Of a stretch of DNA of 64,000 nt, positions 1-64,000 are shown one piece after another; within the stretch, counting starts at the first letter, position 1, and every line of letters begins with the position of its first letter. The notes beneath the pieces were generated by a model. It was not told the origin of the DNA. It worked only from the letters and a program-made list of their open reading frames with translations, and did not search any database. The translations under genes were made by a program, and so were the position numbers. Source of the DNA: Methanoculleus chikugoensis. GTDB lineage: Archaea; Halobacteriota; Methanomicrobia; Methanomicrobiales; Methanoculleaceae. Location of the stretch: NCBI RefSeq assembly GCF_019669965.1, contig NZ_AP019781.1, positions 992,001 through 1,056,000 of the forward strand, read 5' to 3'.

Positions 1-2
1 CG

Positions 3-275
3 AACGTCTCGGTGAGCATCGGCTACTGGTTCGACAACGAAGGAGTTCCGTCTTCGGACTGGGACACGCACTTCAAGGCGCAGCTGTGGATCAACGGCGA
101 GCTGGTCGGCAAGAAACAGGATCTCTCTGCCGGCGGCCCGCAGACCTACACGTTCTTCGCGCACAAGTTCCCGGCAGCGGGCACCTACAAGGTGGAGGTT
201 CGCGGGAAGAACGCGAAGTCGGTCGACGTTACGATCAAGGACCCCCCGGTGCAGGAGAAGAAGGCGGCGCAGTGA
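3..275 (+). CDS. 3' end of a beta-sandwich secreted-type protein (partial)
   Basis: The reading frame is open from the left edge and stops with TGA at 273-275, so the true start lies outside the window. The visible 90 residues have the look of an Ig-like/CARDB-type beta-sandwich: alternating hydrophobic strands, a YTFFAHKFPAAGTYKVEVRG-type closing segment with the GTY-V motif common in extracellular archaeal adhesion domains, and a short charged tail ending EKKAAQ. No catalytic motif is visible. Function unknown; probably an extracellular or surface protein. Confidence 0.6.
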   Translation, partial: NVSVSIGYWFDNEGVPSSDWDTHFKAQLWINGELVGKKQDLSAGGPQTYTFFAHKFPAAGTYKVEVRGKNAKSVDVTIKDPPVQEKKAAQ

Positions 276-539
276 CGGGGAGAGCGTCTAAATTTTCGCT
301 AATCTATAACCGCCCTGTTCTGGATCTGTTGAGCACCGAAAACCACTTATGAGATTGTGCAATATGTGTACCTGTTATACTCGCTACTGTCCTCGTTTTG
401 GACGGTAGTCTGTTCTTTTGTTCATTCCCATATCATGAGCAGGTTCAGGTAGCCCGGGCAACACCTCCTCACGGAGCCGGTCTCCCTCGATCATGTCGGC
501 AGCTCACTGTCCTGGGGATGAAGCATGCTTCGGTGAAGA

Positions 540-980
540 TCATTCCCGAACCTCCCAGTGACCGCCTCGGGCAGAACCGATGCGACGGAGCCGACCATCT
601 TCACGAAGGTTGGCGATCTGCTTTTCAACCGCTCTTTGCGTGATTTCCAGCCTCTCTGCGATCTCTCTGGCGGCTAGCCGGGGTTCGGCCTTCAGAAGCA
701 CGAGGATTTTCTCCGAACTTTTCTCCGAACGCTCCTCTTCCTTTCGGTTAACCGTGACGGTAAAGAGGCAACCGTCCCGGTCGTCGGTAAAGTCGATCTC
801 GGGCCAGTCTTCGAGTGCCCGCTTGATACCGGAGCCAAGGCCGCGGTACAGTAGCAGTCCCTTTGCGACGTACGATGCAAGGATCGGGTTCCTGATATTG
901 GAGTTGCCGGCCCGAATCTTTTCCACCGTCAGGTTGTTCGGGAGGTGGCTGGGGCTGATGCTCCCACGAAGAACAATAGA
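540..980 (-). pseudogene. C-terminal remnant of an AlbA-type ATP-binding/RecG-like transcriptional regulator
   Basis: On the minus strand the frame runs from a stop at 981-983 to 540. It encodes the C-terminal part of the family that pairs an AlbA/Schlafen-like domain with a HATPase_c_4 domain: a SISPSHLPNNLTVEKI segment, an RNPILASYVAKG motif and a GSGIKRAL motif, followed by a helix-turn-helix segment (REIAERLEITQRAVEKQIANL). The AlbA domain, normally about 200 residues long and N-terminal, is missing, and no start codon exists before VEK (GTG at 924-926). I read it as a 5'-truncated pseudogene. A short independent HTH protein from the GTG is possible but less likely. Confidence 0.7.
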
Positions 981-1030
981 TTAAAGCAATCCGCGAGCGT
1001 AAGAGGACATACAGCAGGAGCGTTGCGCAC

Positions 1031-1324
1031 ATGAAAACCCGCACCGAAGTCCTCGAGGTCCTTCGCTCCCTGAAGGCCGAACTCAGAGAGCGATATCACG
1101 TCGAGAGCATCGCCCTCTTCGGATCATATGCCCGTGAAGAACAGGGGGAGGGCAGCGATATCGACGTACTCGTCGAGTTCGGTTCCGGTGCGGATCTCTT
1201 CGATTTTGTCGGGCTGTCACAGTACCTCGAAGAAAAACTCGGGTCCGGCGTGGACGTCGTGCCGAAGGCGGCACTTCGCCCGGAGATCCGGAGATCGGTC
1301 ACCCGGGACCTCCTCGTCGCATGA
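1031..1324 (+). CDS. mntA: MNT-family nucleotidyltransferase antitoxin
   Basis: A 97-residue minimal nucleotidyltransferase. It carries the GSx10DxD active-site signature: [20 protein letters not shown] near residues 33-52. In the HEPN/MNT toxin-antitoxin family the MNT partner neutralises the HEPN ribonuclease, in characterised cases by AMPylating a tyrosine of the toxin. The stop TGA overlaps the ATG of the downstream HEPN gene (ATGA, 1321-1324), so the pair is translationally coupled. The start ATG follows a GGAG-like stretch (caggag, 1015-1020). Pairing with the HEPN gene makes the assignment solid. Confidence 0.9.
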
Positions 1325-1665
1325 GATCGCATACTCTCTATCTCTCGGACCTTGCTGCTGCGCTTGAGAGGATTGAGGAGTTTACCGTTGGCATGACCTA
1401 TGATCAGTTCCTGCATGACGACAGGACTCAGAGCGCCGTCATCAGGAAGTTCGAGATCATCGGCGAAGCGGCAAAAAAGATTCCGCTGCCCGTCCGGGAG
1501 AAGTATCCCGCCGTTCCCTGGCGTGAGATGGCGGGGATGCGGGACAAACTGATTCACACGTATTTCGGTGTCGACACGCAGCTTGTCTGGCGGACTGTCG
1601 TCAATCGCGTTCCGGAGCTCCGGCAGGAGATCCGCCGCATCCTCGAGCAGGAGCGCGGGCGGTAA
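1321..1665 (+). CDS. hepT: HEPN (DUF86) ribonuclease toxin
   Basis: This 114-residue alpha-helical protein carries the HEPN catalytic signature Rx4Hx[13 protein letters not shown] near residues 79-90. HepT toxins cleave RNA and arrest growth unless held by their MNT antitoxin. The gene overlaps mntA by four bases. An upstream segment with [14 protein letters not shown] is typical of DUF86 proteins. The location next to a broken regulator/ATPase gene and a nuclease-like gene suggests a small defence or stress island. Confidence 0.9.
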
Positions 1666-1790
1666 CTTCGGGATGGCGCTGCCTGACACGCGGATGACGC
1701 GATAGCCGTTCACCGCCGCATTCCGAACCCCGGGGCACTCCAATTGATAACCATATCAACCTCCCCCTCCATACTCGCTATGGAGATTCG

Positions 1791-2828
1791 ATGCCCGCGA
1801 TACGAATAGGCGAAGGGAGCGAACTGGCCCAGCAGCCGGAACCCTTCAGGAACGAGTACGAACTGCAGGAGATCCTTGCCGGGCACCCGGTGCTCCTCGT
1901 CGACCGGGACGATTCCGCGCTCGTCACGATCTGCCGGGAGTTTCCGCTTGGAAACGGGTTCGCCGATATTGTTCTCATCGACAGCAACGGGCTGCCGGTC
2001 ATCGTCGAGGTGAAACTGGCCCGCAACGGGGAGTCGCGGCGCAAGATCATCGGTCAGTTATGCGACTCTCTCTCAGCAATGCGCAACCTTACGCCTGATG
2101 AGGTGAACGAGAGATCTGCGGGCCTTCTCGAAGAAATACTCCAATCCATGGCCGGTGTCGAGGGGGAAGAGAACCCCGCGGACCGGCTCGCCCTGGTGAA
2201 GAGCAACGTTGCCTCGTATCTGAGAGCCGGACAGATCCGGGGCATCATCGTCCTCGACGCTGCCCCGGACGACCTTATCCGGGAGTTCAGCTACCTCAAC
2301 GAACACAGCGATCTCGATCTGCGGTTGCTGGTGGTCGAGCGCTACCGGCTCGGCAGGCACGAGTACTTCTACCACTCCCGCTTCCTGGTATCGGGAGAAG
2401 TGGATCCGGAAATGAAGGGGCAGAGGTTACGGCTTCGATCGATCGTCGAGAAGTTCTCGAAGATGAAGTTGCCGATATTCTCGACGCATGCGACCGGAAT
2501 GGAGAACGTCCGGGTATACCGCGAAGGGTGGCCGGCAGCGGTGCACTACGAGTTCGACGACCGGGGGGATTCCATCAGCATCGAGATACAGGTCAGGCAC
2601 GGAGAGTACCCGAAGGTTGCGGACTTCCTCTCCAGACTCCGCGAGCACCTCGCCACGGCCATCCCGGACGCGCAGAGGGTCGAGCTCGCTACCGACCCGT
2701 CCGGGTGGACGAGGCTTCAGTTCTTCTTCGGGGAAGAGATCGACCCGTACTGGGTTGCACAGTCGATGGTGCGGCTCTGCAAGACCGAGAAAGACATCTC
2801 TACCCTGCTGCAGGAAGGGAACGGATAG
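1791..2828 (+). CDS. PD-(D/E)XK nuclease-like protein
   Basis: A 345-residue protein whose N-terminal third looks like a PD-(D/E)XK endonuclease fold of the NucS/DUF91 type: a conserved helix (NEYELQEILAGHPVLL, residues 21-36), then D59 in GFADIVLID and the E73-x-K75 pair in VIVEVKLARN. The remaining about 200 residues contain no motif I recognise; charged helices and beta strands suggest a substrate-binding or DUF4268-like domain. It starts at ATG 1791 after a GGAG (1781-1784). It sits alone behind the HEPN/MNT pair, which hints at a defence role, but that is inference. Catalysis has not been shown for this family. Confidence 0.75.
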   Translation: MPAIRIGEGSELAQQPEPFRNEYELQEILAGHPVLLVDRDDSALVTICREFPLGNGFADIVLIDSNGLPVIVEVKLARNGESRRKIIGQLCDSLSAMRNLTPDEVNERSAGLLEEILQSMAGVEGEENPADRLALVKSNVASYLRAGQIRGIIVLDAAPDDLIREFSYLNEHSDLDLRLLVVERYRLGRHEYFYHSRFLVSGEVDPEMKGQRLRLRSIVEKFSKMKLPIFSTHATGMENVRVYREGWPAAVHYEFDDRGDSISIEIQVRHGEYPKVADFLSRLREHLATAIPDAQRVELATDPSGWTRLQFFFGEEIDPYWVAQSMVRLCKTEKDISTLLQEGNG

Positions 2829-2976
2829 AGGCTGAATGCCATTCATCGACCCATAAATGCCCGTGGGGTGCCCGGTATCGGCGACCAGTCTCCCGGCAGC
2901 GCCCCCGCTCTTATACGTCCCGGCGCATCGAACACCTCATATGGGACGCTTCGGTCTCGACGGGCGGGGATAGGGA

Positions 2977-3453
2977 ATGGACGGCGGCGTGAAGATCCTG
3001 ACTCTTGTTTTTGCATGCGGGCTCCTTGCAGGATTCGGCGTATACGCGATCGTATCCTCCGCCCTGCCCGATCCGGTGCACGCATCTCTCTACACGGAGA
3101 ACGCACCGGAACCCATCGGGCCGTACAGCCAGGCCGTGCGGTGCGGCGACTACCTCTTTACATCGGGACAGATCGGTCTCGACCCGGCCACCGGCAACCT
3201 CCCCGGTACCGTCGCCGGCGAGGCGGTCCAGGCGATGGAGAACCTGCGGGCCATACTCGCAGAAGCAGGCCTCGACTTCTCCGACGTCGTCCAGACCCGG
3301 ATCTACTTAACAGACCTCGCGGACTTCGATACGATCAACGCCGTCTACGGGGAGTACTTTGAAGAGTCGTATCCCGCACGGGCAGCGGTGCAGGTCGCCG
3401 GCCTCCCGAAAGGGGCGAGGGTCGAGATCGAGATGGTCGCAAAGGTGCGGTGA
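2977..3453 (+). CDS. RidA family protein with N-terminal membrane anchor
   Basis: Residues about 40-158 match the RidA/YjgF/UK114 family of enamine/imine deaminases, which normally hydrolyse reactive 2-aminoacrylate in the cytoplasm. Hallmarks are GPYSQAVRCGDYLFTSGQIG and the C-terminal YPARAAVQVAGLPKGARVEIE with the conserved catalytic arginine. Unusually, about 35 residues precede the domain and contain a hydrophobic helix (ILTLVFACGLLAGFGVYAIV). The protein would therefore be membrane-anchored or exported, whereas standard members are about 125-130 residues with no leader. ATG at 2977 is preceded by a purine-rich ggggataggg. Confidence 0.88.
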   Translation: MDGGVKILTLVFACGLLAGFGVYAIVSSALPDPVHASLYTENAPEPIGPYSQAVRCGDYLFTSGQIGLDPATGNLPGTVAGEAVQAMENLRAILAEAGLDFSDVVQTRIYLTDLADFDTINAVYGEYFEESYPARAAVQVAGLPKGARVEIEMVAKVR

Positions 3454-3681
3454 ACCGGCTGCAGTTACACCGGCCCCGGTGCAACCCCGGGATGCCGCCG
3501 TTGGCGATCCTGGGTCGGACGACCCGAAGGAGCGGAGCGTGCGGTCGTGGCTGCGCTTACGCGGAGTGAGGTCTATTCGCCGATCTACGTACATATCTGC
3601 GGTCATTTGGCAAAGGCGCTCTTTTAACCCCATGCAATGGCGCGATCCGATTGAGTATAGCCTTTACAATTAGAAATGGTT

Positions 3682-3689
3682 TTTATATT
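3682..3689 (+). promoter_or_regulatory. TATA box for the REC-PAS-kinase gene
   Basis: TTTATATT lies about 25 bp before the GTG start at 3710, the spacing expected for transcription starting at or very near the start codon. No Shine-Dalgarno sequence is present, so the message is probably leaderless. Confidence 0.55.
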
Positions 3690-3709
3690 GTTTCTCTTAT
3701 GTAGATATA

Positions 3710-5161
3710 GTGCATTCCCTTGCCGCTCCCGATCACATCCTCTACGTGGACGATGAAGAGGCGCTGCTCGAGATAGGTCGCGCCTTCCTTGAACGAACCG
3801 GCGACATCACCGTCGATATTACCACAAGCCCGCTGGAGGCATGTGAAATGGTTCGGACCGGCCGGTACGACGCGATCGTCTCGGACTACATAATGCCGGA
3901 GATGGACGGGATCGCTCTCTTGCAGCAGATCCGGAAGGCGGGATCGCAGGTACCCTTCATCATCTTCACCGGCAGAGGGCGCGAGGAGGTGGTGATCGAG
4001 GCGCTGAAGAGCGGTGCCGACTTCTACCTCCAGAAAGGCGGCGACCCGAGGGCGCAGTTTGCCGAGCTTGCCAATGCGGTCCGGCAACTGGCCGGGAAGC
4101 GGAGGGCGGAAGCGGCGCTGCGCAGGGCGGAAAGCATCATCCGCACCGCCCCCACCGGTATCGGAACGGCCGTGGATGGGGTTGTTATGGAGGTCAACGA
4201 ACGGCTCTGCGAGCTTGTCGGTTACACCCGCGATGAACTCCTCGGCCAGCCCATGCGGCAGCTCTATCCGGGCGACGCGGAGTATAAGTCCGCCCTGCAG
4301 AGGGTATACGCCCAGATCGAGAAGACCGGGACGTGCATGCTTGAGACCCGTTATGTGCGCAAGGACGGAGCGACTCTCGACGCGCTCTTCTCCGGCACGC
4401 CTCTCGATCCGACGGGCTCCTCCCGCGCCCTGACGTTCACTGTTATGGATATCAGCGAGTACATGGCGCTGGAGCGGGAGATCGCGTATCACGCCGAGGA
4501 ACTTGTCCGGCAGACGAACAGCCTCGCCGTCGCGAACAGGAAACTCAACCTGATGAGCAGCATCACCCGGCACGACATCCTGAACCAGCTGACGATCCTT
4601 CTCGGGAACCTCTGGATTGCAGAGGAGGCCGGGCCCGGCCAGGACATCTCGGAGTATCTTGCCCGGGTACAGAGCGCAGCCGACAGGATACACCGTCAGA
4701 TCGAGTTCACCCGGGACTACACGGATCTCGGTGTCCGGTCGCCGGAGTGGCAGCGGGTCTCTGATGCGCTCGGGAACGGGGCGCTTCACGGGCTGCCGGT
4801 CGAGAACGAAGCCGGAGATCTCGTCGTCTATGCGGATCCGATGCTTGCGACGGTCTTCTCCAATCTGATGGACAACACGCTCCGGCACGGTGAGTCGGCG
4901 ACCCGGGTCCGCGTCCGGCATCGCCCGGCGGAGAACGGAGATCTCACCCTTGTCTGGGAAGACGATGGCGCCGGTGTTCCCGCGGAAGAGAAGGAGCGGA
5001 TCTTTTACCGGGGCGTCGGGAAGAACACGGGGCTCGGCCTCTTCCTGATCCGGGAGATTCTCGGGATCACCGGGATCAGCATCGCCGAGACGGGCGAGCC
5101 CGGGAAGGGGGCTCGGTTCGAGATGCTTGTGCCCCACGGGGCATACCGGGTTCCGGAGTGA
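3710..5161 (+). CDS. REC-PAS-histidine kinase
   Basis: A 483-residue signalling protein with a receiver domain first: acidic pair D14/D15, phospho-acceptor D59 in AIVSDYIMPEMDG and K109. A PAS domain covers about 138-250. The kinase core has H288 in SITRHDILNQL, the H-box form usual in methanogens, an N-box (NLMDNTLRHG), a G1 box (EDDGAGVP) and a G2 box (GLGLFLIREIL). There is no transmembrane helix, so it is cytosolic. Translation starts at GTG 3710; no in-frame ATG is nearby. It is an orphan: no separate response regulator or output protein lies beside it, and the kdp operon converges on it. Confidence 0.9.
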   Translation: MHSLAAPDHILYVDDEEALLEIGRAFLERTGDITVDITTSPLEACEMVRTGRYDAIVSDYIMPEMDGIALLQQIRKAGSQVPFIIFTGRGREEVVIEALKSGADFYLQKGGDPRAQFAELANAVRQLAGKRRAEAALRRAESIIRTAPTGIGTAVDGVVMEVNERLCELVGYTRDELLGQPMRQLYPGDAEYKSALQRVYAQIEKTGTCMLETRYVRKDGATLDALFSGTPLDPTGSSRALTFTVMDISEYMALEREIAYHAEELVRQTNSLAVANRKLNLMSSITRHDILNQLTILLGNLWIAEEAGPGQDISEYLARVQSAADRIHRQIEFTRDYTDLGVRSPEWQRVSDALGNGALHGLPVENEAGDLVVYADPMLATVFSNLMDNTLRHGESATRVRVRHRPAENGDLTLVWEDDGAGVPAEEKERIFYRGVGKNTGLGLFLIREILGITGISIAETGEPGKGARFEMLVPHGAYRVPE

Positions 5162-5289
5162 AACCGGTTGCATCTCAGATCGCCTGTACCCAACCTGGTT
5201 TGATCTCCCTCCCTGACATCACCTGTCGTACCGGGGAATTGACCTGCAGCGCCCCTCGATTGTCGGCGCCGGCGGCAGGGACTGTCCGC

Positions 5290-7083
5290 TCACTCTACCT
5301 CTTCCAGGGCCAGAGCCCCCAGGTATGCCATGGTCTGGAGGATCTCCTTATTCTCCGGTGTAAGCACCTCCTCCGGATCCCTGAACGCGAACGCCAGGAC
5401 GCCGAACGTAACCGCAAACGCCTTCATCGGAACGTAGTGCCCTATCCCCATCGGGAGCGTTTCGGTGCCTCTCCCCGCTGTCCGGCCATTCTCGAAGGCC
5501 CACTGGGCGATAGTCCGCTCTTTTTGGGTGAGCGGATAATCGGGATCCCCGACGTTCACGAAGAGCCCCCCCGCACCCGGCGTGAGAACGGCAAATGCAC
5601 CTTCGCCAAACTGCTTCATGTGACGATAGAGCGTATCGAAGATCTCCTGGCGGTGCGCGACGTTCACCAGGTCGCGGGAGAGGACGGCGACGGCCTCAAC
5701 CTTTGCCTCGCTCCTCCGTATCTGCGGGAGCAGGTAGCGGAGCCTTGTTGCGAGACCGCTGATGATGAACGCAATGACCACGTACCCCACAAACGAGATG
5801 AAGTAATCCCAGTCGTCGATCGTAAGCGTGTAGTAGGGAGCCACAAAAGCGAAGTCGAAGATCAGGATGCTTGCGATAGCGGTGATGATCGCTGTACCCC
5901 GGCGGAATAAGAGCGCTGCCGCCACCACTGGAACCAACTGGATGATGAGCAGGTTTGACGAACTGATGACATTTCGCAGGAAGTAATTCACGATCGTCAC
6001 AAGCGCGATGAGTATTGCGCTGATGATGAGGTTTGGACTCACAAATTGCGGCAGTTGCCTGTGGATAGGGATACTTACCGCCGCTTTCGGTTCGTAGAGG
6101 AAGATATCGATCCCCTTTGACCGAACCATGGTGCGGTACACGGGAGAGTAGAAGATGTCCAGTCCGCGGGGTTTGCCGAGCATGATCATGGTGACGTTGT
6201 GCTGCCGGGCATACCGGATCAGCTCCCCCGGAACGTCCCCTCCGCGGTAACGGACGATCCGCCCTCCGAGGCTCCTTGCCGTCTCCATCGCATCGTTGAG
6301 CCACCGTCGCTCCTGGTCCGTGAGGTTCTGCTCAGTCTCGGTCCCGATGGAGATCACGATCCAGTCCGCACGGAACCTGTCCGCAAGGCGGTACGCCGCA
6401 CGGACCATCTGGTCCGCCGTCGGGCCGGGTCGTATCCCCACGAGGAGCCGTTCCCCGGCAGGCCATGGCCCCGGGATGGCCCTGGCCCGCATGCGGGTGA
6501 GCATCTGCCGGTCGGTGACCTGCGCCATGAACCGGAGAGCGATCTGCCGGAGTGCCAGGAGATTTTCGACGCTGAAGAACCGCTGGACGGCCTGCTCGGC
6601 CATATCCCGCACATAGACCTTTCCGGCGCGGAGGCGGATCTGGAGTTCCTCCGGCGGGATGTCTATCAGGCAGATCTCGTCGGCATCGTAGAAGAACGTG
6701 TCCGGCACCGTCTCTGCGACGCGGATGCCCGTGATCTGGGCGACGATGTCGTTCTGGCTCTCGATGTGCTGGATATTGACGGTGGTGTAGACCGATATCC
6801 CCGCGTGAAGGATCTCCTCGATGTCCTGGTGGCGTTTGGCGTGCCGGCTCCCCGGAGCATCGGTGTGCGCAAGCTCGTCGATGAGAACGATCTGCGGGCG
6901 TCGCCTGAGGATCGCGTCGATATCCGGATCCCGCAGCGTGAGTCCCTGGTAATCGACGCGAATCGAGGGGATTGCCTCGAGCCTTGCGGCGAGTGCAGTC
7001 GTCTCTGCCCTGCCGTGCGTCTCCACATACCCGATCACGATATCGAGCCCGTCGCTCCGGTGGCTGAGCGCGTCCTCCAGCAT
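5290..7083 (-). CDS. kdpD: KdpD-like K+ sensor lacking the kinase domain
   Basis: Carries the KdpD N-terminal domain (VDYQGLTLRDPD, IDELAHTDAPGSRH, YTTVNIQHIES), a Usp domain (ERLLVGIRPGP, about 200-320), four hydrophobic segments of the DUF4118 region (about 345-440) and a GAF-like domain, ending EEVE. HisKA and ATPase domains are absent. The only canonical start in frame is ATG at 7083, but the frame is open to 7251 and the preceding bases encode a Walker A (GYAAGVGKTYAM). The true start is therefore probably a non-canonical codon upstream, such as CTG at 7228-7230 beside a GGAGGGG next to the kdpC stop. It is the last gene of the kdp operon. Confidence 0.85.
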   Translation of the reverse strand: MLEDALSHRSDGLDIVIGYVETHGRAETTALAARLEAIPSIRVDYQGLTLRDPDIDAILRRRPQIVLIDELAHTDAPGSRHAKRHQDIEEILHAGISVYTTVNIQHIESQNDIVAQITGIRVAETVPDTFFYDADEICLIDIPPEELQIRLRAGKVYVRDMAEQAVQRFFSVENLLALRQIALRFMAQVTDRQMLTRMRARAIPGPWPAGERLLVGIRPGPTADQMVRAAYRLADRFRADWIVISIGTETEQNLTDQERRWLNDAMETARSLGGRIVRYRGGDVPGELIRYARQHNVTMIMLGKPRGLDIFYSPVYRTMVRSKGIDIFLYEPKAAVSIPIHRQLPQFVSPNLIISAILIALVTIVNYFLRNVISSSNLLIIQLVPVVAAALLFRRGTAIITAIASILIFDFAFVAPYYTLTIDDWDYFISFVGYVVIAFIISGLATRLRYLLPQIRRSEAKVEAVAVLSRDLVNVAHRQEIFDTLYRHMKQFGEGAFAVLTPGAGGLFVNVGDPDYPLTQKERTIAQWAFENGRTAGRGTETLPMGIGHYVPMKAFAVTFGVLAFAFRDPEEVLTPENKEILQTMAYLGALALEEVE

Positions 7084-7226
7084 CGCATAGGTCTTCCCGA
7101 CGCCGGCGGCGTATCCCAGGTAGATCGTCAGCTGCCCCTTCCCTGCTCTCTGTTCCGCCTGCTCTGCAACGGCGAGCAGGTCCTCGGGCAGGGGGCGGCC
7201 TTCCTCGGCGGTCCTTTCAGCCGTGT

Positions 7227-7811
7227 TCAGCCCCTCCTGTCCAGGCGATCCAGCTCACGGTTGAGCGAGAGGACATTGACGTAGGGTTCTACGAACGGAA
7301 CCGGGAGGCTCTCCGCCCGGGCGAGAACGAGCGCACGGACCTCTTTCTCCGGAAGACCGCGCGCCTCTGCGACGGCGGGGACCTGCACCAGTGCGGCGTC
7401 CAGGCTGATGTCGGGGTCCAGACCGCTTCCCGAAGCCATGACGAGATCGGACGGGAGCGAGCCCTGCACGCCGGCGTTTCGGAGAGCCCTCACCCGGCCT
7501 GCGATATGCTCGAGGAGCAGGGGATTTCCGGGTGCAAGGTTCGACCCTCCGGAGGAGGAGGCGTTGTAGGCGGTGATCGGCGTCTCCGAGGGGCGGCCCT
7601 GGAAGTAGAACGGTGCACTGAAGTTCTGGCCGATCAGGTCCGAGCCGATCACCCGGTCCTGGCCGTCGACGATCAGGCTCCCGTGGGCCTGGTACGGAAA
7701 TACCGCCCCGGCAATGAGCGTTACCGTCAGGGGGTAGGCGAACCCCGTGATGATGAAGAGGACGAGGAAGAGGAGCAGACCGCTTTTTACTGCCTGTTGT
7801 ATCTCCGTCAT
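7227..7811 (-). CDS. kdpC: K(+)-transporting ATPase subunit C
   Basis: A 194-residue KdpC: one N-terminal transmembrane helix (LLLFLVLFIITGFAYPL) followed by a periplasm-side domain with the family motifs GSDLIGQNF, FQGRPS, YNASSSGGSNLAPGNP and DLVMASGSGLDPDIS. KdpC stabilises the KdpAB complex and favours ATP binding. It lies 10 bp after kdpB and its stop is immediately followed by the open frame of the kdpD-like gene, so the four genes form one operon. Confidence 0.97.
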   Translation of the reverse strand: MTEIQQAVKSGLLLFLVLFIITGFAYPLTVTLIAGAVFPYQAHGSLIVDGQDRVIGSDLIGQNFSAPFYFQGRPSETPITAYNASSSGGSNLAPGNPLLLEHIAGRVRALRNAGVQGSLPSDLVMASGSGLDPDISLDAALVQVPAVAEARGLPEKEVRALVLARAESLPVPFVEPYVNVLSLNRELDRLDRRG

Positions 7812-7821
7812 GGATATACCC

Positions 7822-9885
7822 CTACAGGACCCCGGCGATCAGGAGGTCGAGTGCTTTGATGCCGATGAACGGAGCGACGAGGCCCCCGAGGCCGAAGATG
7901 ATCAGGTTGTAGGCAAAGAGCCTCGATGCCGGCATCGGTTTGAACCGTACTCCGGCAAGCGCGATCGGTATCAGGAGCGGGATGACCAGGGCGTTGAAGA
8001 TGACCGCAGAGAGGATGGCTGACTGCGGGGTGGCGAGGTCCATGATGTTCAGGATGACGAGCTGTGGGTAGATCCCGACCAGCGCGGCCGGGATGATGGC
8101 GAAGTACTTGGCGATGTCGTTTGCTATGGAGAACGTGGTGAGGGCTCCGCGGGTCATCAGGATCTCTTTGCCGATCTCGACGATATCCAGCAGTTTGGTG
8201 GGATCGCTGTCAAGATCGATGATATTGGCCGCCTCCCGCGCCGGCTGGGTCCCGTTGTTCATGGCCACCGCCACGTCGGCCTGGGCAAGGGCGGGCGCAT
8301 CGTTGGTCCCGTCGCCGGTCATGGCGACCATGTAGCCCTCGTCCTGCGTCTCGCGGATCAGCCTCAACTTGTCGTCCGGCTTCGCCTCGGCAAGGTAGTC
8401 ATCCACACCCGCTTCCGCTGCGATTGCAGCCGCGGTGAGCGGGTTGTCGCCCGTGATCATGACCGTCCGTATTCCTATCCGGCGAAGGTCGGCAAACCGT
8501 TCCCGGATCCCGGTCTTCAGGATATCCTTGAGGAAGATCACGCCGAGGATCGTCCTGTCGCGCGCCACTACGAGCGGTGTGCCTCCTGCCGATGCAATCC
8601 CGTTCACTTTTGTCGCCAGGTCCGGGGGTACCGCTCCTCCACGCTCGGGGACGAGCCTCGTGATCGTGTCGGCGGCTCCCTTCAGGTACGACGTCCCGCC
8701 GCACTCGGCACCGCTCACGCGGGTGGCGGCCGAGAACGGGATGAACCGTGCATCCGGAGGGCATGCCGGCACGACGCCGGTCTTCTCCCGGACAAGGGCA
8801 AGGATGCTCCTGCCCTCCGGCGTTTCATCGGCGTACGAGGAGAGAAGGGAGGCCTGCATCAGTTCGTCCCGGGACTGCCCCTCCACCGGGACGAACTCCG
8901 CCGCCTGGCGGTTTCCGAGGGTGATCGTCCCGGTCTTGTCGAGGAGCAGGACGTTGACGTCGCCTGCAGCCTCGATCGCCCGACCGGAGAGCGCGATGAT
9001 GTTGCGCTGGAAGAGCCGGTCCATGCCGGCGATCCCGATCGCCGGGAGGAGGGCCGCGATGGTCGTGGGGGCCAGACAGACAAAGAGCGCGACCAGCACC
9101 GTGAGGCTCGCAGGAGCACCCGATCCGGTGAACGAGGCGCTGTAGGCTGATACCGGGTATATGTTGCCGACGACCGCCAGGAAGACGGCGGTCAGCGCCA
9201 GGAGCAGGATCTCGAGCGCGACCTCGTTGGGCGTCTTGCGCCGTTCGGCTCCCTCAACCATGGCGATCATGCGGTCGAGAAAGGTCCGGCCGGGCTCCGT
9301 GGTGACCCGGATGATGATCTCGTTCGCGAGCACCGTTGTTCCCCCCGTCACCGCGCTCCGGTCCCCGCCTGCCTCGCGCACGACCGGCGCGGACTCTCCG
9401 GTGATGGCGGCTTCGTTGACGAGGGCGGCTCCCCTGACCACCTCCCCGTCGCCGGGAATGATCTCGTTCTCCCTCACCCGGACGAGGTCGCCCGGCCGGA
9501 GGTCGGAGGAGGCGACTTCGTTCGCCGGTGCATCAAATGCCTCCCTCTCGAGGCGGCGTGCGGGCACGCTGGTGCGGGACTGCCGGAGAGACGCTGCCCG
9601 CGCCTTTCCCCTCCCCTCGGAGAGAGATTCTGCGAAGTTTGAGAAGAGCACCGTCAGCCAGAGCCAGAGGGAGACGAGGCCGGTGAATAACGACTGTTCT
9701 CCGGTGGCAGTCGAGAGGCCGACGAAGAACCCTGCCGTCGTGACGATCCCCCCGATCTCCACTGCCAGCATCACGGGGTTCTCGATCTGCCTGCGCGGGT
9801 CCAGTTTGAGGACGCTCCCAACGAGCGCTTCGCGGACGAGACCCGGTTCGAGGGCCCCGAACCGGGGATACCGTTTCCTGGCCAT
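7822..9885 (-). CDS. kdpB: K(+)-transporting P-type ATPase subunit B
   Basis: A 687-residue P-type ATPase catalytic subunit. The phosphorylated aspartate is D316 in DKTGT; the TGES actuator loop is at 162-165; the hinge [21 protein letters not shown] is present. The serine of TGES is the site that is inhibitory when phosphorylated in E. coli KdpB. Length and layout are normal for the family. KdpB hydrolyses ATP to drive K+ import through KdpA. It begins 4 bp after the kdpA stop. Confidence 0.98.
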
Positions 9886-9889
9886 CGGG

Positions 9890-11596
9890 CTACCCGCCTC
9901 CGGACAACAACATGTGGTCGACGATCGGCCCCATGGCGAAGAGGGGGAAGAACGTGAGCGCCCCGACGATCAGGATAACCAGGATCATCCAGATGGCGAA
10001 CGTTGCCGATGCGGTGGGCAGGGTCCCGGGTCCCGGTGGGACCGTCTTCTTCTGCGCTATCGACCCGGCGAGGGCAAGCATCGCAACCGCCGGGACGAAC
10101 CGCCCGATGGTCATTGCCGCGGCGCCGGTAAGCGCATAAAAGATCCCTGAAGCGTCGAACCCGGCAAACGCGCTCCCGTTGTTGTTGGACATGGAGGCAA
10201 ACGTGTAGACGAGTTCGGAGAGGCCGTGCGGACCCGGGTTGTGCATCGCTCCGGCCGTGCCGGGAAGGAACAGCGCGATCCCTGTGAGGATGAGGACGAG
10301 GACGCCCGGCACCAGAACTGTGAGAACGGCCATGCGCATCTCCTGGATCTCGATCTTCTTTCCGAGGTACTCGGGAGTTTTCCCGATCATCAGCCCGGCG
10401 ATGAAGACGGCGACCACGATAAACCCGATAATGGTGTAGAACCCCGATCCCACCCCGCCGAAGGCGACCTCGCCGAGCAGGATCAGGAGCATCGGCACCA
10501 TGCCTGCAATCGGCATGAAGGAGTCGAACATGGCGTTGACCGCCCCACAGGACGTTGCAGTGGTGGAGGCGGCAAAGAGGGCGGTGCCGCCGAGCCCGAA
10601 GCGGACTTCTTTTCCTTCCATCGAGATCCCGGTCACGTCGAACTGCCCCATGAGCGGGTTGCCGTCCTGTTCGGCAACGTAGAGCGCGCCGAGGGCAGGG
10701 AGGTAGATCGCGAGCATGACGATATAGATGGCCCATCCCTGCCGCATGGACCCGGCCATCCGCCCGAAGACAAAGGGCAACGAAACCGGGATCAGGAGGA
10801 TCAGAAAGATCTCCACGAGGTTGGTGAACGGTGTTGGGTTCTCGTAGGGGTGGGCGGAGTTGGCGTTGAAGAACCCGCCCCCGTTCGTGCCGAACTCCTT
10901 GACGGCTTCCTGGGAGGCGACAGGCCCCATGGCGATCGTCTGCGGTCCGGCCGGGCCGTACCCCGCGGCATGCACGTAGGGGTCGACGTTCTGGATGACC
11001 CCCTGCGAGACGAGCAGGAGGGCGGCGAGAAATGCAACCGGGAGGAGGATGTAGAGGACGCACCGGGTCACGTCCACCCGGAAGTTGCCGATCCGGTCGG
11101 TCGACCGGCGGGTGACTCCCCGCATCACCGCAATGGCGATGCAGATCCCGGTGGCGGCCGAGAGGAAATTCTGGACCGTAAAGCCGGCCATCTGGGTCAG
11201 GTAACTCGCGGAGGCCTCTCCTGCATATATCTGGTAGTTGGTGTTGGTGACGAAGCTCGCCGCCGTGTGGAGCGCCGTGCCGGGGTCGAATGCGCCGAAG
11301 CCTTCCGGGTTCAGCGGCAGGTAACCCTGCAACAGGAGAAGCGCGAGGAGTGCGATAAATCCGATGCCGTTGAAGATGAGCATCTCCCGTGCGTATCCCA
11401 TCCAGTCCTCCTCCTCGCCGGCAGACGTGCCGATGAAGCGAAAGAGCCGGGCCTCCAGCGCCCCGGGAATGCCGCGGGAGTAGTCCCCGGAGAACACGTG
11501 CGCCATGTACCGGCCAAAGAGCACCCCCGTGATGGTGACTGCTGTGAAGAACGCGATGAAGAGTAACCCGTCGAGGAGCGGTGCAGGTTGTGTCAT
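9890..11596 (-). CDS. kdpA: K(+)-transporting ATPase subunit A
   Basis: A 568-residue KdpA, the channel-like K+-binding subunit of the high-affinity KdpFABC pump. Selectivity-filter-like loops are visible ([50 protein letters not shown]), with about ten transmembrane helices. It is the first gene of the operon; no kdpF-like small ORF was found upstream. ATG at 11596. Confidence 0.98.
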
Positions 11597-11924
11597 TGTG
11601 GATCGCCGATTTTTATCGATCCTGGAAGATAATTTATGCCGCTATAAAACTAACTCATTCGTGCAACGGTATTCTCCGTGGCTAAATGGCTGGAGATGCT
11701 GGAGAGTAACACCGGGCTCCGGAGATCTCGCCCTTCCCCGGCTTGGATCTGGAACATATCCGGTGAAGTGGCCGAGACCTGCGCCCTGCCCCGCTCAAAC
11801 CGGTGAAAGATCCAGAACATAAATCCCCTGTCGACAGCCTCTGCACCGCTCCGATAGCCGTTACGGTTCTCCCTCCCGGCAGTCCGATCCCTACATTCAT
11901 CACCTGCCGGTTCGATATTCTATC
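11597..11924. other. Divergent intergenic region, kdp operon / lipoprotein gene
   Basis: About 330 bp between divergent genes. It holds the kdp promoter near its left end. The rest shows no ORF, tRNA or repeat that I can support. Confidence 0.5.
11628..11640 (-). promoter_or_regulatory. Putative kdp operon promoter
   Basis: On the minus strand a CATAAATTATC element sits about 38 bp upstream of the kdpA ATG, with a second AT-rich TTTTATAG about 15 bp further up. Either could serve as the TATA box. I see no clear inverted repeat that would mark an operator. Confidence 0.4.
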
Positions 11925-12371
11925 ATGAGTCGTTCTCAGATTCCGCTCCTTGCCGTCCTCGTGGTCCTCGCCGCGGTCTCCATCTGCGGCTGCATGGGCC
12001 AGGAGACGGTGCTCTCCGGCGAGGAGGCGGCCGAGGTGCTTGTATACGCGGACCCGATCGCCGAGAATGTCATGCAGGGCTTCAATGAGGGCAACTATAC
12101 GGTATACTCCCGCGACTTCAGCCCGGAGATGAAACAGGCCCTTGACGAGGCCGCGTTCGAGCAGAACCGCGAAGAAGTCACATCGCGGATCGGGCTCTAT
12201 GAGTCCAGAAGCGATCCTGTCGTCACCGAGACCGGCGACTACATCGCCGTGACCTACCGGGCGAAGTTCGAGCAGGAGGACGGCGTTGCTCTCCGGTTCG
12301 TCTTCCTGGAGGGTGACGCATCGCACCAGCTCCACGGGCTCTGGTTCAACTCCCCGAAACTGCGCAGTTGA
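11925..12371 (+). CDS. DUF3887-like lipoprotein
   Basis: A 148-residue protein with an N-terminal signal peptide and a lipobox-like SICGC, so it is probably a lipid-anchored extracytoplasmic protein. The body resembles the DUF3887 domain (a VLVYADPIAENVMQGFNEGN segment, then a FSPEMKQAL motif), known as a small alpha+beta fold of unknown function. It stands alone between the divergent kdp operon and the alcohol dehydrogenase gene. Role unknown. Confidence 0.75.
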   Translation: MSRSQIPLLAVLVVLAAVSICGCMGQETVLSGEEAAEVLVYADPIAENVMQGFNEGNYTVYSRDFSPEMKQALDEAAFEQNREEVTSRIGLYESRSDPVVTETGDYIAVTYRAKFEQEDGVALRFVFLEGDASHQLHGLWFNSPKLRS

Positions 12372-12520
12372 TGCACATCCTGGAACGCCGGCGGCAGGCG
12401 TTCTCATAGGGTGGCGAACCGGCCCCGATGGCTGATACGCGGGCACCGGATCGGCATCCTCCAGGGCACAGGCGAGGGACACCTCCCGGCGAGCCGGCCT
12501 TTCCCCGGCGATCCTGTTCT

Positions 12521-12559
12521 TTTTATAGTACCCGATCCCCACTGCCCGGCGCAAGGAGA
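12521..12559 (+). promoter_or_regulatory. TATA box and RBS of the alcohol dehydrogenase gene
   Basis: TTTTATAGTA (12521-12530) lies about 43 bp before ATG 12568, and AAGGAGA (12553-12559) is a good Shine-Dalgarno sequence with 8 bp spacing. A short-leader transcript starting near 12550 is expected. Confidence 0.55.
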
Positions 12560-12567
12560 CAGGGATC

Positions 12568-13641
12568 ATGAAAGGACTGGCAATGCTGAGGATCGGGGAG
12601 ATCGGATGGATCGAGAAAGAACGGCCTGCCTGCGGCCCGCGGGACGCCATCGTCAGACCGCTGGCGCTCGCGCCGTGCACGTCCGACGTCCACACCGTCT
12701 GGGAGGGGGCGATCGGGGATCGGCACAACCTCATCCTGGGGCACGAAGCGCTCGGGATCGTCGACGAAGTGGGCAGCGAGGTGAAAGATTTCAAGCCCGG
12801 CGACCGGGTCATTGTCCCGGCCATCACCCCGGACTGGGAGACCGATGCCGCACAGCGCGGGTTCCCGTCGCAGACCGGCGGCCCGCTCGGGGGCTGGAAG
12901 TTCTCGAACACGAAAGACGGCGTCTTCGGCGAGTTCTTCCACGTGAACCTGGCGGACTACAACCTCGCGCACCTGCCGGAGGGGATGTCACTTGAGGCCG
13001 GGGTCATGCTCCCGGATATGCTCAGCACCGGGTTTATGGGCGCCGAGAACGCGAAAATCAAGATCGGGTCCACGGTCGCGGTCCTGGGGATCGGGCCGGT
13101 CGGCCTCTCCGCCGTCGCCGGTGCGAAACTCCGGGGGGCAGGGCGGATATTTGGCGTCGGCACGAGGCCCGCTTCGGTGAAGGTTGCAAAGGAGTACGGC
13201 GCGACGAATATCGTCAACTACAAGGAGGGAGACACCGTCGAGCAGATCCGGAACGCGACCAACGGCGAGGGCGTCGATGCCGTGATCGTCGCCGGCGGCG
13301 GCCCTGATATCATGATGGACGCGATCAACGTGGCAAAACCCGGATCGGTCATATCAAACATCAATTACTTCGGTTCGGGCCTGGGCGAACAGGACATCAT
13401 ACCCCTTCCCCGCATCGGCTGGGGGTTCGGGATGGCGGACAAGAACATCATGACCGGACTCTGCCCCGGCGGGAGGGTACGGATGGAGCGGCTGGCCGAA
13501 GTGGTGATGTGCGGGCGTATGGACCCGTCGCTCATGGCGACGCACGTCTTCAAGGGGTTCGATAAACTCGAGGAGGCGCTTCTCCTGATGAAGGCCAAGC
13601 CGAAGGACCTGATCAAGCCGGTCGTTATTGTGGAGGAGTAG
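12568..13641 (+). CDS. NADP-type secondary alcohol dehydrogenase
   Basis: A 357-residue zinc alcohol dehydrogenase that closely resembles the secondary-alcohol enzymes of Thermoanaerobacter brockii and Clostridium beijerinckii over its whole length, starting MKGLAMLRIGEIGWIEKERP. The catalytic zinc ligands are all present: C37, H59, D150 (with E60). The dinucleotide-binding GIGPVG is at 174-179, and G198-T199-R200 occupies the NADP phosphate-binding position (GSR in T. brockii). Some methanogens oxidise 2-propanol or 2-butanol to ketones as the electron source for CO2 reduction, and this is the likely role. F420 use is a different family and is not supported here. Confidence 0.92.
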   Translation: MKGLAMLRIGEIGWIEKERPACGPRDAIVRPLALAPCTSDVHTVWEGAIGDRHNLILGHEALGIVDEVGSEVKDFKPGDRVIVPAITPDWETDAAQRGFPSQTGGPLGGWKFSNTKDGVFGEFFHVNLADYNLAHLPEGMSLEAGVMLPDMLSTGFMGAENAKIKIGSTVAVLGIGPVGLSAVAGAKLRGAGRIFGVGTRPASVKVAKEYGATNIVNYKEGDTVEQIRNATNGEGVDAVIVAGGGPDIMMDAINVAKPGSVISNINYFGSGLGEQDIIPLPRIGWGFGMADKNIMTGLCPGGRVRMERLAEVVMCGRMDPSLMATHVFKGFDKLEEALLLMKAKPKDLIKPVVIVEE

Positions 13642-13952
13642 ACACTCGAAGATCTTTTTGGGCTCTGTTAAACCCCTCTCCCTGAGATCGAGTCCACTGC
13701 AGGATTATCCATACATCTTGACTTGCGTGAGGTCACACCGGTACCCTCTCCAGGTAACTGGGTGTTCTCCAGAAGGGTATGAAGCATTTCAACAGATCTT
13801 TTTTGTGCCCACCGGCCGAGCCGCTGCGGTTCCGGAGGGCGCCATTCACGCGCCGGCGCAACAGTTAACAATCGCATCGATATATGCTCCCCGGCGACTG
13901 CGAGGGCCACGGATGCCGTCTCCGGCAGTTGCAGGCATGAGGGGAGATCCGG
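13642..13952. other. Intergenic region with a 10-bp direct repeat and APC promoter
   Basis: Contains AGATCTTTTT at 13650-13659 and again at 13794-13803, enclosing 134 bp with no coding potential. Its ends are weakly inverted (GTTAAACCCC against GTTGAAATGC on the other strand). A TATA-like CGATATATGC at 13878-13887 probably drives the permease gene. The first direct repeat could also act as the T-rich terminator of the alcohol dehydrogenase gene. Confidence 0.4.
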
Positions 13953-15221
13953 ATGACGAAAATGACGCCCCACGGCGCGACTGCGGAGAGCAGGCTCTCG
14001 CGAAGGCTGACGACGGGAGACGCCATCGTCATCGGGCTTGGCTCCATGATCGGCGCCGGCGTCTTCACGGCCCTTGCGCCGGCGGCGGCCGCGGCCGGGG
14101 CAGGGCTGGTCGTCGGCCTCGCGATTGCGGCTGCCGTCGCATACTGCAACGCCGGTTCGTCCGGCGAGCTCGCCCGCCTCTACCCGGCGTCGGGCGGCAC
14201 CTACGTCTACGCACGGGAACGGTTAAACGGGTTCTGGGCCTGGGTGGCGGGCTGGGGGTTCGTGGTCGGGAAACTCGCCAGTTGTTCTGCGGTTGCGCTC
14301 ACCTTCGGCTACTACCTGATCCCCGGGTATGCACGCCACCTTGCCGCGGGGGCGGTGATCGCGTTCACGGTTCTGAACTATCTCGGGATCGAGAAGACTG
14401 CCGGCGCGACGAAAGTCATCGTTGCTGTGGTCCTGCTCTCCCTTGCCGCGATCGTTGCTCTCGTGTTTGCCGGCACACCGGATCCCGGCAACCTCCGTCC
14501 CCTTATCGGGCCGAACGGCCTCTACGGGATCTTACAGTCGGCGGGGATCTGGTTCTTTGCCTTTGCGGGGTACTCGAGGATCGCCACCCTGGGCGAGGAG
14601 GTCCGAAACCCGGAGACCTCCATCCCCCGGGCGATCGTGCTCGGTCTCGGCATCACACTGGTCGTCTACACCGTCGTCGCCGTCTCTGCACTGCTCCTCG
14701 TCGGGCCTGCCGCGCTCGCAGAGTCCAGCGCGCCCCTGGTGACGGCGCTCGCCGGGGCGGGTCTTATTCAGTGGCAGTGGCTCGTCAGGGCCGGCGCGAC
14801 CGCCGCAACGCTGGGAGTGCTGCTCTCCCTCATGGCGGGCATCAGCCGGATGCTCTTTGCCATGGCGCGGGACCGGAGAATGCCCTCGTATCTCGCCCGG
14901 ATCCACCCGGTGCACCGGGTTCCTCACCTCGCCGAACTGACGGTCGGCGTCATTCTGGTCGTGGTGGTGCTGCTCGTGGATCTTCGTGCGGCGATCGGGT
15001 TCAGCTCCTTCACCGTGCTCCTGTATTACGCGGTCACGAACGCGTCTGCGTACACCCTGACGGAGCAGGAGAGGCTGTACAGCCGGAAGATCGCGGTGCT
15101 TGGCCTTCTCGGCTGCCTCGTGCTCGCGTTCACGCTCCCGGCCGCTTCCATCGCTGTCGGGAGTGCGGTCATGCTGGCGGGGATACCGGTCTACATCCTC
15201 GCGAAGCGGCGCAATCCCTGA
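13953..15221 (+). CDS. APC-superfamily amino acid permease
   Basis: A 422-residue integral membrane protein. The N-terminal GDAIVIGLGSMIGAGVFTALAP matches the first helix motif of APC transporters (substrate-binding unwound helix), followed by about 11 further hydrophobic helices. A typical APC segment, FFAFAGYSRIATLGEEVRNPE, lies in the middle. Members import amino acids or polyamines by proton or sodium coupling; the substrate cannot be told from sequence. Start ATG 13953, with a ggggag upstream. Confidence 0.9.
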   Translation: MTKMTPHGATAESRLSRRLTTGDAIVIGLGSMIGAGVFTALAPAAAAAGAGLVVGLAIAAAVAYCNAGSSGELARLYPASGGTYVYARERLNGFWAWVAGWGFVVGKLASCSAVALTFGYYLIPGYARHLAAGAVIAFTVLNYLGIEKTAGATKVIVAVVLLSLAAIVALVFAGTPDPGNLRPLIGPNGLYGILQSAGIWFFAFAGYSRIATLGEEVRNPETSIPRAIVLGLGITLVVYTVVAVSALLLVGPAALAESSAPLVTALAGAGLIQWQWLVRAGATAATLGVLLSLMAGISRMLFAMARDRRMPSYLARIHPVHRVPHLAELTVGVILVVVVLLVDLRAAIGFSSFTVLLYYAVTNASAYTLTEQERLYSRKIAVLGLLGCLVLAFTLPAASIAVGSAVMLAGIPVYILAKRRNP

Positions 15222-15322
15222 GCCTGGAGACGATCGCCGCCCGACGGGGTCCGGCGCCGGTATGTTCAGAAGTCCGGAACGATTCTTTTTTGACCGTAGA
15301 GGGCGGATCCTCTGAATATTGC

Positions 15323-16492
15323 ATGGCCCGGAGTCCGCCGATCATCTACTTCAACAACGCCGCCACGACCTGGCCGAAACCCCCGGAGGTGCTCGAGGCG
15401 GTCAGGCAATCCCTTGCCCTCCCCGTCTTCGGGTCGGGAAGGACCACCGGCAGCCAGGGTGAGGATTATGCTACGCTCGCCCGCGAGGCGCTCGCGACCC
15501 TCCTTGGCGCTGAGCCGCCGGAGCACGTGGTCTTCACCCAGAACGCGACCGATTCCCTGAACATCCTCATCCAGGGGTTTCTTGACGGAGAAGGGCGAGG
15601 GTGCCACGTCATCACGACGGAACTCGACCACAACTCGGTCCTGCGGCCGCTTCACGAGCTCGAGCGGCAGGACCGGATCCGGCTGACCGTCCTTCCCTTC
15701 GAGGACGGCACTGTTTCCCCCGACGCTGTTGAAGCGGCCCTCACGCCCGATACCCGGCTGATGGTCACGGCCCACGGGAGCAACGTGCTCGGGTCGGTGC
15801 AGGACGTCGCCGGCATCGGGGAGGTCCTGCACGATCGCGGGGTCTACTTCATCGTCGACGGGGCGCAGACCGCCGGCCATATCCCCGTTGACCTCGGGAA
15901 CCTCCCGGTCGACGCCTATGTCTTCACCGGCCATAAGGGGCTCTTCGGTATTCCCGGCACCGGCGGGTTCTACCTGCGGAACCCTGAATTGATCGCTCCC
16001 GTCCGTTACGGCGGGACCGGGACGGACTCCTTCTCGCTCTACCAGCCCCGGGAGATGCCGGGGCGGTTCGAGACCGGAACCCATAACTACCCCGGGCTTG
16101 CGGCGCTCGCTGCCGGGGTGAACTACATTGCGTCGATAGGGGTGAACGCCGTCGCGGAGAAAGCGGAGCGCCAGACGGCGTTTCTCATCCGTGAGTTGAG
16201 GGAAGAGCCGAACGTCACGGTCTACAACGAGTCGCCCTCCCTCCCCATCGTCTCGTTCAACATCCGGGGGTTGGAGAACGACGACGTGGGCTTCATCCTC
16301 GCCCGTGTCTACGGGATCGTCGCCCGCACGGGGCTGCACTGTGCGCCTCTCGTGCATCGGGTGATCGACGGCGGAAGAGGCTCCGTGCGGCTCAGCCTCT
16401 CCTGGTTCACCACGGACGAAGAGTGCCGGATCGCCGCACAGGCGATAAAGGAGGTTGCACGAAATGCGAATTCTTCGGTCGGTTCGCCATAA
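15323..16492 (+). CDS. Cysteine desulfurase-like class V aminotransferase
   Basis: A 389-residue PLP enzyme of the SufS/Csd type. It has the opening IIYFNNAATTWPKPP, FTQNATDSLN around 71-80, the PLP-binding D179 and H204-K205 (FTGHKGLFG), and the sulfur-carrying C340 in RTGLHCAPLVHR. It probably mobilises sulfur from cysteine for Fe-S cluster or thio-cofactor synthesis, although no scaffold gene lies beside it. The frame stays open far upstream, but homology begins at the ATG at 15323, which I take as the start. The next gene has its RBS inside the 3' end of this one. Confidence 0.92.
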   Translation: MARSPPIIYFNNAATTWPKPPEVLEAVRQSLALPVFGSGRTTGSQGEDYATLAREALATLLGAEPPEHVVFTQNATDSLNILIQGFLDGEGRGCHVITTELDHNSVLRPLHELERQDRIRLTVLPFEDGTVSPDAVEAALTPDTRLMVTAHGSNVLGSVQDVAGIGEVLHDRGVYFIVDGAQTAGHIPVDLGNLPVDAYVFTGHKGLFGIPGTGGFYLRNPELIAPVRYGGTGTDSFSLYQPREMPGRFETGTHNYPGLAALAAGVNYIASIGVNAVAEKAERQTAFLIRELREEPNVTVYNESPSLPIVSFNIRGLENDDVGFILARVYGIVARTGLHCAPLVHRVIDGGRGSVRLSLSWFTTDEECRIAAQAIKEVARNANSSVGSP

Positions 16493-16835
16493 ATCCTGTG
16501 CCGACGGCACATTCATGAAGGAGTTCCTCTTGAGTGCCCCGGTACCGGCTGGGTTCTTCTCCTACCTGGAGAACTTCGGGGAGGTTGAATCGCTCCCCAA
16601 TCTCGGCGAAGGGTTCTATAAGTTCGAGAAGCCCGACTGGTTCTCCATCAAGGGGTTTGCCGGAGATACTACCGTCGAGGTCCGGTTCAAGAAGGAGGTG
16701 ATGGACCTGACGGTGAACTTCCTCTACCTCCTCTTCTCCTCCTACCGGGAAGGATCGGTGGATCTCCCGGTGCTGAAGCAGAGAGAGGAGGCGGTCGGGA
16801 AACGGGTGAGAGAACACCTGTATGGGCATGATTGA
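16464..16835 (+). CDS. Conserved hypothetical protein
   Basis: A 123-residue soluble alpha/beta protein with no motif I recognise. A strong Shine-Dalgarno (AAGGAGGT, 16447-16454) lies inside the upstream desulfurase gene, about 9 bp before ATG 16464, so I chose that start over an upstream TTG. It overlaps the end of the desulfurase gene (to 16492) and the start of the following methyltransferase gene (16822), giving a tightly packed three-gene unit. Function unknown. Confidence 0.7.
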   Translation: MRILRSVRHKSCADGTFMKEFLLSAPVPAGFFSYLENFGEVESLPNLGEGFYKFEKPDWFSIKGFAGDTTVEVRFKKEVMDLTVNFLYLLFSSYREGSVDLPVLKQREEAVGKRVREHLYGHD

Positions 16836-17418
16836 CGGGAGCGAAATGCCCTGGAACGTATTCGAGCGATTTGCGGAGGAGTACGATCGTTGGTTCGAGG
16901 AGCATCGCGCCGAGTACCACGCGGAACTCGCCCGGATCCGGCGTCTCCTCCCCTGCCCGGACGCCCGTGCCGTCGAGGTGGGCGTCGGGTCCGGGCGGTT
17001 TGCCGCACCCCTCGGTATCCCGTTCGGGATAGAGCCCTCGCTCGCTCTCGGCCGGATGGCGCGGGAGCGGGGAGTCGAGGTGATCCGCGGGCGGGCGGAA
17101 TCGCTCCCGCTCAGGGACGGGTCGTGTTCGTCCGTCCTGATGGTGACGGTCGTCTGTTTCCTAGACGATCCTGTCCGGGCGTTTCACGAGATCCACCGGA
17201 TCCTCGTCCCCGGAGGAACGCTCGTCATCGGGTTCCTCGAGCGGGATGGAGAGGTTGCCCGGAAATACCTGCACGATGAGGGGAAACACCGGTTCCTCTC
17301 CCGCGCCCGGTTTTACTCGCAGAATGACATCCTGGAGTTCCTCCGGCGCACCGGGTTTTGCGTGGTGGACGTTGAGTCCGGGGCCGGTTTCTCGGTCATC
17401 GCCGCAGAGGCGGGCTGA
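16822..17418 (+). CDS. Class I SAM-dependent methyltransferase
   Basis: A 198-residue methyltransferase of the UbiE/Methyltransf_11 type: motif I VEVGVGSGRFAAPLG (SAM binding), followed by IEPSLALGRMARERG, a post-I/II region and RILVPGGTLVIGF. The substrate is unknown. It overlaps the preceding hypothetical gene by 14 bp, suggesting co-translation with it and with the desulfurase. Confidence 0.85.
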   Translation: MGMIDGSEMPWNVFERFAEEYDRWFEEHRAEYHAELARIRRLLPCPDARAVEVGVGSGRFAAPLGIPFGIEPSLALGRMARERGVEVIRGRAESLPLRDGSCSSVLMVTVVCFLDDPVRAFHEIHRILVPGGTLVIGFLERDGEVARKYLHDEGKHRFLSRARFYSQNDILEFLRRTGFCVVDVESGAGFSVIAAEAG

Positions 17419-17420
17419 TA

Positions 17421-17451
17421 ACCAGCAGGGAAGAGCTGTCTCCCTGCTGGT
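17421..17451. terminator. Bidirectional hairpin terminator
   Basis: A perfect 11-bp stem: ACCAGCAGGGA (17421-17431) and TCCCTGCTGGT (17441-17451) around a 9-nt loop, placed exactly between two convergent methyltransferase genes. Confidence 0.7.
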
Positions 17452-17453
17452 CG

Positions 17454-18251
17454 TCATCGGGTATGATCGTCATCCGGTTTCCGGAAGCAGAAGAAGTGAT
17501 GGCTGCAGGAGATGATCCCGCTGTCGTTCAGGAAGTGCATCACCCTTGCCGTCAGGTCGTCGCTCGCGATACTTGCGGAGACGATCGAGGGGGCTAACTT
17601 CGATAGCAGGTCCGGCAGGTTCCAGCGCCTTACGGTGTCGCAAACGAAAACATACGACCAGTAAAGAGGGGATGCGCTTGAGACTTCGCTCTCCTTCGTC
17701 ACCATGCCGCACTCCTCAAAGAGCGATCGGTACTGCTCCCCCCTCCGGAATACTGCGGCTCCGCTGAAGTCACCCTCGTGTTCCTTGAACTCCGGTTGTC
17801 TCCGTGCGACCTTCTCGATGAACGTGACATGCCCCCCGGGCCGGACCACACGGCAGATCTCGTTGACGGTGTGTGCAAGCTCGCCTTCGTCGGTGAGGTA
17901 CCGGAGGACCCAGACGACGTTGACGAGGTCGAACGCACCGTTCTCGAAGGGAAGCGGCAGTTCCCTGACGGTATGGTGCTCGACGTTGCGGATGTCCGCC
18001 GTATCCGCCTCCTGCCGTGCCGTCTCCACCATCTTCTGCGAGATGTCCACCCCGATAACGCGATGTACCTGCCGGGCGAACCAGAGTGTCCACCGACCGA
18101 CGCCGCACCCGTAATCGAGCACCGTAAAGTATGGCTCCAGGCCGACCGCTCTGGAGATGAGGCGTTTCTGGCTGCCGTCGATATAGATATTGTTCAGATC
18201 GTCGACGCCAATCACCGCCCTGAGCGGATGGCGGTGGTGCCGCGCGTTCAA
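17454..18251 (-). CDS. Class I SAM-dependent methyltransferase
   Basis: A 265-residue methyltransferase: motif I VLDYGCGVGRWTLWFARQ around 44-61, GVDISQKMVETARQEA, and RVVRPGGHVTFIEKV. It resembles UbiE-like enzymes but the substrate is not evident. The C-terminal about 100 residues are helical and may form a substrate cap. It stands convergent to another methyltransferase across a hairpin. Confidence 0.85.
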   Translation of the reverse strand: MNARHHRHPLRAVIGVDDLNNIYIDGSQKRLISRAVGLEPYFTVLDYGCGVGRWTLWFARQVHRVIGVDISQKMVETARQEADTADIRNVEHHTVRELPLPFENGAFDLVNVVWVLRYLTDEGELAHTVNEICRVVRPGGHVTFIEKVARRQPEFKEHEGDFSGAAVFRRGEQYRSLFEECGMVTKESEVSSASPLYWSYVFVCDTVRRWNLPDLLSKLAPSIVSASIASDDLTARVMHFLNDSGIISCSHHFFCFRKPDDDHTR

Positions 18252-18383
18252 CTCGTCCCAGGCGTCGCGTTGATGATCTGAATCGTGCGTGAACTCACCC
18301 CGCTTGACTCACTCCTGAGTCTCAGGCGAGTATTTAGTGTTTTTGCTACGAGTGCGGCTCTGCGAGAGGGGGCCCGGGAAGGC

Positions 18384-19229
18384 TCAGTATACACCCGCGC
18401 CGGTCACGAGAACGCCTCTTACCGGATACGTGCCGTTGCACGGACCCCTGAACTCATGGCGCAGACTCTCGCGGTACGAGTTCGACTGCCAGCCGAGGAT
18501 CCACCACTGGTTTGTCCCCAGGAGGTCGGCCGAGATGGTGAGGACGTTCTCGTCGGCGGCGTCAAATGAGAGGATGAATGGCACCTCGACGACGTAGCCG
18601 GAGGATCCGGGGCTCACGTAATAGTCGTCGATCAACCCGCCGGAATTGCTGAGGTTGCCGACGATCCGGTAGGGGACAAGCAGGGGTTCGACCCCTATCG
18701 GAGTTCTGGTCTCGATCTCGTGGCCCGACTCGGTGGGAGGCATAGAAACTTCCATCTCGACGAGCACCTGCGTCTCTTCCGAGTACCTGTCGGAGTATAC
18801 GTGGGTCGGTTCGGGGAGTTCCGATTCGTTCTGTCCCGGCATGATCCCGATCGGCCGGATGCGGTTTTTATAGACGGGATTGAGCCGCCCGGCCGAGATG
18901 TTCAGCATGGGGACCCCGCCGACGTTCTCAATCTTTACCGATACATCACTCCTGTCGAGGTTGCTGAAACTTGCACGGGAGAGATTGACGGGCGTGACGT
19001 TTGTACCGGTATCCGAGTTGTAATAAGAAGGAAGGGGAATCAGGAGGACCGCATTGTCGAGAGGACCGGATGTCGAGAGCGTCAGGCCGTAATGATACGT
19101 CGACCTAAAACTCTCCGCCGATGATTGGGCAAGGGTTATTGCGGTCAGCGCTATGAATACGAAGAGGATCACCACGAGGATGCCTGCCATGATGAGTGCC
19201 GCCCTGGAAAAGATCGATCGATTCCCCAT
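18384..19229 (-). CDS. Membrane-anchored extracytoplasmic protein of unknown function
   Basis: A 281-residue protein with one N-terminal transmembrane helix (AALIMAGILVVILFVFIALTA) and a long outer domain rich in Asn-X-Ser/Thr sequons, suggesting an S-layer-facing or surface-located glycoprotein. I chose ATG 19229 over an upstream TTG because a TTATAATA box lies about 30 bp before it. No family is recognised. Confidence 0.7.
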   Translation of the reverse strand: MGNRSIFSRAALIMAGILVVILFVFIALTAITLAQSSAESFRSTYHYGLTLSTSGPLDNAVLLIPLPSYYNSDTGTNVTPVNLSRASFSNLDRSDVSVKIENVGGVPMLNISAGRLNPVYKNRIRPIGIMPGQNESELPEPTHVYSDRYSEETQVLVEMEVSMPPTESGHEIETRTPIGVEPLLVPYRIVGNLSNSGGLIDDYYVSPGSSGYVVEVPFILSFDAADENVLTISADLLGTNQWWILGWQSNSYRESLRHEFRGPCNGTYPVRGVLVTGAGVY

Positions 19230-19384
19230 TATCGGTGAAGGGATCTGGAAGTTGCCGGTATTATAACCTTCTGTTTTCAAAGAGCCCGTCTATCAACCTT
19301 CCCCGGCCCGGCTGCTGGATGCCGCGAGATGCCCTCCGGCTAGCTGCAGGTCACAGGTGCGCGATCCCGCCCGGGACCGCATCA

Positions 19385-19426
19385 TTATATAGTATGGCCG
19401 GTGTCGGGAGCCCGCAGAGATGGAGG
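19385..19426 (+). promoter_or_regulatory. TATA box and RBS of the alpha/beta hydrolase gene
   Basis: TTATATAGT (19385-19393) and GGAGG (19422-19426) precede ATG 19432. An upstream ATG at 19420 overlaps this RBS and is unlikely to be used. Confidence 0.5.
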
Positions 19427-19431
19427 TATCC

Positions 19432-20301
19432 ATGTCGTATCTCACCGTCGGTAAAGAAAATTCGGGCACCATCGACCTCTACTACGAGGACCACGGTGCG
19501 GGCGAGCCGGTCGTTCTGGTCCACGGCTGGCCGCTCTCGAGCAAGTCCTGGGAGAAGCAGGTGCCGGTACTGCTCGATGCGGGCTACCGCGTCGTCGCCT
19601 ACGACCGCAGGGGGTTCGGCAACTCCGCCAAACCGACCTTCGGCTACGACTACGACACCCTGGCAGAAGACCTGCACACACTCATGACGGAACTCGACCT
19701 CACCGCTGCAACGCTCGTCGGCTTCTCGATGGGCGGCGGCGAGGTCGCCCGCTACCTCGGCACCTACGGGAGCGATCGCGTGGAGAAAGCCGTCTTCATA
19801 TCCGCGATCCCCCCGTTCCTCCTGAAGACGTCCGACAACCCCGAAGGCGTCGAAGGAAGCGTCTTTGACGGGATCATGGAGAGCATCGCCGCCGACCGTC
19901 CGGCGTTCCTCTCCGGGTTCTTATCGAACTTCTACAACGTCGACGTCTATGGGGGCGACCGGGTGAGCGACGAGGTCGTCCGCCTCAGCTGGAACATCGC
20001 AGCCGCCGCCTCCCCGATAGGCACGCTCGACTGCGTCTCCGCGTGGCTGACCGACTTCCGGGGCGACCTTGCGAGCATCGACGTGCCCGTCCTCGTGATC
20101 CACGGCGATGCCGACCGGATCGTGCCCTTCCCGGCCTCGGGTAAACGCATCCACGGGATGGTCAGAGAGAGTCGTCTCGTGGTGGTCGAGGGCGGGCCGC
20201 ACGGGATCACCTGGACCCATGCCGGGGAGGTCAACCGGGCGTTGCTGGACTTCGTCGGGGAGAAGGCCTGGCCGATGGAACCGGTTGCCGGGCTCTCCTG
20301 A
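19432..20301 (+). CDS. Alpha/beta hydrolase, non-heme haloperoxidase type
   Basis: A 289-residue alpha/beta hydrolase. The nucleophile S99 sits in VGFSMGGGEVARY, the characteristic elbow of the bacterial non-heme chloroperoxidase/esterase group. An oxyanion-type HGWPLSS (31-37) and a YDRRGFGNS motif are present; the acid is in IHGDADRIVP and the histidine in GGPHGITW. It is cytoplasmic. Such enzymes usually work as esterases or perhydrolases; halogenation in vitro is incidental. Confidence 0.88.
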   Translation: MSYLTVGKENSGTIDLYYEDHGAGEPVVLVHGWPLSSKSWEKQVPVLLDAGYRVVAYDRRGFGNSAKPTFGYDYDTLAEDLHTLMTELDLTAATLVGFSMGGGEVARYLGTYGSDRVEKAVFISAIPPFLLKTSDNPEGVEGSVFDGIMESIAADRPAFLSGFLSNFYNVDVYGGDRVSDEVVRLSWNIAAAASPIGTLDCVSAWLTDFRGDLASIDVPVLVIHGDADRIVPFPASGKRIHGMVRESRLVVVEGGPHGITWTHAGEVNRALLDFVGEKAWPMEPVAGLS

Positions 20302-20324
20302 ACGGGCGGGAGGGTTCCCTCCCC

Positions 20325-21518
20325 TCACCCCACCGGGATCAGCCCGGCGTTCTTCCCGGTGATGCACCGGCCCCCGCCGCGGGTGACCACGAAGGTGTTC
20401 TCGATCCCGACCATCCCGACGCCGCGCACCCCCTTCTTGGGTTCGAGGGCGAAGACCATCCCCTCTTCGAGCGGCTCATCGAAACCCCGCGCGATCGCGG
20501 GCGCCTCGTCCACGGCGAGGCCGATGCCGTGGCCCAGGAACTGCGCCCGCCGGTCCCCGTAGCCCATGAAGTTCTCGAGGAACGCGGGCTCCAGACCGCC
20601 GAGTATCGTCTCGTAGATCTCTGAGGGCATGACCCCCGGCCGCAACAGCGAAGCCGCCTCGTCCTGGACCTCCACGCACCGGTAATGGGCCTCCGCCGCC
20701 TCTTCGGAGACCGGTCTCCCGAAGGTATACGTCACGGTCTTGTCGGTGTGGTAGCCCTCCACCCCGCAGGCGCAGTCGACGAATACTAAATCTCCTGTCC
20801 TGAGTTTCCGGTCGTGGCTGCCGAGCACCGGGGCGCCGGGGGCCACCCCCCGGCACCCGCCCGGCCCGTCGAAACTGGTCGGGTAGAGGGAGTTCTCCCC
20901 GAAGCCGAGCTGCCCGAGGATCATCTCCGTCCCGAACCTCCCGAACCGGGCGATGCCGTGGTGCCCTTCCTTGACCATGCGGGCAAAGACCTCGCCGCCG
21001 AGCTCGGCCTCGCTCATCCCCTCCCGGAGCATAGCGGGGACGACGTCCTCGAGGACGTGCCGGTGAATCTTCCCTGCCCGCTCCATGAGAGAGAGTTCGT
21101 AAGCGCTCTTCTTCGCCCGGACCGCTGCCGCCGGGGCGTCGAGCGACCCCGTCTCCCTGAAGGGGAAGTACTTCCGGAACCGCTCGAGCAGCGCGAGGGG
21201 GACCACTTCGGTCTCCAGGTGGACCGTTCCCGGGCACGCCCCCATACCGGCGGCGGCGTCACGGAAACTCTTCATCGGCCGGATGTCGGGGAAGAGCGAC
21301 TCATCCTCTGCGCGGTCGATGCTCCGGCGCACCCAGAGGACGGCCCCGGCGTTGCGGGGTATGAGAAGGACCCCGTCCTGCATCGTCCCGGTGAAGTAGA
21401 ACTGATTTGTCCTCCCGAAGATCGCGGCGAACTCCCATGACGGATCATCCCTCTCCATCCGGATCCTGAAGCGCTCCATGCGGTCCCGGAGTTCGGAGGC
21501 AGGGGTCTGTTTCTCCAT
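20325..21518 (-). CDS. M24 family aminopeptidase, Xaa-Pro type
   Basis: A 397-residue creatinase/aminopeptidase-fold protein. The C-terminal domain has the metal-binding set of M24 enzymes: D in LVFVDCACGVEG, D in YHTDKTVTYTF, H in LGHGIGLAVDE, E in FALEPKKG and E in GIENTFVV. The N-terminal domain is of the creatinase type. It probably trims N-terminal residues before proline. The start is ATG 21518, with a TAAATACC TATA-like element about 30 bp upstream on the minus strand. The frame reads further upstream but through the divergent gene. Confidence 0.88.
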   Translation of the reverse strand: MEKQTPASELRDRMERFRIRMERDDPSWEFAAIFGRTNQFYFTGTMQDGVLLIPRNAGAVLWVRRSIDRAEDESLFPDIRPMKSFRDAAAGMGACPGTVHLETEVVPLALLERFRKYFPFRETGSLDAPAAAVRAKKSAYELSLMERAGKIHRHVLEDVVPAMLREGMSEAELGGEVFARMVKEGHHGIARFGRFGTEMILGQLGFGENSLYPTSFDGPGGCRGVAPGAPVLGSHDRKLRTGDLVFVDCACGVEGYHTDKTVTYTFGRPVSEEAAEAHYRCVEVQDEAASLLRPGVMPSEIYETILGGLEPAFLENFMGYGDRRAQFLGHGIGLAVDEAPAIARGFDEPLEEGMVFALEPKKGVRGVGMVGIENTFVVTRGGGRCITGKNAGLIPVG

Positions 21519-21605
21519 ACGCAAGAATTGGTGGCAATGGTATTTACGATGGACGGCAACGGTCGCTTCGTGCGGGTTTATGAGGACGCACGGCGCACAG
21601 CTGTC

Positions 21606-22355
21606 ATGGATACCCCTTTCATCTTTACCCTGCACGAGAACCTGCCCCGCCAGGGGCCGGGGAGCAACGCATGCACGCGGAAGGCTTTTTCGATGCTTAC
21701 CGATCTTTCGGCCCAACCTGAGATCCTGGATATCGGGTGCGGGGCCGGGATGCAGACGGTTGAACTCGCCCGGATCTCTCCCGGCTGCCGTATCACCGCC
21801 ACCGACGTCCACCAGCCCTACCTCGATCAACTTGCCGGGAGCGCGGCATCGGCGGGGGTGAGGGACCGGATCACCACGGTCCGCGCCTCGATGGACGACC
21901 TCCCGTTCCCCGACGCATCGTTCGATATCCTCTGGGCAGAGGGATCAATCTTCGTCATAGGGTTTTCGGAGGGGCTCGTCTCGTGGAGGCGGCTCCTCCG
22001 GCCGGGCGGCTACCTCTGCCTCACCGAGGCCGCCTGGTTCGTCGAGGACCCCTCGCCGGAGGCGGCGGCGTTCTGGAACGAATGCTACCCGGCGATAACA
22101 ACGGTCGCGGCAAACCGCGCGATCGCCGAGGACGCCGGCTGCGAGGTCGTCGCGACCTTTCCGCTCCCGAAGTCCGCGTGGTGGGAGAATTACTATGTGC
22201 CGGTCCTCAAGCGGATAGAAGGCCTGCGGCCGGAAGTCGCCGGAAATCCCGAAGCGGAGGCTCAGATTGAGTTCGCCGAACGGGAGAGCGCCGTCTACCG
22301 GGAGCATGCCGACGAGTACGGCTACGAGTTCTTCATCCTCCGGAAGAAGGAGTGA
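21606..22355 (+). CDS. Class I SAM-dependent methyltransferase
   Basis: Contains FTLHENLPRQGPGSN near the N-terminus, an element typical of one methyltransferase family, then motif I ILDIGCGAGMQTVELAR, ATDVHQPYLDQL and a LLRPGGYLCLTEAAW. I place the start at ATG 21606, before the first conserved residues; in-frame TTG 21528, ATG 21537 and ATG 21549 are alternatives. The divergent peptidase gene starts at 21518, so the promoters overlap. Substrate unknown. Confidence 0.82.
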   Translation: MDTPFIFTLHENLPRQGPGSNACTRKAFSMLTDLSAQPEILDIGCGAGMQTVELARISPGCRITATDVHQPYLDQLAGSAASAGVRDRITTVRASMDDLPFPDASFDILWAEGSIFVIGFSEGLVSWRRLLRPGGYLCLTEAAWFVEDPSPEAAAFWNECYPAITTVAANRAIAEDAGCEVVATFPLPKSAWWENYYVPVLKRIEGLRPEVAGNPEAEAQIEFAERESAVYREHADEYGYEFFILRKKE

Positions 22356-22385
22356 TCCGGCCGGGAGGTTAACCTCCGGCGGCCG

Positions 22386-23480
22386 TTACCTCCCCTTTGT
22401 CTTCCCGATATCCCTCTGGATCTTGCCGATCGCCTTCCAGCGCTTCTTCTCGAGCCGGACAAGCCCGATCTCCGCTTTCTCCTCTTCGAAGGCGAGCTCC
22501 TGCACGAGCCGCTGGAAACTCTCCAATCGTGCCGCAGGGAGGGTTCCGGCCGCGACGGCCGCCCGGACCGCACAGCCCGGCTCCTCTTCGTGCCGGCAGT
22601 CCGAGAACCTGCAGCCCTCCGCAAGTTCGAGGATCTCGGGGAACGTTTCGGCAATCCCGGCGGATGCCGTGCCGATGCCGACCTCCCGGATGCCGGGGTT
22701 GTCGATCATGAGCGCCCCGCCGGCGAGGACGAAGAGGTGGCGGACGGTCGTGGTGTGCCGGCCTTTACCGTCGTAGTCCCGGGTGTGCGCTGTCTCCTGC
22801 ACCGGGCGGCCCATGAGCCGGTTGATCAGGGTGGACTTGCCGACACCCGACGAGCCGATGAGGGCGACCGTCGTTCGCGGCGCGAGGTACGGATCGAGCC
22901 GGTCTACGCCATCCCCGCTCACGGCGCTGATCGGGATGACCGGTATGCCGGGAGAGGCCGAAGCAATCTCGTCGGCAAGGGTTGCGGGGTCGTCCGCGAG
23001 GTCGGACTTGTTGATGACGATGACCGGCCGGGCCCCGGATGCGTAAGCGATCGCGAGGTAACGCTCGATCCGGCGGGCGTTGAGGTCGTGGCCGGCGGCA
23101 GTCACGATGAAGACCGTATCGATATTCGCCGCGATGACCTGATCGCCGCCTTCGCGTCCCGGTGTGCCCCGGGCAAACCTGGTCTTCTGCGGGAGAATAT
23201 CGACGATCGTCGATGCTCCTGCCTCCGGCTGGTCGAGGAGTACGACAAAGTCCCCCACGGCGGGAAAGCGGCCGAGCCTCCGCAGGGCTCCGGAGATCCC
23301 GGCCGTGACCGATCCACCGTCGACGAGCACGTCCCACACGGTCTTCTGCCGGCAGACCACGCGGCCGGGGAAGTATGGGCCGGCGTACTTCGAGAAGGCT
23401 CTTTCGTGCTCTTCCGTCCAGCCGAGGTCTTCGAGCGTGTGGGGATGCTGCCGTCCGCATCGGGAAGTGGATTGGCTCAT
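22386..23480 (-). CDS. rsgA: Ribosome small-subunit GTPase RsgA
   Basis: A 364-residue circularly permuted GTPase. Order: an OB-like N-terminal domain, G4 (VINKSDL), G5-like (ISAVSGDG), G1/Walker A (GSSGVGKSTLINRL), G3 (DNPGIRE) and a zinc-finger tail with GCRFSDCRHEEEPGC. RsgA helps mature the bacterial 30S subunit. It is not part of the core archaeal machinery, so this is probably an old acquisition from bacteria, with a ribosome- or stress-related role here. The start ATG 23480 gives a normal length. Confidence 0.9.
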   Translation of the reverse strand: MSQSTSRCGRQHPHTLEDLGWTEEHERAFSKYAGPYFPGRVVCRQKTVWDVLVDGGSVTAGISGALRRLGRFPAVGDFVVLLDQPEAGASTIVDILPQKTRFARGTPGREGGDQVIAANIDTVFIVTAAGHDLNARRIERYLAIAYASGARPVIVINKSDLADDPATLADEIASASPGIPVIPISAVSGDGVDRLDPYLAPRTTVALIGSSGVGKSTLINRLMGRPVQETAHTRDYDGKGRHTTTVRHLFVLAGGALMIDNPGIREVGIGTASAGIAETFPEILELAEGCRFSDCRHEEEPGCAVRAAVAAGTLPAARLESFQRLVQELAFEEEKAEIGLVRLEKKRWKAIGKIQRDIGKTKGR

Positions 23481-23658
23481 TGAAACGACCTTTCCTCTCT
23501 AAAATGTGTGGCATGCAAGGTGCCAAGTGCTTTGTGGTCGCGGTTATCGGCCGCATGCCGCAAGACCCCTTCGTAGAGTGCAAGGCGATGCCGGAAGGGA
23601 TACCCGGTTACCGCAGATGCCTTAATACAGGGTTCGTGCTATAAATCCTGCAAGGAGA

Positions 23659-24465
23659 ATGAGCGGCAGGAAGTATGTCCACGGCTACACGGAGCGGGAA
23701 GCGGAGCGGTTGAGCGATCAGGGAGAGACCCTTGCCGGGCTCCTCCACGACGACACCCGGTATCCGGCAGGCTCACGGGTGCTTGAGGCGGGGTGCGGCA
23801 CCGGCGCCCAGACGGTGATCCTGGCCCGGAACAGCCCGGATGCGCGGATCACGTCGGTCGATATCTCTCAAATCTCGCTTGATGCGGCAAGTAAGCGCGT
23901 AAAGGCCGAAGGCATCACCAACGTCACGTTCGAGGAGGGGGATATCTTCGACCTCCACTACGGGCCGGGAAGTTTCGACCACATCTTCCTCTGTTTCGTC
24001 CTCGAACACCTGGCGGAGCCCCGTGGTGCGCTCGAGCGCCTCCGCCCGCTGCTCCGCGAAGGCGGCACGATCACGGTGATCGAGGGGGATCATGGCTCGG
24101 CGTACTTCCACCCCGACAGCACCCATGCCCGCCGGGCGATCGGGTGCCTCGTCGACCTCCAGCGGGAGATGGGCGGCAACGCCCTGATCGGGCGGGAACT
24201 CTACCCGCTCGTCGCCGGTGCCGGCTACCGCGACGTCTATGTCTCTCCGCGGATGGTCTACGCGGACGCCTCCCGGCCGGACCTCGCCCGCGGGTTCACG
24301 GAACTGACCTTCACCGCCATGGTCGAGGGCGTCGGGGACGAGGCGGTGAACCGGGGGATGATGAGCCGCGAGGACTGGGAACGGGGGATACGCGACCTCT
24401 ACCGTACCTCCCGATCTGACGGGGTCTTCTGCTACACCTTCTTCAAGGCAACGGGGAGGAGGTAG
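23659..24465 (+). CDS. Class I SAM-dependent methyltransferase
   Basis: A 268-residue methyltransferase beginning YVHGYTEREAERLSDQ, a characteristic opening of one UbiE-like subgroup, followed by motif I VLEAGCGTGAQTVILARNSP and FDHIFLCFVLEHL. A GAG-rich RBS (AAGGAG, 23652-23657 area) precedes ATG 23659. The substrate is unknown. It is the fourth methyltransferase within 8 kb. Confidence 0.87.
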   Translation: MSGRKYVHGYTEREAERLSDQGETLAGLLHDDTRYPAGSRVLEAGCGTGAQTVILARNSPDARITSVDISQISLDAASKRVKAEGITNVTFEEGDIFDLHYGPGSFDHIFLCFVLEHLAEPRGALERLRPLLREGGTITVIEGDHGSAYFHPDSTHARRAIGCLVDLQREMGGNALIGRELYPLVAGAGYRDVYVSPRMVYADASRPDLARGFTELTFTAMVEGVGDEAVNRGMMSREDWERGIRDLYRTSRSDGVFCYTFFKATGRR

Positions 24466-24658
24466 TCTCCTACCCTTCTGGCGCCATGAGCCGGAAGAGC
24501 GCGGGGTAGACGATCGGCCTCTCCAGCCCACCGGGGCCGGACCGGAGAGGCTACCGCGATCGCTCGCGGCATACGCGACGAGGAAGACGAGGCCCGGGCC
24601 GCCCGCAACAACCGGGTTCACCCTCAAGGCCCCGGATACTATCCCGGCCCGGTCTCCT

Positions 24659-25816
24659 TCACTTCATGGCCATCGTCTGCAGGATCGCCATGATCCCCGG
24701 CTTTGCCCTCCGCCCGAACGGCGATCCGAACCCATCCATATCGTCATCACCTGAGCCGAACATCTCGTCGTTCAGCCGTTCAGTGATCTCGTCGAATATC
24801 CGTTTGTATGCAACGCAATGGGGATCGACCCCCTGAATCTCGCCGTTTGTGGGCGCAATCGCATTGTAGGGGCACCCGCCCCGGCAGTATTTGATATGGG
24901 AGCACTCTTTGCAGGCGCCGTCGACATACTCCTTGAATGCGTGCATGAGTTTCCAGGCGTCCGATTTGGCGAGATCGTCGCGGGTGGGCCGGTCGTAGAC
25001 GTTTCCCATCACGTACTCCGGCATCCCGACGAAGCGGTAGCAGGGGTAGATGCTCCCGTCCGGCCCGAAGGCAAGGGTGCTTCCCATGCAGTCCACGAAC
25101 GTGCAGACGGTGCCGTGCCGGGTGAAGATGCCCTTACAGAGGTCGTTGATGTTCATGATCTCGATCCGTCCGAGGTTCCCCAGGTAAGTGTCGAGGAGGT
25201 AGACCAGCAGTTCCCCGTACTCCTCCGGTTCGAGCGCCCACTCTTTCGGGTCGTCGCTCCTAAGCGACGGCAGTGCCGGGTGCAGTTTGAGGGGAAAGCC
25301 GCTCGCGAGGAAGAAGTCGACGATCTCCTCCTTGCGCCTGACCGACCGGCAGGTGAACGTGCAGATGAACCGGACATCAAGCCCGTTCTCCCGTGCAATC
25401 TCATAGCCCCGCATCGTCTTCTTGAAGTAGCCCATTCCACGCTGCACGTCGGTGATCTCCTCGGGGCCGTCGATGCTCGAGCCGATCGGGATACGGTATT
25501 CCGCGAGGATCTTCGCCAGTTCCGGGGTGAGCAGCCAGAGGTTGCTCTGCAGGGCGAACGTCGGTTCAAGGTGTGCGAGTTCCTCCGAGAGGATGGGGAG
25601 CGCCTGCCGGTAGAACTCCGCTCCGGCAAGAAGCGGCTCGCCACCGTGGAAGGTGATCGTGACCTGGTCGGACCGGTAGTCCTTGAGCCACGCTGCGATC
25701 TCCCGGACGGTCTCGATGCTCATCCGCGGAGACCGTTCGTCGGAACTCCAGCAGTAGTGGCATTTCGATGGACAACCGAGCGTGGGGATGATCATGACGT
25801 GGAATGGGCTCTTCAT
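24659..25816 (-). CDS. SPASM-domain radical SAM enzyme, putative peptide-modifying
   Basis: A 385-residue radical SAM protein. The SAM cluster motif is C14-x3-C18-x2-C21 (PTLGCPSKCHYCW), followed by TFHGGEPLL. The C-terminal SPASM region has many cysteines: CMGS, IYPCYRF, CKECSHIKYCRGGCPYN and DPHC. It resembles anaerobic sulfatase-maturase-type enzymes and, as I recall, the methanogen peptide-modifying families (TIGR04083-like). These typically install bonds in a short peptide using SAM. A possible cysteine-containing mini-ORF lies just upstream (25852-25938). The long acidic C-terminal tail is unusual. Confidence 0.85.
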   Translation of the reverse strand: MKSPFHVMIIPTLGCPSKCHYCWSSDERSPRMSIETVREIAAWLKDYRSDQVTITFHGGEPLLAGAEFYRQALPILSEELAHLEPTFALQSNLWLLTPELAKILAEYRIPIGSSIDGPEEITDVQRGMGYFKKTMRGYEIARENGLDVRFICTFTCRSVRRKEEIVDFFLASGFPLKLHPALPSLRSDDPKEWALEPEEYGELLVYLLDTYLGNLGRIEIMNINDLCKGIFTRHGTVCTFVDCMGSTLAFGPDGSIYPCYRFVGMPEYVMGNVYDRPTRDDLAKSDAWKLMHAFKEYVDGACKECSHIKYCRGGCPYNAIAPTNGEIQGVDPHCVAYKRIFDEITERLNDEMFGSGDDDMDGFGSPFGRRAKPGIMAILQTMAMK

Positions 25817-25851
25817 CGTACCGAGTTCTCTCTGATGATGTTAAAACCTAT

Positions 25852-25938
25852 TCATCCGGATACCCGCAGCCCGGGTGCGCATCCGGCGTGCGGGCACGGT
25901 TTTCTCACAGAGAGCGATGACGGCTCTGGAGAACCGTC
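25852..25938 (-). CDS. Possible 28-residue Cys-containing peptide upstream of the radical SAM gene
   Basis: On the minus strand, GTG at 25936-25938 is preceded by AGGCGGAGG, and the frame ends at TGA 25852-25854, 35 bp before the radical SAM gene. The C-terminal part reads VRKPCPHAGCAPGLRVSG, with CPHAGC as a compact motif. Precursor peptides of SPASM enzymes usually sit in this position and are short and cysteine-rich, which is the only argument for it. The region is also the divergent promoter area, so this may be noise. Confidence 0.25.
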   Translation of the reverse strand, partial: DGSPEPSSLSVRKPCPHAGCAPGLRVSG

Positions 25939-26068
25939 CACCCTCCGCCTTCAACCGGCAGATCCCCCGGCTCCGGCCGCAGCACGGAGAAGCAGGATCG
26001 GCCGGCCCGCGCGGCGTTCCCGGAACAATTTTCTATCCCCTCTTCGTATCGGTATACGAGGAAGAACG

Positions 26069-26497
26069 ATGGACTTTTCCGAGTGCGTGAAGTTCGCAAA
26101 CGAAAACCCCGTGACCTACATCGCGACGATGGACGGCGACCAGCCCCGGGTCCGCGCGTTTGCCATGTGGTTTGCCGATGAGACCGGGTTCTACTACCAT
26201 ACCGGGACCCCGAAGGCCGTCTGGCAACAGCTCACCAGAAACCCGAAGGTCGAGTTCTGCTTCTACAACCCCGAGGGTAAAGGAATGATGATGCGCATCA
26301 AGGGAGCGGTCGAGTTCCTCGATGATGCGGCCCTGAAAGAGCGGCTCGTCAAAGAGCGGTCGTGGCTCCTCCAGATCGGGGTCTCGGGCGCGGACGACCC
26401 GAAACTCGCCGTCTTCCGCGTGGCGCACGGCGAGGCGTACTTCTGGACCCTGGAACAGAATATGCGGGAGGCCGAGGCGCCGCGGGTCAGGTTCTGA
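26069..26497 (+). CDS. Pyridoxamine 5'-phosphate oxidase family protein
   Basis: A 142-residue flavin-binding split-barrel protein: MDFSECVKFANENPVTYIAT, RVRAFAMWFADETGFYYHTG and the NPKVEFCFYNPEGKG segment. Members bind FMN or F420 and include general reductases; the substrate cannot be assigned. It starts at ATG 26069 after GAGGAAG. A similar split-barrel gene lies at 53584. Confidence 0.82.
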   Translation: MDFSECVKFANENPVTYIATMDGDQPRVRAFAMWFADETGFYYHTGTPKAVWQQLTRNPKVEFCFYNPEGKGMMMRIKGAVEFLDDAALKERLVKERSWLLQIGVSGADDPKLAVFRVAHGEAYFWTLEQNMREAEAPRVRF

Positions 26498-26546
26498 GCC
26501 ACCCTGCGCCTTTGCATGAAGTGAAGTACAGGGATAGCGATAGAAC

Positions 26547-26628
26547 CTCACGCGAAGAGCGCGAAGCCGCGAAATGGCTTACAAGTATCCATCTACCTGC
26601 CTTCGCGTCCTTCGCGACTTCGCGTGAG
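26547..26628. repeat. Long imperfect inverted repeat of CGCGAAG units
   Basis: The left arm at 26547-26574 (CTCACGCGAAG, CGCGAAG, GCGAA) pairs with the right arm at 26601-26628 (the same units inverted). It lies between convergent genes and would form a long hairpin: a terminator or a REP-like element. I did not find another copy in the window. Confidence 0.6.
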
Positions 26629-26630
26629 AC

Positions 26631-27344
26631 TTACCAGTCCTTCTTCATCGCTTCGGCCTTCAGGTTCTTCGGCATCAACTCGATGGCATACCGGAGCGCC
26701 GTCCGGGGCATGACCCTCTTGTTCGCCATGACGTAGGAGAAGACCTCGTCCGTGTGCTTCCTGCTCGCCTCCTTGAGGAGCCACCCGTAGCCTTTCTGCA
26801 CCAGGTCGTCCGTATCGGTCAGGAGAAGATCGGCGATCCCGAGGGCGTCGCTGAGGAACTCCCCGCGCCTCGCCGGCACGACCAGCGAGACCGCCGCCGC
26901 CCGCCGCATCCAGCGGTTCTCCGACTGCGTCCAGCGTTTCAATTCCTCGATATGCTCGGGGTACCGGACGATGAAGTCCCCGACGGCATGGTTGCAGAGA
27001 CCGTCGCAGGTGGCCCAGTTGGTGATGTAGGTCTCTATCCAGTGGCGGAAGACGGCGATGTCGCCGGATTCGTAGCGGCCGGCGAGCCGCGGAGCCCACT
27101 CGGAGACGACGAACGCCTCCTCCATCATCCCCGACGAGTAAAGTTCCTCGCAGAGGGAGAAGATCTCCTGCTTCTCGCGGGCTTTGACCTCCTTCCAGTA
27201 TTTTTTTGCGATCGCGATTCCAGTTGCCGTCTTCATCCCGTAGCACCGGACCTCCTCCTTGAAGAACCGCTGGCCTTTCTCCCGGATCTCCGGGTCTGCG
27301 TGCGCCGCGAACTCCTGCCGTATCGCTTCGACGACCGTGTCCAT
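26631..27344 (-). CDS. DNA alkylation repair protein, AlkD-like HEAT-repeat
   Basis: A 237-residue all-helical protein of the AlkD family: FFKEEVRCYGMKTATGIAIAKKYW, ITNWATCDGLCNHAVGDFI and the tryptophan-rich stretch RWTQSENRWMRRAAAVSLV. AlkD-type HEAT proteins remove bulky or cationic alkylated bases. ATG 27344 is chosen because the family begins with the MDTVVEAI helix; in-frame starts further up would add 31 basic residues with no homology. Confidence 0.88.
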   Translation of the reverse strand: MDTVVEAIRQEFAAHADPEIREKGQRFFKEEVRCYGMKTATGIAIAKKYWKEVKAREKQEIFSLCEELYSSGMMEEAFVVSEWAPRLAGRYESGDIAVFRHWIETYITNWATCDGLCNHAVGDFIVRYPEHIEELKRWTQSENRWMRRAAAVSLVVPARRGEFLSDALGIADLLLTDTDDLVQKGYGWLLKEASRKHTDEVFSYVMANKRVMPRTALRYAIELMPKNLKAEAMKKDW

Positions 27345-27528
27345 ATGCAGGTGTACGGGGGGAAGGGGGATAAGCAATACGGCATTCGTATCCCTCTGCC
27401 GCTCAATCCGTGCGCGGAGCATGCTCGACGGCGGCATGCAACCCTCGGTCGGACTCTGCTCCAGCGGCCCTGCAGGCGAATAAAAACGCGGGGTTTATCG
27501 GAAGAACATTGCTGCCGGCCGGGGGATC

Positions 27529-28035
27529 TCACGTCTCCGGCCGCTGAGGGGGTGCGCTCCCTCGCACCTGTTCGAGCACCGTTCGGCGGGGGTAGAACCC
27601 GAACTTTCGGTAGAACGGGAAGGCCTCCTCATTTCCTTCCGCGACCGCCACCCGGTTCTCGACCGAGCCGTTCTCGTCCAGCCACGCAAGTGCCCGGTGG
27701 ACGAGTGCTGTGCCGATACCCTGCGAGCGGTAGGTCTCGTCGACGTAGAGGGACTCGATCTCCCCGATCTGATCTGCCGAGAGCGAGGTTACGCAGTACC
27801 CAACGCATCGGCCCGCTACCGGGTCGGAGGCGAGGTCGACCCGGAGGTCTCCCGCCTCTGCACACCGGACAAAGTACACCTTCCGGTTGTCGAAGGTCGT
27901 GTGCTCGAAGAAGGCCCGGAATGTCCGCGCACGGATGCGGTGGTGCTCGCAGATCCGGTTCCAGAGCGGGCGGATAACGTCGATGCCGGCGATGTCCGTG
28001 GTGTGGTACTCGATGGGGAGCGCCGTTACGGTCAT
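27529..28035 (-). CDS. GNAT family N-acetyltransferase
   Basis: A 168-residue GNAT enzyme with the acetyl-CoA-binding signature YRSQGIGTALVHRAL (Q/RxxGxG) and FPFYRKFGFYPRR, a usual beta-alpha ending. The acyl acceptor is unknown. It sits between the alkylation repair gene and a phosphoesterase, all transcribed leftward. Confidence 0.85.
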   Translation of the reverse strand: MTVTALPIEYHTTDIAGIDVIRPLWNRICEHHRIRARTFRAFFEHTTFDNRKVYFVRCAEAGDLRVDLASDPVAGRCVGYCVTSLSADQIGEIESLYVDETYRSQGIGTALVHRALAWLDENGSVENRVAVAEGNEEAFPFYRKFGFYPRRTVLEQVRGSAPPQRPET

Positions 28036-28244
28036 ACCTTCCCCCTCTTCGCCTTCGCCGGGAACCCCCGGGCGCAGGGCGCTGTTTCAACCGGACCGCG
28101 GGAGGTTCTGGCGTTCTTTATGGAGATCATGGTTGCACTGTTGAGAGCAATGTTGCCGGTATATGCATATAATGCCGGTATGTTGTGTCCTGGTGGTTGG
28201 TATCGCAACGGGCGGAGCGGATCTCCGTGGCGGTGCACCTGGCA

Positions 28245-29105
28245 TCAACGGCGCCCCCTCTTCCCAAGATACCGCTCGATGTGCGTCTTTCTGATCCCCA
28301 GCGCAAGCAGGCGCAAAACGGCCTCCTCCCGCCCGAGCGTTGCAATCTCCCGCTTTGCCCTCCGCAGCGCCCCGACCTCCTCGCGGTAGGGGAGCGGTCC
28401 CCGCCCCTCCGTCAGGTCCCGGAGGGTGGCCGGGTCGCAGCCGTCGGCGGCAGCCCCCTCTTCCGGGCTGAGCCCGATCCGGCACGGTCCGGTAACGTAC
28501 TCGATCCGCCACCCCTCCTCGCGGTCGATCACCGCATACGAGGCCGGGGAGCAGTCGAGGGCGAGATACGCCTTCCCGGCGATCACGTCCGCCATCATCC
28601 CGTAGTGGCCGGTGACGATGCACGCCGCCGGGATATCGAAGAGCCAGATCCGGTCGGCGAGAGGTGCGTGGGCGACAACAATATCGACCGCCCCTTCGGC
28701 CGAGCGGGCCATCCTCCTCTCCTTCCCGGTGGGGACGCCGAGGAAGCGGATGCCGCAGGCGGTCTCCGTCTTCCCCGAGATCTCGTGGAGATAGGGGTTC
28801 GCTTCCGCCGCATCCCGGACCCGGCCGTAGGTGCCCATCGTGTCGTCGTTGTTCCCCTCGACGACGACGCAGTGCCGACCTCCCGCCGCGATCGCGCGGA
28901 GGAGGCCGAGGAAGAGCTCCGTCTCGTCGAGCCTTGAGCGCGAACACCGGTCGTAGGCGGCGTCGCCGGCAAAGATGATGATATCCGGTTCGGTCTCCTC
29001 GATCGGCCGGAGGAACGAGCCGATCCCGACCCGGCCGCCGGCTGACCCCTTCTCCCGCGTCCCCCACGCGAGATCGCTGAACGCGAGTATTCTCGTTCGC
29101 GGCAT
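28245..29105 (-). CDS. Metallophosphoesterase (divergent motif I)
   Basis: A 286-residue calcineurin-like phosphoesterase. Motifs IIFAGDAAYD, VVVEGNNDDT, IVVAHAPLAD and IVTGHYGMM match motifs II-V. Motif I reads FSDLAWG, that is D-x-A where the family usually has D-x-H, so one metal ligand appears lost or replaced. The C-terminal extension is rich in Arg/Lys and contains a helix-turn-helix-like LLALGIRKTHIERYLG. The start is ATG 29105, since upstream residues lack homology. Substrate unknown. Confidence 0.8.
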   Translation of the reverse strand: MPRTRILAFSDLAWGTREKGSAGGRVGIGSFLRPIEETEPDIIIFAGDAAYDRCSRSRLDETELFLGLLRAIAAGGRHCVVVEGNNDDTMGTYGRVRDAAEANPYLHEISGKTETACGIRFLGVPTGKERRMARSAEGAVDIVVAHAPLADRIWLFDIPAACIVTGHYGMMADVIAGKAYLALDCSPASYAVIDREEGWRIEYVTGPCRIGLSPEEGAAADGCDPATLRDLTEGRGPLPYREEVGALRRAKREIATLGREEAVLRLLALGIRKTHIERYLGKRGRR

Positions 29106-29202
29106 GACCCGGGGTTGGGCGTCGAAGGTGATAGGTCTCGCGATCGGTTCTGGCCGCACCGCTCACACGTCCCCGGCGCGTCTCAATGTCGCGCACTCCT
29201 CC

Positions 29203-30510
29203 TCACGGAAGATACCCGTCCACGTACTCGAGGAACCGCTCCACGACGGCCGTCGAGTAGGGTCCTTCCTCGTAGGCCGTCGCGAGGGTCAGGCGGTCGC
29301 GGAAGGTGGAGGCGATCATCAAAAACCCGTACGGCCAGCAGACGCAGGGGAGGTACTGGATCTCCCGGAGATCGAGCATCCTGCTGTCCTTCCCCGGGAC
29401 CGGGAGATAATCGCCGGGATTGAAGATGCCGAGGTTCGAGAAAACCGGGTTTTTGTGGCCGGACGCCTCATACCGGTCAATCATCCCGTCGAAGAACGTC
29501 CGCACCGCCGGCATCCCGCCCGCCATGATCTCCTCGTAGAAGAGGATGGCCGCGAGGCCGAGGCTGCCCGCCTTGCGGCGGGCCGTTATCGCCGCCACTC
29601 GGCCGACGATCTCCTCCAGCCGCGCCCCCTCCCCGGCGGCGAGGGTGATCTCGTAGGCGATGGAGAGGTTCGTGAGCGGAGAGTCCTCGTAGAGGCCGGG
29701 ATACCTCCTCCGCAGATCGGCCGAGGTCAGAAACGACCGTGGTTCCTCCCGGTCCGAGGGGTCGTCCCGGATCTTCTGGAACGCAAGGAAGAACGCACCG
29801 ATGAGGACGTCGTTCACCGTAGCCCCGTGCTCTCTCCCGAACGCCTTTATGCGCCCGAGCCGTTCCGGCGCGAGCGTCCGACGGGCGATCCGGGCTGTCC
29901 CCCTCCCGGTCCGCTCCACCGGGAAGCGCCACCGGTCGACGAAGGGCCCCTCCTCCGCGAGCGCCTGCTGCCGCTCACCCTCTGAGTAGAGCGCAAGGAT
30001 CCTGTCCGTGCTCCGCTCGTAAGGAGCGCGGGACGGCGGCCGGAAACCGGGGTCGTCCACGATCCCCCGGTAGACGGCAAAGAGGTCCCGGGCAAGGGTG
30101 AGGGCGCCGGTGGCGTCGCAGAAGCCGTGGTGGCAGGTGACGGCCACGATATCGCCCTCCTCTCTCCGGTAGAGGCCGACCCGCACCTGCGGCCCGGAGC
30201 GGACGTCGAGGGGCGGCGGGGGCGGCGTGAGAGGCTCGTCGTCGCCGGCCGGGAAGAGGACGAACGCTCCTTCCCGGAGTTCCTCCGGGATCTCCTCCCA
30301 GACCGGCCGGCCGTCAACCTCCACATAACGCGAGCGGAGGTAGGGATCGGACGCGATCAATCTTACCGTCGCCGTCCTCATGGCCCCGACGTCGATTTCG
30401 CCGTCGAGGGTGAAGACAACGTGCATGGTCGGATCGTAGATGCGCTCGAAGTAGACGTTGAAGAGATCAAATGCGGGTGCGGGATGGCGGGCCGGCATCA
30501 CTTCATACAT
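29203..30510 (-). CDS. Condensation-domain-like acyltransferase
   Basis: A 435-residue protein of the condensation/alcohol acyltransferase superfamily. The active-site motif HHxxxDx is present as CHHGFCDATGALTL near residue 153. An N-terminal FDLFNVYFERI segment and the mid-protein ATVNDVLIGAFFLAF fit the fold. These enzymes join an acyl donor to an alcohol or amine acceptor. No carrier-protein or NRPS gene lies nearby, so a stand-alone acyltransferase is more likely. ATG 30510 follows AAAGGGAT. Confidence 0.75.
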   Translation of the reverse strand: MYEVMPARHPAPAFDLFNVYFERIYDPTMHVVFTLDGEIDVGAMRTATVRLIASDPYLRSRYVEVDGRPVWEEIPEELREGAFVLFPAGDDEPLTPPPPPLDVRSGPQVRVGLYRREEGDIVAVTCHHGFCDATGALTLARDLFAVYRGIVDDPGFRPPSRAPYERSTDRILALYSEGERQQALAEEGPFVDRWRFPVERTGRGTARIARRTLAPERLGRIKAFGREHGATVNDVLIGAFFLAFQKIRDDPSDREEPRSFLTSADLRRRYPGLYEDSPLTNLSIAYEITLAAGEGARLEEIVGRVAAITARRKAGSLGLAAILFYEEIMAGGMPAVRTFFDGMIDRYEASGHKNPVFSNLGIFNPGDYLPVPGKDSRMLDLREIQYLPCVCWPYGFLMIASTFRDRLTLATAYEEGPYSTAVVERFLEYVDGYLP

Positions 30511-30655
30511 ATCCCTTTCACGAATAACTGCCTTGTGTTCCCCTTGATACCTACAACCACTACCCCGGCACTGCATAGGATTCTCGGAGTCACCGGGCTG
30601 CAAACGTTTTTGGGTGCGAACCTGTTAGATGATCTATCGGACGGAGGAGTCCCGG

Positions 30656-31549
30656 ATGAAGAGGAAGATCATCGATATCGACGAGGAGAAGTGCACGGGG
30701 TGCGGGCTCTGCATACCTGACTGCCCGGAGGGAGCGCTTCAGATCATCGACGGGAAGGCAAGGCTCGTGAGCGACCTCTTCTGCGACGGGCTCGGCGCCT
30801 GCATCGGGACGTGCCCGGAGGGGGCGATCTCCGTCATCGAGCGGGAGGCCGGACCCTACGACGAGAAGGCCGTGATGGCGAAGATTGTCCCGCAGGGGAT
30901 GGGTGTCATCAAGGCGCACCTCGAGCACCTCCTCGGCCACGGGGAGGAGGGCCTCTACCGCCAGGCGATTGAGTACCTGGACGAACACGGTATCCCGATC
31001 CCCCCGCATGAGACCGGGGCGGCTCGTGCCGGCCCTGCTCCCGCAGCCCCGGCAGCGTGCCCGGGTACCATGGCAAGGAGCATCCCGGAGAGAGAGGCCG
31101 CGGAGACAGGGCGTGCCGCCCGGTTCGGGTCGGCGTTGCGGCAGTGGCCGGTCCAGCTGACGCTCGTCAATCCCGCTGCGCCCTACTTTGATGACGCCGA
31201 CCTCCTCGTCTCCGGAGACTGCGTCCCCTTCGCCTACCCGGAATTTCACCGGGACTTCCTGCAGGGGAAGATCCTGATCATCTTCTGCCCGAAACTGGAT
31301 GCGGATATTGAAGGGTACGTCACAAAACTCGCCGAGATCTTCTCACGGCACACGATCCGGTCGATCACTGTCCTGCACATGGAGGTGCCCTGCTGCGGCG
31401 GGGTACGCTACGTCGTGGACGAGGCCCTGAAACGTGCGAAGAAGGAGATCCCGGTGGCCGAACAGACCATAACGCTGCAGGGCGAGGCAGTGGAGGGGAG
31501 CATGGTCCGGCCCCGGGGCCCCGGCGTGGGTCACTGCCGCGATATGTAA
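30656..31549 (+). CDS. 4Fe-4S ferredoxin-type protein
   Basis: A 297-residue protein. The N-terminal half holds two cysteine motifs for [4Fe-4S] clusters: CTGCGLCIPDCP and CDGLGACIGTCPEG. The C-terminal half (about 165-260) contains DADLLVSGDCVPFAYPEF, a CPKLD motif and MEVPCCGGV, which looks like a distinct cysteine-bearing domain. Such proteins often accompany redox enzymes such as hydroxylamine reductase, but none is adjacent here. A strong GGAGGAG (30643-30649) sets the start at ATG 30656. It overlaps the convergent Mpg gene by 19 bp. Confidence 0.87.
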   Translation: MKRKIIDIDEEKCTGCGLCIPDCPEGALQIIDGKARLVSDLFCDGLGACIGTCPEGAISVIEREAGPYDEKAVMAKIVPQGMGVIKAHLEHLLGHGEEGLYRQAIEYLDEHGIPIPPHETGAARAGPAPAAPAACPGTMARSIPEREAAETGRAARFGSALRQWPVQLTLVNPAAPYFDDADLLVSGDCVPFAYPEFHRDFLQGKILIIFCPKLDADIEGYVTKLAEIFSRHTIRSITVLHMEVPCCGGVRYVVDEALKRAKKEIPVAEQTITLQGEAVEGSMVRPRGPGVGHCRDM

Positions 31550-32121
31550 CGGCTCCCGTTGCGGTAGAACCGGAGGGGGAGGTCCGCCGCCTTCGTGATC
31601 CCGATCCGGGTCGTCTGCACGATCTCCCCGTCCGCTCCCTCCGGCCGGCGGTCGGAGAGGCTCTCGGGCGACCAGATCTGCAGGGGACCCCCGGAGAGGG
31701 AGGTTCCGTCGAGATCCATTGTGATCCCGAGCGCCTGCGTCAGTTTGCCCGGTCCGCTCGCGAGCGCGAGCGGATCGTCCGTTCCCCGCCGCGCCTGCAT
31801 GAACTCGATCCCGCCGGCCGGCTCGAGCGCCCGGACGAGGACCGCCTCCCCCGTCCCCTCAGGGCCGGTCACGACGTTGACGCAGGTATGCAGGCCGTAG
31901 ATCCGGTAGACGTAGGCGTGGCCCGCTGGCCCGAACATCGCCCGGTTCCGTGGCGTCTCTCCACGGTACGAGTGGGCCGCCGGATCGTCCCGGAGATATG
32001 CCTCGACCTCGACGATCCATCCCATCGTCGCTGTCTCGTTCCGGTGCACAAGCAGGCACCCCAGCAGGTCTTTTGCGACGGCCACGGTATCGCGTTCGTA
32101 GAATGAAGGTGGAAGGATCAT
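31531..32121 (-). CDS. 3-methyladenine DNA glycosylase (Mpg/AAG)
   Basis: A 196-residue AAG-family glycosylase: the segment IVEVEAYLRDDPAAHSYRG contains the catalytic glutamate, and MFGPAGHAYVYRIYGLHTCVNVV is the family core. It excises alkylated purines such as 3-methyladenine and hypoxanthine and starts base-excision repair. Length is normal. Confidence 0.95.
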   Translation of the reverse strand: MILPPSFYERDTVAVAKDLLGCLLVHRNETATMGWIVEVEAYLRDDPAAHSYRGETPRNRAMFGPAGHAYVYRIYGLHTCVNVVTGPEGTGEAVLVRALEPAGGIEFMQARRGTDDPLALASGPGKLTQALGITMDLDGTSLSGGPLQIWSPESLSDRRPEGADGEIVQTTRIGITKAADLPLRFYRNGSRYISRQ

Positions 32122-32614
32122 GGTGATCTCCGGTCGTATTCCCCTTGAAAGGTCTCCTCCACCTGCCCATCAAGGTTCCGGGCGGAGGCGAACCGGCCTT
32201 CGCTTCGCACCTGCGGTGCTTTTGCGGCCGCATGGAGAGTCGGTAGTATGGAGGAGGAGGTATGAACAACCATATATGGGCTGTTGTCGTGGTGCCGGTG
32301 CTCTCCCTCGTGGGAGCAGCCCGGGCTCGGATGGAGGAGATCGTCGCGCCGTCGATAAATCCGACTATGAACCGGACTGTTATGGGTAATCCGCCACCGC
32401 GTCGCCATGATCACCCCGAGGGAGAATCCCGGGATCCGTGCTGTTGAATTATGTTTTGACTGCATAGACGGCTTAAATTACCCAATGTAGCCATCACCGG
32501 TTTTATTCCGTCTTCGAGAGACCTGAAACGGCCTAATGTTAAATACCAGTGACGGCATAATGGAATATTGTTACCACCCACAACAACAAACCTGCTTACA
32601 TGGAGGTTCTGGAT
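32122..32614. other. Gene-free divergent region, Mpg / cupin
   Basis: About 490 bp without a supported ORF. The right half is AT-rich; TTAAATACC near 32540 is a possible TATA box for the cupin gene. No RNA gene or repeat is recognised. Confidence 0.5.
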
Positions 32615-33016
32615 ATGAAGAAAGGATTTGCAATCGATATCGAGACTGAAACCGTAAAGAACACCGAATTCCGCAGGGTTCTCTATACGAGCAACTTCAG
32701 CCAGCTCGTGCTGATGTGCCTGAAGCCCGGCGAGGAGATCGGCGAGGAGGTTCACGACGACGTCGACCAGTTCTTCCGGTTCGAAGAAGGGGAGGGGAAG
32801 GTCGTCATCGACAACACCGAGTACAAGGTGAAGGACGGCAGCGCCGTGGTCGTGCCGAACAGCGCAAAGCACAACGTGATCAACACCTCAAAGACCGCCG
32901 ACCTCAAACTCTACACGATCTACTCCCCGCCGGAGCACCGGGACAAGGTCGTGCACAAGACCCGCAAAGAGGCCATGGCGGACGACGAGCACTTCGACGG
33001 GAAGACGACCGAGTGA
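32615..33016 (+). CDS. Cupin-domain protein
   Basis: A 133-residue cupin: GEEIGEEVHDDVDQFFRFEEGEG contains the first metal-ligand motif with a histidine and glutamates; the second motif is in VVVPNSAKHNVINTS. A GGAGG (32602-32606) is placed well for ATG 32615; the ATG at 32600 overlaps the RBS. The substrate is unknown. It shows typical single-domain size and no fused partner. Confidence 0.85.
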   Translation: MKKGFAIDIETETVKNTEFRRVLYTSNFSQLVLMCLKPGEEIGEEVHDDVDQFFRFEEGEGKVVIDNTEYKVKDGSAVVVPNSAKHNVINTSKTADLKLYTIYSPPEHRDKVVHKTRKEAMADDEHFDGKTTE

Positions 33017-33082
33017 TCCTTTCCGGATCGCTCTAAAATCAGATCACTTTTTTTTGTAGTTACGGTAAGTGCCGAGCCATCC

Positions 33083-33349
33083 TCAGTCCCGCTCGATCTC
33101 GCCGCCTGCCTCCCTGATTGTCGTCTCGATCCGTTCCAGCAGATCGGGGTCGTGGATGGCGAAGTCGAGCATCGGGAATCTGGCCACGAGGGGGATGGGC
33201 TTGAAGATCGCAAGCGGTGGTGTTCCGTCTTTTTCCGGGCTCTCGCCCGGGGCGATGACGGAGGTCGTCCCATCCGCCCAGACGGCGAGGTTCCCGTAGC
33301 CCTGTGCGTCCCAGATCGCTTTGATGATTGCACGTGTGTGTAGTAGCAT
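33083..33349 (-). CDS. Small conserved hypothetical protein
   Basis: An 88-residue acidic protein starting MLLHTRAIIKAIWDAQ, with a GGAG-type RBS just before ATG 33349. It has a compact mixed alpha/beta pattern and no cysteine or transmembrane segment. Codon use resembles its neighbours. No family is recognised. Confidence 0.6.
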   Translation of the reverse strand: MLLHTRAIIKAIWDAQGYGNLAVWADGTTSVIAPGESPEKDGTPPLAIFKPIPLVARFPMLDFAIHDPDLLERIETTIREAGGEIERD

Positions 33350-33428
33350 GCTCACTCCTCAGGAGAGGAGGGCGCGAAGAGGGTATCAACCTTCCCCGTG
33401 GCGGCGGAAAAAAATCGGGTCTGCCGGT

Positions 33429-34514
33429 TTACCTCGCCGGTGGCACGTCGGTTTCCCGCGTCTCCGCCGGAAGAGCCGGCTCTCCCGTAAAGAGGTGGTC
33501 GACACCGAGGATCGTGTTCACCCAGGCCCAGTCCTCGCTCGATTGAGCGACCATAAGGACGATGAGGGTGAGCGGGACGGCGAAGATCATCCCGGCAACA
33601 CCGAGCGCCCATCCCCAGAAGATGACCGAGAGGACGACCACGAGGGCGGGGATCTCGAAGCGCCTCGATGCGAAGTGCGCGAAGATCGGGTTCTCCACGA
33701 GCGCGTTCAGGATCGCGACGACCACGATCACCGCGATCGCGCCCCCTATCCCGAACTGCAGCCAGGCAAAGAAGATCGCCGGGAGTGCCGCGATGACCAG
33801 CCCGATGTAGGGAATGTACGAGAGCAGAAACGTCAGCACCCCCCAGAGGACGGCCGCGTGCACCCCCATGACCCAGAGGAACGTGCCGAAGAGGAAGCCG
33901 TGAATGAGGTTTACCTCGGTCCTGACGATGACGAAGTTGACCAGGAACCTGCTCATGCGGGAGAACGACTCGACGGCCTCGTCGTTCTTCATCACCTTCC
34001 TCACCCGTTCGGGCATCCGCGGCGCCTCAAAGAGCATAAAGATCGTCGTCACCGCTATGAAGAAGAGGTAGAGCAGGAGATCCGCGATACTGATAGCCGA
34101 TGAGGAGAGAAATCCCACGAATCCCTGCAGGTTTACCGAAGACGGTGAGAGCGAACCCGTTTCAATTCCGTATCTATCCAGAAGAGTAAGGATCTCCGAT
34201 AGCCTGACGGTCAACTCCCGCTGGTAGAGGGGGAGATCTGCGATCAACGTCTCGAACGAGAAGAAGACGAGATAGCAGATCAGCAGGACGGCAAAGCCGG
34301 CGACGACGGTGACCACGCCGACGGCGACGACCTCAGGTAGTCCCCTCGATCGAAGAGCTTTCGTTGGGGGGTACACGATCATGGCGAGGATCACCGATAC
34401 GGCGATGATGGTGACGATGTATCCGATCGCCTCTATCCCGATGATAAGGAACACCAATGCCGTCAACAGGAGTATGGTGCTCACGCGCCTTGGAAAAACC
34501 GGGGTTTCTGTCAT
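33429..34514 (-). CDS. AI-2E family transporter / PerM-type permease
   Basis: A 361-residue protein with about eight hydrophobic helices and the family hallmark LLSYIPYIGLVIAALPAIF near 230-250, then IFWGWALGVAGMIFAVPLT. Members export autoinducer-2 in some bacteria and act as Na+/H+ or osmotic antiporters in others. In an archaeon the latter is likelier. Confidence 0.87.
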   Translation of the reverse strand: MTETPVFPRRVSTILLLTALVFLIIGIEAIGYIVTIIAVSVILAMIVYPPTKALRSRGLPEVVAVGVVTVVAGFAVLLICYLVFFSFETLIADLPLYQRELTVRLSEILTLLDRYGIETGSLSPSSVNLQGFVGFLSSSAISIADLLLYLFFIAVTTIFMLFEAPRMPERVRKVMKNDEAVESFSRMSRFLVNFVIVRTEVNLIHGFLFGTFLWVMGVHAAVLWGVLTFLLSYIPYIGLVIAALPAIFFAWLQFGIGGAIAVIVVVAILNALVENPIFAHFASRRFEIPALVVVLSVIFWGWALGVAGMIFAVPLTLIVLMVAQSSEDWAWVNTILGVDHLFTGEPALPAETRETDVPPAR

Positions 34515-34817
34515 CCTGAGTGAGATGTTCTTACGGATACTATATCAACCCCGCGATACACCTTGGAACCGACGAGACCGACGGATCAGACCCACCCGCT
34601 CATCCTCCGCCGTCGCCCGAGAGCGCGAGTGCCGCTCTGCCCGTGAACGCCGGCACGCCCGGCCCCCTTGCTTGATCGTCGACGGGCTTTGGGGTTGTGC
34701 CGGGTGCCGATGCTCGCGAAACGGTCGGCGACGGGAAGGTATCCACCCGAAGGGTCATCCGATCGAAAGAGTGAGTAGGCAATTTTAAAGCACCGTACGC
34801 GCGAATACTATCCACAG
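34515..34817. other. Gene-free region upstream of the antiporter
   Basis: About 300 bp between divergent genes. The only element I can support is the TTTTAAAG TATA box at 34783-34790, which sits about 31 bp before ATG 34818. The rest is GC-rich with no ORF. Confidence 0.5.
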
Positions 34818-36326
34818 ATGGTCGTCACCCTCGAACTCGTATTTATCGGTATAGCGGTGCTTTTTCTGATAAGCATCGTTGCAAATAAGTTCTCGGAGAG
34901 ACTCGGCGTTCCTGCTCTCCTCATCTTCCTCGTCGTCGGGATGCTGGCGGGCTCGGAGGGGCCGGGCGGCATCCCGTTTGACGACCCGACGATTGCGCAG
35001 CTCATCGGGATTATAGCACTTGCATATATCCTCTTCTCAGGCGGTCTCGACACCCGGTGGGAAGAGATCCAGCCTGTGCTCTGGCCGGGGATCGCCCTCT
35101 CGACGATCGGCGTTGTCCTGACCGCAGTCCTGCTCGGCGCATTCGCCGTCCTGGTCCTTGGTTTCTCTCCGCTCACGGGCCTTCTCCTCGGTGCGGTCGT
35201 CTCGTCCACCGATGCAGCAGCGGTCTTCTCGATCCTGCGAACGGCACGGGCCCGCCTGAAGGGAAACCTGCGGCCGTTCCTCGAGTTTGAGTCGGGGAGC
35301 AACGATCCCATGGCGGTCCTGCTCACCACCGGCATCATCGGCCTGATCCTTACCCCGGGTTCGTCGATCTTCGATCTCGTCCCGACGTTCGCGCAGCAGA
35401 TGGCGGTCGGCGGCCTCATGGGTTACGGGCTCGGCAGGTTCACGGTCTGGTTCATCAACCGTATCAAACTGGAGACCGAGGGGTTGTACCCGGTGCTCAC
35501 CCTCGCGATGGTGCTGCTGGTCTACGGGCTGACTGCCACCGTCGGCGGAAACGGGTTCATCGCGGTCTACCTCGCCGGTCTTATCATTGGTAACAGTGTC
35601 GTCGTTCACAAAAAGAGCCTGATCCGGTTCTATGACGGGATCGCGTGGTTGATGCAGATCGTGATGTTCCTTGCGCTCGGGCTCCTCGTCTTCCCCTCGC
35701 AGCTTGCATCGGCGTTCGTCCCCGGACTTCTCGCCGCTCTCTTCCTGATCCTGATTGCACGGCCGGTCGCCGTCCTGCTCACGCTGCTCCCCTGGAAGAT
35801 GCCGATGAACGAGAAGGCCCTGGTGTCGTGGGTGGGGCTCCGGGGCGCTGTCCCGATCATCCTCGCGACCTATCCCCTCGTCGCAGGGGTGCCGGACGCA
35901 GACGTTATCTTTAATGTCGTCTTCTTCATCGTCATCTTCTCGGCGCTCGTGCACGGGACTTCGATCCCCTCCGTCGCCCGGTGGCTCGGTCTCGCCGCCC
36001 CGCTCGAGGAGACGGGCAAACTCTCCCGTGAGTTCGACGTGGACCCCGATACCCCGAGCGAGCTGCTCGAACTGGTCATCCCCCCCGACGCTTCGGCGGT
36101 GGGCAAGCAGGTCGTCGACCTCGGGTTGCCGAAGGGCACACTCATCATCCTGATGCAGAAGGGGGACGAACGCTTTGTCCCGGTCGGCAGCACGGTCATC
36201 GGGGCCAAAGATACACTCCTCCTCCTGACGACGGACGAGATGACGGACGCCGTCCGCACCAGGCTTCTCTGCAGAGATGAACCGGAGAACCCCCCGGGCT
36301 CCGATGCACTGGGTGGGGGAGCGTAA
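34818..36326 (+). CDS. K+/H+ antiporter, CPA1 family with RCK_C domain
   Basis: A 502-residue protein: 12-13 hydrophobic helices (residues about 1-395) with FSGGLDTR, SSTDAAAVFS (ion-site aspartate), EFESGSNDPMA and WVGLRGAVPIILA. Residues about 415-490 form a TrkA_C/RCK_C regulatory domain (LIIPPDASAVGKQV, LIILMQKGDERFVPVGSTVI). This arrangement is that of NhaP2/CvrA-type potassium/proton antiporters. With the Kdp pump it would balance K+ uptake and efflux. Confidence 0.92.
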   Translation: MVVTLELVFIGIAVLFLISIVANKFSERLGVPALLIFLVVGMLAGSEGPGGIPFDDPTIAQLIGIIALAYILFSGGLDTRWEEIQPVLWPGIALSTIGVVLTAVLLGAFAVLVLGFSPLTGLLLGAVVSSTDAAAVFSILRTARARLKGNLRPFLEFESGSNDPMAVLLTTGIIGLILTPGSSIFDLVPTFAQQMAVGGLMGYGLGRFTVWFINRIKLETEGLYPVLTLAMVLLVYGLTATVGGNGFIAVYLAGLIIGNSVVVHKKSLIRFYDGIAWLMQIVMFLALGLLVFPSQLASAFVPGLLAALFLILIARPVAVLLTLLPWKMPMNEKALVSWVGLRGAVPIILATYPLVAGVPDADVIFNVVFFIVIFSALVHGTSIPSVARWLGLAAPLEETGKLSREFDVDPDTPSELLELVIPPDASAVGKQVVDLGLPKGTLIILMQKGDERFVPVGSTVIGAKDTLLLLTTDEMTDAVRTRLLCRDEPENPPGSDALGGGA

Positions 36327-36536
36327 ACGCCGCCCGGAACCGGACAGAAACCCTTTGCCGGCATTGCACCCGTTCTGTGGCGGGATCTTTGAGAGGGCTG
36401 AGATGGGGCGAGGTTATCGCCGTAATCCCGCGAGGGTATCCCCGGAGAGATCCGGCCGGTTCCGGCTTTGAGTTGCCCGTGATCTCCGCCGGGATCCGCC
36501 CGGGTGCAACCGGATATATTCCACATTTATAATAAT

Positions 36537-36550
36537 ATTTATATATTATA
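36537..36550 (+). promoter_or_regulatory. TATA-box region of the PKD protein gene
   Basis: ATTTATATATTATA ends 27 bp before ATG 36577. The upstream AT-rich stretch (36514-36550) contrasts with the flanking GC-rich DNA. A short-leader transcript is expected. Confidence 0.55.
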
Positions 36551-36576
36551 TGGGATTTACTCGTCCCGGGGATTGT

Positions 36577-38133
36577 ATGAGAAAACCCCGAGTACCTGTA
36601 ACGTATCTGATAGTGTTCATTGTGGCGGTCATCTCGATTGTCGTGGTCGCCACCGCAGCTCCTCAGTCCGGCACCTTCACGAGCGGCGAACCGGGCATGC
36701 CCGGTATCACCAGAGCGCTTGAAGTTTACCCGAATAACCTCTCACATGCGGATATATCCGGCAATCGGATCGTCTATAGCGACTATAGAGACGGAAACTG
36801 GGACATCTTCCTCTTCAACCACACTTCGGGCAGGGAGTACCGGCTCACGAACGACTCCTACGACCAGATGAACCCCACGATCTCCTGCGACCTCGTCGCC
36901 TGGTATGACAACTCGACCGGGGCGTGGGATCTCGTTCTCCTCAAACTCCACGGTGACGGTGCAGCCTACCCGGTCTGCACGCGCCCCGACCAGGGGCGGC
37001 CGGGCTGCCCTGCGGGAGTGGTCTGTTTCCCGGCCACCACGACGACCACCACGCCGACACCCGGACCCGGGCCCGGCAACTGCTCCTGCACGGCGAACTT
37101 CACCTGGAGCCCCGAGAGTCCTGCCGTCAACGCCACGGTTAACTTCACCGGGAAGGCCACGGTCGACGGCGACTGCGGGATCGATGCGTGGGCCTGGAGT
37201 TTCGGCGACGGTGCAACCGGCAGCGGCCAGGACGTCACCCACAACTACTCGTCTGAAGGCACCTACACGGTCAGGCTGAACGTGACTCTCGATGACGGCA
37301 CGGTGTGCAAGGCATCCGGGAACGTCACGGTTACACCGCCTCCCTCGGAGAACTGCTCCTGCACGGCGGACTTCACCTGGAGCCCGGAGAACCCTGTCGC
37401 CAACGAGACGGTCGACTTCACCGACCGGACATCGGTTGCCGGGGACTGCGCCATCCAGGCATGGGCGTGGGACTTCGGCGACGGGGCGACCGGTGAAGGC
37501 GGAACCGCGAGCCACACCTACGCCACGGCAGGAACCTACACAGTCAGGCTGAACGTGACCCTCGACGATGGCACGGCGTGCAACACCTCGAGTGACATCA
37601 CCGTCTCGCCGCCGCCGGAGGAGAACTGCTCCTGCACGGCAAGCATCGCGAAAGACCGCGACCAGATCGAACCGGAGCAGCCGGTTGCCTTTACGGGTTC
37701 GGCTGCGGTCGACGGGGACTGTTCGGTGACCGGCTGGGCGTGGGACTTCGGCGACGGAGCGACCGGTGAAGGCGAGACCGCGAGCCACGCCTACGCCGCG
37801 GCGGGAACCTACACGGTTACGCTGGTCGCAACCCTCGACGACGGCAACACCTGCCGGGCAACGACGGACGTGACGGTGACCGCTCCGCCGGAGCCCTGCT
37901 CCTGCTCGGCAAGCATCACGACAAGCGGGAACTCGTTCCACGGCGAGGCTGATATCCAGAGCGACTGCTCCGTGACCTCCTGGTCATGGGACTTCGGTGA
38001 CGGAGCGACCGGCAGCGGCCAGGACGTCACCCACGACTACACGGCGGAAGGGACCTATACGGTCACGCTGACCGTGACGCTCGATGACGGGAACACCTGC
38101 CAGGCGACAACTCAGGCCTTCGTAGTCTTCTGA
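36577..38133 (+). CDS. Secreted PKD-repeat surface protein
   Basis: A protein of about 518 residues with a signal/anchor segment near residues 9-27, then a TolB/WD40-like propeller piece (SGNRIVYSDYRDGNWDIFLFN) and four PKD domains. Each PKD carries AWxFGDGATG and a GTYTV motif (repeated near 37200, 37470, 37740 and 37990), and each is introduced by a Cys pair such as NCSCTA. A Thr/Pro linker follows the propeller piece. PKD proteins of methanogens are surface proteins for adhesion or matrix. The start is ATG 36577, preferred over ATG 36550, which overlaps the TATA. Confidence 0.9.
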   Translation: MRKPRVPVTYLIVFIVAVISIVVVATAAPQSGTFTSGEPGMPGITRALEVYPNNLSHADISGNRIVYSDYRDGNWDIFLFNHTSGREYRLTNDSYDQMNPTISCDLVAWYDNSTGAWDLVLLKLHGDGAAYPVCTRPDQGRPGCPAGVVCFPATTTTTTPTPGPGPGNCSCTANFTWSPESPAVNATVNFTGKATVDGDCGIDAWAWSFGDGATGSGQDVTHNYSSEGTYTVRLNVTLDDGTVCKASGNVTVTPPPSENCSCTADFTWSPENPVANETVDFTDRTSVAGDCAIQAWAWDFGDGATGEGGTASHTYATAGTYTVRLNVTLDDGTACNTSSDITVSPPPEENCSCTASIAKDRDQIEPEQPVAFTGSAAVDGDCSVTGWAWDFGDGATGEGETASHAYAAAGTYTVTLVATLDDGNTCRATTDVTVTAPPEPCSCSASITTSGNSFHGEADIQSDCSVTSWSWDFGDGATGSGQDVTHDYTAEGTYTVTLTVTLDDGNTCQATTQAFVVF

Positions 38134-38560
38134 CGCGTCGGAGAAAAGAGGCGGGGAAGTGAAATCCCCGCCCTCTCTTCTTGATACGGAGGAGGAGGCC
38201 ACGCCCCGGCGACCGTAGTCCTGGAGGTCTCTTCTTCGAGGTTGTCGGCGCGAACCTCGTCCCGGCTCAAGATGGCAAGGGCGATGACAGCGAGCGAGAG
38301 CACAAAGACTGCGGCGAAGACAAGGTCGAACCCTGTGGCAAGCACGTCTCTCCTGATCTCCGCCAGGGACGACATCGTGACGCGGCGGTGAGACGCGACC
38401 GTGAGCATCGCCTGGACGAAAAGCATGCCGATGAAGGAGAGGCCGAGGGTGATCGGGCCGGTGGCCCCACGGGATGAGACTCGAGACCATGAGCAGGGTA
38501 TACTGCTGCCGCGAGGCGTTGCCGGCCGACTGATGATACAGGATGTGCTTGCTGTTTAAT
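38130..38560 (-). pseudogene. C-terminal remnant of an MFS (DHA2-like) transporter, frameshifted
   Basis: The minus strand encodes fragments in two frames: NASRQQYTLLMVSSLIPWG near 38480-38540, then GATGPITLGLSFIGM in another frame and VFAAVFVLSLAVIALAILSRDEV near 38260-38330. Together they resemble the last helices of an MFS drug-type exporter, and one frameshift near 38460 separates them. The remaining 12 helices are missing. It is flanked by a PKD gene and a kinase gene and is not functional. Confidence 0.65.
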
Positions 38561-38595
38561 ACATTTTGGAAAGAGTCTGACGGAAACACCCCGAT

Positions 38596-41112
<2,517 letters not shown>

Positions 41113-41196
41113 AAGACACGCTGTCGAGCGAACCGGGAGCGTGGGGAGGTTATCACCGGCAGCCCGGAGCGGTTTACTCTGGTAACGTCTCAGATC

Positions 41197-42421
41197 TTCT
41201 GTAATTTGCCTGAGCCCTGTCTCCTTGTCTGATCATTCCTTCTCCATCGTCAAATACCTTCTGCCGGTGACCCACTCCTCGTTGATGTCCATCAGGATAG
41301 ATCCGACCAGCCGGAGAAGGGATTCCTCGTTCGGGAACACGCCTACAACCTTGGTTCTCCGTTTCAGTTCCCTATTGACCCGCTCCACCATGTTCGTCGT
41401 TCTGAGCCGTTTCCCGTGCGGTTTTGGGAATGCCGTGTAACTCATAAGCCCGGGGAGGAATCGTTCGATGGTGTTGGCTGCTTTCCGGTACCCCCTGGCA
41501 TTCAGGTCATCAGCGAGATCTTGAAGCCTTTGTTCACTTCCATAGGCCTCCTTCAGGCCTTCTACAACCTCTTTCTGGTGTTTCCGAGGAATATTCCTCA
41601 AGACAGCTCGGGTACAATGAACCTGACACATCTGCCAGGATGCACCGAGGAAGGCGGCTTCAGCCGCCTTCTGGATGCCGGTATGCCCATCCGAGACGAC
41701 CAGTTGAACCCCGGTGAGTCCCCGTTCGTTGAGCTCCTCGAACATTCCTGACCAGAATTCTTCGTTCTCACAATCCGTGATTCTTGCGCCCAGGATCTCC
41801 CGGTAGCCGTCATCCCGGACGCCGGCGACCACCAGGACCGCTTTGGTGACGTATCGTGCTCCGTCCCGGATTTTGTAGTAGGAGGCATCCACGAAGAGGT
41901 ATGGGATAGCCTGTTCGATCGGCCGCAGGAAGAATGCCTGCACCTGGTCGTCGAGGTTCTTGGCCATCCGGGAGACCGAAGCCGGGGAGAGCTGGTCGAT
42001 CCCCAGATGACTGACGATCTCCTGGATCTTTCTCGTCGAAACTCCCTGGAGGTAGGATTCGACAATTGCGTTCACCAGAGCTTTCTCCACCCGGGCATAG
42101 CGCCCGAAGACCTGTGTCTCGAACGGGAACTCCCGGAACTGCGGTTTCCGGAGGATCGTCTCCCCGTATCGGGTCTTGAGGGATCGGTCCTTGTAACCGT
42201 TTCGATGCGCTTTCCGCGCATCGGTGCGTTCGTACTGGGCGGCTCCTGCCTGCTGGAGGGCCTCTGCGAGCATCACCTGGTTGAGGAACCAGGTGATGAG
42301 CGTCTTCATGCCGTTCTCCTGATCGGAAAGATAATCTTCGATTAACGCTAAGGGATCCATGGCCCTGTTTCTCCTTTGTCCAAATCTAGGTTGGATCCAG
42401 GGCCAATTCAATTTTACAGAA
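41197..42421. mobile_element. IS256-family insertion sequence
   Basis: The left end, TTCTGTAATTTGCCTGAGCC and on to 41219, and the right end (42398-42421, inverted: TTCTGTAAAATTGAATTGGC) form a matching pair about 24 bp long with one gap. They enclose a transposase gene. No obvious target-site duplication flanks the ends (gtctcagatc against ctttcgttac), which suggests an old insertion or a flank rearrangement. Element boundaries could be off by a few bases. Confidence 0.75.
41233..42360 (-). CDS. IS256-family transposase
   Basis: A 375-residue DDE transposase of the Mutator-like IS256 family: the catalytic aspartates lie in YLFVDASYYKIRD and LVVSDGHTGIQ, followed by WQMCQVHCTRAVLRNIPRK (family signature), and the C-terminal glutamate lies in TTNMVERVNRELKRRTKVVG. 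The frame is intact, so the element may still be active. ATG 42360 starts it; residues upstream lie in the terminal repeat. Confidence 0.95.
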   Translation of the reverse strand: MDPLALIEDYLSDQENGMKTLITWFLNQVMLAEALQQAGAAQYERTDARKAHRNGYKDRSLKTRYGETILRKPQFREFPFETQVFGRYARVEKALVNAIVESYLQGVSTRKIQEIVSHLGIDQLSPASVSRMAKNLDDQVQAFFLRPIEQAIPYLFVDASYYKIRDGARYVTKAVLVVAGVRDDGYREILGARITDCENEEFWSGMFEELNERGLTGVQLVVSDGHTGIQKAAEAAFLGASWQMCQVHCTRAVLRNIPRKHQKEVVEGLKEAYGSEQRLQDLADDLNARGYRKAANTIERFLPGLMSYTAFPKPHGKRLRTTNMVERVNRELKRRTKVVGVFPNEESLLRLVGSILMDINEEWVTGRRYLTMEKE

Positions 42422-42807
42422 CTTTCGTTACGCTACCTTTACTCTCTCGAGCGCTCCCGGTGCCGGCCTTATTGTGGGCTGATCCGGCGACGTTCCGGGT
42501 AGAACGCTTGAATGGAATTGGACCCCTATCCGTGAACCGGTTTTAGGATACCTCTGCAATTAACCTTTGGCATTTGGTACCTGCAAAGGCACAAGAAGGC
42601 CGGACTATACTCCTTTTTGTCTCCTGACGCCCTTCATTCGGTTCGTGCCTCCATAAACCGCCGGCAGGAACCGTCAGGCCGAGAGCAGGCGCCGGGAGGG
42701 TGGTGCGTGAATAACATTCAGTCTAGGTGGGCATTTTTCCCGAAAGTGGCGTCGAATACGACAATAAATTCGCTATGTTTTTCTACCCGGGTCGCCTTTT
42801 TTCCTTC
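42422..42807. other. Gene-free region between IS and C69 peptidase
   Basis: About 385 bp without a supported ORF. Near 42509-42530 a stretch (TTGAATGGAATTGGACCCCT) loosely resembles the IS right end, possibly a remnant of another insertion. AATAAATT near 42761-42768 is a possible TATA box for the next gene. Confidence 0.4.
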
Positions 42808-44625
42808 ATGCGAATACGTATCGGTACGACTCATTTTCTTCAAAATTGCCTCTGTCTCTTCGCCGTGCTTCTTCTGGTTTCAAATGCAGCGGCATGCACC
42901 GTCTTTGCGATAACCCCCGGCGCATCCGAAGACGGGTCGATGTACGTCGGGCATACGAACGACGGTGTCGGGAAAGACTGGAGGAACATCGACGACATCA
43001 GCATACTCTACGTTCCAGCGGCCGACCATGCTCCCGGAGAGAAGAGGCCGGTCTTCTTCGATCCCGACAGCGGTTCGGATGCGGCGGGAGGCGCGAGCGC
43101 CGGTGATTCGCGCCTGGTTCTCGGGCATATCGACCAGGTGCCGCACACCTACGCCTATTACACCGGCTCGTACGGCATGATGAACGAACACCAGCTCCTC
43201 TCCGCCGAGTGTACCGACTACGCGAAAGCCGAGTTCGATGCAGCCGAAGGAAAGCGGATCTTCTACTCCTCGGAGCTCTCGAACGTGGCGCTCGAGCGGT
43301 GCACGAAAGCGCGGGAGGCGGTCGAGCTGGTCGGCGGTCTGATCGACACCTACGGCTACTATGGAACCGGCGAGACGCTCGTCTTCGCCGACCCACAGGA
43401 GGCATGGGTCATCGAGATCTGCTCGAGCCTCGATGAGGCGGACGGCGGGGGTCTCTGGGTTGCAGAGAAGATCCCCGACGGAGAGGTCTTCGTCGCGGCA
43501 AACGAGTTCAGGATCCGCGAGGTCGTTCCCGGGAACCCCGACCAGATCTACTCGAAGGATCTCTTCACTAAACTCGACGAGGGCGGCGTGTGGTCGCCTG
43601 CGGACGGCCCCCTCGACTGGCTCGAGGCCGTCAGCTACGGCGAGTATGCGCATCCCTATTACTCGCTGATGCGGGTCTGGCGTATCCAGGACCGGCTTGC
43701 CCCGTCGCTCAACCTGAGCCCGTACGTCGAGAACTCGTACACGAAGGCGTACCCGTTCACCATCGCGCCCGACGAGAAGGTCAACCTGACCGGAGCGTTC
43801 TCGCTCTTCCGGGATCACTACGAGGGAACCGAATTCGACCTATCGAGCGGTGGGACCGCAGGGCCGTTCGGGAACCCATACCGCTACCTGGGGCCCGCCG
43901 ACGCCCACACCAATTTCCAGAACGGATCGTACATGGAGGTCCGTCCCGGGGCGAATCCGCGGCCGATCTCGGAGATCTTCTGCAGTTACAGTTACGTCGC
44001 TCAAGCACGCTCGTCCCTCCCCGACCCGGTGGGAGGCGTGCTCTGGTTCGGTCCGGCGGTCGCGTACGAGACGGTCTATGCGCCGATCTACGCGGGCTCG
44101 ACGAACGTATCAGCCGCGTACGCAGCTGGCGACCGGTCGACATATGATAGCAGTACCGCCTACTGGACGTTCGACTTTGTGACGAACTGGGCCATGCTTC
44201 GCTACGACGCGATGATCGACGAAATCAACGAAAAACAGGGCGAACTCGAGGCCGAGTCGATCGTCCTCGTGCAGGAGACCGACAGAAAGGCGGCCGACCT
44301 CATCGCCGCCGGCGACGATGAAGGGGCGCTACGTCTCCTCACGGACTTCACCGTCACGCGGGGCGACGAGATCATCGAGGAATGGCACGATCTGTCGGGC
44401 ACGCTGATCGTCACGTACTCGAACGGCCTCATAACCGACCCGACGACGGAGGCGGTCGAGGAGCCCGGGTACCCGGCATGGTGGCTGAACGAGACCGGGT
44501 ACCAGTACGGGCCGCGGATCTACGAACTGGATGAGCTCCGCGCGACCGGCGGGCTGAACTACACCGAGAGCAGCGTCTGGGTCCCGAAGAACGCAACGTT
44601 TGCGGATATCCGGGAACTCATCTGA
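42808..44625 (+). CDS. Secreted C69-family peptidase (dipeptidase)
   Basis: A protein of about 605 residues: a signal peptide ending at AAA, followed by the mature N-terminal cysteine in ACTVFAITPGASEDGSMYVG. This is the Ntn-hydrolase nucleophile of C69/PepD enzymes, which autoprocess to expose Cys. HTNDGVGKDW and the mid-protein ADPQEAWVIEIC support the family. Signal plus Ntn cysteine implies an extracytoplasmic amidase/dipeptidase. Other in-frame ATGs upstream (42727, 42775) exist; 42808 gives a compact signal peptide. Confidence 0.85.
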   Translation: MRIRIGTTHFLQNCLCLFAVLLLVSNAAACTVFAITPGASEDGSMYVGHTNDGVGKDWRNIDDISILYVPAADHAPGEKRPVFFDPDSGSDAAGGASAGDSRLVLGHIDQVPHTYAYYTGSYGMMNEHQLLSAECTDYAKAEFDAAEGKRIFYSSELSNVALERCTKAREAVELVGGLIDTYGYYGTGETLVFADPQEAWVIEICSSLDEADGGGLWVAEKIPDGEVFVAANEFRIREVVPGNPDQIYSKDLFTKLDEGGVWSPADGPLDWLEAVSYGEYAHPYYSLMRVWRIQDRLAPSLNLSPYVENSYTKAYPFTIAPDEKVNLTGAFSLFRDHYEGTEFDLSSGGTAGPFGNPYRYLGPADAHTNFQNGSYMEVRPGANPRPISEIFCSYSYVAQARSSLPDPVGGVLWFGPAVAYETVYAPIYAGSTNVSAAYAAGDRSTYDSSTAYWTFDFVTNWAMLRYDAMIDEINEKQGELEAESIVLVQETDRKAADLIAAGDDEGALRLLTDFTVTRGDEIIEEWHDLSGTLIVTYSNGLITDPTTEAVEEPGYPAWWLNETGYQYGPRIYELDELRATGGLNYTESSVWVPKNATFADIRELI

Positions 44626-44704
44626 CCACTTTTTTTGCCGAACGGGCGTCACCGTTATATGACGCGAGCAGGATTGGGGTGCACCCTGGAACGGGGGGAA
44701 ACCT

Positions 44705-45472
44705 ATGAGATATGTGTTCCTGCTTGCAGCGGTCGTATCCCTGCTCCTTCTCGTCGGCGGTGTGGGCGCCGCCGACATCGGGACTGCTGGGATGCGGAAC
44801 GGAACGACGGTGAAGATCCAGAGCGGGGACCGGAGTTATCCGGCTTACATCACGACGCCCGAGGACGGCGGCCCGTATCCGGCTGTGGTGCTGCTCCACT
44901 CCTTCAACGGCCTGGAGCCCGGCTATCAGGTCATGGCCGACCGCCTGGCGACGGAGGGGTTCGTCGTCATCGTCCCCGAGTGGCAGACCTTCGGGGAGGC
45001 GCCGGAGGACAACGTGACGGAGGCGCTGGTCCGGGATACGGTCGCGTATCTCGCGACCCGGCCGGAAGTGAATGAGAGCAGCATCGGCCTGACGGGATTC
45101 TGCGCCGGCGGGCGCTACACGATGCTCTTCCTGCCCCGGATCGAGGAGTTCAGTGCGGGTGTCGCCTGGTACGGCTTCCCCTACTCCGGCGGGCAGGCGA
45201 ACGGGACTCCCCCGGCGGAGTTCATCGAGAACATCACCGACCCGATGCTGATCATCCACGGCACGGCGGACGAGGCGAGCCCGGTGGCCGACATCTACCG
45301 TTACGCGACCGAGCTCGATGCGGCCGGGAAGTACTTCGAGCTCAAGGTCTACCAGGGCGAACCGCACGGGTTCATGATCGGCGAGGGCGGGCAGCTCGCG
45401 GAGACGCCCGTCGCGGAGAGCGCATATCAGGAGATGGTGGGGTTCTTTAACCAGCGACTGGTGGGCGCGTAA
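44705..45472 (+). CDS. Secreted dienelactone hydrolase family protein
   Basis: A 255-residue alpha/beta hydrolase with an N-terminal signal peptide (FLLAAVVSLLLLVGGVGA). The catalytic cysteine is in LTGFCAGGRYTM, the aspartate in IIHGTADEASP and the histidine in EPHGFMI, the triad of dienelactone hydrolases. An exported form in a methanogen is uncommon; the true substrate is unlikely to be a dienelactone. A ggggg RBS precedes ATG 44705. Confidence 0.88.
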   Translation: MRYVFLLAAVVSLLLLVGGVGAADIGTAGMRNGTTVKIQSGDRSYPAYITTPEDGGPYPAVVLLHSFNGLEPGYQVMADRLATEGFVVIVPEWQTFGEAPEDNVTEALVRDTVAYLATRPEVNESSIGLTGFCAGGRYTMLFLPRIEEFSAGVAWYGFPYSGGQANGTPPAEFIENITDPMLIIHGTADEASPVADIYRYATELDAAGKYFELKVYQGEPHGFMIGEGGQLAETPVAESAYQEMVGFFNQRLVGA

Positions 45473-45491
45473 GCGCCCAGCAGGAGCTGGA

Positions 45492-45510
45492 GAAAATGCG
45501 CAGCATTTTC
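45492..45510. terminator. Hairpin between convergent genes
   Basis: A perfect 8-bp stem GAAAATGC/GCATTTTC with a 3-nt loop (GCA), located between the convergent dienelactone hydrolase and DUF169 genes. AAATTTTAAGG follows on the right. Confidence 0.55.
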
Positions 45511-45545
45511 GACCGGACGCTCGGGTGATTCTCGCCACCCAAATT

Positions 45546-46316
45546 TTAAGGCGAATGCAGTTTGCTGCTCCGGTCTATCTTCTTCATCACCTTCTCCCAC
45601 GAGTCTGTGATGAGGAAACTCTCCTCCATGAAGCCGACCACCTTCTCAAACATCTTCATGGGAAAGGCCATCGTCAGGATGTCCAGCGGGACGCAGGGCC
45701 GTGCCGAGGGGTCGAACAGCCCGAGCACCGCTCGTGGGTTCTCGCTCTGCTGTTCGAGCCACGGATAGTAGAAGATCGAGCTGCACCCGGCGCCGAAGGG
45801 GCAGACGGCCCCGTTTGGGTCTGAGCGGTCGAAGTTTGCAAGCGTGAAGAGGCCGGAGAGCACCTCGGGCCGCGCGAAGAAGACGACGGCGTCCGGGTTG
45901 TCCGCGTCCGTGAGGTTGTCCCAGCGCTTGAAGACGATCTCCTTACCTTTCGTCGGTATCCGGGCGGTCCCCCGGTCGAGTTCGTCGACGATCTCCGGCG
46001 TCTGCTTGTAGCGCTCCCCCTCCATCTCGCCGGGTTTCCCGGTGGAGAGGAAGTAGCGGAAGTCGGGGAACCGCTCGGCGTCGTAGCCGAGGTAGAACCT
46101 CCCCCCGCGGCACCCGATCGACTCTTCGGAGAAGGCGAGGCTTCTGCCGTTCCGTACCTTCGTAAGGTCGCAGACGAAGCACCTCCAGCCCTTCGGGGCG
46201 GAGGCCTCCTCCACCCCGTCGGTCACACCCCCGACCTCGAAGGCGATCGGGAGGTCCGTCCCCGGGAAGTAGTTCTCGTGGAGTCGCGTGTAGGCGTCGC
46301 GCAGTGCTGTGTCCAT
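45546..46316 (-). CDS. DUF169 family protein
   Basis: A 256-residue soluble protein. Several spaced cysteines (WRCFVCDLTK, IGCRGGRFYLG, VCPFGAGCSSIF) and the arrangement FARPEVLSGLFTLANFD match DUF169 as I know it. Members occur in many anaerobes and their function is unknown; cysteine clusters suggest metal or Fe-S binding. The start ATG 46316 is the only reasonable one. Confidence 0.82.
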   Translation of the reverse strand: MDTALRDAYTRLHENYFPGTDLPIAFEVGGVTDGVEEASAPKGWRCFVCDLTKVRNGRSLAFSEESIGCRGGRFYLGYDAERFPDFRYFLSTGKPGEMEGERYKQTPEIVDELDRGTARIPTKGKEIVFKRWDNLTDADNPDAVVFFARPEVLSGLFTLANFDRSDPNGAVCPFGAGCSSIFYYPWLEQQSENPRAVLGLFDPSARPCVPLDILTMAFPMKMFEKVVGFMEESFLITDSWEKVMKKIDRSSKLHSP

Positions 46317-46365
46317 ATGGCCCTGTTCCGGGGCGGTGGGGATTAATATTCTGATCCGTGCCGCT

Positions 46366-47574
46366 TCAGGATTTCCTCAGCGTGTTCCAGCGCATGAGCC
46401 TGAGGGCGTATTCCGTCACGCTCCCGATGATCCGGGCGCCGACGGTCTCATACTCCCTCGCAACCTCCGCGAGGTGCTCCGGGATGGGGAGATGCTGCGG
46501 GCATACCTTCACGCATCTGCCGCAGTTTTTGCACAACGACGCATACGCCGGTTCCGCTCCGTCCATCTTCCCTCCGATACGGAATTGATACATCACCTTC
46601 GACGGGAGCGTTCCCCCGCCGGTATTGTAGGCCTCGAAACATCCGGGGATGTTCACGCCCGCCGGACAGGGCATGCAGTACCGGCACCCGGTGCAGCCCA
46701 CCCGGTTCAGGCTGCGGTAAGCCTCTGCCGCCCGGCCGACGATCTCAAGTTCCTTCTCGGTGAGAGAGTTCGGGCGGGCTTCGCCAGCGATCCGGATGTT
46801 CTCCTCGATATGCTGCTCGTCGTTCATCCCCGAGAGGACCACCGTGACCTCGGGGTGGTTCCAGACCCACCGGAGCCCCCATTCGGCCGGAGTCCTCTTC
46901 ACGTCGGCCTCGTCCCAGACGGCCCGCACCTGCGCCGGCGGGTCCCTCGCGAGGTAGCCGCCCCGGAGCGGCTCCATGATGACGACGCCGAGCCCCTTTG
47001 AAGCCGCATACATGAGCCCCTCGGTCCCCGCCTGGTTCGTCTCGTCGAGGTAGTTATACTGGATCTGGCAGAAGTCCCAGTCGTAGCCGTCGACGATCTC
47101 CTTGAAGGCCTCGACGCCGCAGTGGGACGAGAAACCCGCGTTCACAATGCGGCCGTTCGCCTTTGCCGCATCGAGGAACCCGGCGACCCCGAGGTCGTTC
47201 ATCTTCCTCCAGCCTTCGCAGCTCGTGAGGCTGTGGATCAGGTAGTAATCGATATGGTCCGTCTTTAAGGTCCTGAGCTGGAGATCGAGCATCCTGTCCA
47301 TATCCTCGCGGGATTTAATGAGCATATGCGGCAGTTTCGTCGCCAGTTTGACCTTTTCCCGGTAGCCGTCGGCGAGCGCCCGGCCGAGGAGTTGTTCGCT
47401 CCCCGGGTACATCAACGCGGTGTCGAGGTAGTTCACCCCGTGGTCGACGGCGTACCGGATCTGCCGTATCGCCCGTTCTTCATCGATGCCCATACCCTTC
47501 GTCGGCAGCCTCATGCAGCCGAAGCCCAGTACCGAGAGTTCGTCGCCGGTCTTCTCCATCTTCCGATACAGCAT
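46366..47574 (-). CDS. Aldo/keto reductase with C-terminal 4Fe-4S domain
   Basis: A 402-residue protein. The AKR barrel (residues 1-275) has the active-site D-Y-K-H set: D51 and Y56 in NYLDTALMYPGSEQ, K in KLATKLP and H in YYLIHSLTS. The tail carries CTGCRYCMPCPAGVNIP and CKNCGRCVKVCPQHLPIP, two ferredoxin-like cluster motifs. Fe-S-linked AKRs are common in anaerobes and may use ferredoxin-coupled rather than NADPH-only chemistry. A broken TetR gene lies just upstream. Confidence 0.93.
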   Translation of the reverse strand: MLYRKMEKTGDELSVLGFGCMRLPTKGMGIDEERAIRQIRYAVDHGVNYLDTALMYPGSEQLLGRALADGYREKVKLATKLPHMLIKSREDMDRMLDLQLRTLKTDHIDYYLIHSLTSCEGWRKMNDLGVAGFLDAAKANGRIVNAGFSSHCGVEAFKEIVDGYDWDFCQIQYNYLDETNQAGTEGLMYAASKGLGVVIMEPLRGGYLARDPPAQVRAVWDEADVKRTPAEWGLRWVWNHPEVTVVLSGMNDEQHIEENIRIAGEARPNSLTEKELEIVGRAAEAYRSLNRVGCTGCRYCMPCPAGVNIPGCFEAYNTGGGTLPSKVMYQFRIGGKMDGAEPAYASLCKNCGRCVKVCPQHLPIPEHLAEVAREYETVGARIIGSVTEYALRLMRWNTLRKS

Positions 47575-47589
47575 GGTCAGTACCTCCTC

Positions 47590-48079
47590 TCCTCTCTCAA
47601 AGAACCGCTATCCGTCATTCTCCCGTCAACCCTCCTGCCGATCTCCTCCGCCATCCGGTTCTTGACGAGGTCATCCCGAAAAGATCCTGAACGTTCCACA
47701 CTCCCTGATCGGAACACTCACCTCCGAGGTTTCTCCCCTCTGAACGATATCCCGGGCAAGGGGGGTGAAACGGCTTCCCATCGGGTATCGCCACTCGGTG
47801 GAGGGTCCGGGGAGGTGCGACCGGAGGGAGTTTGAGCACCGCAAGGTGCGAGCGGGTGTCCCCCTCCCGGCAAAGAGGTTTTGGGACAACTTCGATATCA
47901 AAGTAGGCGAAGTTGATGAGTTCCTCTTTCGTCGGGAAGTAGTGAAAGAGCGTCCCGTTTGAGATGCCGGCCTCGCGCGCGATGAGCGACGTCGGGGTGC
48001 CGTGAAATCCCCTCTCCGTGAAGAGCCGGACGGCAGTAGCGACGATGGCGGTCTTTTTTCTGTCCCTGTCCTCGGTCAT
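47590..48079 (-). pseudogene. Broken TetR-family regulator
   Basis: An intact HTH domain (MTEDRDRKKTAIVATAVRLF, GISNGTLFHYFPTKEELI) starts at ATG 48079. After residue about 60 the ligand domain is lost and the rest is spread over other frames (WRYPMGSRF in one, DLVKNRMAEEIGRR in another). The total is about 150 codons against about 190 in the family. It probably once regulated the adjacent aldo/keto reductase. The HTH part might still bind DNA, but dimerisation would be impaired. Confidence 0.7.
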
Positions 48080-48280
48080 ACGGGCCTCGCGGGTGTGACC
48101 GGTCGTTCTGGAGTGACCACTCATTCCAACGATCTTCAGGGCATTATGGCTTTCTTTTCGTGCGGTTTCATACACGATTCGGATTGCCTCCATGAGCGGA
48201 GAGGGTAGGAGAGGTACACCGATCTCCCCGGGCACGTGGGCGGCCCTGCAGGAGAGTTAGCGGTGAAACAAATCGAAATG

Positions 48281-48287
48281 TATATAT
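48281..48287 (+). promoter_or_regulatory. TATA box of the GWCPNA operon
   Basis: TATATAT, preceded by a BRE-like CGAAA (48274-48278), lies 24-30 bp before ATG 48311, implying a leaderless first gene. Confidence 0.6.
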
Positions 48288-48309
48288 CGTCAACCTATGA
48301 ATGTTGACG
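48288..48309. promoter_or_regulatory. Perfect inverted-repeat operator
   Basis: CGTCAAC (48288-48294) and GTTGACG (48303-48309) with an 8-nt spacer lie directly between the TATA box and the start codon of the HTH gene. Repressor sites in archaea often occupy this position and block RNA polymerase recruitment. Autoregulation by the adjacent HTH protein is the natural inference. Confidence 0.65.
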
Positions 48310-48310
48310 C

Positions 48311-48757
48311 ATGCCTATCCCCTTAAACGACAGGCAGTTTGCGTTCTGGCGCCTCCGCCGCACCGGCCTCCCGAATGTCCAGATCGCGGACCGCTTCAAG
48401 ATATCCCGCCAGGCGGTCTCGAAGGCGCTGCTTGCCATGGACCGGAAGGTCGAGGAGACGCTTCTTTCGATGGCGCAGGCGAACCAGATCGAGATCGAGC
48501 GCCTGAACGCAGAGATTGGCGTCCTCTTCGGCCGCTCCGTCCCGTTTGACGCCGCAGCCATCGTCTTCGTATCGGCGGACCACGGGGTGCAGGTCTGGTA
48601 CGAGCACGAGGGCGACTGCGGCGCGTGCCAGCGATACACCCGGTGCATCGAGCTCCTCTGGGGCTACGCGGACGAACTGGGGATTACGCTTGAAAAGACC
48701 GACGATCCGACCCGCATGGCCGACGAACTCTTTGCGAAACTCCGGGAGATGGTGTGA
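48311..48757 (+). CDS. HTH transcriptional regulator heading the GWCPNA operon
   Basis: A 148-residue protein. The helix-turn-helix (QFAFWRLRRTGLPNVQIADRF, then SRQAVSKALLAMDRKV, residues 8-46) is followed by a coiled segment and a sensor-like C-terminal domain with a cysteine motif HEGDCGACQRYTRC (C-x2-C-x5-C), which could bind a metal or sense redox. It is the first gene of a coupled operon: its TGA overlaps the next gene's ATG (TGATG, 48755-48759). A perfect operator lies just before its start. No family name is assigned. Confidence 0.85.
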   Translation: MPIPLNDRQFAFWRLRRTGLPNVQIADRFKISRQAVSKALLAMDRKVEETLLSMAQANQIEIERLNAEIGVLFGRSVPFDAAAIVFVSADHGVQVWYEHEGDCGACQRYTRCIELLWGYADELGITLEKTDDPTRMADELFAKLREMV

Positions 48758-49515
48758 TGCCGCTCATGGAGACGATGCGGGAGTACCTCGGATGGTGTCC
48801 CGCGGAGGGGCAGGCGCACCGGCAGATGCAGCCGGGGTCCGGCATGCGCGGGGACACTCCACATGACGGCCGGCGACGGGTCGGCGGTATAAACATGGAG
48901 ATCGATTCAATCGCCAAAGAGGAACTCTGGCGCTCAACTGCAGTCTTCTGGATCTTGGTCATCATCACTGCTTTCGTCATCACAGCCGGCTATCTCCCAA
49001 TACCGGCATTTCTGTTGTTTCCCCTGCCACTGGCGATCACTGCAGTAGTCTTCTGCATCGTGGTGTGGTACAGGCGAAAAGAGCATTTGACCGATCCCAA
49101 TCCTGTGAGTATCCTCCACCACGCTCTCGGGTTAAGAAACAGAGAGAAGAAAACGAAGCGGAGAGGAGCTGCCATCGAGAAAGCGTTCGATGCCGCCCTT
49201 CTCGCTATAATCTTCCTAATCTACCTCTACGCATCCCTTGCGTACTCTATCAGCCAGATCTACTGGCTTCCCGTCCTTATCGTCATCAGCCTGTTCCTGG
49301 CCCGCATTGTCTTCACCGACGGTGAGGTTCAACGCGTCACCGTTGCGCGGTCATTTGTCTTCTACCTCATAGTAGCCATGGTTTTTCTTCTGCGCTACCT
49401 AGCATTGGGGTATCCCATTATCCCCCTCCTCCAGGCATTCGTGCTTATTGGTATCGTTTCTTTTCCCATACTCTACATCTGGGAACGGCGACGCGCACCG
49501 GAGGGAACAGATTGA
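48757..49515 (+). CDS. GWCPNA-motif membrane protein 1
   Basis: A 252-residue protein. The N-terminus has the signature METMREYLGWCPAEG, a variant of the motif shared by four other genes here. About five or six hydrophobic helices follow (from about residue 62 to 240), with a positively charged loop (RNREKKTKRRG) between helices. ATG 48757 overlaps the upstream stop; its own stop overlaps the next small ORF (TGATG). Membrane location; function unknown. It resembles DUF1673 as I remember it, unverified. Confidence 0.8.
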   Translation: MPLMETMREYLGWCPAEGQAHRQMQPGSGMRGDTPHDGRRRVGGINMEIDSIAKEELWRSTAVFWILVIITAFVITAGYLPIPAFLLFPLPLAITAVVFCIVVWYRRKEHLTDPNPVSILHHALGLRNREKKTKRRGAAIEKAFDAALLAIIFLIYLYASLAYSISQIYWLPVLIVISLFLARIVFTDGEVQRVTVARSFVFYLIVAMVFLLRYLALGYPIIPLLQAFVLIGIVSFPILYIWERRRAPEGTD

Positions 49516-49646
49516 TGATAACTCGTGGAGCGATGGATCTGGTCTGCACACCCGTCCGGGAGATATTCGGGGTGGAGATCAGCAGTGAACCCACTTTGAG
49601 GGAAATGATAGCGGGCAGACAAAGAATCCTGGAGATGATGTTATGA
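49515..49646 (+). CDS. Overlooked 43-residue small protein in the GWCPNA operon
   Basis: ATG 49515 overlaps the stop of the previous gene (TGATG), and the TGA at 49644-49646 overlaps the ATG of the next gene (ATGA, from 49643). The product is a short amphipathic helical protein (MDLVCTPVREIFGVEISSEP, then TLREMIAGRQRILEMML) with no transmembrane segment. Double overlap with both neighbours is strong evidence for translation, because coupling is the pattern of the whole operon. Function unknown; it could be a regulatory or assembly subunit. Confidence 0.7.
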   Translation: MITRGAMDLVCTPVREIFGVEISSEPTLREMIAGRQRILEMML

Positions 49647-50251
49647 CTCTCATGGAGACGATACGGGCGTATCTTGGGTGGTGTCCCATGCAGGCGTCGA
49701 TGCGGAGGGATCTAACGGTGCTGCCGGTTACGGCCGTAGCGGCGGGCGGGAAGGACTGTGTCCCCCGGACCGAATCTGGATGGTGGCACCGCTACCACAA
49801 CCGGCTGCTCGTCGCGGCAGTGGCCTTCTCGGCGGCGGCAGCTACGGCCTTTCTCCTGATCGAGGACGCTCCGGAGTACCCGGAGGTCTGGATGGGCCTT
49901 GCCATTGGGGTGGGATTTACCCTCGGTTTCCTGGCCGGTCACCGGAGGCAGTATGCACAGGTTGTTGCCGGTGAGTTCATCGAGGCCAACATGACTAAAA
50001 GGCAGCGCATCGTCCGGCGTCTGAGCACGCCGGCGGCCGCCGTTATTCTCGCCGGCTTTATAGCGTATTTTGCCCTGGGCCGCACTTTCGGCCCGATTCT
50101 CGGGTTCATGTTGGGTCTGAGCCTTGCTGGCTGGGCCCAGTACGGCATCACGCTCCTCTGGGAGTGGCGGCACCGGACTACCCTGATCGCGGAGAAGGGG
50201 TCGATGTATGCCCTGGATGCGGTAGCGGAGGGTGAACCTGTATGCCTGTGA
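49643..50251 (+). CDS. GWCPNA-motif membrane protein 2
   Basis: A 202-residue protein starting MTLMETIRAYLGWCPMQAS, the shared N-terminal signature. Four hydrophobic helices follow (about 57-75, 83-103, 130-147 and 151-171). A GGAG precedes the start, which overlaps the 43-residue ORF by 4 bp; its 3' end overlaps the next gene by 10 bp. Function unknown. Confidence 0.8.
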   Translation: MTLMETIRAYLGWCPMQASMRRDLTVLPVTAVAAGGKDCVPRTESGWWHRYHNRLLVAAVAFSAAAATAFLLIEDAPEYPEVWMGLAIGVGFTLGFLAGHRRQYAQVVAGEFIEANMTKRQRIVRRLSTPAAAVILAGFIAYFALGRTFGPILGFMLGLSLAGWAQYGITLLWEWRHRTTLIAEKGSMYALDAVAEGEPVCL

Positions 50252-50940
50252 AGTTCTCCGAGACGATACGCCGGTGGATGGGCTGGTGCCCGAACGCGGC
50301 AGCTGCCGGCACCGTCCGGCGCCGGTATGCCGCGCCGGAGGGCGAGGTCGGTACGGCGGCGAGAGAGGGCAGCCAGAAGGTGGTGGAGGGTGCACTGGTG
50401 GATTACGGCCCGATCGGCACTCCGGCAATCTACCTCATTCTGCCTGTTGCTGGCGCTCTGCTCATCGGCTGCCTCGCTGTGACAGCCCCTGCAGGGCGCC
50501 TTATCCTGCTGGGTGTCATACTGGCTTTCTCCGGTGTGGAACTGTACAGTGTCATACGAAGAGCCCGCGTCGAGATCTCTTCGGAGGCGATCACCATCAG
50601 GCGGCCGCTCTTTCGTCCCATCGTCATCCCGAAAGATGCCGTCGTGAAGGCGGAGGTGGGAGAGAACAAACTCCCTGTCCCATCATGGCTCCTTGCGACG
50701 GCACTGGCGCCCCTTCTCGTATCGGCGGCCGCCGGTATATACTTTGGATGGGATAACCCGACCTCCATGCGGTTCATTTTCGGGCTTGGCGGCGCTATCT
50801 TCTTCCCCGTGATCATCTACCGCACCTACGTGCGGACACGGTACCCGCGAACCCTGACGATAACGACGCCGAAGAGGATCGCCGCAGTCTACACGGACGA
50901 CCCCGAACGGATAGCCCAAACACTGGGGGTAGCCGGATGA
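50242..50940 (+). CDS. GWCPNA-motif membrane protein 3
   Basis: A 232-residue protein: ETIRRWMGWCPNAAAAG, a conserved RRRYAAPEGEVG, two hydrophobic helix pairs (about 62-100 and 151-190), and between them a beta-rich soluble segment (ISSEAITIRRP, VIPKDAVVKAEVG) resembling a PH-like domain. The C-terminus reads IAAVYTDDPERIAQTLG, a second motif shared with membrane protein 5. A GGAGG lies before ATG 50242. It overlaps the next gene by ATGA. Confidence 0.82.
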   Translation: MPVKFSETIRRWMGWCPNAAAAGTVRRRYAAPEGEVGTAAREGSQKVVEGALVDYGPIGTPAIYLILPVAGALLIGCLAVTAPAGRLILLGVILAFSGVELYSVIRRARVEISSEAITIRRPLFRPIVIPKDAVVKAEVGENKLPVPSWLLATALAPLLVSAAAGIYFGWDNPTSMRFIFGLGGAIFFPVIIYRTYVRTRYPRTLTITTPKRIAAVYTDDPERIAQTLGVAG

Positions 50941-51416
50941 CGGTCGTTATGGAGTATATCCGGAAGAAGCTCGGCTGGTGCCCGAACGCCGACGCCGTCA
51001 GACCCGTCCGGCGCACGAGCGCGGAAGCGGGCTACGGGGATGCGTGGCAGAGAAAGAAGCCGGAGCCAGACCCCGGCCCGGAGCCGGCCGGCACCGCAGG
51101 CGGCGATCGGAGCGGCTACCAGGACAACATGCTGCTGATCCTCATTGCCCTGGCCTGGCTCCTCCCGGTCGTTTACGACCGTGAGTTCCTCCCGATCCTC
51201 ATCCTCCTCTCCGCCGTCGCCGTGTATTACGACGCGCAGAGTGTCCGTGCCGGGGAGAAGTTCGAGAAGGAGACGCTTTTTGGCGATATCGTCACCTGGC
51301 AGCCGCTGACCTGGGGAGCGGCGACGCTTGTCGGGGGGATCATCATCATGGCGATCTATCTCTTCCACCGGAAAGAGATCTACCGCGCAAACGTCGGCGG
51401 GGAGGCATCCGCATGA
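50937..51416 (+). CDS. GWCPNA-motif membrane protein 4 (short)
   Basis: A 159-residue protein: MEYIRKKLGWCPNADAVRPV, a Pro/Glu-rich linker (PEPDPGPEPAG), and three hydrophobic helices. It lacks the PH-like middle and the C-terminal TDDPE motif of its neighbours, so it is a shortened or divergent version. ATG overlaps the upstream stop by 4 bp; its stop overlaps the next start (51413). Confidence 0.78.
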   Translation: MTVVMEYIRKKLGWCPNADAVRPVRRTSAEAGYGDAWQRKKPEPDPGPEPAGTAGGDRSGYQDNMLLILIALAWLLPVVYDREFLPILILLSAVAVYYDAQSVRAGEKFEKETLFGDIVTWQPLTWGAATLVGGIIIMAIYLFHRKEIYRANVGGEASA

Positions 51417-52153
51417 CGATGAAGTTCGCTGAAGCGATACGCCGGTGGATGGGCTGGTGCTCGAACGCCGCCGCCGGAGCCTGCCGGCGGCGGTACGCCG
51501 CGCTGGAGGGTGAGGTCGGGTTCGAAGCCGCTAAAGGCGGCAGCCGGGAGGTGGTGGAGGACGTGTTCGTGGAGTACACCAGTCCTCGCTTCTTTGTGCT
51601 GATGCCGTTCTCCGTCCTCACCTTCCTCTCCCTCTTCGTGATATCCGTTCTGATCCCCTCCCTGTGGCCCGCTCTCACCTTTACCTTCCTGGCCGTCTCC
51701 CTTCTGGCGTGGGCTGCATGGCGCATCTACTTCGATCCGTACCGGACCGCGATCGAGTTCTCCGGGAACTCCGTCACCATCCGGAGATCGCATACCGGGC
51801 CGCTTGTCTTCGGAAAGGACACGATCCGGTCGGTCGAGGTGAAACGACCCTACCTCTCTATACCCCGCTGGGTGTCCGCACTGCTCCTTGTACTCATGAC
51901 TGCAGCGATATTCTTTGCCGGCGTAGGGAACTGGTTGATGCGCTACCCGGGCGACCCGGCCGCTGATCCCTATCTTGGCTTTCAGGTTCTCCTGGCGGTC
52001 GGCTGGATGGTGTTTATACTGGAGTCGCTCTATCGCGCCCTTCTCAGTCTGCGGTATCCCGGCCACGTCAGAGTGAGGCTCGAGCCCGCCGGTTTCCTCC
52101 ATATCTACACGGACGACCCGGAGAGAGTTGCGGCGCTGCTTGGTTCCCCGTGA
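51413..52153 (+). CDS. GWCPNA-motif membrane protein 5
   Basis: A 246-residue protein: EAIRRWMGWCSNAAAGACRR (here S replaces P), a RRRYAALEGEVG box identical in layout to protein 3, two helix pairs, a PH-like middle (FSGNSVTIRRSH, VFGKDTIRSVEV) and the C-terminal LHIYTDDPERVAALLG. It is clearly a paralog of protein 3. Last gene of the coupled operon; the next gene starts 97 bp later. Confidence 0.82.
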   Translation: MTMKFAEAIRRWMGWCSNAAAGACRRRYAALEGEVGFEAAKGGSREVVEDVFVEYTSPRFFVLMPFSVLTFLSLFVISVLIPSLWPALTFTFLAVSLLAWAAWRIYFDPYRTAIEFSGNSVTIRRSHTGPLVFGKDTIRSVEVKRPYLSIPRWVSALLLVLMTAAIFFAGVGNWLMRYPGDPAADPYLGFQVLLAVGWMVFILESLYRALLSLRYPGHVRVRLEPAGFLHIYTDDPERVAALLGSP

Positions 52154-52249
52154 TGACGGAGCATACCTTTTGAAGAGAACCGTCCAATATACAGAGCGAT
52201 ATCCGATGAGATCCCTGCATCGCAGACCCCACCCAACGGAGCAGGCGGC

Positions 52250-53065
52250 ATGACCGATAGCACCGCCGACGCTCAACAGTCACCGCCGCTCGTCGAGTTC
52301 CGAAACGTCAGCGTCGTCCGGGACGGCCACAGACTCCTCGACCGGGTATCGCTCACGATCCGGGAGGGAGAGCATATCGCCATCCTCGGCCCGAACGGGG
52401 CCGGGAAGTCCTCGCTCATCCGGGCGATCACTCGCGAGTACTACCCCTCCTCGCCGGGCCCGGAGACTGTCTTCCGATTCCGGGGGCAGGATACGTGGGA
52501 CGCCTTTGACCTCCGGTCGCACATCGGGCTTGTCTCCGGCGACCTCCAGCAGACCTTCGTCCGCAGGATATCCGGCCGCGAGGTCGTCCTCTCGGGGTTC
52601 TTCTCGAGCATCGGCCTCTTCCTCTCCCACGAGGTGACCCCTGGAATGGAGCAGAAGACCGACGAGATCCTCGAGTTTCTCGAGGTCGCCCACCTCGCCG
52701 ACCGCCCGATGACGGAGATCTCCTCTGGCGAGGGTCGCAGGCTCCTGATCGGGCGGGCTCTTGTCCACAACCCCGGCACCCTTGTCCTCGACGAGCCCAC
52801 GAACAGCCTCGATCTCCACGCGCTTCACACCTTCCGCAAAACCCTCCGAAAGATCGCACGGTCGGGCACCGGCATCATCCTCGTGACCCACAACCTCCAC
52901 GACATCATCCCCGAGATCTCCCGGGTCGTCCTGATGCGGGACGGCGCCGTCCGGATGGACGGCCCAAAGGCGGAAGTCCTGACCGACGAGGCCATCGGCG
53001 ACCTCTTCCGCGTCCCGGTTCGCGTCCGGGAGGAGGGCGGCTACTACTACGCAACGGGGTATTAA
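52250..53065 (+). CDS. ABC transporter ATP-binding protein
   Basis: A 271-residue ATPase: Walker A GPNGAGKSSLIRA, signature SSGEGRRLLIGRA (a GEGRR form instead of the usual GGQ), Walker B TLVLDEPTNSLD and an H-loop ILVTHN. The GEGRR variant is common in ModF/PhnL-like stand-alone ATPases. No permease gene is adjacent, so the partner and substrate are unknown. It has its own promoter region after the GWCPNA operon and is probably separate. Confidence 0.88.
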   Translation: MTDSTADAQQSPPLVEFRNVSVVRDGHRLLDRVSLTIREGEHIAILGPNGAGKSSLIRAITREYYPSSPGPETVFRFRGQDTWDAFDLRSHIGLVSGDLQQTFVRRISGREVVLSGFFSSIGLFLSHEVTPGMEQKTDEILEFLEVAHLADRPMTEISSGEGRRLLIGRALVHNPGTLVLDEPTNSLDLHALHTFRKTLRKIARSGTGIILVTHNLHDIIPEISRVVLMRDGAVRMDGPKAEVLTDEAIGDLFRVPVRVREEGGYYYATGY

Positions 53066-53112
53066 CGGCCCCGGAGATGGCCGTTCGTGCCATACGATGG
53101 CCGATTGACCCC

Positions 53113-53470
53113 TCACGTTGCGGCATTCCCCGTCCACCGGTCCATCCAGTCGAGGCTGGTCGAGTGCCAGAAGATGTTGTTCCGCGGCTTTAACACCCAG
53201 TGGTTCTCATCGGGGATGTAGAGGAGCTGACCTGGGATGCCCTTCTTCTGGAGGGCGGTGAAGGCGGCAAGACTCTGCGTATCCGGCACCTGGTAGTCCT
53301 GTCTCCCCTGGATCACGAGCATGGGCGTCGTCCAGTTCTCGATATGATCTACCGGATTATGGCGGTTGTAGCCGTCCGGGTTGGACCGTGGGGTGCCGTT
53401 GAACTCCCACTCCGGTATCCCGGGGAGTTCCGGCTCGCCTTCCGGGAATTCAGGCTCTCGATCGGCCTCT
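53113..53470 (-). pseudogene. C-terminal fragment of an S9 prolyl oligopeptidase-type peptidase
   Basis: About 110 residues remain: GIPEWEFNGTPRSNPDGY, PVDHIENWTTPMLVIQGRQD and DENHWVLKPRN, matching the last part of acylaminoacyl-peptidase-type S9 enzymes, including the acid and catalytic-histidine regions. The nucleophile serine and the propeller domain are missing. The fragment could not be active. Confidence 0.75.
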
Positions 53471-53583
53471 TGGGGGCCGGGGGAACCCGGGCCTCTCCCG
53501 GCGGCCTATGGGGCTCGTGCGGCCCATACCCATATCTATTTAGGACAGGACGATTAGTTCTGGTTCAGAGGAGGAATGTATCT

Positions 53584-54003
53584 ATGGTATCTAAATTGAT
53601 GGACTACTTCAACAAACAACCGAGGCTCGGTGTGCTCAGCACCGCAAACAAAGAAGGAAAGATCGATGCGGCGGTCTTTGGGTCGCCGATGATGGTCGAC
53701 GAGAAGACCGTCGTGATGGGGCTCGGGAATAACCGCACGTTTGCCTACCTGCAGGAGAATCCCAATGCCGTCTTCACGATCATGGAGCAGGGAGCGACGC
53801 TTGCGGACTGGAAGGGCCTCCGGGTCTACCTGAAAATGAAGAACTACGCGACCTCCGGAGAGACGCTGGAGACCTACCGGAGGCAGATCGCCGCGGCCGC
53901 GGGTGAGGATGCGGCGGCGATGATCCATGCCTCGGTGACGTTCGAGGTCGGCGAGGTGCGGCCCCTCATCGATATGGGCCAGGGCTGGGAGAAGTCCGTC
54001 TAA
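53584..54003 (+). CDS. Pyridoxamine 5'-phosphate oxidase-like flavoprotein
   Basis: A 139-residue split-barrel protein (MVSKLMDYFNKQPRLGVLST, AAVFGSPMMVDEKTVVMGLG, RTFAYLQENPNAVFTIMEQG). GGAGG near 53570 sets ATG 53584; an upstream frame extension has no homology. A TATA-like CATATCTATTTAG lies near 53530. It probably binds FMN; substrate unknown. It is a second split-barrel gene in the window besides 26069. Confidence 0.82.
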   Translation: MVSKLMDYFNKQPRLGVLSTANKEGKIDAAVFGSPMMVDEKTVVMGLGNNRTFAYLQENPNAVFTIMEQGATLADWKGLRVYLKMKNYATSGETLETYRRQIAAAAGEDAAAMIHASVTFEVGEVRPLIDMGQGWEKSV

Positions 54004-54021
54004 CCCGGGAACCTGCACGGC

Positions 54022-54774
54022 CTACTCCCGTGACCTCCGGTAGAGGAAGACCCCCGCGACCTGGAAGACGATGATCGCCAGCACCAGGGCAACGGTATCG
54101 ACGCCCGGGCCGAAGCGGGTCGTCCCGTCGAACGCAAACTGTATCAAGTCGTGAGCGTAGGTGAGAGGGGAGAGGAGCGCGATGCTCTGCCCCCATGCCG
54201 GCATGCTCGCGTAGGGGATGAAGACCCCGCTGATGAAGAGGAGGGGCAGGCGGACGAGGTTCAAGAGCGACATTACCTCGCCTACGTTCTCCGTGCGGTA
54301 GGCGGCAAAGAGTGTGCCCATCATCGAGAAGCAGAGGGAGGTGAACGCGAGCGCGACGAGAAGCGCCACGATGTGGATAATCTCAGCATGGAAGGCAACC
54401 AGGCCAACGCCAGTTGTGGCGACGCCGATCGCAGATGCGAATATTGCCCCGCTCAGGCTCGACCCTAGGACAATCGCCTGAACAGACACCGGAGCGGCGA
54501 GGAGGCGGTCGAAGGTCTTCGTCCTCCGCTCGATAGGGATGGAAACCGGCTCGATGGAGGAGGCGCTGAAGAGGAGGGTGATGGCGAGGAGACCCGGGAG
54601 CAGGGTTCCCGGGGGAGCGTTCCTCCCTATGGCGAAGGCGAGGAACATAACGAACGGAAAGAGCAGGCTGGATACCAGGATAGAAGGTTTGAGGTAATAG
54701 ATCTTCATGTCCTTGCGTGCTATCGCCCACGCTGCACCGATGTCGCATGAGACCCGCTCAAACCACCCCGGCAT
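54022..54774 (-). CDS. ABC-2 type transporter permease
   Basis: A 250-residue membrane protein with about six helices and the ABC2_membrane pattern: KDMKIYYLKPSILVSSLLFP at the N-terminus, ERRTKTFDRLLAAPVS and LVRLPLLFISGVFIP. It overlaps the 3' end of the upstream ATPase gene by 17 bp, so both form one exporter, probably of a lipid, drug or antibiotic-like compound. Confidence 0.9.
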   Translation of the reverse strand: MPGWFERVSCDIGAAWAIARKDMKIYYLKPSILVSSLLFPFVMFLAFAIGRNAPPGTLLPGLLAITLLFSASSIEPVSIPIERRTKTFDRLLAAPVSVQAIVLGSSLSGAIFASAIGVATTGVGLVAFHAEIIHIVALLVALAFTSLCFSMMGTLFAAYRTENVGEVMSLLNLVRLPLLFISGVFIPYASMPAWGQSIALLSPLTYAHDLIQFAFDGTTRFGPGVDTVALVLAIIVFQVAGVFLYRRSRE

Positions 54775-55729
54775 CGGTTCCCCTCGCCTCCTTCTTCATG
54801 CCGACGGAGAGCCCGGTGAGGCGGATGAAGACCTCCTCCAGGCTCGGCCCGAGGGTGGTGACGCTGATTGGGCGCAGGTTTTGCTCTTTTGCAAACACGC
54901 AGAGGGAACCGAGGACGTCCGGGGGGTCCGCGGTGTAGAGCCGGAACTTGTCCCCCTCTTTCCTGACGTCGCTGACCTGCGGGAGCCTTTCAAGCGCCTC
55001 GAGGAGACCGGGCCTCGTGGCATCGAAGGAGATCTCGACCGACTGGAGACTCTCAAAGGTCTGCTTCAGCTTCTCCGGCGCGTCGATCGCCGCAATCGTC
55101 CCTCTATTGATAATGGCGACCCGGTCGCAGGAGACGTTTGCCTCCTCGATGTCGTGGGTCGTCAGGAAGATGGTGACGTTCTTCTGGGCGAGGTCCTGGA
55201 CGACGTCCCTGATGAGCCGCCGGCTCTGGACGTCAAGCCCGGACGTGGGTTCATCGAGGAAGAGGATCCTTGGACTGTTCACGAGCCCCATGGCAAGCGT
55301 CAGGCGGCGTTTCATCCCCTTCGAGAACCCTTCCGCGGGCTCGTGACGCCGCTCGTAGAGGCCGAAGGTCTCAAGGAGGTCCCGGGCCCTCCTCTCAATC
55401 TCAGCCTTCCTGAGGTGATAGAGCCGGCCGGTGAAGACGAGGTTATCCCGGGCGGAGAGTTCGTCGTAGACGTTTGACGTCTCGGAGACGACGCCCATCA
55501 GCCGTTTTGCGGCCAGGGTGTCGCGGACGATGTCGTGGCCGTGGATCAGGACACGGCCGCTTGTGATCCCGGTCATGCCGGTGAGCATCCTGATGGTGGT
55601 GGTCTTGCCCGCCCCGTTCGGGCCGAGGAACCCGAACGTCTCTCCTTCCCTCACCTTAAACCCGATTCCGTTCACGGCGACGTTGTCACCGAACCGTTTG
55701 GTGAGGTCGATCACTTCGATTGCATCCAT
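54758..55729 (-). CDS. ABC-2 type transporter ATP-binding protein
   Basis: A 323-residue ATPase: Walker A GPNGAGKTTTIRML, a signature region FSKGMKRRLTLAMGL, Walker B ILFLDEPTSGLD and an H-loop TTHDIEEA. The C-terminal 80 residues are the DUF4162-like extension of DrrA/CcmA-type drug-export ATPases. The start is ATG 55729 (GTG 55744 also possible). It pairs with the ABC-2 permease gene. Confidence 0.92.
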   Translation of the reverse strand: MDAIEVIDLTKRFGDNVAVNGIGFKVREGETFGFLGPNGAGKTTTIRMLTGMTGITSGRVLIHGHDIVRDTLAAKRLMGVVSETSNVYDELSARDNLVFTGRLYHLRKAEIERRARDLLETFGLYERRHEPAEGFSKGMKRRLTLAMGLVNSPRILFLDEPTSGLDVQSRRLIRDVVQDLAQKNVTIFLTTHDIEEANVSCDRVAIINRGTIAAIDAPEKLKQTFESLQSVEISFDATRPGLLEALERLPQVSDVRKEGDKFRLYTADPPDVLGSLCVFAKEQNLRPISVTTLGPSLEEVFIRLTGLSVGMKKEARGTDAGVV

Positions 55730-55749
55730 GGGTATTCCGCTCACCCGCC

Positions 55750-56721
55750 CTATTCCGAGAGGAACGAAAATATCCGCAATAAGTTCTCGTCGAGGGGTTT
55801 CTTCTTCTGCCAGGTCTCTTCAAGCGAGGTGCATCGAAGGTCGCCGCCGATCTCTCCCACCATGCACCCGTTCCGGCCCTCAAGCAGCGCCTCGACGGCG
55901 GCGACACCGAGGAGGCTCCCGAGCACCCGGTCGCGCATCGTCGGCGGCCCGCCCCGCTGGAGGTGCCCGAGGACGACGACGCGGGGGTCGGCGTTGAGTT
56001 GCTTCCCGATCTCCCGGGCGATCTCAAAGGAGATACCCGGCGTCTTCCCCTCCGCCACCACCACGATTGCGCTCTTCTTCCCGGTGGTGAACCCCGCCCG
56101 TATGCGCTCGCTGATCCGGTCGATCGAGACCTCTTCTTCCGGGATGACCAGCTCCTCGGCGCCGCCGGCGATACCGCTCTCGAGTGCCAGGAACCCCGCC
56201 GTCCGCCCCATCACCTCGAGGAAGAAGAGGCGCTCGTGGGACCGGGCCGTGTCGCGGATGCGGTCGATCGCCTCGACCGCGCAGTTCGCCGCCGTGTCGA
56301 ACCCGACACAGTAGTCGGTCCCGTAGACGTCGTTGTCGATGCTCCCCGGCACCCCCACGAGCGCTGCAGTATCCGCGTCGGCGGCAAGCAGGCTTGCGCC
56401 GTGAAACGTCCCCTCCCCCCCGATCAGGACCACGCCGTCAAGCCCCATCCGCTCGATGGCTGCCGCTGCCCGGAGCCTTCCCTCCCTCGTGTAGAAGTCG
56501 GGGTTCCGGGAGGTCTCAAGGATAGTGCCGCCCAGGTGGATGGTGTTCCGGATCGCCGCCCGGTCGAGCGACACCGCGTCGGCGGCGATGAGCCCGGTGT
56601 ATCCCCGGCGTATCCCGGCGACAGCGAGGTCGTTCGCGAGCGCGGTCCGCACCGCCGCCCGGATACAGGCGTTCATACCCGGAGCGTCGCCGCCGCTTGT
56701 CAGGATACCGATCCGCTTCAT
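55750..56721 (-). CDS. pfkA: 6-phosphofructokinase, bacterial PfkA type
   Basis: A 323-residue PfkA: the nucleotide-binding GILTSGGDAPGMNACIR, a catalytic-loop VGVPGSIDNDVYGTD, IGGEGTFHGA (E/G at the positions that separate ATP and PPi users: G after E favours ATP), ARSHERLFFLEVMGRTAG, and GHLQRGGPPTMRDR. Methanogens usually use ADP-dependent or archaeal enzymes, so this bacterial form is notable. It overlaps pgk by 4 bp (ATGA) and is transcribed with it. Confidence 0.9.
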   Translation of the reverse strand: MKRIGILTSGGDAPGMNACIRAAVRTALANDLAVAGIRRGYTGLIAADAVSLDRAAIRNTIHLGGTILETSRNPDFYTREGRLRAAAAIERMGLDGVVLIGGEGTFHGASLLAADADTAALVGVPGSIDNDVYGTDYCVGFDTAANCAVEAIDRIRDTARSHERLFFLEVMGRTAGFLALESGIAGGAEELVIPEEEVSIDRISERIRAGFTTGKKSAIVVVAEGKTPGISFEIAREIGKQLNADPRVVVLGHLQRGGPPTMRDRVLGSLLGVAAVEALLEGRNGCMVGEIGGDLRCTSLEETWQKKKPLDENLLRIFSFLSE

Positions 56722-57929
56722 GGCTCCTCCGCATCTTCGAGCACTTCCACGCCCGGAAGCGGCTTTCCCGCAAGCATAGTGAGCGCGGCCCCGCCGCCCG
56801 TCGAGACATGGGTCATCTCGTCGGCAAGTCCGAACCGCTGCACCGCATCCGTGGTCGAACCGCCGCCGATGACCGTGGTGCCGCGGAGGTTGGCGAGGGC
56901 CGCGGCGACCCGGCGGGTCCCCTCCGCAAACTCCGGGATCTCGAAGACCCCCATCGGGCCGTTCCAGACAACGGTTCGGGTACGCCCGAGTTCCCGGGAG
57001 AACTCGTCGGCAGCCTCAGGCCCGATATCGGCGATGATCCGGCCGTCCGGGATCTCCGTCGCGGGCACAACCCGGGTCGAAGCGCCCTCCTCCAGTCTCT
57101 CCGCGACGACGACGTCCCGGGGGAGGATGAGGCGGACGCCGCGTCTTTCTGCATTCTCCCCGACCCTTCTGACGTCGTCCAGGCGGTCGGTCTCGACGTG
57201 CGACGCACCGGTCGGGTAGCCCCGGCTCGCAAGGAACGTCGCCGCCATGCCCCCTCCGATGAGAAGGAGGTCCACCCGGGAGACGATGTTCTCGAGGACT
57301 TCCAGTTTGTCGCTCACCTTGGCGCCGCCGATAACGGCGGCAAACGGCCTCTCAGGGTTCTGCAGGATGCGCGTAAACGCGTCGACTTCCCTCTCCAGAA
57401 GGAGCCCGGCCACCGCCGGCAGGTGCTGCGGGACACCCACGACCGATGCGTGGGCCCGGTGCGAGGCGCCGAAGGCGTCGTTGACGTAGACCTCGGCAAG
57501 ATCGGCGAGCTTCTCCGCAAAGGAGGGATTGTCAGCCCGCTCTTCCGGGTGGAACCGGAGGTTCTCGAGGAGGACGATATCCCCGTCGCTCATCGCCGCG
57601 ACCGCGCTCTCCACCTCCGGCCCGATGCAGTCCCGGAGCGCGGCGACCGGCCGGTCGAGCAGTTCGGAGAGTCGGTTCGCCACGAGGGCAAGGCGTAACC
57701 GCTCAACGATCTCGCCTTTCGGCCGGTCAAGGTGGGAGCAGAGGATTACCCGCGCTCCCCGTTCGCAGAGGTAGCGTATCGTCGGCAGGCTGGCCCGGAT
57801 GCGGGTGTCGTCGGCGATTGCTCCTTCCTCATCGAGCGGCACGTTGAAGTCGGCACGGACGAGGACCCGTTTCCCCGTCACGTCGATGTCCCGGATGGTT
57901 TTCTTCCGTCTTGGTATTACCTTCTGCAT
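56718..57929 (-). CDS. pgk: Phosphoglycerate kinase, bacterial type
   Basis: A 403-residue PGK: KTIRDIDVTGKRVLVRADFNVP, SHLDRPKG, LLENLRFHPEERAD, ENIVSRVDLLLIGGGMAATF, WNGPMGVFE and GGGSTTDAVQRFGLADEMTHVSTGGGAALT (given here in parts: GGGSTTDAV, FGLADEM and STGGGAAL). The pattern follows bacterial PGKs rather than the archaeal form. The start is ATG 57929; a TATA-like ACTATATATGCC lies about 110 bp upstream on the minus strand (58037-58048). It converts 1,3-bisphosphoglycerate and ADP to 3-phosphoglycerate and ATP. Confidence 0.93.
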   Translation of the reverse strand: MQKVIPRRKKTIRDIDVTGKRVLVRADFNVPLDEEGAIADDTRIRASLPTIRYLCERGARVILCSHLDRPKGEIVERLRLALVANRLSELLDRPVAALRDCIGPEVESAVAAMSDGDIVLLENLRFHPEERADNPSFAEKLADLAEVYVNDAFGASHRAHASVVGVPQHLPAVAGLLLEREVDAFTRILQNPERPFAAVIGGAKVSDKLEVLENIVSRVDLLLIGGGMAATFLASRGYPTGASHVETDRLDDVRRVGENAERRGVRLILPRDVVVAERLEEGASTRVVPATEIPDGRIIADIGPEAADEFSRELGRTRTVVWNGPMGVFEIPEFAEGTRRVAAALANLRGTTVIGGGSTTDAVQRFGLADEMTHVSTGGGAALTMLAGKPLPGVEVLEDAEEP

Positions 57930-58036
57930 ACCGGCACACCCCCGGAACGGTGGAGAGCGGCCGGGCGGTTCCGCCTCCCGGTCCGGCTTCCGGCCGTTCC
58001 CCGCAGAAGCACGGTGTTTCACTGGATGCATGCGTT

Positions 58037-58048
58037 GGCATATATAGT
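58037..58048 (-). promoter_or_regulatory. TATA box upstream of pgk-pfkA
   Basis: ACTATATATGCC on the minus strand, about 110 bp before the pgk ATG, giving an expected leader of about 85-90 nt. Confidence 0.45.
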
Positions 58049-58580
58049 GTTCGCCACGGCATCCCGGGCGTGGGATCTCCGGTTACCCGGGCTTTGAACC
58101 CTTGTGGGCACTCTCAATCGCCCTGTTGCTGTGAATCCCGGCGTTGATCCCGACAGGCACACCCGGATGATAAGATCTTCCTGTGCTTTCTTCTGCGCCA
58201 GGCGAACGACTGACCATGGTTCTCGCCCGCTTTCCGGTTGGGGATACCTGCCATACCGAAGCACTGTGAATACGAAGCACCGTGAATACTACCGGACAGT
58301 CGCAGGCCCGCGGCCGGCCTGCTCTTCCTGAAGGTTTACCGTGCCATTCCGGGAGAGCGAGGTCGGCAAGCTGCTGTTGCCGGAGGACACCGGCCTGAAA
58401 CGTCTACGATCGGCGGGACGTCTTTTGTTCTGCCGACCGTCAGACTCCCTTCCGGGTAAGGCCATCTTATGGTTCGAGTACTCGCAAAGGAAAATACGAC
58501 CTTGTTCCAAGCGGGATTCCATTCGATGAGCATCATTTAACAGTAAAACGGTTCTACCCAGCCTCGCGCCAGCAAAGGTT

Positions 58581-58616
58581 CCAGAGAGGTCTCTGGAGGG
58601 GCCACCATAAATTTAT
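58581..58616 (+). promoter_or_regulatory. Palindrome and TATA box of the PIG-L gene
   Basis: CCAGAGA (58581-58587) and TCTCTGG (58590-58596) form a 7-bp inverted repeat, 10 bp before the TATA box ATAAATTTAT (58607-58616), which lies about 30 bp before ATG 58644. An activator or repressor site is possible. Confidence 0.5.
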
Positions 58617-58643
58617 CGTCTGACCGGCGCTCAAGGGTCGCTC

Positions 58644-59666
58644 ATGATGAGACCGGTTTATCTCGCCGTTACCATCGCGATATTCCTCCTCACATTGCCG
58701 GCCGGGGTGAGCGCAATAGATACCGCGTTGGCCGTATACGTCGGAGCCCATCCTGATGATATCGATATCGGGATGTCAGGTTCGCTCTACAAGTACGATC
58801 TTAACAGGCATCCGATTCTCTGGATCGTTGTGACGGATGGAGGAGCTGATCGGCGCGAATACGGCCTTGAATCGGATGCCGCAAGAGCATGGGTAAAGGA
58901 TGATGGAACGGATTCTAAAAATTGGGTTGCTCCCAACGGCCAGGTATTTAATAGAGGCTTCTATTCGAACGATCTCTCTAGAAAGAGGTGCGGGCTTAAC
59001 GGCTCTTACCAACATGTGTTCCTCGATAACTCAAGTATGATACAGGAGTTCGATTGGAGATCCCGGGTCGATGCCCGGGTCGGCTCCGGCGTAGTTGAAA
59101 AAGTTCAAATGAGTTATCCTGATCCCTCGAATTCATCACAATCATATCTATATCCGGATGGAGGTCTCCATAACGGCACGATGAAGAACGTATACAGTGA
59201 AAAACTCGCAGAGGGCCTTGCGGAAACAATCTATCAGACGATTATCTCCGGGAACTATAGTAAAGACATGATTCTTATACACTCACACGCGCCGGTTCAC
59301 ATTGCGAGAAACTCCCACGAGCATCCGGATCACGAGATGACCGGAAACGCCGTTCTCGCAGCTATCGATCTTTTGGTTGTTAATTACGGTATCAAATCAG
59401 TTGATGCAACCTGGTACACTATTTATAATCCCATCCGCCCGGGGCTGGGTTATGTTCAAACAAAAGAGAATATCGTGAATTATAAAAACAGCAAATCGAA
59501 CTTGGTTAAAACTGACTGGGAGACGGCATACAATGTCCAGATAGGACGAAAATTCTACTGGATCGAGTATCCGAACGATCCCGGGGATTTCGAGTATGTT
59601 GTACGTGAGGATTACCCAGCAAAGCAAAGCCAGTGGAATTTGTTTACATCGCGGAACTATGTGTAA
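58644..59666 (+). CDS. Secreted PIG-L family deacetylase
   Basis: A 340-residue protein with a signal peptide (LAVTIAIFLLTLPAGVSA) and the PIG-L/LmbE zinc-site motifs: AHPDDIDIG (AHPDDE form) and HEHPDHEMTG. The family removes N-acetyl groups from GlcNAc-type sugars. Its base composition is clearly more AT-rich than that of its neighbours, with many AAA/AAT codons, suggesting acquisition. An exported deacetylase could act on surface glycans. ATG 58644 and 58647 are equivalent starts. Confidence 0.88.
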   Translation: MMRPVYLAVTIAIFLLTLPAGVSAIDTALAVYVGAHPDDIDIGMSGSLYKYDLNRHPILWIVVTDGGADRREYGLESDAARAWVKDDGTDSKNWVAPNGQVFNRGFYSNDLSRKRCGLNGSYQHVFLDNSSMIQEFDWRSRVDARVGSGVVEKVQMSYPDPSNSSQSYLYPDGGLHNGTMKNVYSEKLAEGLAETIYQTIISGNYSKDMILIHSHAPVHIARNSHEHPDHEMTGNAVLAAIDLLVVNYGIKSVDATWYTIYNPIRPGLGYVQTKENIVNYKNSKSNLVKTDWETAYNVQIGRKFYWIEYPNDPGDFEYVVREDYPAKQSQWNLFTSRNYV

Positions 59667-60083
59667 TGTCCTCTGCTATATCCGGGATTGCAGGTTTCCT
59701 CTGTTCGGAGGACCCTGACCCTCGGTGTAGCAATGGGCAGTTCGTGTTTCCGGCTTTTCTCTCTTATGGTGGCCACTATGCGTACCGGGCCTGCCCATAT
59801 CTATTGTTATGCTGATCGCAGCCTCAAATTCACACCGGGGAGACTGGCCCATGGTGTCTCACCCGGAGGGCCGGTATCGGCAAATATGGGGCCTGGTCCG
59901 GTATTTCCCGACGTCATGCCCGCCTTAACCCGGCGTGGCGGCCGGACAGCCCCATGTGAAACAGGTCTTCCCTGCGCAGTCGTCTCCGGGGCCTCCCCAT
60001 CTGCCTCGGAATATTATCAGCACCCGTGGGCCCGGTTCTGCATACGGGCCCGCGGCCGGTTGGTCCTTGCTCTTCCGGCAGGC
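59667..60083. other. Gene-free region between convergent genes
   Basis: About 415 bp with no supported ORF. It includes a hairpin GGGCCCG (60028-60034) / CGGGCCC (60045-60051) downstream of the PRC-barrel gene, a likely terminator for that gene. Confidence 0.45.
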
Positions 60084-60479
60084 TCACCGTTCGGAGCGAC
60101 GCTCCCAGTAGGGGGTATACCCGTAGTGGCTGTACATCCCGGTGAGCCACCCGCGTTCAGCGGTCGTCGGCCAGTTGTCCTTGTCGAAGCCCGGCGCGTT
60201 CTCCAGCCGCTCTCTGGGCATGTCAAGGACGAAGGTGTCGTCGGTCGCGTTGTACCGCAGGGCCTCCCAGGGGACGGCGAAGAGTTTGTCGCCGAGCCCC
60301 AGGATCCCCCCGAACGAGAGGGCGGCATAAGCGATGCAGCCTTCGCTCGTATCGATCACGACATCCTTGATCGTCCCGAGATCCTCACCCTGCGGGTTCC
60401 TGACCGAATAATCCGCAATATCCTTCCCCCGTATAATATTCCGTGCCTGCATCTCTGTGGCAGTTCCTCTCATCTGCAT
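60084..60479 (-). CDS. PRC-barrel domain protein
   Basis: A 131-residue protein with a PRC-barrel: RNIIRGKDIADYSVRNPQGEDLG, then IKDVVIDTSEG and FAVPWEALRYN. PRC-barrels serve as RNA-processing or photosynthesis/cell-division scaffolds; the role here is unknown. A GGAG lies 5 bp before ATG 60479; a GTG one codon earlier is less likely. A strong TATA (GTATAATATT region, 60430s) lies inside the gene and probably has no role. Confidence 0.85.
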   Translation of the reverse strand: MQMRGTATEMQARNIIRGKDIADYSVRNPQGEDLGTIKDVVIDTSEGCIAYAALSFGGILGLGDKLFAVPWEALRYNATDDTFVLDMPRERLENAPGFDKDNWPTTAERGWLTGMYSHYGYTPYWERRSER

Positions 60480-60648
60480 CACGTCTCCACGATCGTGGAA
60501 CGTCCTGTCCCACGGTAAGAGGGTGAATACAGGCCGGATTATTTAATTCTTATTGAAATATATTGGTGGCTGGATGTGTGGTGCCACAGGAGCGTTCTCC
60601 CGTGCGTGCGCCCGGAAGACAGGATTGCCCGGAGCACGATCGAATGTG

Positions 60649-60868
60649 TCGCCCCTCCTTTCTCCTCCACTCTCCGCCCGCCCCTTTCTCGTAGACCTGC
60701 TCCACCGCCGCCCAGGCGACTTTGTGGGCAACCTCCTCCTGCGAGTTTTTTTTGGTTTCGCCGCCCCGAAGGGCCGGCGTACTGCTCCCGGGCGCTGTTG
60801 AACGCTTCACGGTAGATATCCCGGCCGTGCCCGGGAAGCGCCTCTCTCACCAGCAGCGGCAGGTCGTC
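60649..60868 (-). pseudogene. chaB: ChaB-family gene with a frameshift in an A8 run
   Basis: The minus strand encodes DDLPLLVREALPGHGRDIY and EAFNSAREQYAGPSGRRNQ in one frame, then, after a run of eight A (T8 at 60746-60753 on the plus strand), EEVAHKVAWAAVEQVYEK and GEW in the next frame. Together these match ChaB, a small regulator-like protein. Deleting one A restores the frame. The ATG is missing before DDLP (an in-frame TAA precedes it). It may be a decaying gene, a sequencing slip in the homopolymer, or programmed slippage. Confidence 0.75.
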
Positions 60869-60971
60869 ACCTTAATCGCGTGCCCAGAGAGATTGGTAGG
60901 ATACATGCCGTGCAGACGGAACCGCCGGGAACCCCGGTGAGCGCAGGCTGCACGGCTGGAACACAGCAGAT

Positions 60972-62081
60972 ATGAAGGTCTACTGGCGACAGATCCCCCT
61001 GGCGAACAACACCTTCGCCGCGCTTACCGCAGCGTGCGAGGTGCACGGATACGACCTCGGGGCGGCGGACGGGCCGCGTCCCGACGTCACCCTCTATAGC
61101 CTGAACTCCATCAACGAGCGCGTGTATCGCGACGAGATCGCGGAGGCCGGCTGCGTAACGATCGTCGGCGGCCCCCACGCCTCCGCCTGCTACCGCGAGG
61201 TGGCGGAGTACGCCGACTACGTCGTCGTCGGGGAGGGAGAGTACACCCTCCCGGCGCTTCTCTCCGCCATCGAGGAAGGACGAGATCCTCCTCCCGGGGT
61301 CGCCACCGCCGCGGGTTACACACCCGCCCGCCACACCGTCCTCCTCGACGGCTACCCGCCCTTCTCGCAGATCAAGGGGTTCGTCGAGATCACCCGGGGG
61401 TGCCCGTTCTCCTGCGGTTACTGCCAGACACCGCGCCTCTTCGGGCGGTGCATGCGCCACCGCTCCATCGACGAGATCGCCCGTTACGCCTCGCGCTACC
61501 GGGATATCCGGTTCGTCACCCCGAACGCGTTCGCCTACGGCTCCGACGGCGTCCACCTCCGTCTCGACAGGGTCGAACGTCTCCTCCGGAGCCTCAAAGG
61601 CCGGGTCTACTTCGGCACCTTCCCCGGCGAGGTGCGCCCGGAGTGCGTCTCGCGGCAGTCCGTCGAGCTCGTCCTCGACCACTGCGCCAACACCCGCCTG
61701 CACTTCGGGGCGCAGTCGGGGAGCGATCGTGTGCTGCGCCGCCTTCATCGGGGGCATACCGTCGAGGACGTCGTCCGTGCCTTCGACCTCTGCCGGGAGC
61801 ACGGCCTCGTTCCGGTCGTCGATTTCATCCTCGGGCTGCCGTTCGAGAGCGACGACGATCAGCGCGCGACGCTCGACCTCGTGAAGATGGTCGCCCGGGG
61901 CGGGAAGGCGCACATCCACTACTTCATGCCGCTTCCCGGGACTCCCCTTCAGGATGCCCGCCCCCGTCCGCTCCTTCCTGAGACGGAGAAGGTTCTCGGG
62001 AAACTCGCGCTCGACGGCAGAATAACCGGCTCGTGGATGGATCATGAGATAAGGTTTTTTAGACGCACTTCTCATCTATAG
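60972..62081 (+). CDS. B12-binding/radical SAM protein, MJ_1487-like
   Basis: A 369-residue protein. The N-terminal about 110 residues resemble a degenerate B12-binding domain (VTLYSLNSINERVYRDEI and VTIVGGPHASACYREVAEY, typical GGPHAS), followed by a radical SAM domain with CPFSCGYCQTP (C-x3-C-x2-C). It matches, as I recall, the TIGR04013 family of methanogens and other archaea. Substrate unknown. It may form an operon with the phosphoesterase 4 bp downstream. Confidence 0.85.
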   Translation: MKVYWRQIPLANNTFAALTAACEVHGYDLGAADGPRPDVTLYSLNSINERVYRDEIAEAGCVTIVGGPHASACYREVAEYADYVVVGEGEYTLPALLSAIEEGRDPPPGVATAAGYTPARHTVLLDGYPPFSQIKGFVEITRGCPFSCGYCQTPRLFGRCMRHRSIDEIARYASRYRDIRFVTPNAFAYGSDGVHLRLDRVERLLRSLKGRVYFGTFPGEVRPECVSRQSVELVLDHCANTRLHFGAQSGSDRVLRRLHRGHTVEDVVRAFDLCREHGLVPVVDFILGLPFESDDDQRATLDLVKMVARGGKAHIHYFMPLPGTPLQDARPRPLLPETEKVLGKLALDGRITGSWMDHEIRFFRRTSHL

Positions 62082-62084
62082 AGC

Positions 62085-62726
62085 ATGACGGATGTGCTAC
62101 TCCTAGCAGATCTGCACGGTAACTACGGAAAGCTTGACGCTTTTCTCAGCTACGACTACGATGCAGTCATCATTGCAGGCGATATCACCAATTTCGGTCC
62201 ACTTGAGCCTGTAGATTCGGTACTCTCCAACTTTGAGGTGCCGTGTTTCGCAATCCCCGGCAACTGCGATCCCCGCGAGATCATCGATGTGCTCGAACGC
62301 TCGGATGCGGTCTGCCTGCACAATTCGTGGATCGCACTCGGCAAGATCACGCTCGCGGGTCTTGGCGGTTCGAACAAGACCCCGTTCGACACGCCGTTCG
62401 AGCTGACGGAGGAAGAGATCGACAAAGACCTCACCCGGATCACCAATCACATGGATAAAAACATCCACAACGTCCTGCTCTGTCACGCCCCGCCATACGA
62501 GGCGCTGGACACCGTCGAGGATAACCACGTCGGCAGCCCGAGCATCCGCAAGCACCTGGCCCGGTTCGATCTGGTCTGCTGTGCTCACATTCACGAGGCA
62601 CGGGGCGTCACCGAGGTCGACGGCGTCAAGGTCGTCAACCCCGGCCCCGCTTCAGAAGGCTACGGTGCTATCATCCGTTTCGGGAAGGAGCCCAAAGATA
62701 TCCATATCGACCTTATTGCTGTTTAG
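62085..62726 (+). CDS. Metallophosphoesterase, YfcE-like
   Basis: A 213-residue calcineurin-like phosphoesterase: LADLHGN (D-x-H), IIAGDITNFGP, PGNCDPRE, LCHAPPYE and CAHIHEARG, all motifs intact. It starts 3 bp after the radical SAM gene stop. Its 3' end overlaps the convergent CYTH gene by 14 bp. Substrate unknown; cyclic-nucleotide or phosphoester cleavage is possible, which would fit the adjacent CYTH gene. Confidence 0.88.
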   Translation: MTDVLLLADLHGNYGKLDAFLSYDYDAVIIAGDITNFGPLEPVDSVLSNFEVPCFAIPGNCDPREIIDVLERSDAVCLHNSWIALGKITLAGLGGSNKTPFDTPFELTEEEIDKDLTRITNHMDKNIHNVLLCHAPPYEALDTVEDNHVGSPSIRKHLARFDLVCCAHIHEARGVTEVDGVKVVNPGPASEGYGAIIRFGKEPKDIHIDLIAV

Positions 62727-63243
62727 ATAACAGCATCTCCAGATACGAGGTGTAGATCGGTGGACCGCCTACACCCAATTCTTTTGCAATAGCCCCGATC
62801 CGGTCGGCGGCATCCTCTTTGTTCTCGTCTGTCAGGATCTCGATCTCGGCGAACGTCCCGAGCCCCTCGATGTCGTCGAGCGTGACCGTCACGTCCCCCA
62901 TCTCGTAGAACTCCCGCACCTTCAAGACCATGGCGGCCCGCCGGAACCCGAGACGCGAGAGGATCCCTTCAAGCGTCTCTCCGTCGGCTACCGCGAGGTT
63001 GAACTCCTCGCGGGCCTTTGCACTCCCGACCCGGATCTTCGGGCCTTTGTAGGTCACGGTGACCCCGGTATCGTCGTACCTGACCCGTAACGCCTCGTCG
63101 GTCTCCCCGAAATCGCGGTGAGGAGCGTTGTAGTAGACATCGCGTTCCTGCTGCCTTCTTCCCATCCGTACCCCCTTCCGGTCGAGCCCGGCCCTAACGC
63201 TCTCCAGGTCTTTGACCGCAAATTTTGCTTCCACTTCGAGCAT
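62713..63243 (-). CDS. CYTH-domain protein (class IV adenylate cyclase type)
   Basis: A 176-residue CYTH protein: the opening MLEVEAKFAV has the E-x-E-x-K signature that binds metal and triphosphate, and ALRVRYDD, GPKIRVGSAKAREEF and VTLDDIEGLGTFAEIEI are family motifs. In archaea members are usually tripolyphosphatases or thiamine-triphosphatase-like; a cyclase activity is less likely. ATG 63243 is preferred over GTG 63249. Confidence 0.85.
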   Translation of the reverse strand: MLEVEAKFAVKDLESVRAGLDRKGVRMGRRQQERDVYYNAPHRDFGETDEALRVRYDDTGVTVTYKGPKIRVGSAKAREEFNLAVADGETLEGILSRLGFRRAAMVLKVREFYEMGDVTVTLDDIEGLGTFAEIEILTDENKEDAADRIGAIAKELGVGGPPIYTSYLEMLLSKQQ

Positions 63244-63287
63244 GCTCACCCTGCGTCAGATCGTCTCTCGGGAACGACGATAAACCC

Positions 63288-64000
63288 TCACCGCCCGGCC
63301 GTGAGCGGGCCGGAGGCTCTCTGCCGGATAAGGTCTCTCTGCCGTTTTGCGGCGGCGAGGAGCGCATCGTCTTCGAGATGCTCCGCGGAGATGATCGCCC
63401 GCTCCGTGAGCAGCAGGGCGGTGTCGTGGTCATCGCGATGATGGAACCGGAGCCCGATCTCCAGGTTCAGGTCGGCGGCTTTCCCGTACTCGTGCGCGTC
63501 AAAGAGGTGACCGGCAAGCGAGAGGAGGACGTGCAGCCTGTCGGGGAGGCGATGTATGGAGCGCTCGAAGCAGTCTGCAGCGCGGGCGTTGAGCGCAACC
63601 GTCGTCTCTTCAGAGAGGCAGTGCCTGCAGTGCTCCTGCAGGAGGGGGTGCGCGAAGGCATACTCGCCGTCCGGGAGCCTGCGGAACATGCTGCTCTCCA
63701 GCAGCCGGTCGGTTGCCGGCGCCACGCCCGCCTCCTGGAGATCGAGCATGCAGGCCATGACCGGCACGGGGAACGGGGGGTTTAAGACGCAGAGGTTCTC
63801 CATCCATGCCTTCATGGGTTCGGGGAGCGCGGCGAAGACAAGCCCCGCCGGATCGTCTGCCCCGGCGATGACGTCCGCGACGTTCTCCCGGGACGGTGAG
63901 AGCCCCCGGTTGCGCAGGGCGTTGAAGCAGGCCATAAGGCCAAACGGGTCGCCTGCTCTCTCTTCGAGGAGGCCGGCGGCCGCATCGTCGATGGAGAAGT
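63288..64000 (-). CDS. C-terminal part of a large ATPase-type protein (partial)
   Basis: The frame is open through the right edge and ends at 63288. The visible 237 residues resemble the C-terminal portion of archaeal AAA/STAND ATPases: EERAGDPFGLMACFNALRNR, a winged-helix-like VLNPPFPVPVMACMLDLQEA and TPR-like helices (SLAGHLFDAHEYGKAADLNL). No Walker motifs are in view because the N-terminus is outside the window. Probable regulator or defence ATPase, not certain. Confidence 0.65.
   Translation of the reverse strand, partial: FSIDDAAAGLLEERAGDPFGLMACFNALRNRGLSPSRENVADVIAGADDPAGLVFAALPEPMKAWMENLCVLNPPFPVPVMACMLDLQEAGVAPATDRLLESSMFRRLPDGEYAFAHPLLQEHCRHCLSEETTVALNARAADCFERSIHRLPDRLHVLLSLAGHLFDAHEYGKAADLNLEIGLRFHHRDDHDTALLLTERAIISAEHLEDDALLAAAKRQRDLIRQRASGPLTAGR

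Follow-up and report, generated by a model that had tools for sequence, protein, structure and literature searches.

The question raised by this locus is whether a perfect inverted repeat, set between a TATA box and the start codon of an HTH regulator gene in Methanoculleus chikugoensis, is an operator, and if so, which protein binds it and with what effect. The window analysed here is the whole stretch of 64,000 nt that contains the gene. An earlier note had placed the repeat between the TATA box and ATG 48311, and this was confirmed by direct reading of the sequence, a single base, C 48310, sitting between the right arm and the ATG. The features of the promoter and of the regulator gene are as follows.

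48271..48280, + strand: AATCGAAATG, putative BRE for the HTH operon; among 27 promoters of the genus a block at about -43 to -33 is conserved
48281-48287, + strand: TATA box TATATAT, from the sequence; 133 distinct promoters have a T/A-rich block at constant distance, and within the genus A-27 and T-26 do not vary
48288-48294, + strand: inverted-repeat arm CGTCAAC, read from the sequence
48289..48294, + strand: left half-site GTCAAC, invariant in 27/27 same-genus promoters; GT[C/A]AA[C/T] phylum-wide
48295..48302, + strand: 8-bp spacer CTATGAAT; length always 8, middle columns drift freely
48303-48309, + strand: inverted-repeat arm GTTGACG, read from the sequence
48303..48308, + strand: right half-site GTTGAC, with TTGAC invariant in 27/27 same-genus promoters and the G in 26/27; [G/A]TT[G/T]AC phylum-wide
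48311..48757, + strand: HTH regulator gene, 148 aa (open reading frame); its start, predicted to be leaderless, follows the core operator after 2 nt
48404..48433, + strand: recognition helix SRQAVSKALL, codons 32-41; S32, A35 and K38 differ in a paralog clade with a different operator
48617..48646, + strand: C-x2-C-x5-C codons (C103, C106, C112), kept in 132/132 full-length relatives

A 7-bp inverted repeat alone proves nothing. Such repeats, with a spacer of up to 12, are common in the window (143, against about 76 expected from base composition), and a chance repeat without function had to be weighed. The full 22-bp pattern occurs only once in the window without mismatch. The genome-wide statistics, which are pattern searches, gave one perfect site for the 20-bp core in the 2.62-Mb genome, and four sites with one mismatch versus 2 for the reversed control pattern; looser patterns with 3 mismatches were dropped because they returned hundreds of chance matches. 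It is the position and the conservation of the repeat that exceed chance. The footprint, drawn from 27 promoters of the genus, shows no variation in 11 of the 12 columns of the core arms, and the remaining one is kept in 26/27. The BRE/TATA block is strongly conserved, with A-39, C-37 and A-34 of the BRE invariant; variation is found in mid-spacer and in the DNA that precedes the BRE. The footprint, with its conservation at a fixed position phylum-wide and its free spacer drift, refutes the chance reading, whose probability is negligible. The earlier description of seven-base arms stood only in part: the perfect repeat is present, but the conserved arms comprise six bases, as conservation does not reach the outer C:G pair 48288/48309, position -23 being T in 21/27 same-genus promoters. 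What is conserved is GTCAAC-N8-GTTGAC, 48289-48308.

The earlier note had taken a lack of the repeat in orthologous promoters as grounds for giving up its reading; this check was made, and it did not refute the reading. Among 134 distinct relatives of the HTH protein, which span Methanoculleus, Methanoregula, Methanosarcina, ANME-2 and Methanoperedens, the pattern GTMAAY-N8-RTTKAC stands at the same place behind the TATA box in 133, across the phylum, and in 128 of the 134 the gap to the start codon is exactly 2 nt. Site positions G1, A4, A5, T16, T17 and A19 are identical in 133/133 operators. Even in the distant relative L155 (38% identity), GTAAAC-N8-GTTTAC occupies the corresponding position. 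Sequences retrieved independently from named genomes agree, the operator being present in ANME-2, Methanoperedens, Methanosarcina, Methanolobus and Methanogenium.

The distribution of the site was then compared with that of the gene. The HTH gene, a single copy in the Methanoculleus chikugoensis genome, occurs in 84/199 genomes of the order and in 74/393 sampled across the phylum, with named records from Methanoculleus, Methanoregula, Methanolinea, Methanogenium, Methanosarcina, Methanolobus, Methanococcoides, ANME-2 and Methanoperedens. Within the order, a perfect site was found in 69/84 gene-bearing versus 1/115 gene-lacking genomes (Fisher P 3e-37, with genomes counted regardless of relatedness). 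The lone perfect site in a gene-lacking genome, G113, looks like chance, since no TATA box directly precedes it and the reversed control pattern also matches a minority of genomes.

Co-conservation alone names no binder, and the dyad might be the site of another, unlinked regulator controlling the operon. The paralogs of the HTH protein are informative in this regard. One paralog clade (support 100/99) carries the recognition helix TRQGVSQ instead of SRQAVS[KRH], and the operator GTAAAY-N8-RTTTAC precedes the genes of 23/24 members of this clade versus 2/109 others, the paralog L089 being the exception to the match between helix and operator. The changed helix stands beside the changed operator within the same genomes, and the co-change is essentially one evolutionary switch, not many independent ones, so that its P value makes the evidence look stronger than it is. 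Since a change of recognition helix comes with a change of operator type, and the site is nearly confined to gene-bearing genomes, the dyad is probably bound by the HTH protein itself. An unlinked regulator is very unlikely, given that the perfect site is almost restricted to genomes with the HTH gene, follows this gene over the phylum, and differs, in step with the recognition helix, between paralogs of one cell. The earlier proposal that the HTH product acts on its own promoter is thus well supported by comparison, through conservation, helix/operator co-change and gene/site co-occurrence.

An asymmetric operator, GTCAAC/GTTTAC, accompanies the usual helix in Methanosarcina-type orthologues (L131-L140, L147-L149, L153, L154, L157 and L159). 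The two half-sites of Methanosarcina-type operators may not be equivalent.

Further target sites were also examined. Out of 13 extra GTCAAC sites, nine precede Yip1 genes, two belong to a lipoprotein gene or the homologous position (L113, L112), and two belong to decayed HTH copies. The Yip1 domain was tested on two of the nine loci and scored 97 bits. In these Methanoregula-type loci (L111, L114-L121), a perfect operator lies near position 1500, directly behind the TATA box of the Yip1-domain gene. The TATA distance is kept, and the ATG is about 40-58 nt from the site in 8/9; at L120 the longest reading frame begins inside the site. As the Yip1 sites stay beside the TATA box while the ATG moves, the operator goes with the core promoter, and hence with transcription, not translation. 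The paralog operator has other partners: in Methanoregula-type genomes, GTAAAY-N8-RTTTAC also precedes genes for surface proteins with a signal peptide, at 2 nt from the ATG (L170, L172-L174, L183, L185, L188-L192), and no confident Pfam domain was found in these proteins. In the Methanoculleus chikugoensis genome, pattern searches gave no second target, only the self-site being perfect, and its four Yip1 genes have no convincing site; the regulon may thus be the operon alone in this genome.

Two further kinds of loci carry these operators. The decayed HTH copies (L110, near 2402, and L122, near 1500) retain a TATA box and operator, and may be decoy sites or exposed leftover promoters. In L175 and L178, the reading frame behind a paralog-type operator is short and interrupted, and an ABC transporter ATPase gene comes after it.

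The geometry of the Yip1 promoters bears on another explanation, namely that the repeat is an RNA hairpin before the start codon, controlling translation. If transcribed, the strand does fold into a 7-bp hairpin of -14.4 kcal/mol (z -3.1). However, what is kept is the letters and not just the pairing, as the six positions identical in every operator indicate, and the Methanosarcina-type operators GTCAAC/GTTTAC and GTAAAC/GTTGAC break pair 3/18. In addition, TATA spacing puts the transcription start at about the ATG, the site in Yip1 promoters is far from the ATG, and an Rfam search gave no match. Because of the fixed letters, the pair-breaking operators, the Yip1 geometry and the lack of an Rfam match, the hairpin was rejected as the main function, and this reading is regarded as extremely improbable.

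With the HTH protein as the likely binder, its architecture was considered. The AlphaFold2 model (mean pLDDT 91.7) has helices at 8-17, 22-29 and 33-57, which form a sigma-4-like HTH with a long stem helix, and then four strands and two helices. In structure comparison, the HTH half aligns with LuxR/NarL-type HTH domains at rmsd 1.3-1.8, and the whole model has no match in the PDB under E 0.001. The C-x2-C-x5-C motif pointed out in the earlier note proved to be constant among full-length relatives, so that the protein has the conserved cysteine ligands expected of a metal- or iron-sulfur-sensing repressor. These three invariant cysteines are a candidate sensor; no known sensor domain was matched by either sequence or fold.

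Among described archaeal regulators, the Tfx family (TIGR00721; Tfx MTH0916, EnfR) shares with the HTH protein a sigma-4-like N-terminal HTH, a long third (stem) helix and a similar size. The tfx gene precedes the fmdECB operon, and Tfx binds the promoter region of that operon (PMC3087415). EnfR of Thermococcus onnurineus (PDB 8hno/8hnp) is a dimeric repressor acting on an inverted repeat with a TATA-like element in it (PMC10570040), and it is the nearest sensible PDB match to the whole HTH-protein model, at a TM-score of about 0.35. Membership of the Tfx family was rejected, as TIGR00721 scored 17.3 bits against a cut-off of 60.25; over 20 relatives of the HTH protein, the best E-value with this profile was 1.3e-5. 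The C-terminal domains also differ, that of EnfR being beta-alpha-alpha-beta-beta whereas the HTH-protein model has four strands followed by two helices. With this strand/helix order and the low TM-score, the model does not have an EnfR-type note-head domain. Cysteine is not mentioned in the EnfR paper (PMC10570040), and the EnfR operator differs from that of the HTH protein.

The genes that would be under this control follow directly.

48757..49515, + strand: membrane protein with an N-terminal LGWCP motif, divergent DUF1673-like (PF07895 13.8 bits, below cut-off)
49643..50251, + strand: DUF1673 family membrane protein (PF07895 30.4 bits, at cut-off)
50242..50940, + strand: DUF1673 family membrane protein (PF07895 36.5 bits)
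50937..51416, + strand: DUF1673-like membrane protein (PF07895 25.6 bits, below cut-off)
51413..52153, + strand: DUF1673-like membrane protein, last in the presumed operon (PF07895 28.6 bits, below cut-off)

The ATG of the first of them overlaps the HTH stop codon, and the reading frames overlap from 50242 on. With their GWC[PS] motif and varying DUF1673 match, these five are the only such genes in the genome. Across 48757-52153, the five membrane proteins share a short N-terminal IR-x2-[LM]GWC[PS] and elsewhere diverge strongly, the motif resembling a common handle. The association extends beyond this genome: the HTH gene is present in 63/64 DUF1673-bearing genomes of the order, where typically a DUF1673 gene lies 12-33 bp behind it on the same strand, and in the Methanosarcina-type genome G503 the DUF1673 genes stand in a row behind it. 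On the other side of the promoter, a TetR-type regulator gene (47615-48235, - strand; its start codon is only predicted) is divergent to the HTH operon, and an aldo-keto reductase/ferredoxin-like gene lies beyond this TetR-type gene that faces away from the operon.

GTCAAC-N8-GTTGAC is, with good confidence, the operator of the HTH protein, a dimer of which would repress its own leaderless operon until a signal releases it. The regulator very probably controls both itself and the membrane-protein genes behind it. A leaderless start is inferred from the TATA spacing and the lack of room for a leader, and with the transcription start predicted at the ATG, the operator occupies the stretch that separates the TATA box from the start of its own gene. 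In the mechanism that we infer, a dimer of the 148-aa protein, built from a LuxR/sigma-4-type HTH, a long stem helix and a C-terminal domain of a beta-sheet plus two helices with CX2CX5C, would bind the dyad, downstream of the TATA box and ahead of the point where transcription is predicted to start. It would most likely be bound alongside TBP and TFB, keeping RNA polymerase off the leaderless operon of the HTH gene and five DUF1673-type membrane-protein genes. Release would come by a signal, perhaps read through the three invariant cysteines.

The sign of this regulation is suggested by Pyrococcus furiosus LrpA, which binds at the downstream border of the TATA box of its own promoter, where TBP and TFB still bind and RNA polymerase is kept off (PMC2995911). 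The HTH protein resembles it as a probable autoregulator with a site bordering the TATA box downstream, and a polymerase block is the mechanism proposed here; the differences are that LrpA belongs to the Lrp family, with no Lrp/AsnC family among the profile matches of the HTH protein, and that the latter has a single short dyad. The same comparisons support binding equally well if the HTH protein is an activator, or if its concentration decides between activation and repression as with Ss-LrpB, which is dual on its own promoter (PMC2995911). Nevertheless, a protein bound behind the TATA box and upstream of the predicted transcription start would clash with RNA polymerase, and an LrpA site in the corresponding position leads to repression (PMC2995911), so that an activating or dual role is considered unlikely. 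Repression by the HTH protein, judged from the position of the site and the LrpA precedent, is most likely.

An archaeal self-operator is a known kind of device, and what appears to be undescribed in the literature consulted is the regulator family, its operator, the specificity switch between paralogs, and the link to DUF1673, Yip1 and surface-protein genes. The DUF1673 membrane proteins (arCOG06827, MGWCP motif), the same family as the genes downstream of the HTH gene, are listed as expanded in Methanosarcina in the DUF1673 passages of PMC4158269 and PMC4390880, and these passages describe no linked regulator or operator. Literature searches for a DUF1673-linked regulator and for a GTCAAC operator in Methanosarcina returned nothing and nothing relevant, respectively.

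A broader reading, which is offered tentatively and is somewhat doubtful, is that regulators with a cysteine motif operate phylum-wide, in methanogens and anaerobic methane oxidisers, on position-locked self-operators. Paralogs would have been re-specified by the change of one base per half-site and three recognition-helix residues, giving several insulated circuits per genome that place envelope genes (DUF1673, Yip1, surface proteins) under a redox or metal signal. DUF1673, so far merely an unexplained expansion, gains a regulator, an operator and a target-gene link in methanogens, ANME archaea and Methanoperedens. Paralogs that each have a matched operator furnish a ready system for the study of DNA-specificity change in archaeal repressors, and the Methanosarcina members are open to genetic testing. 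If the cysteines sense redox state or metals, they would represent a new input into envelope control in strict anaerobes.
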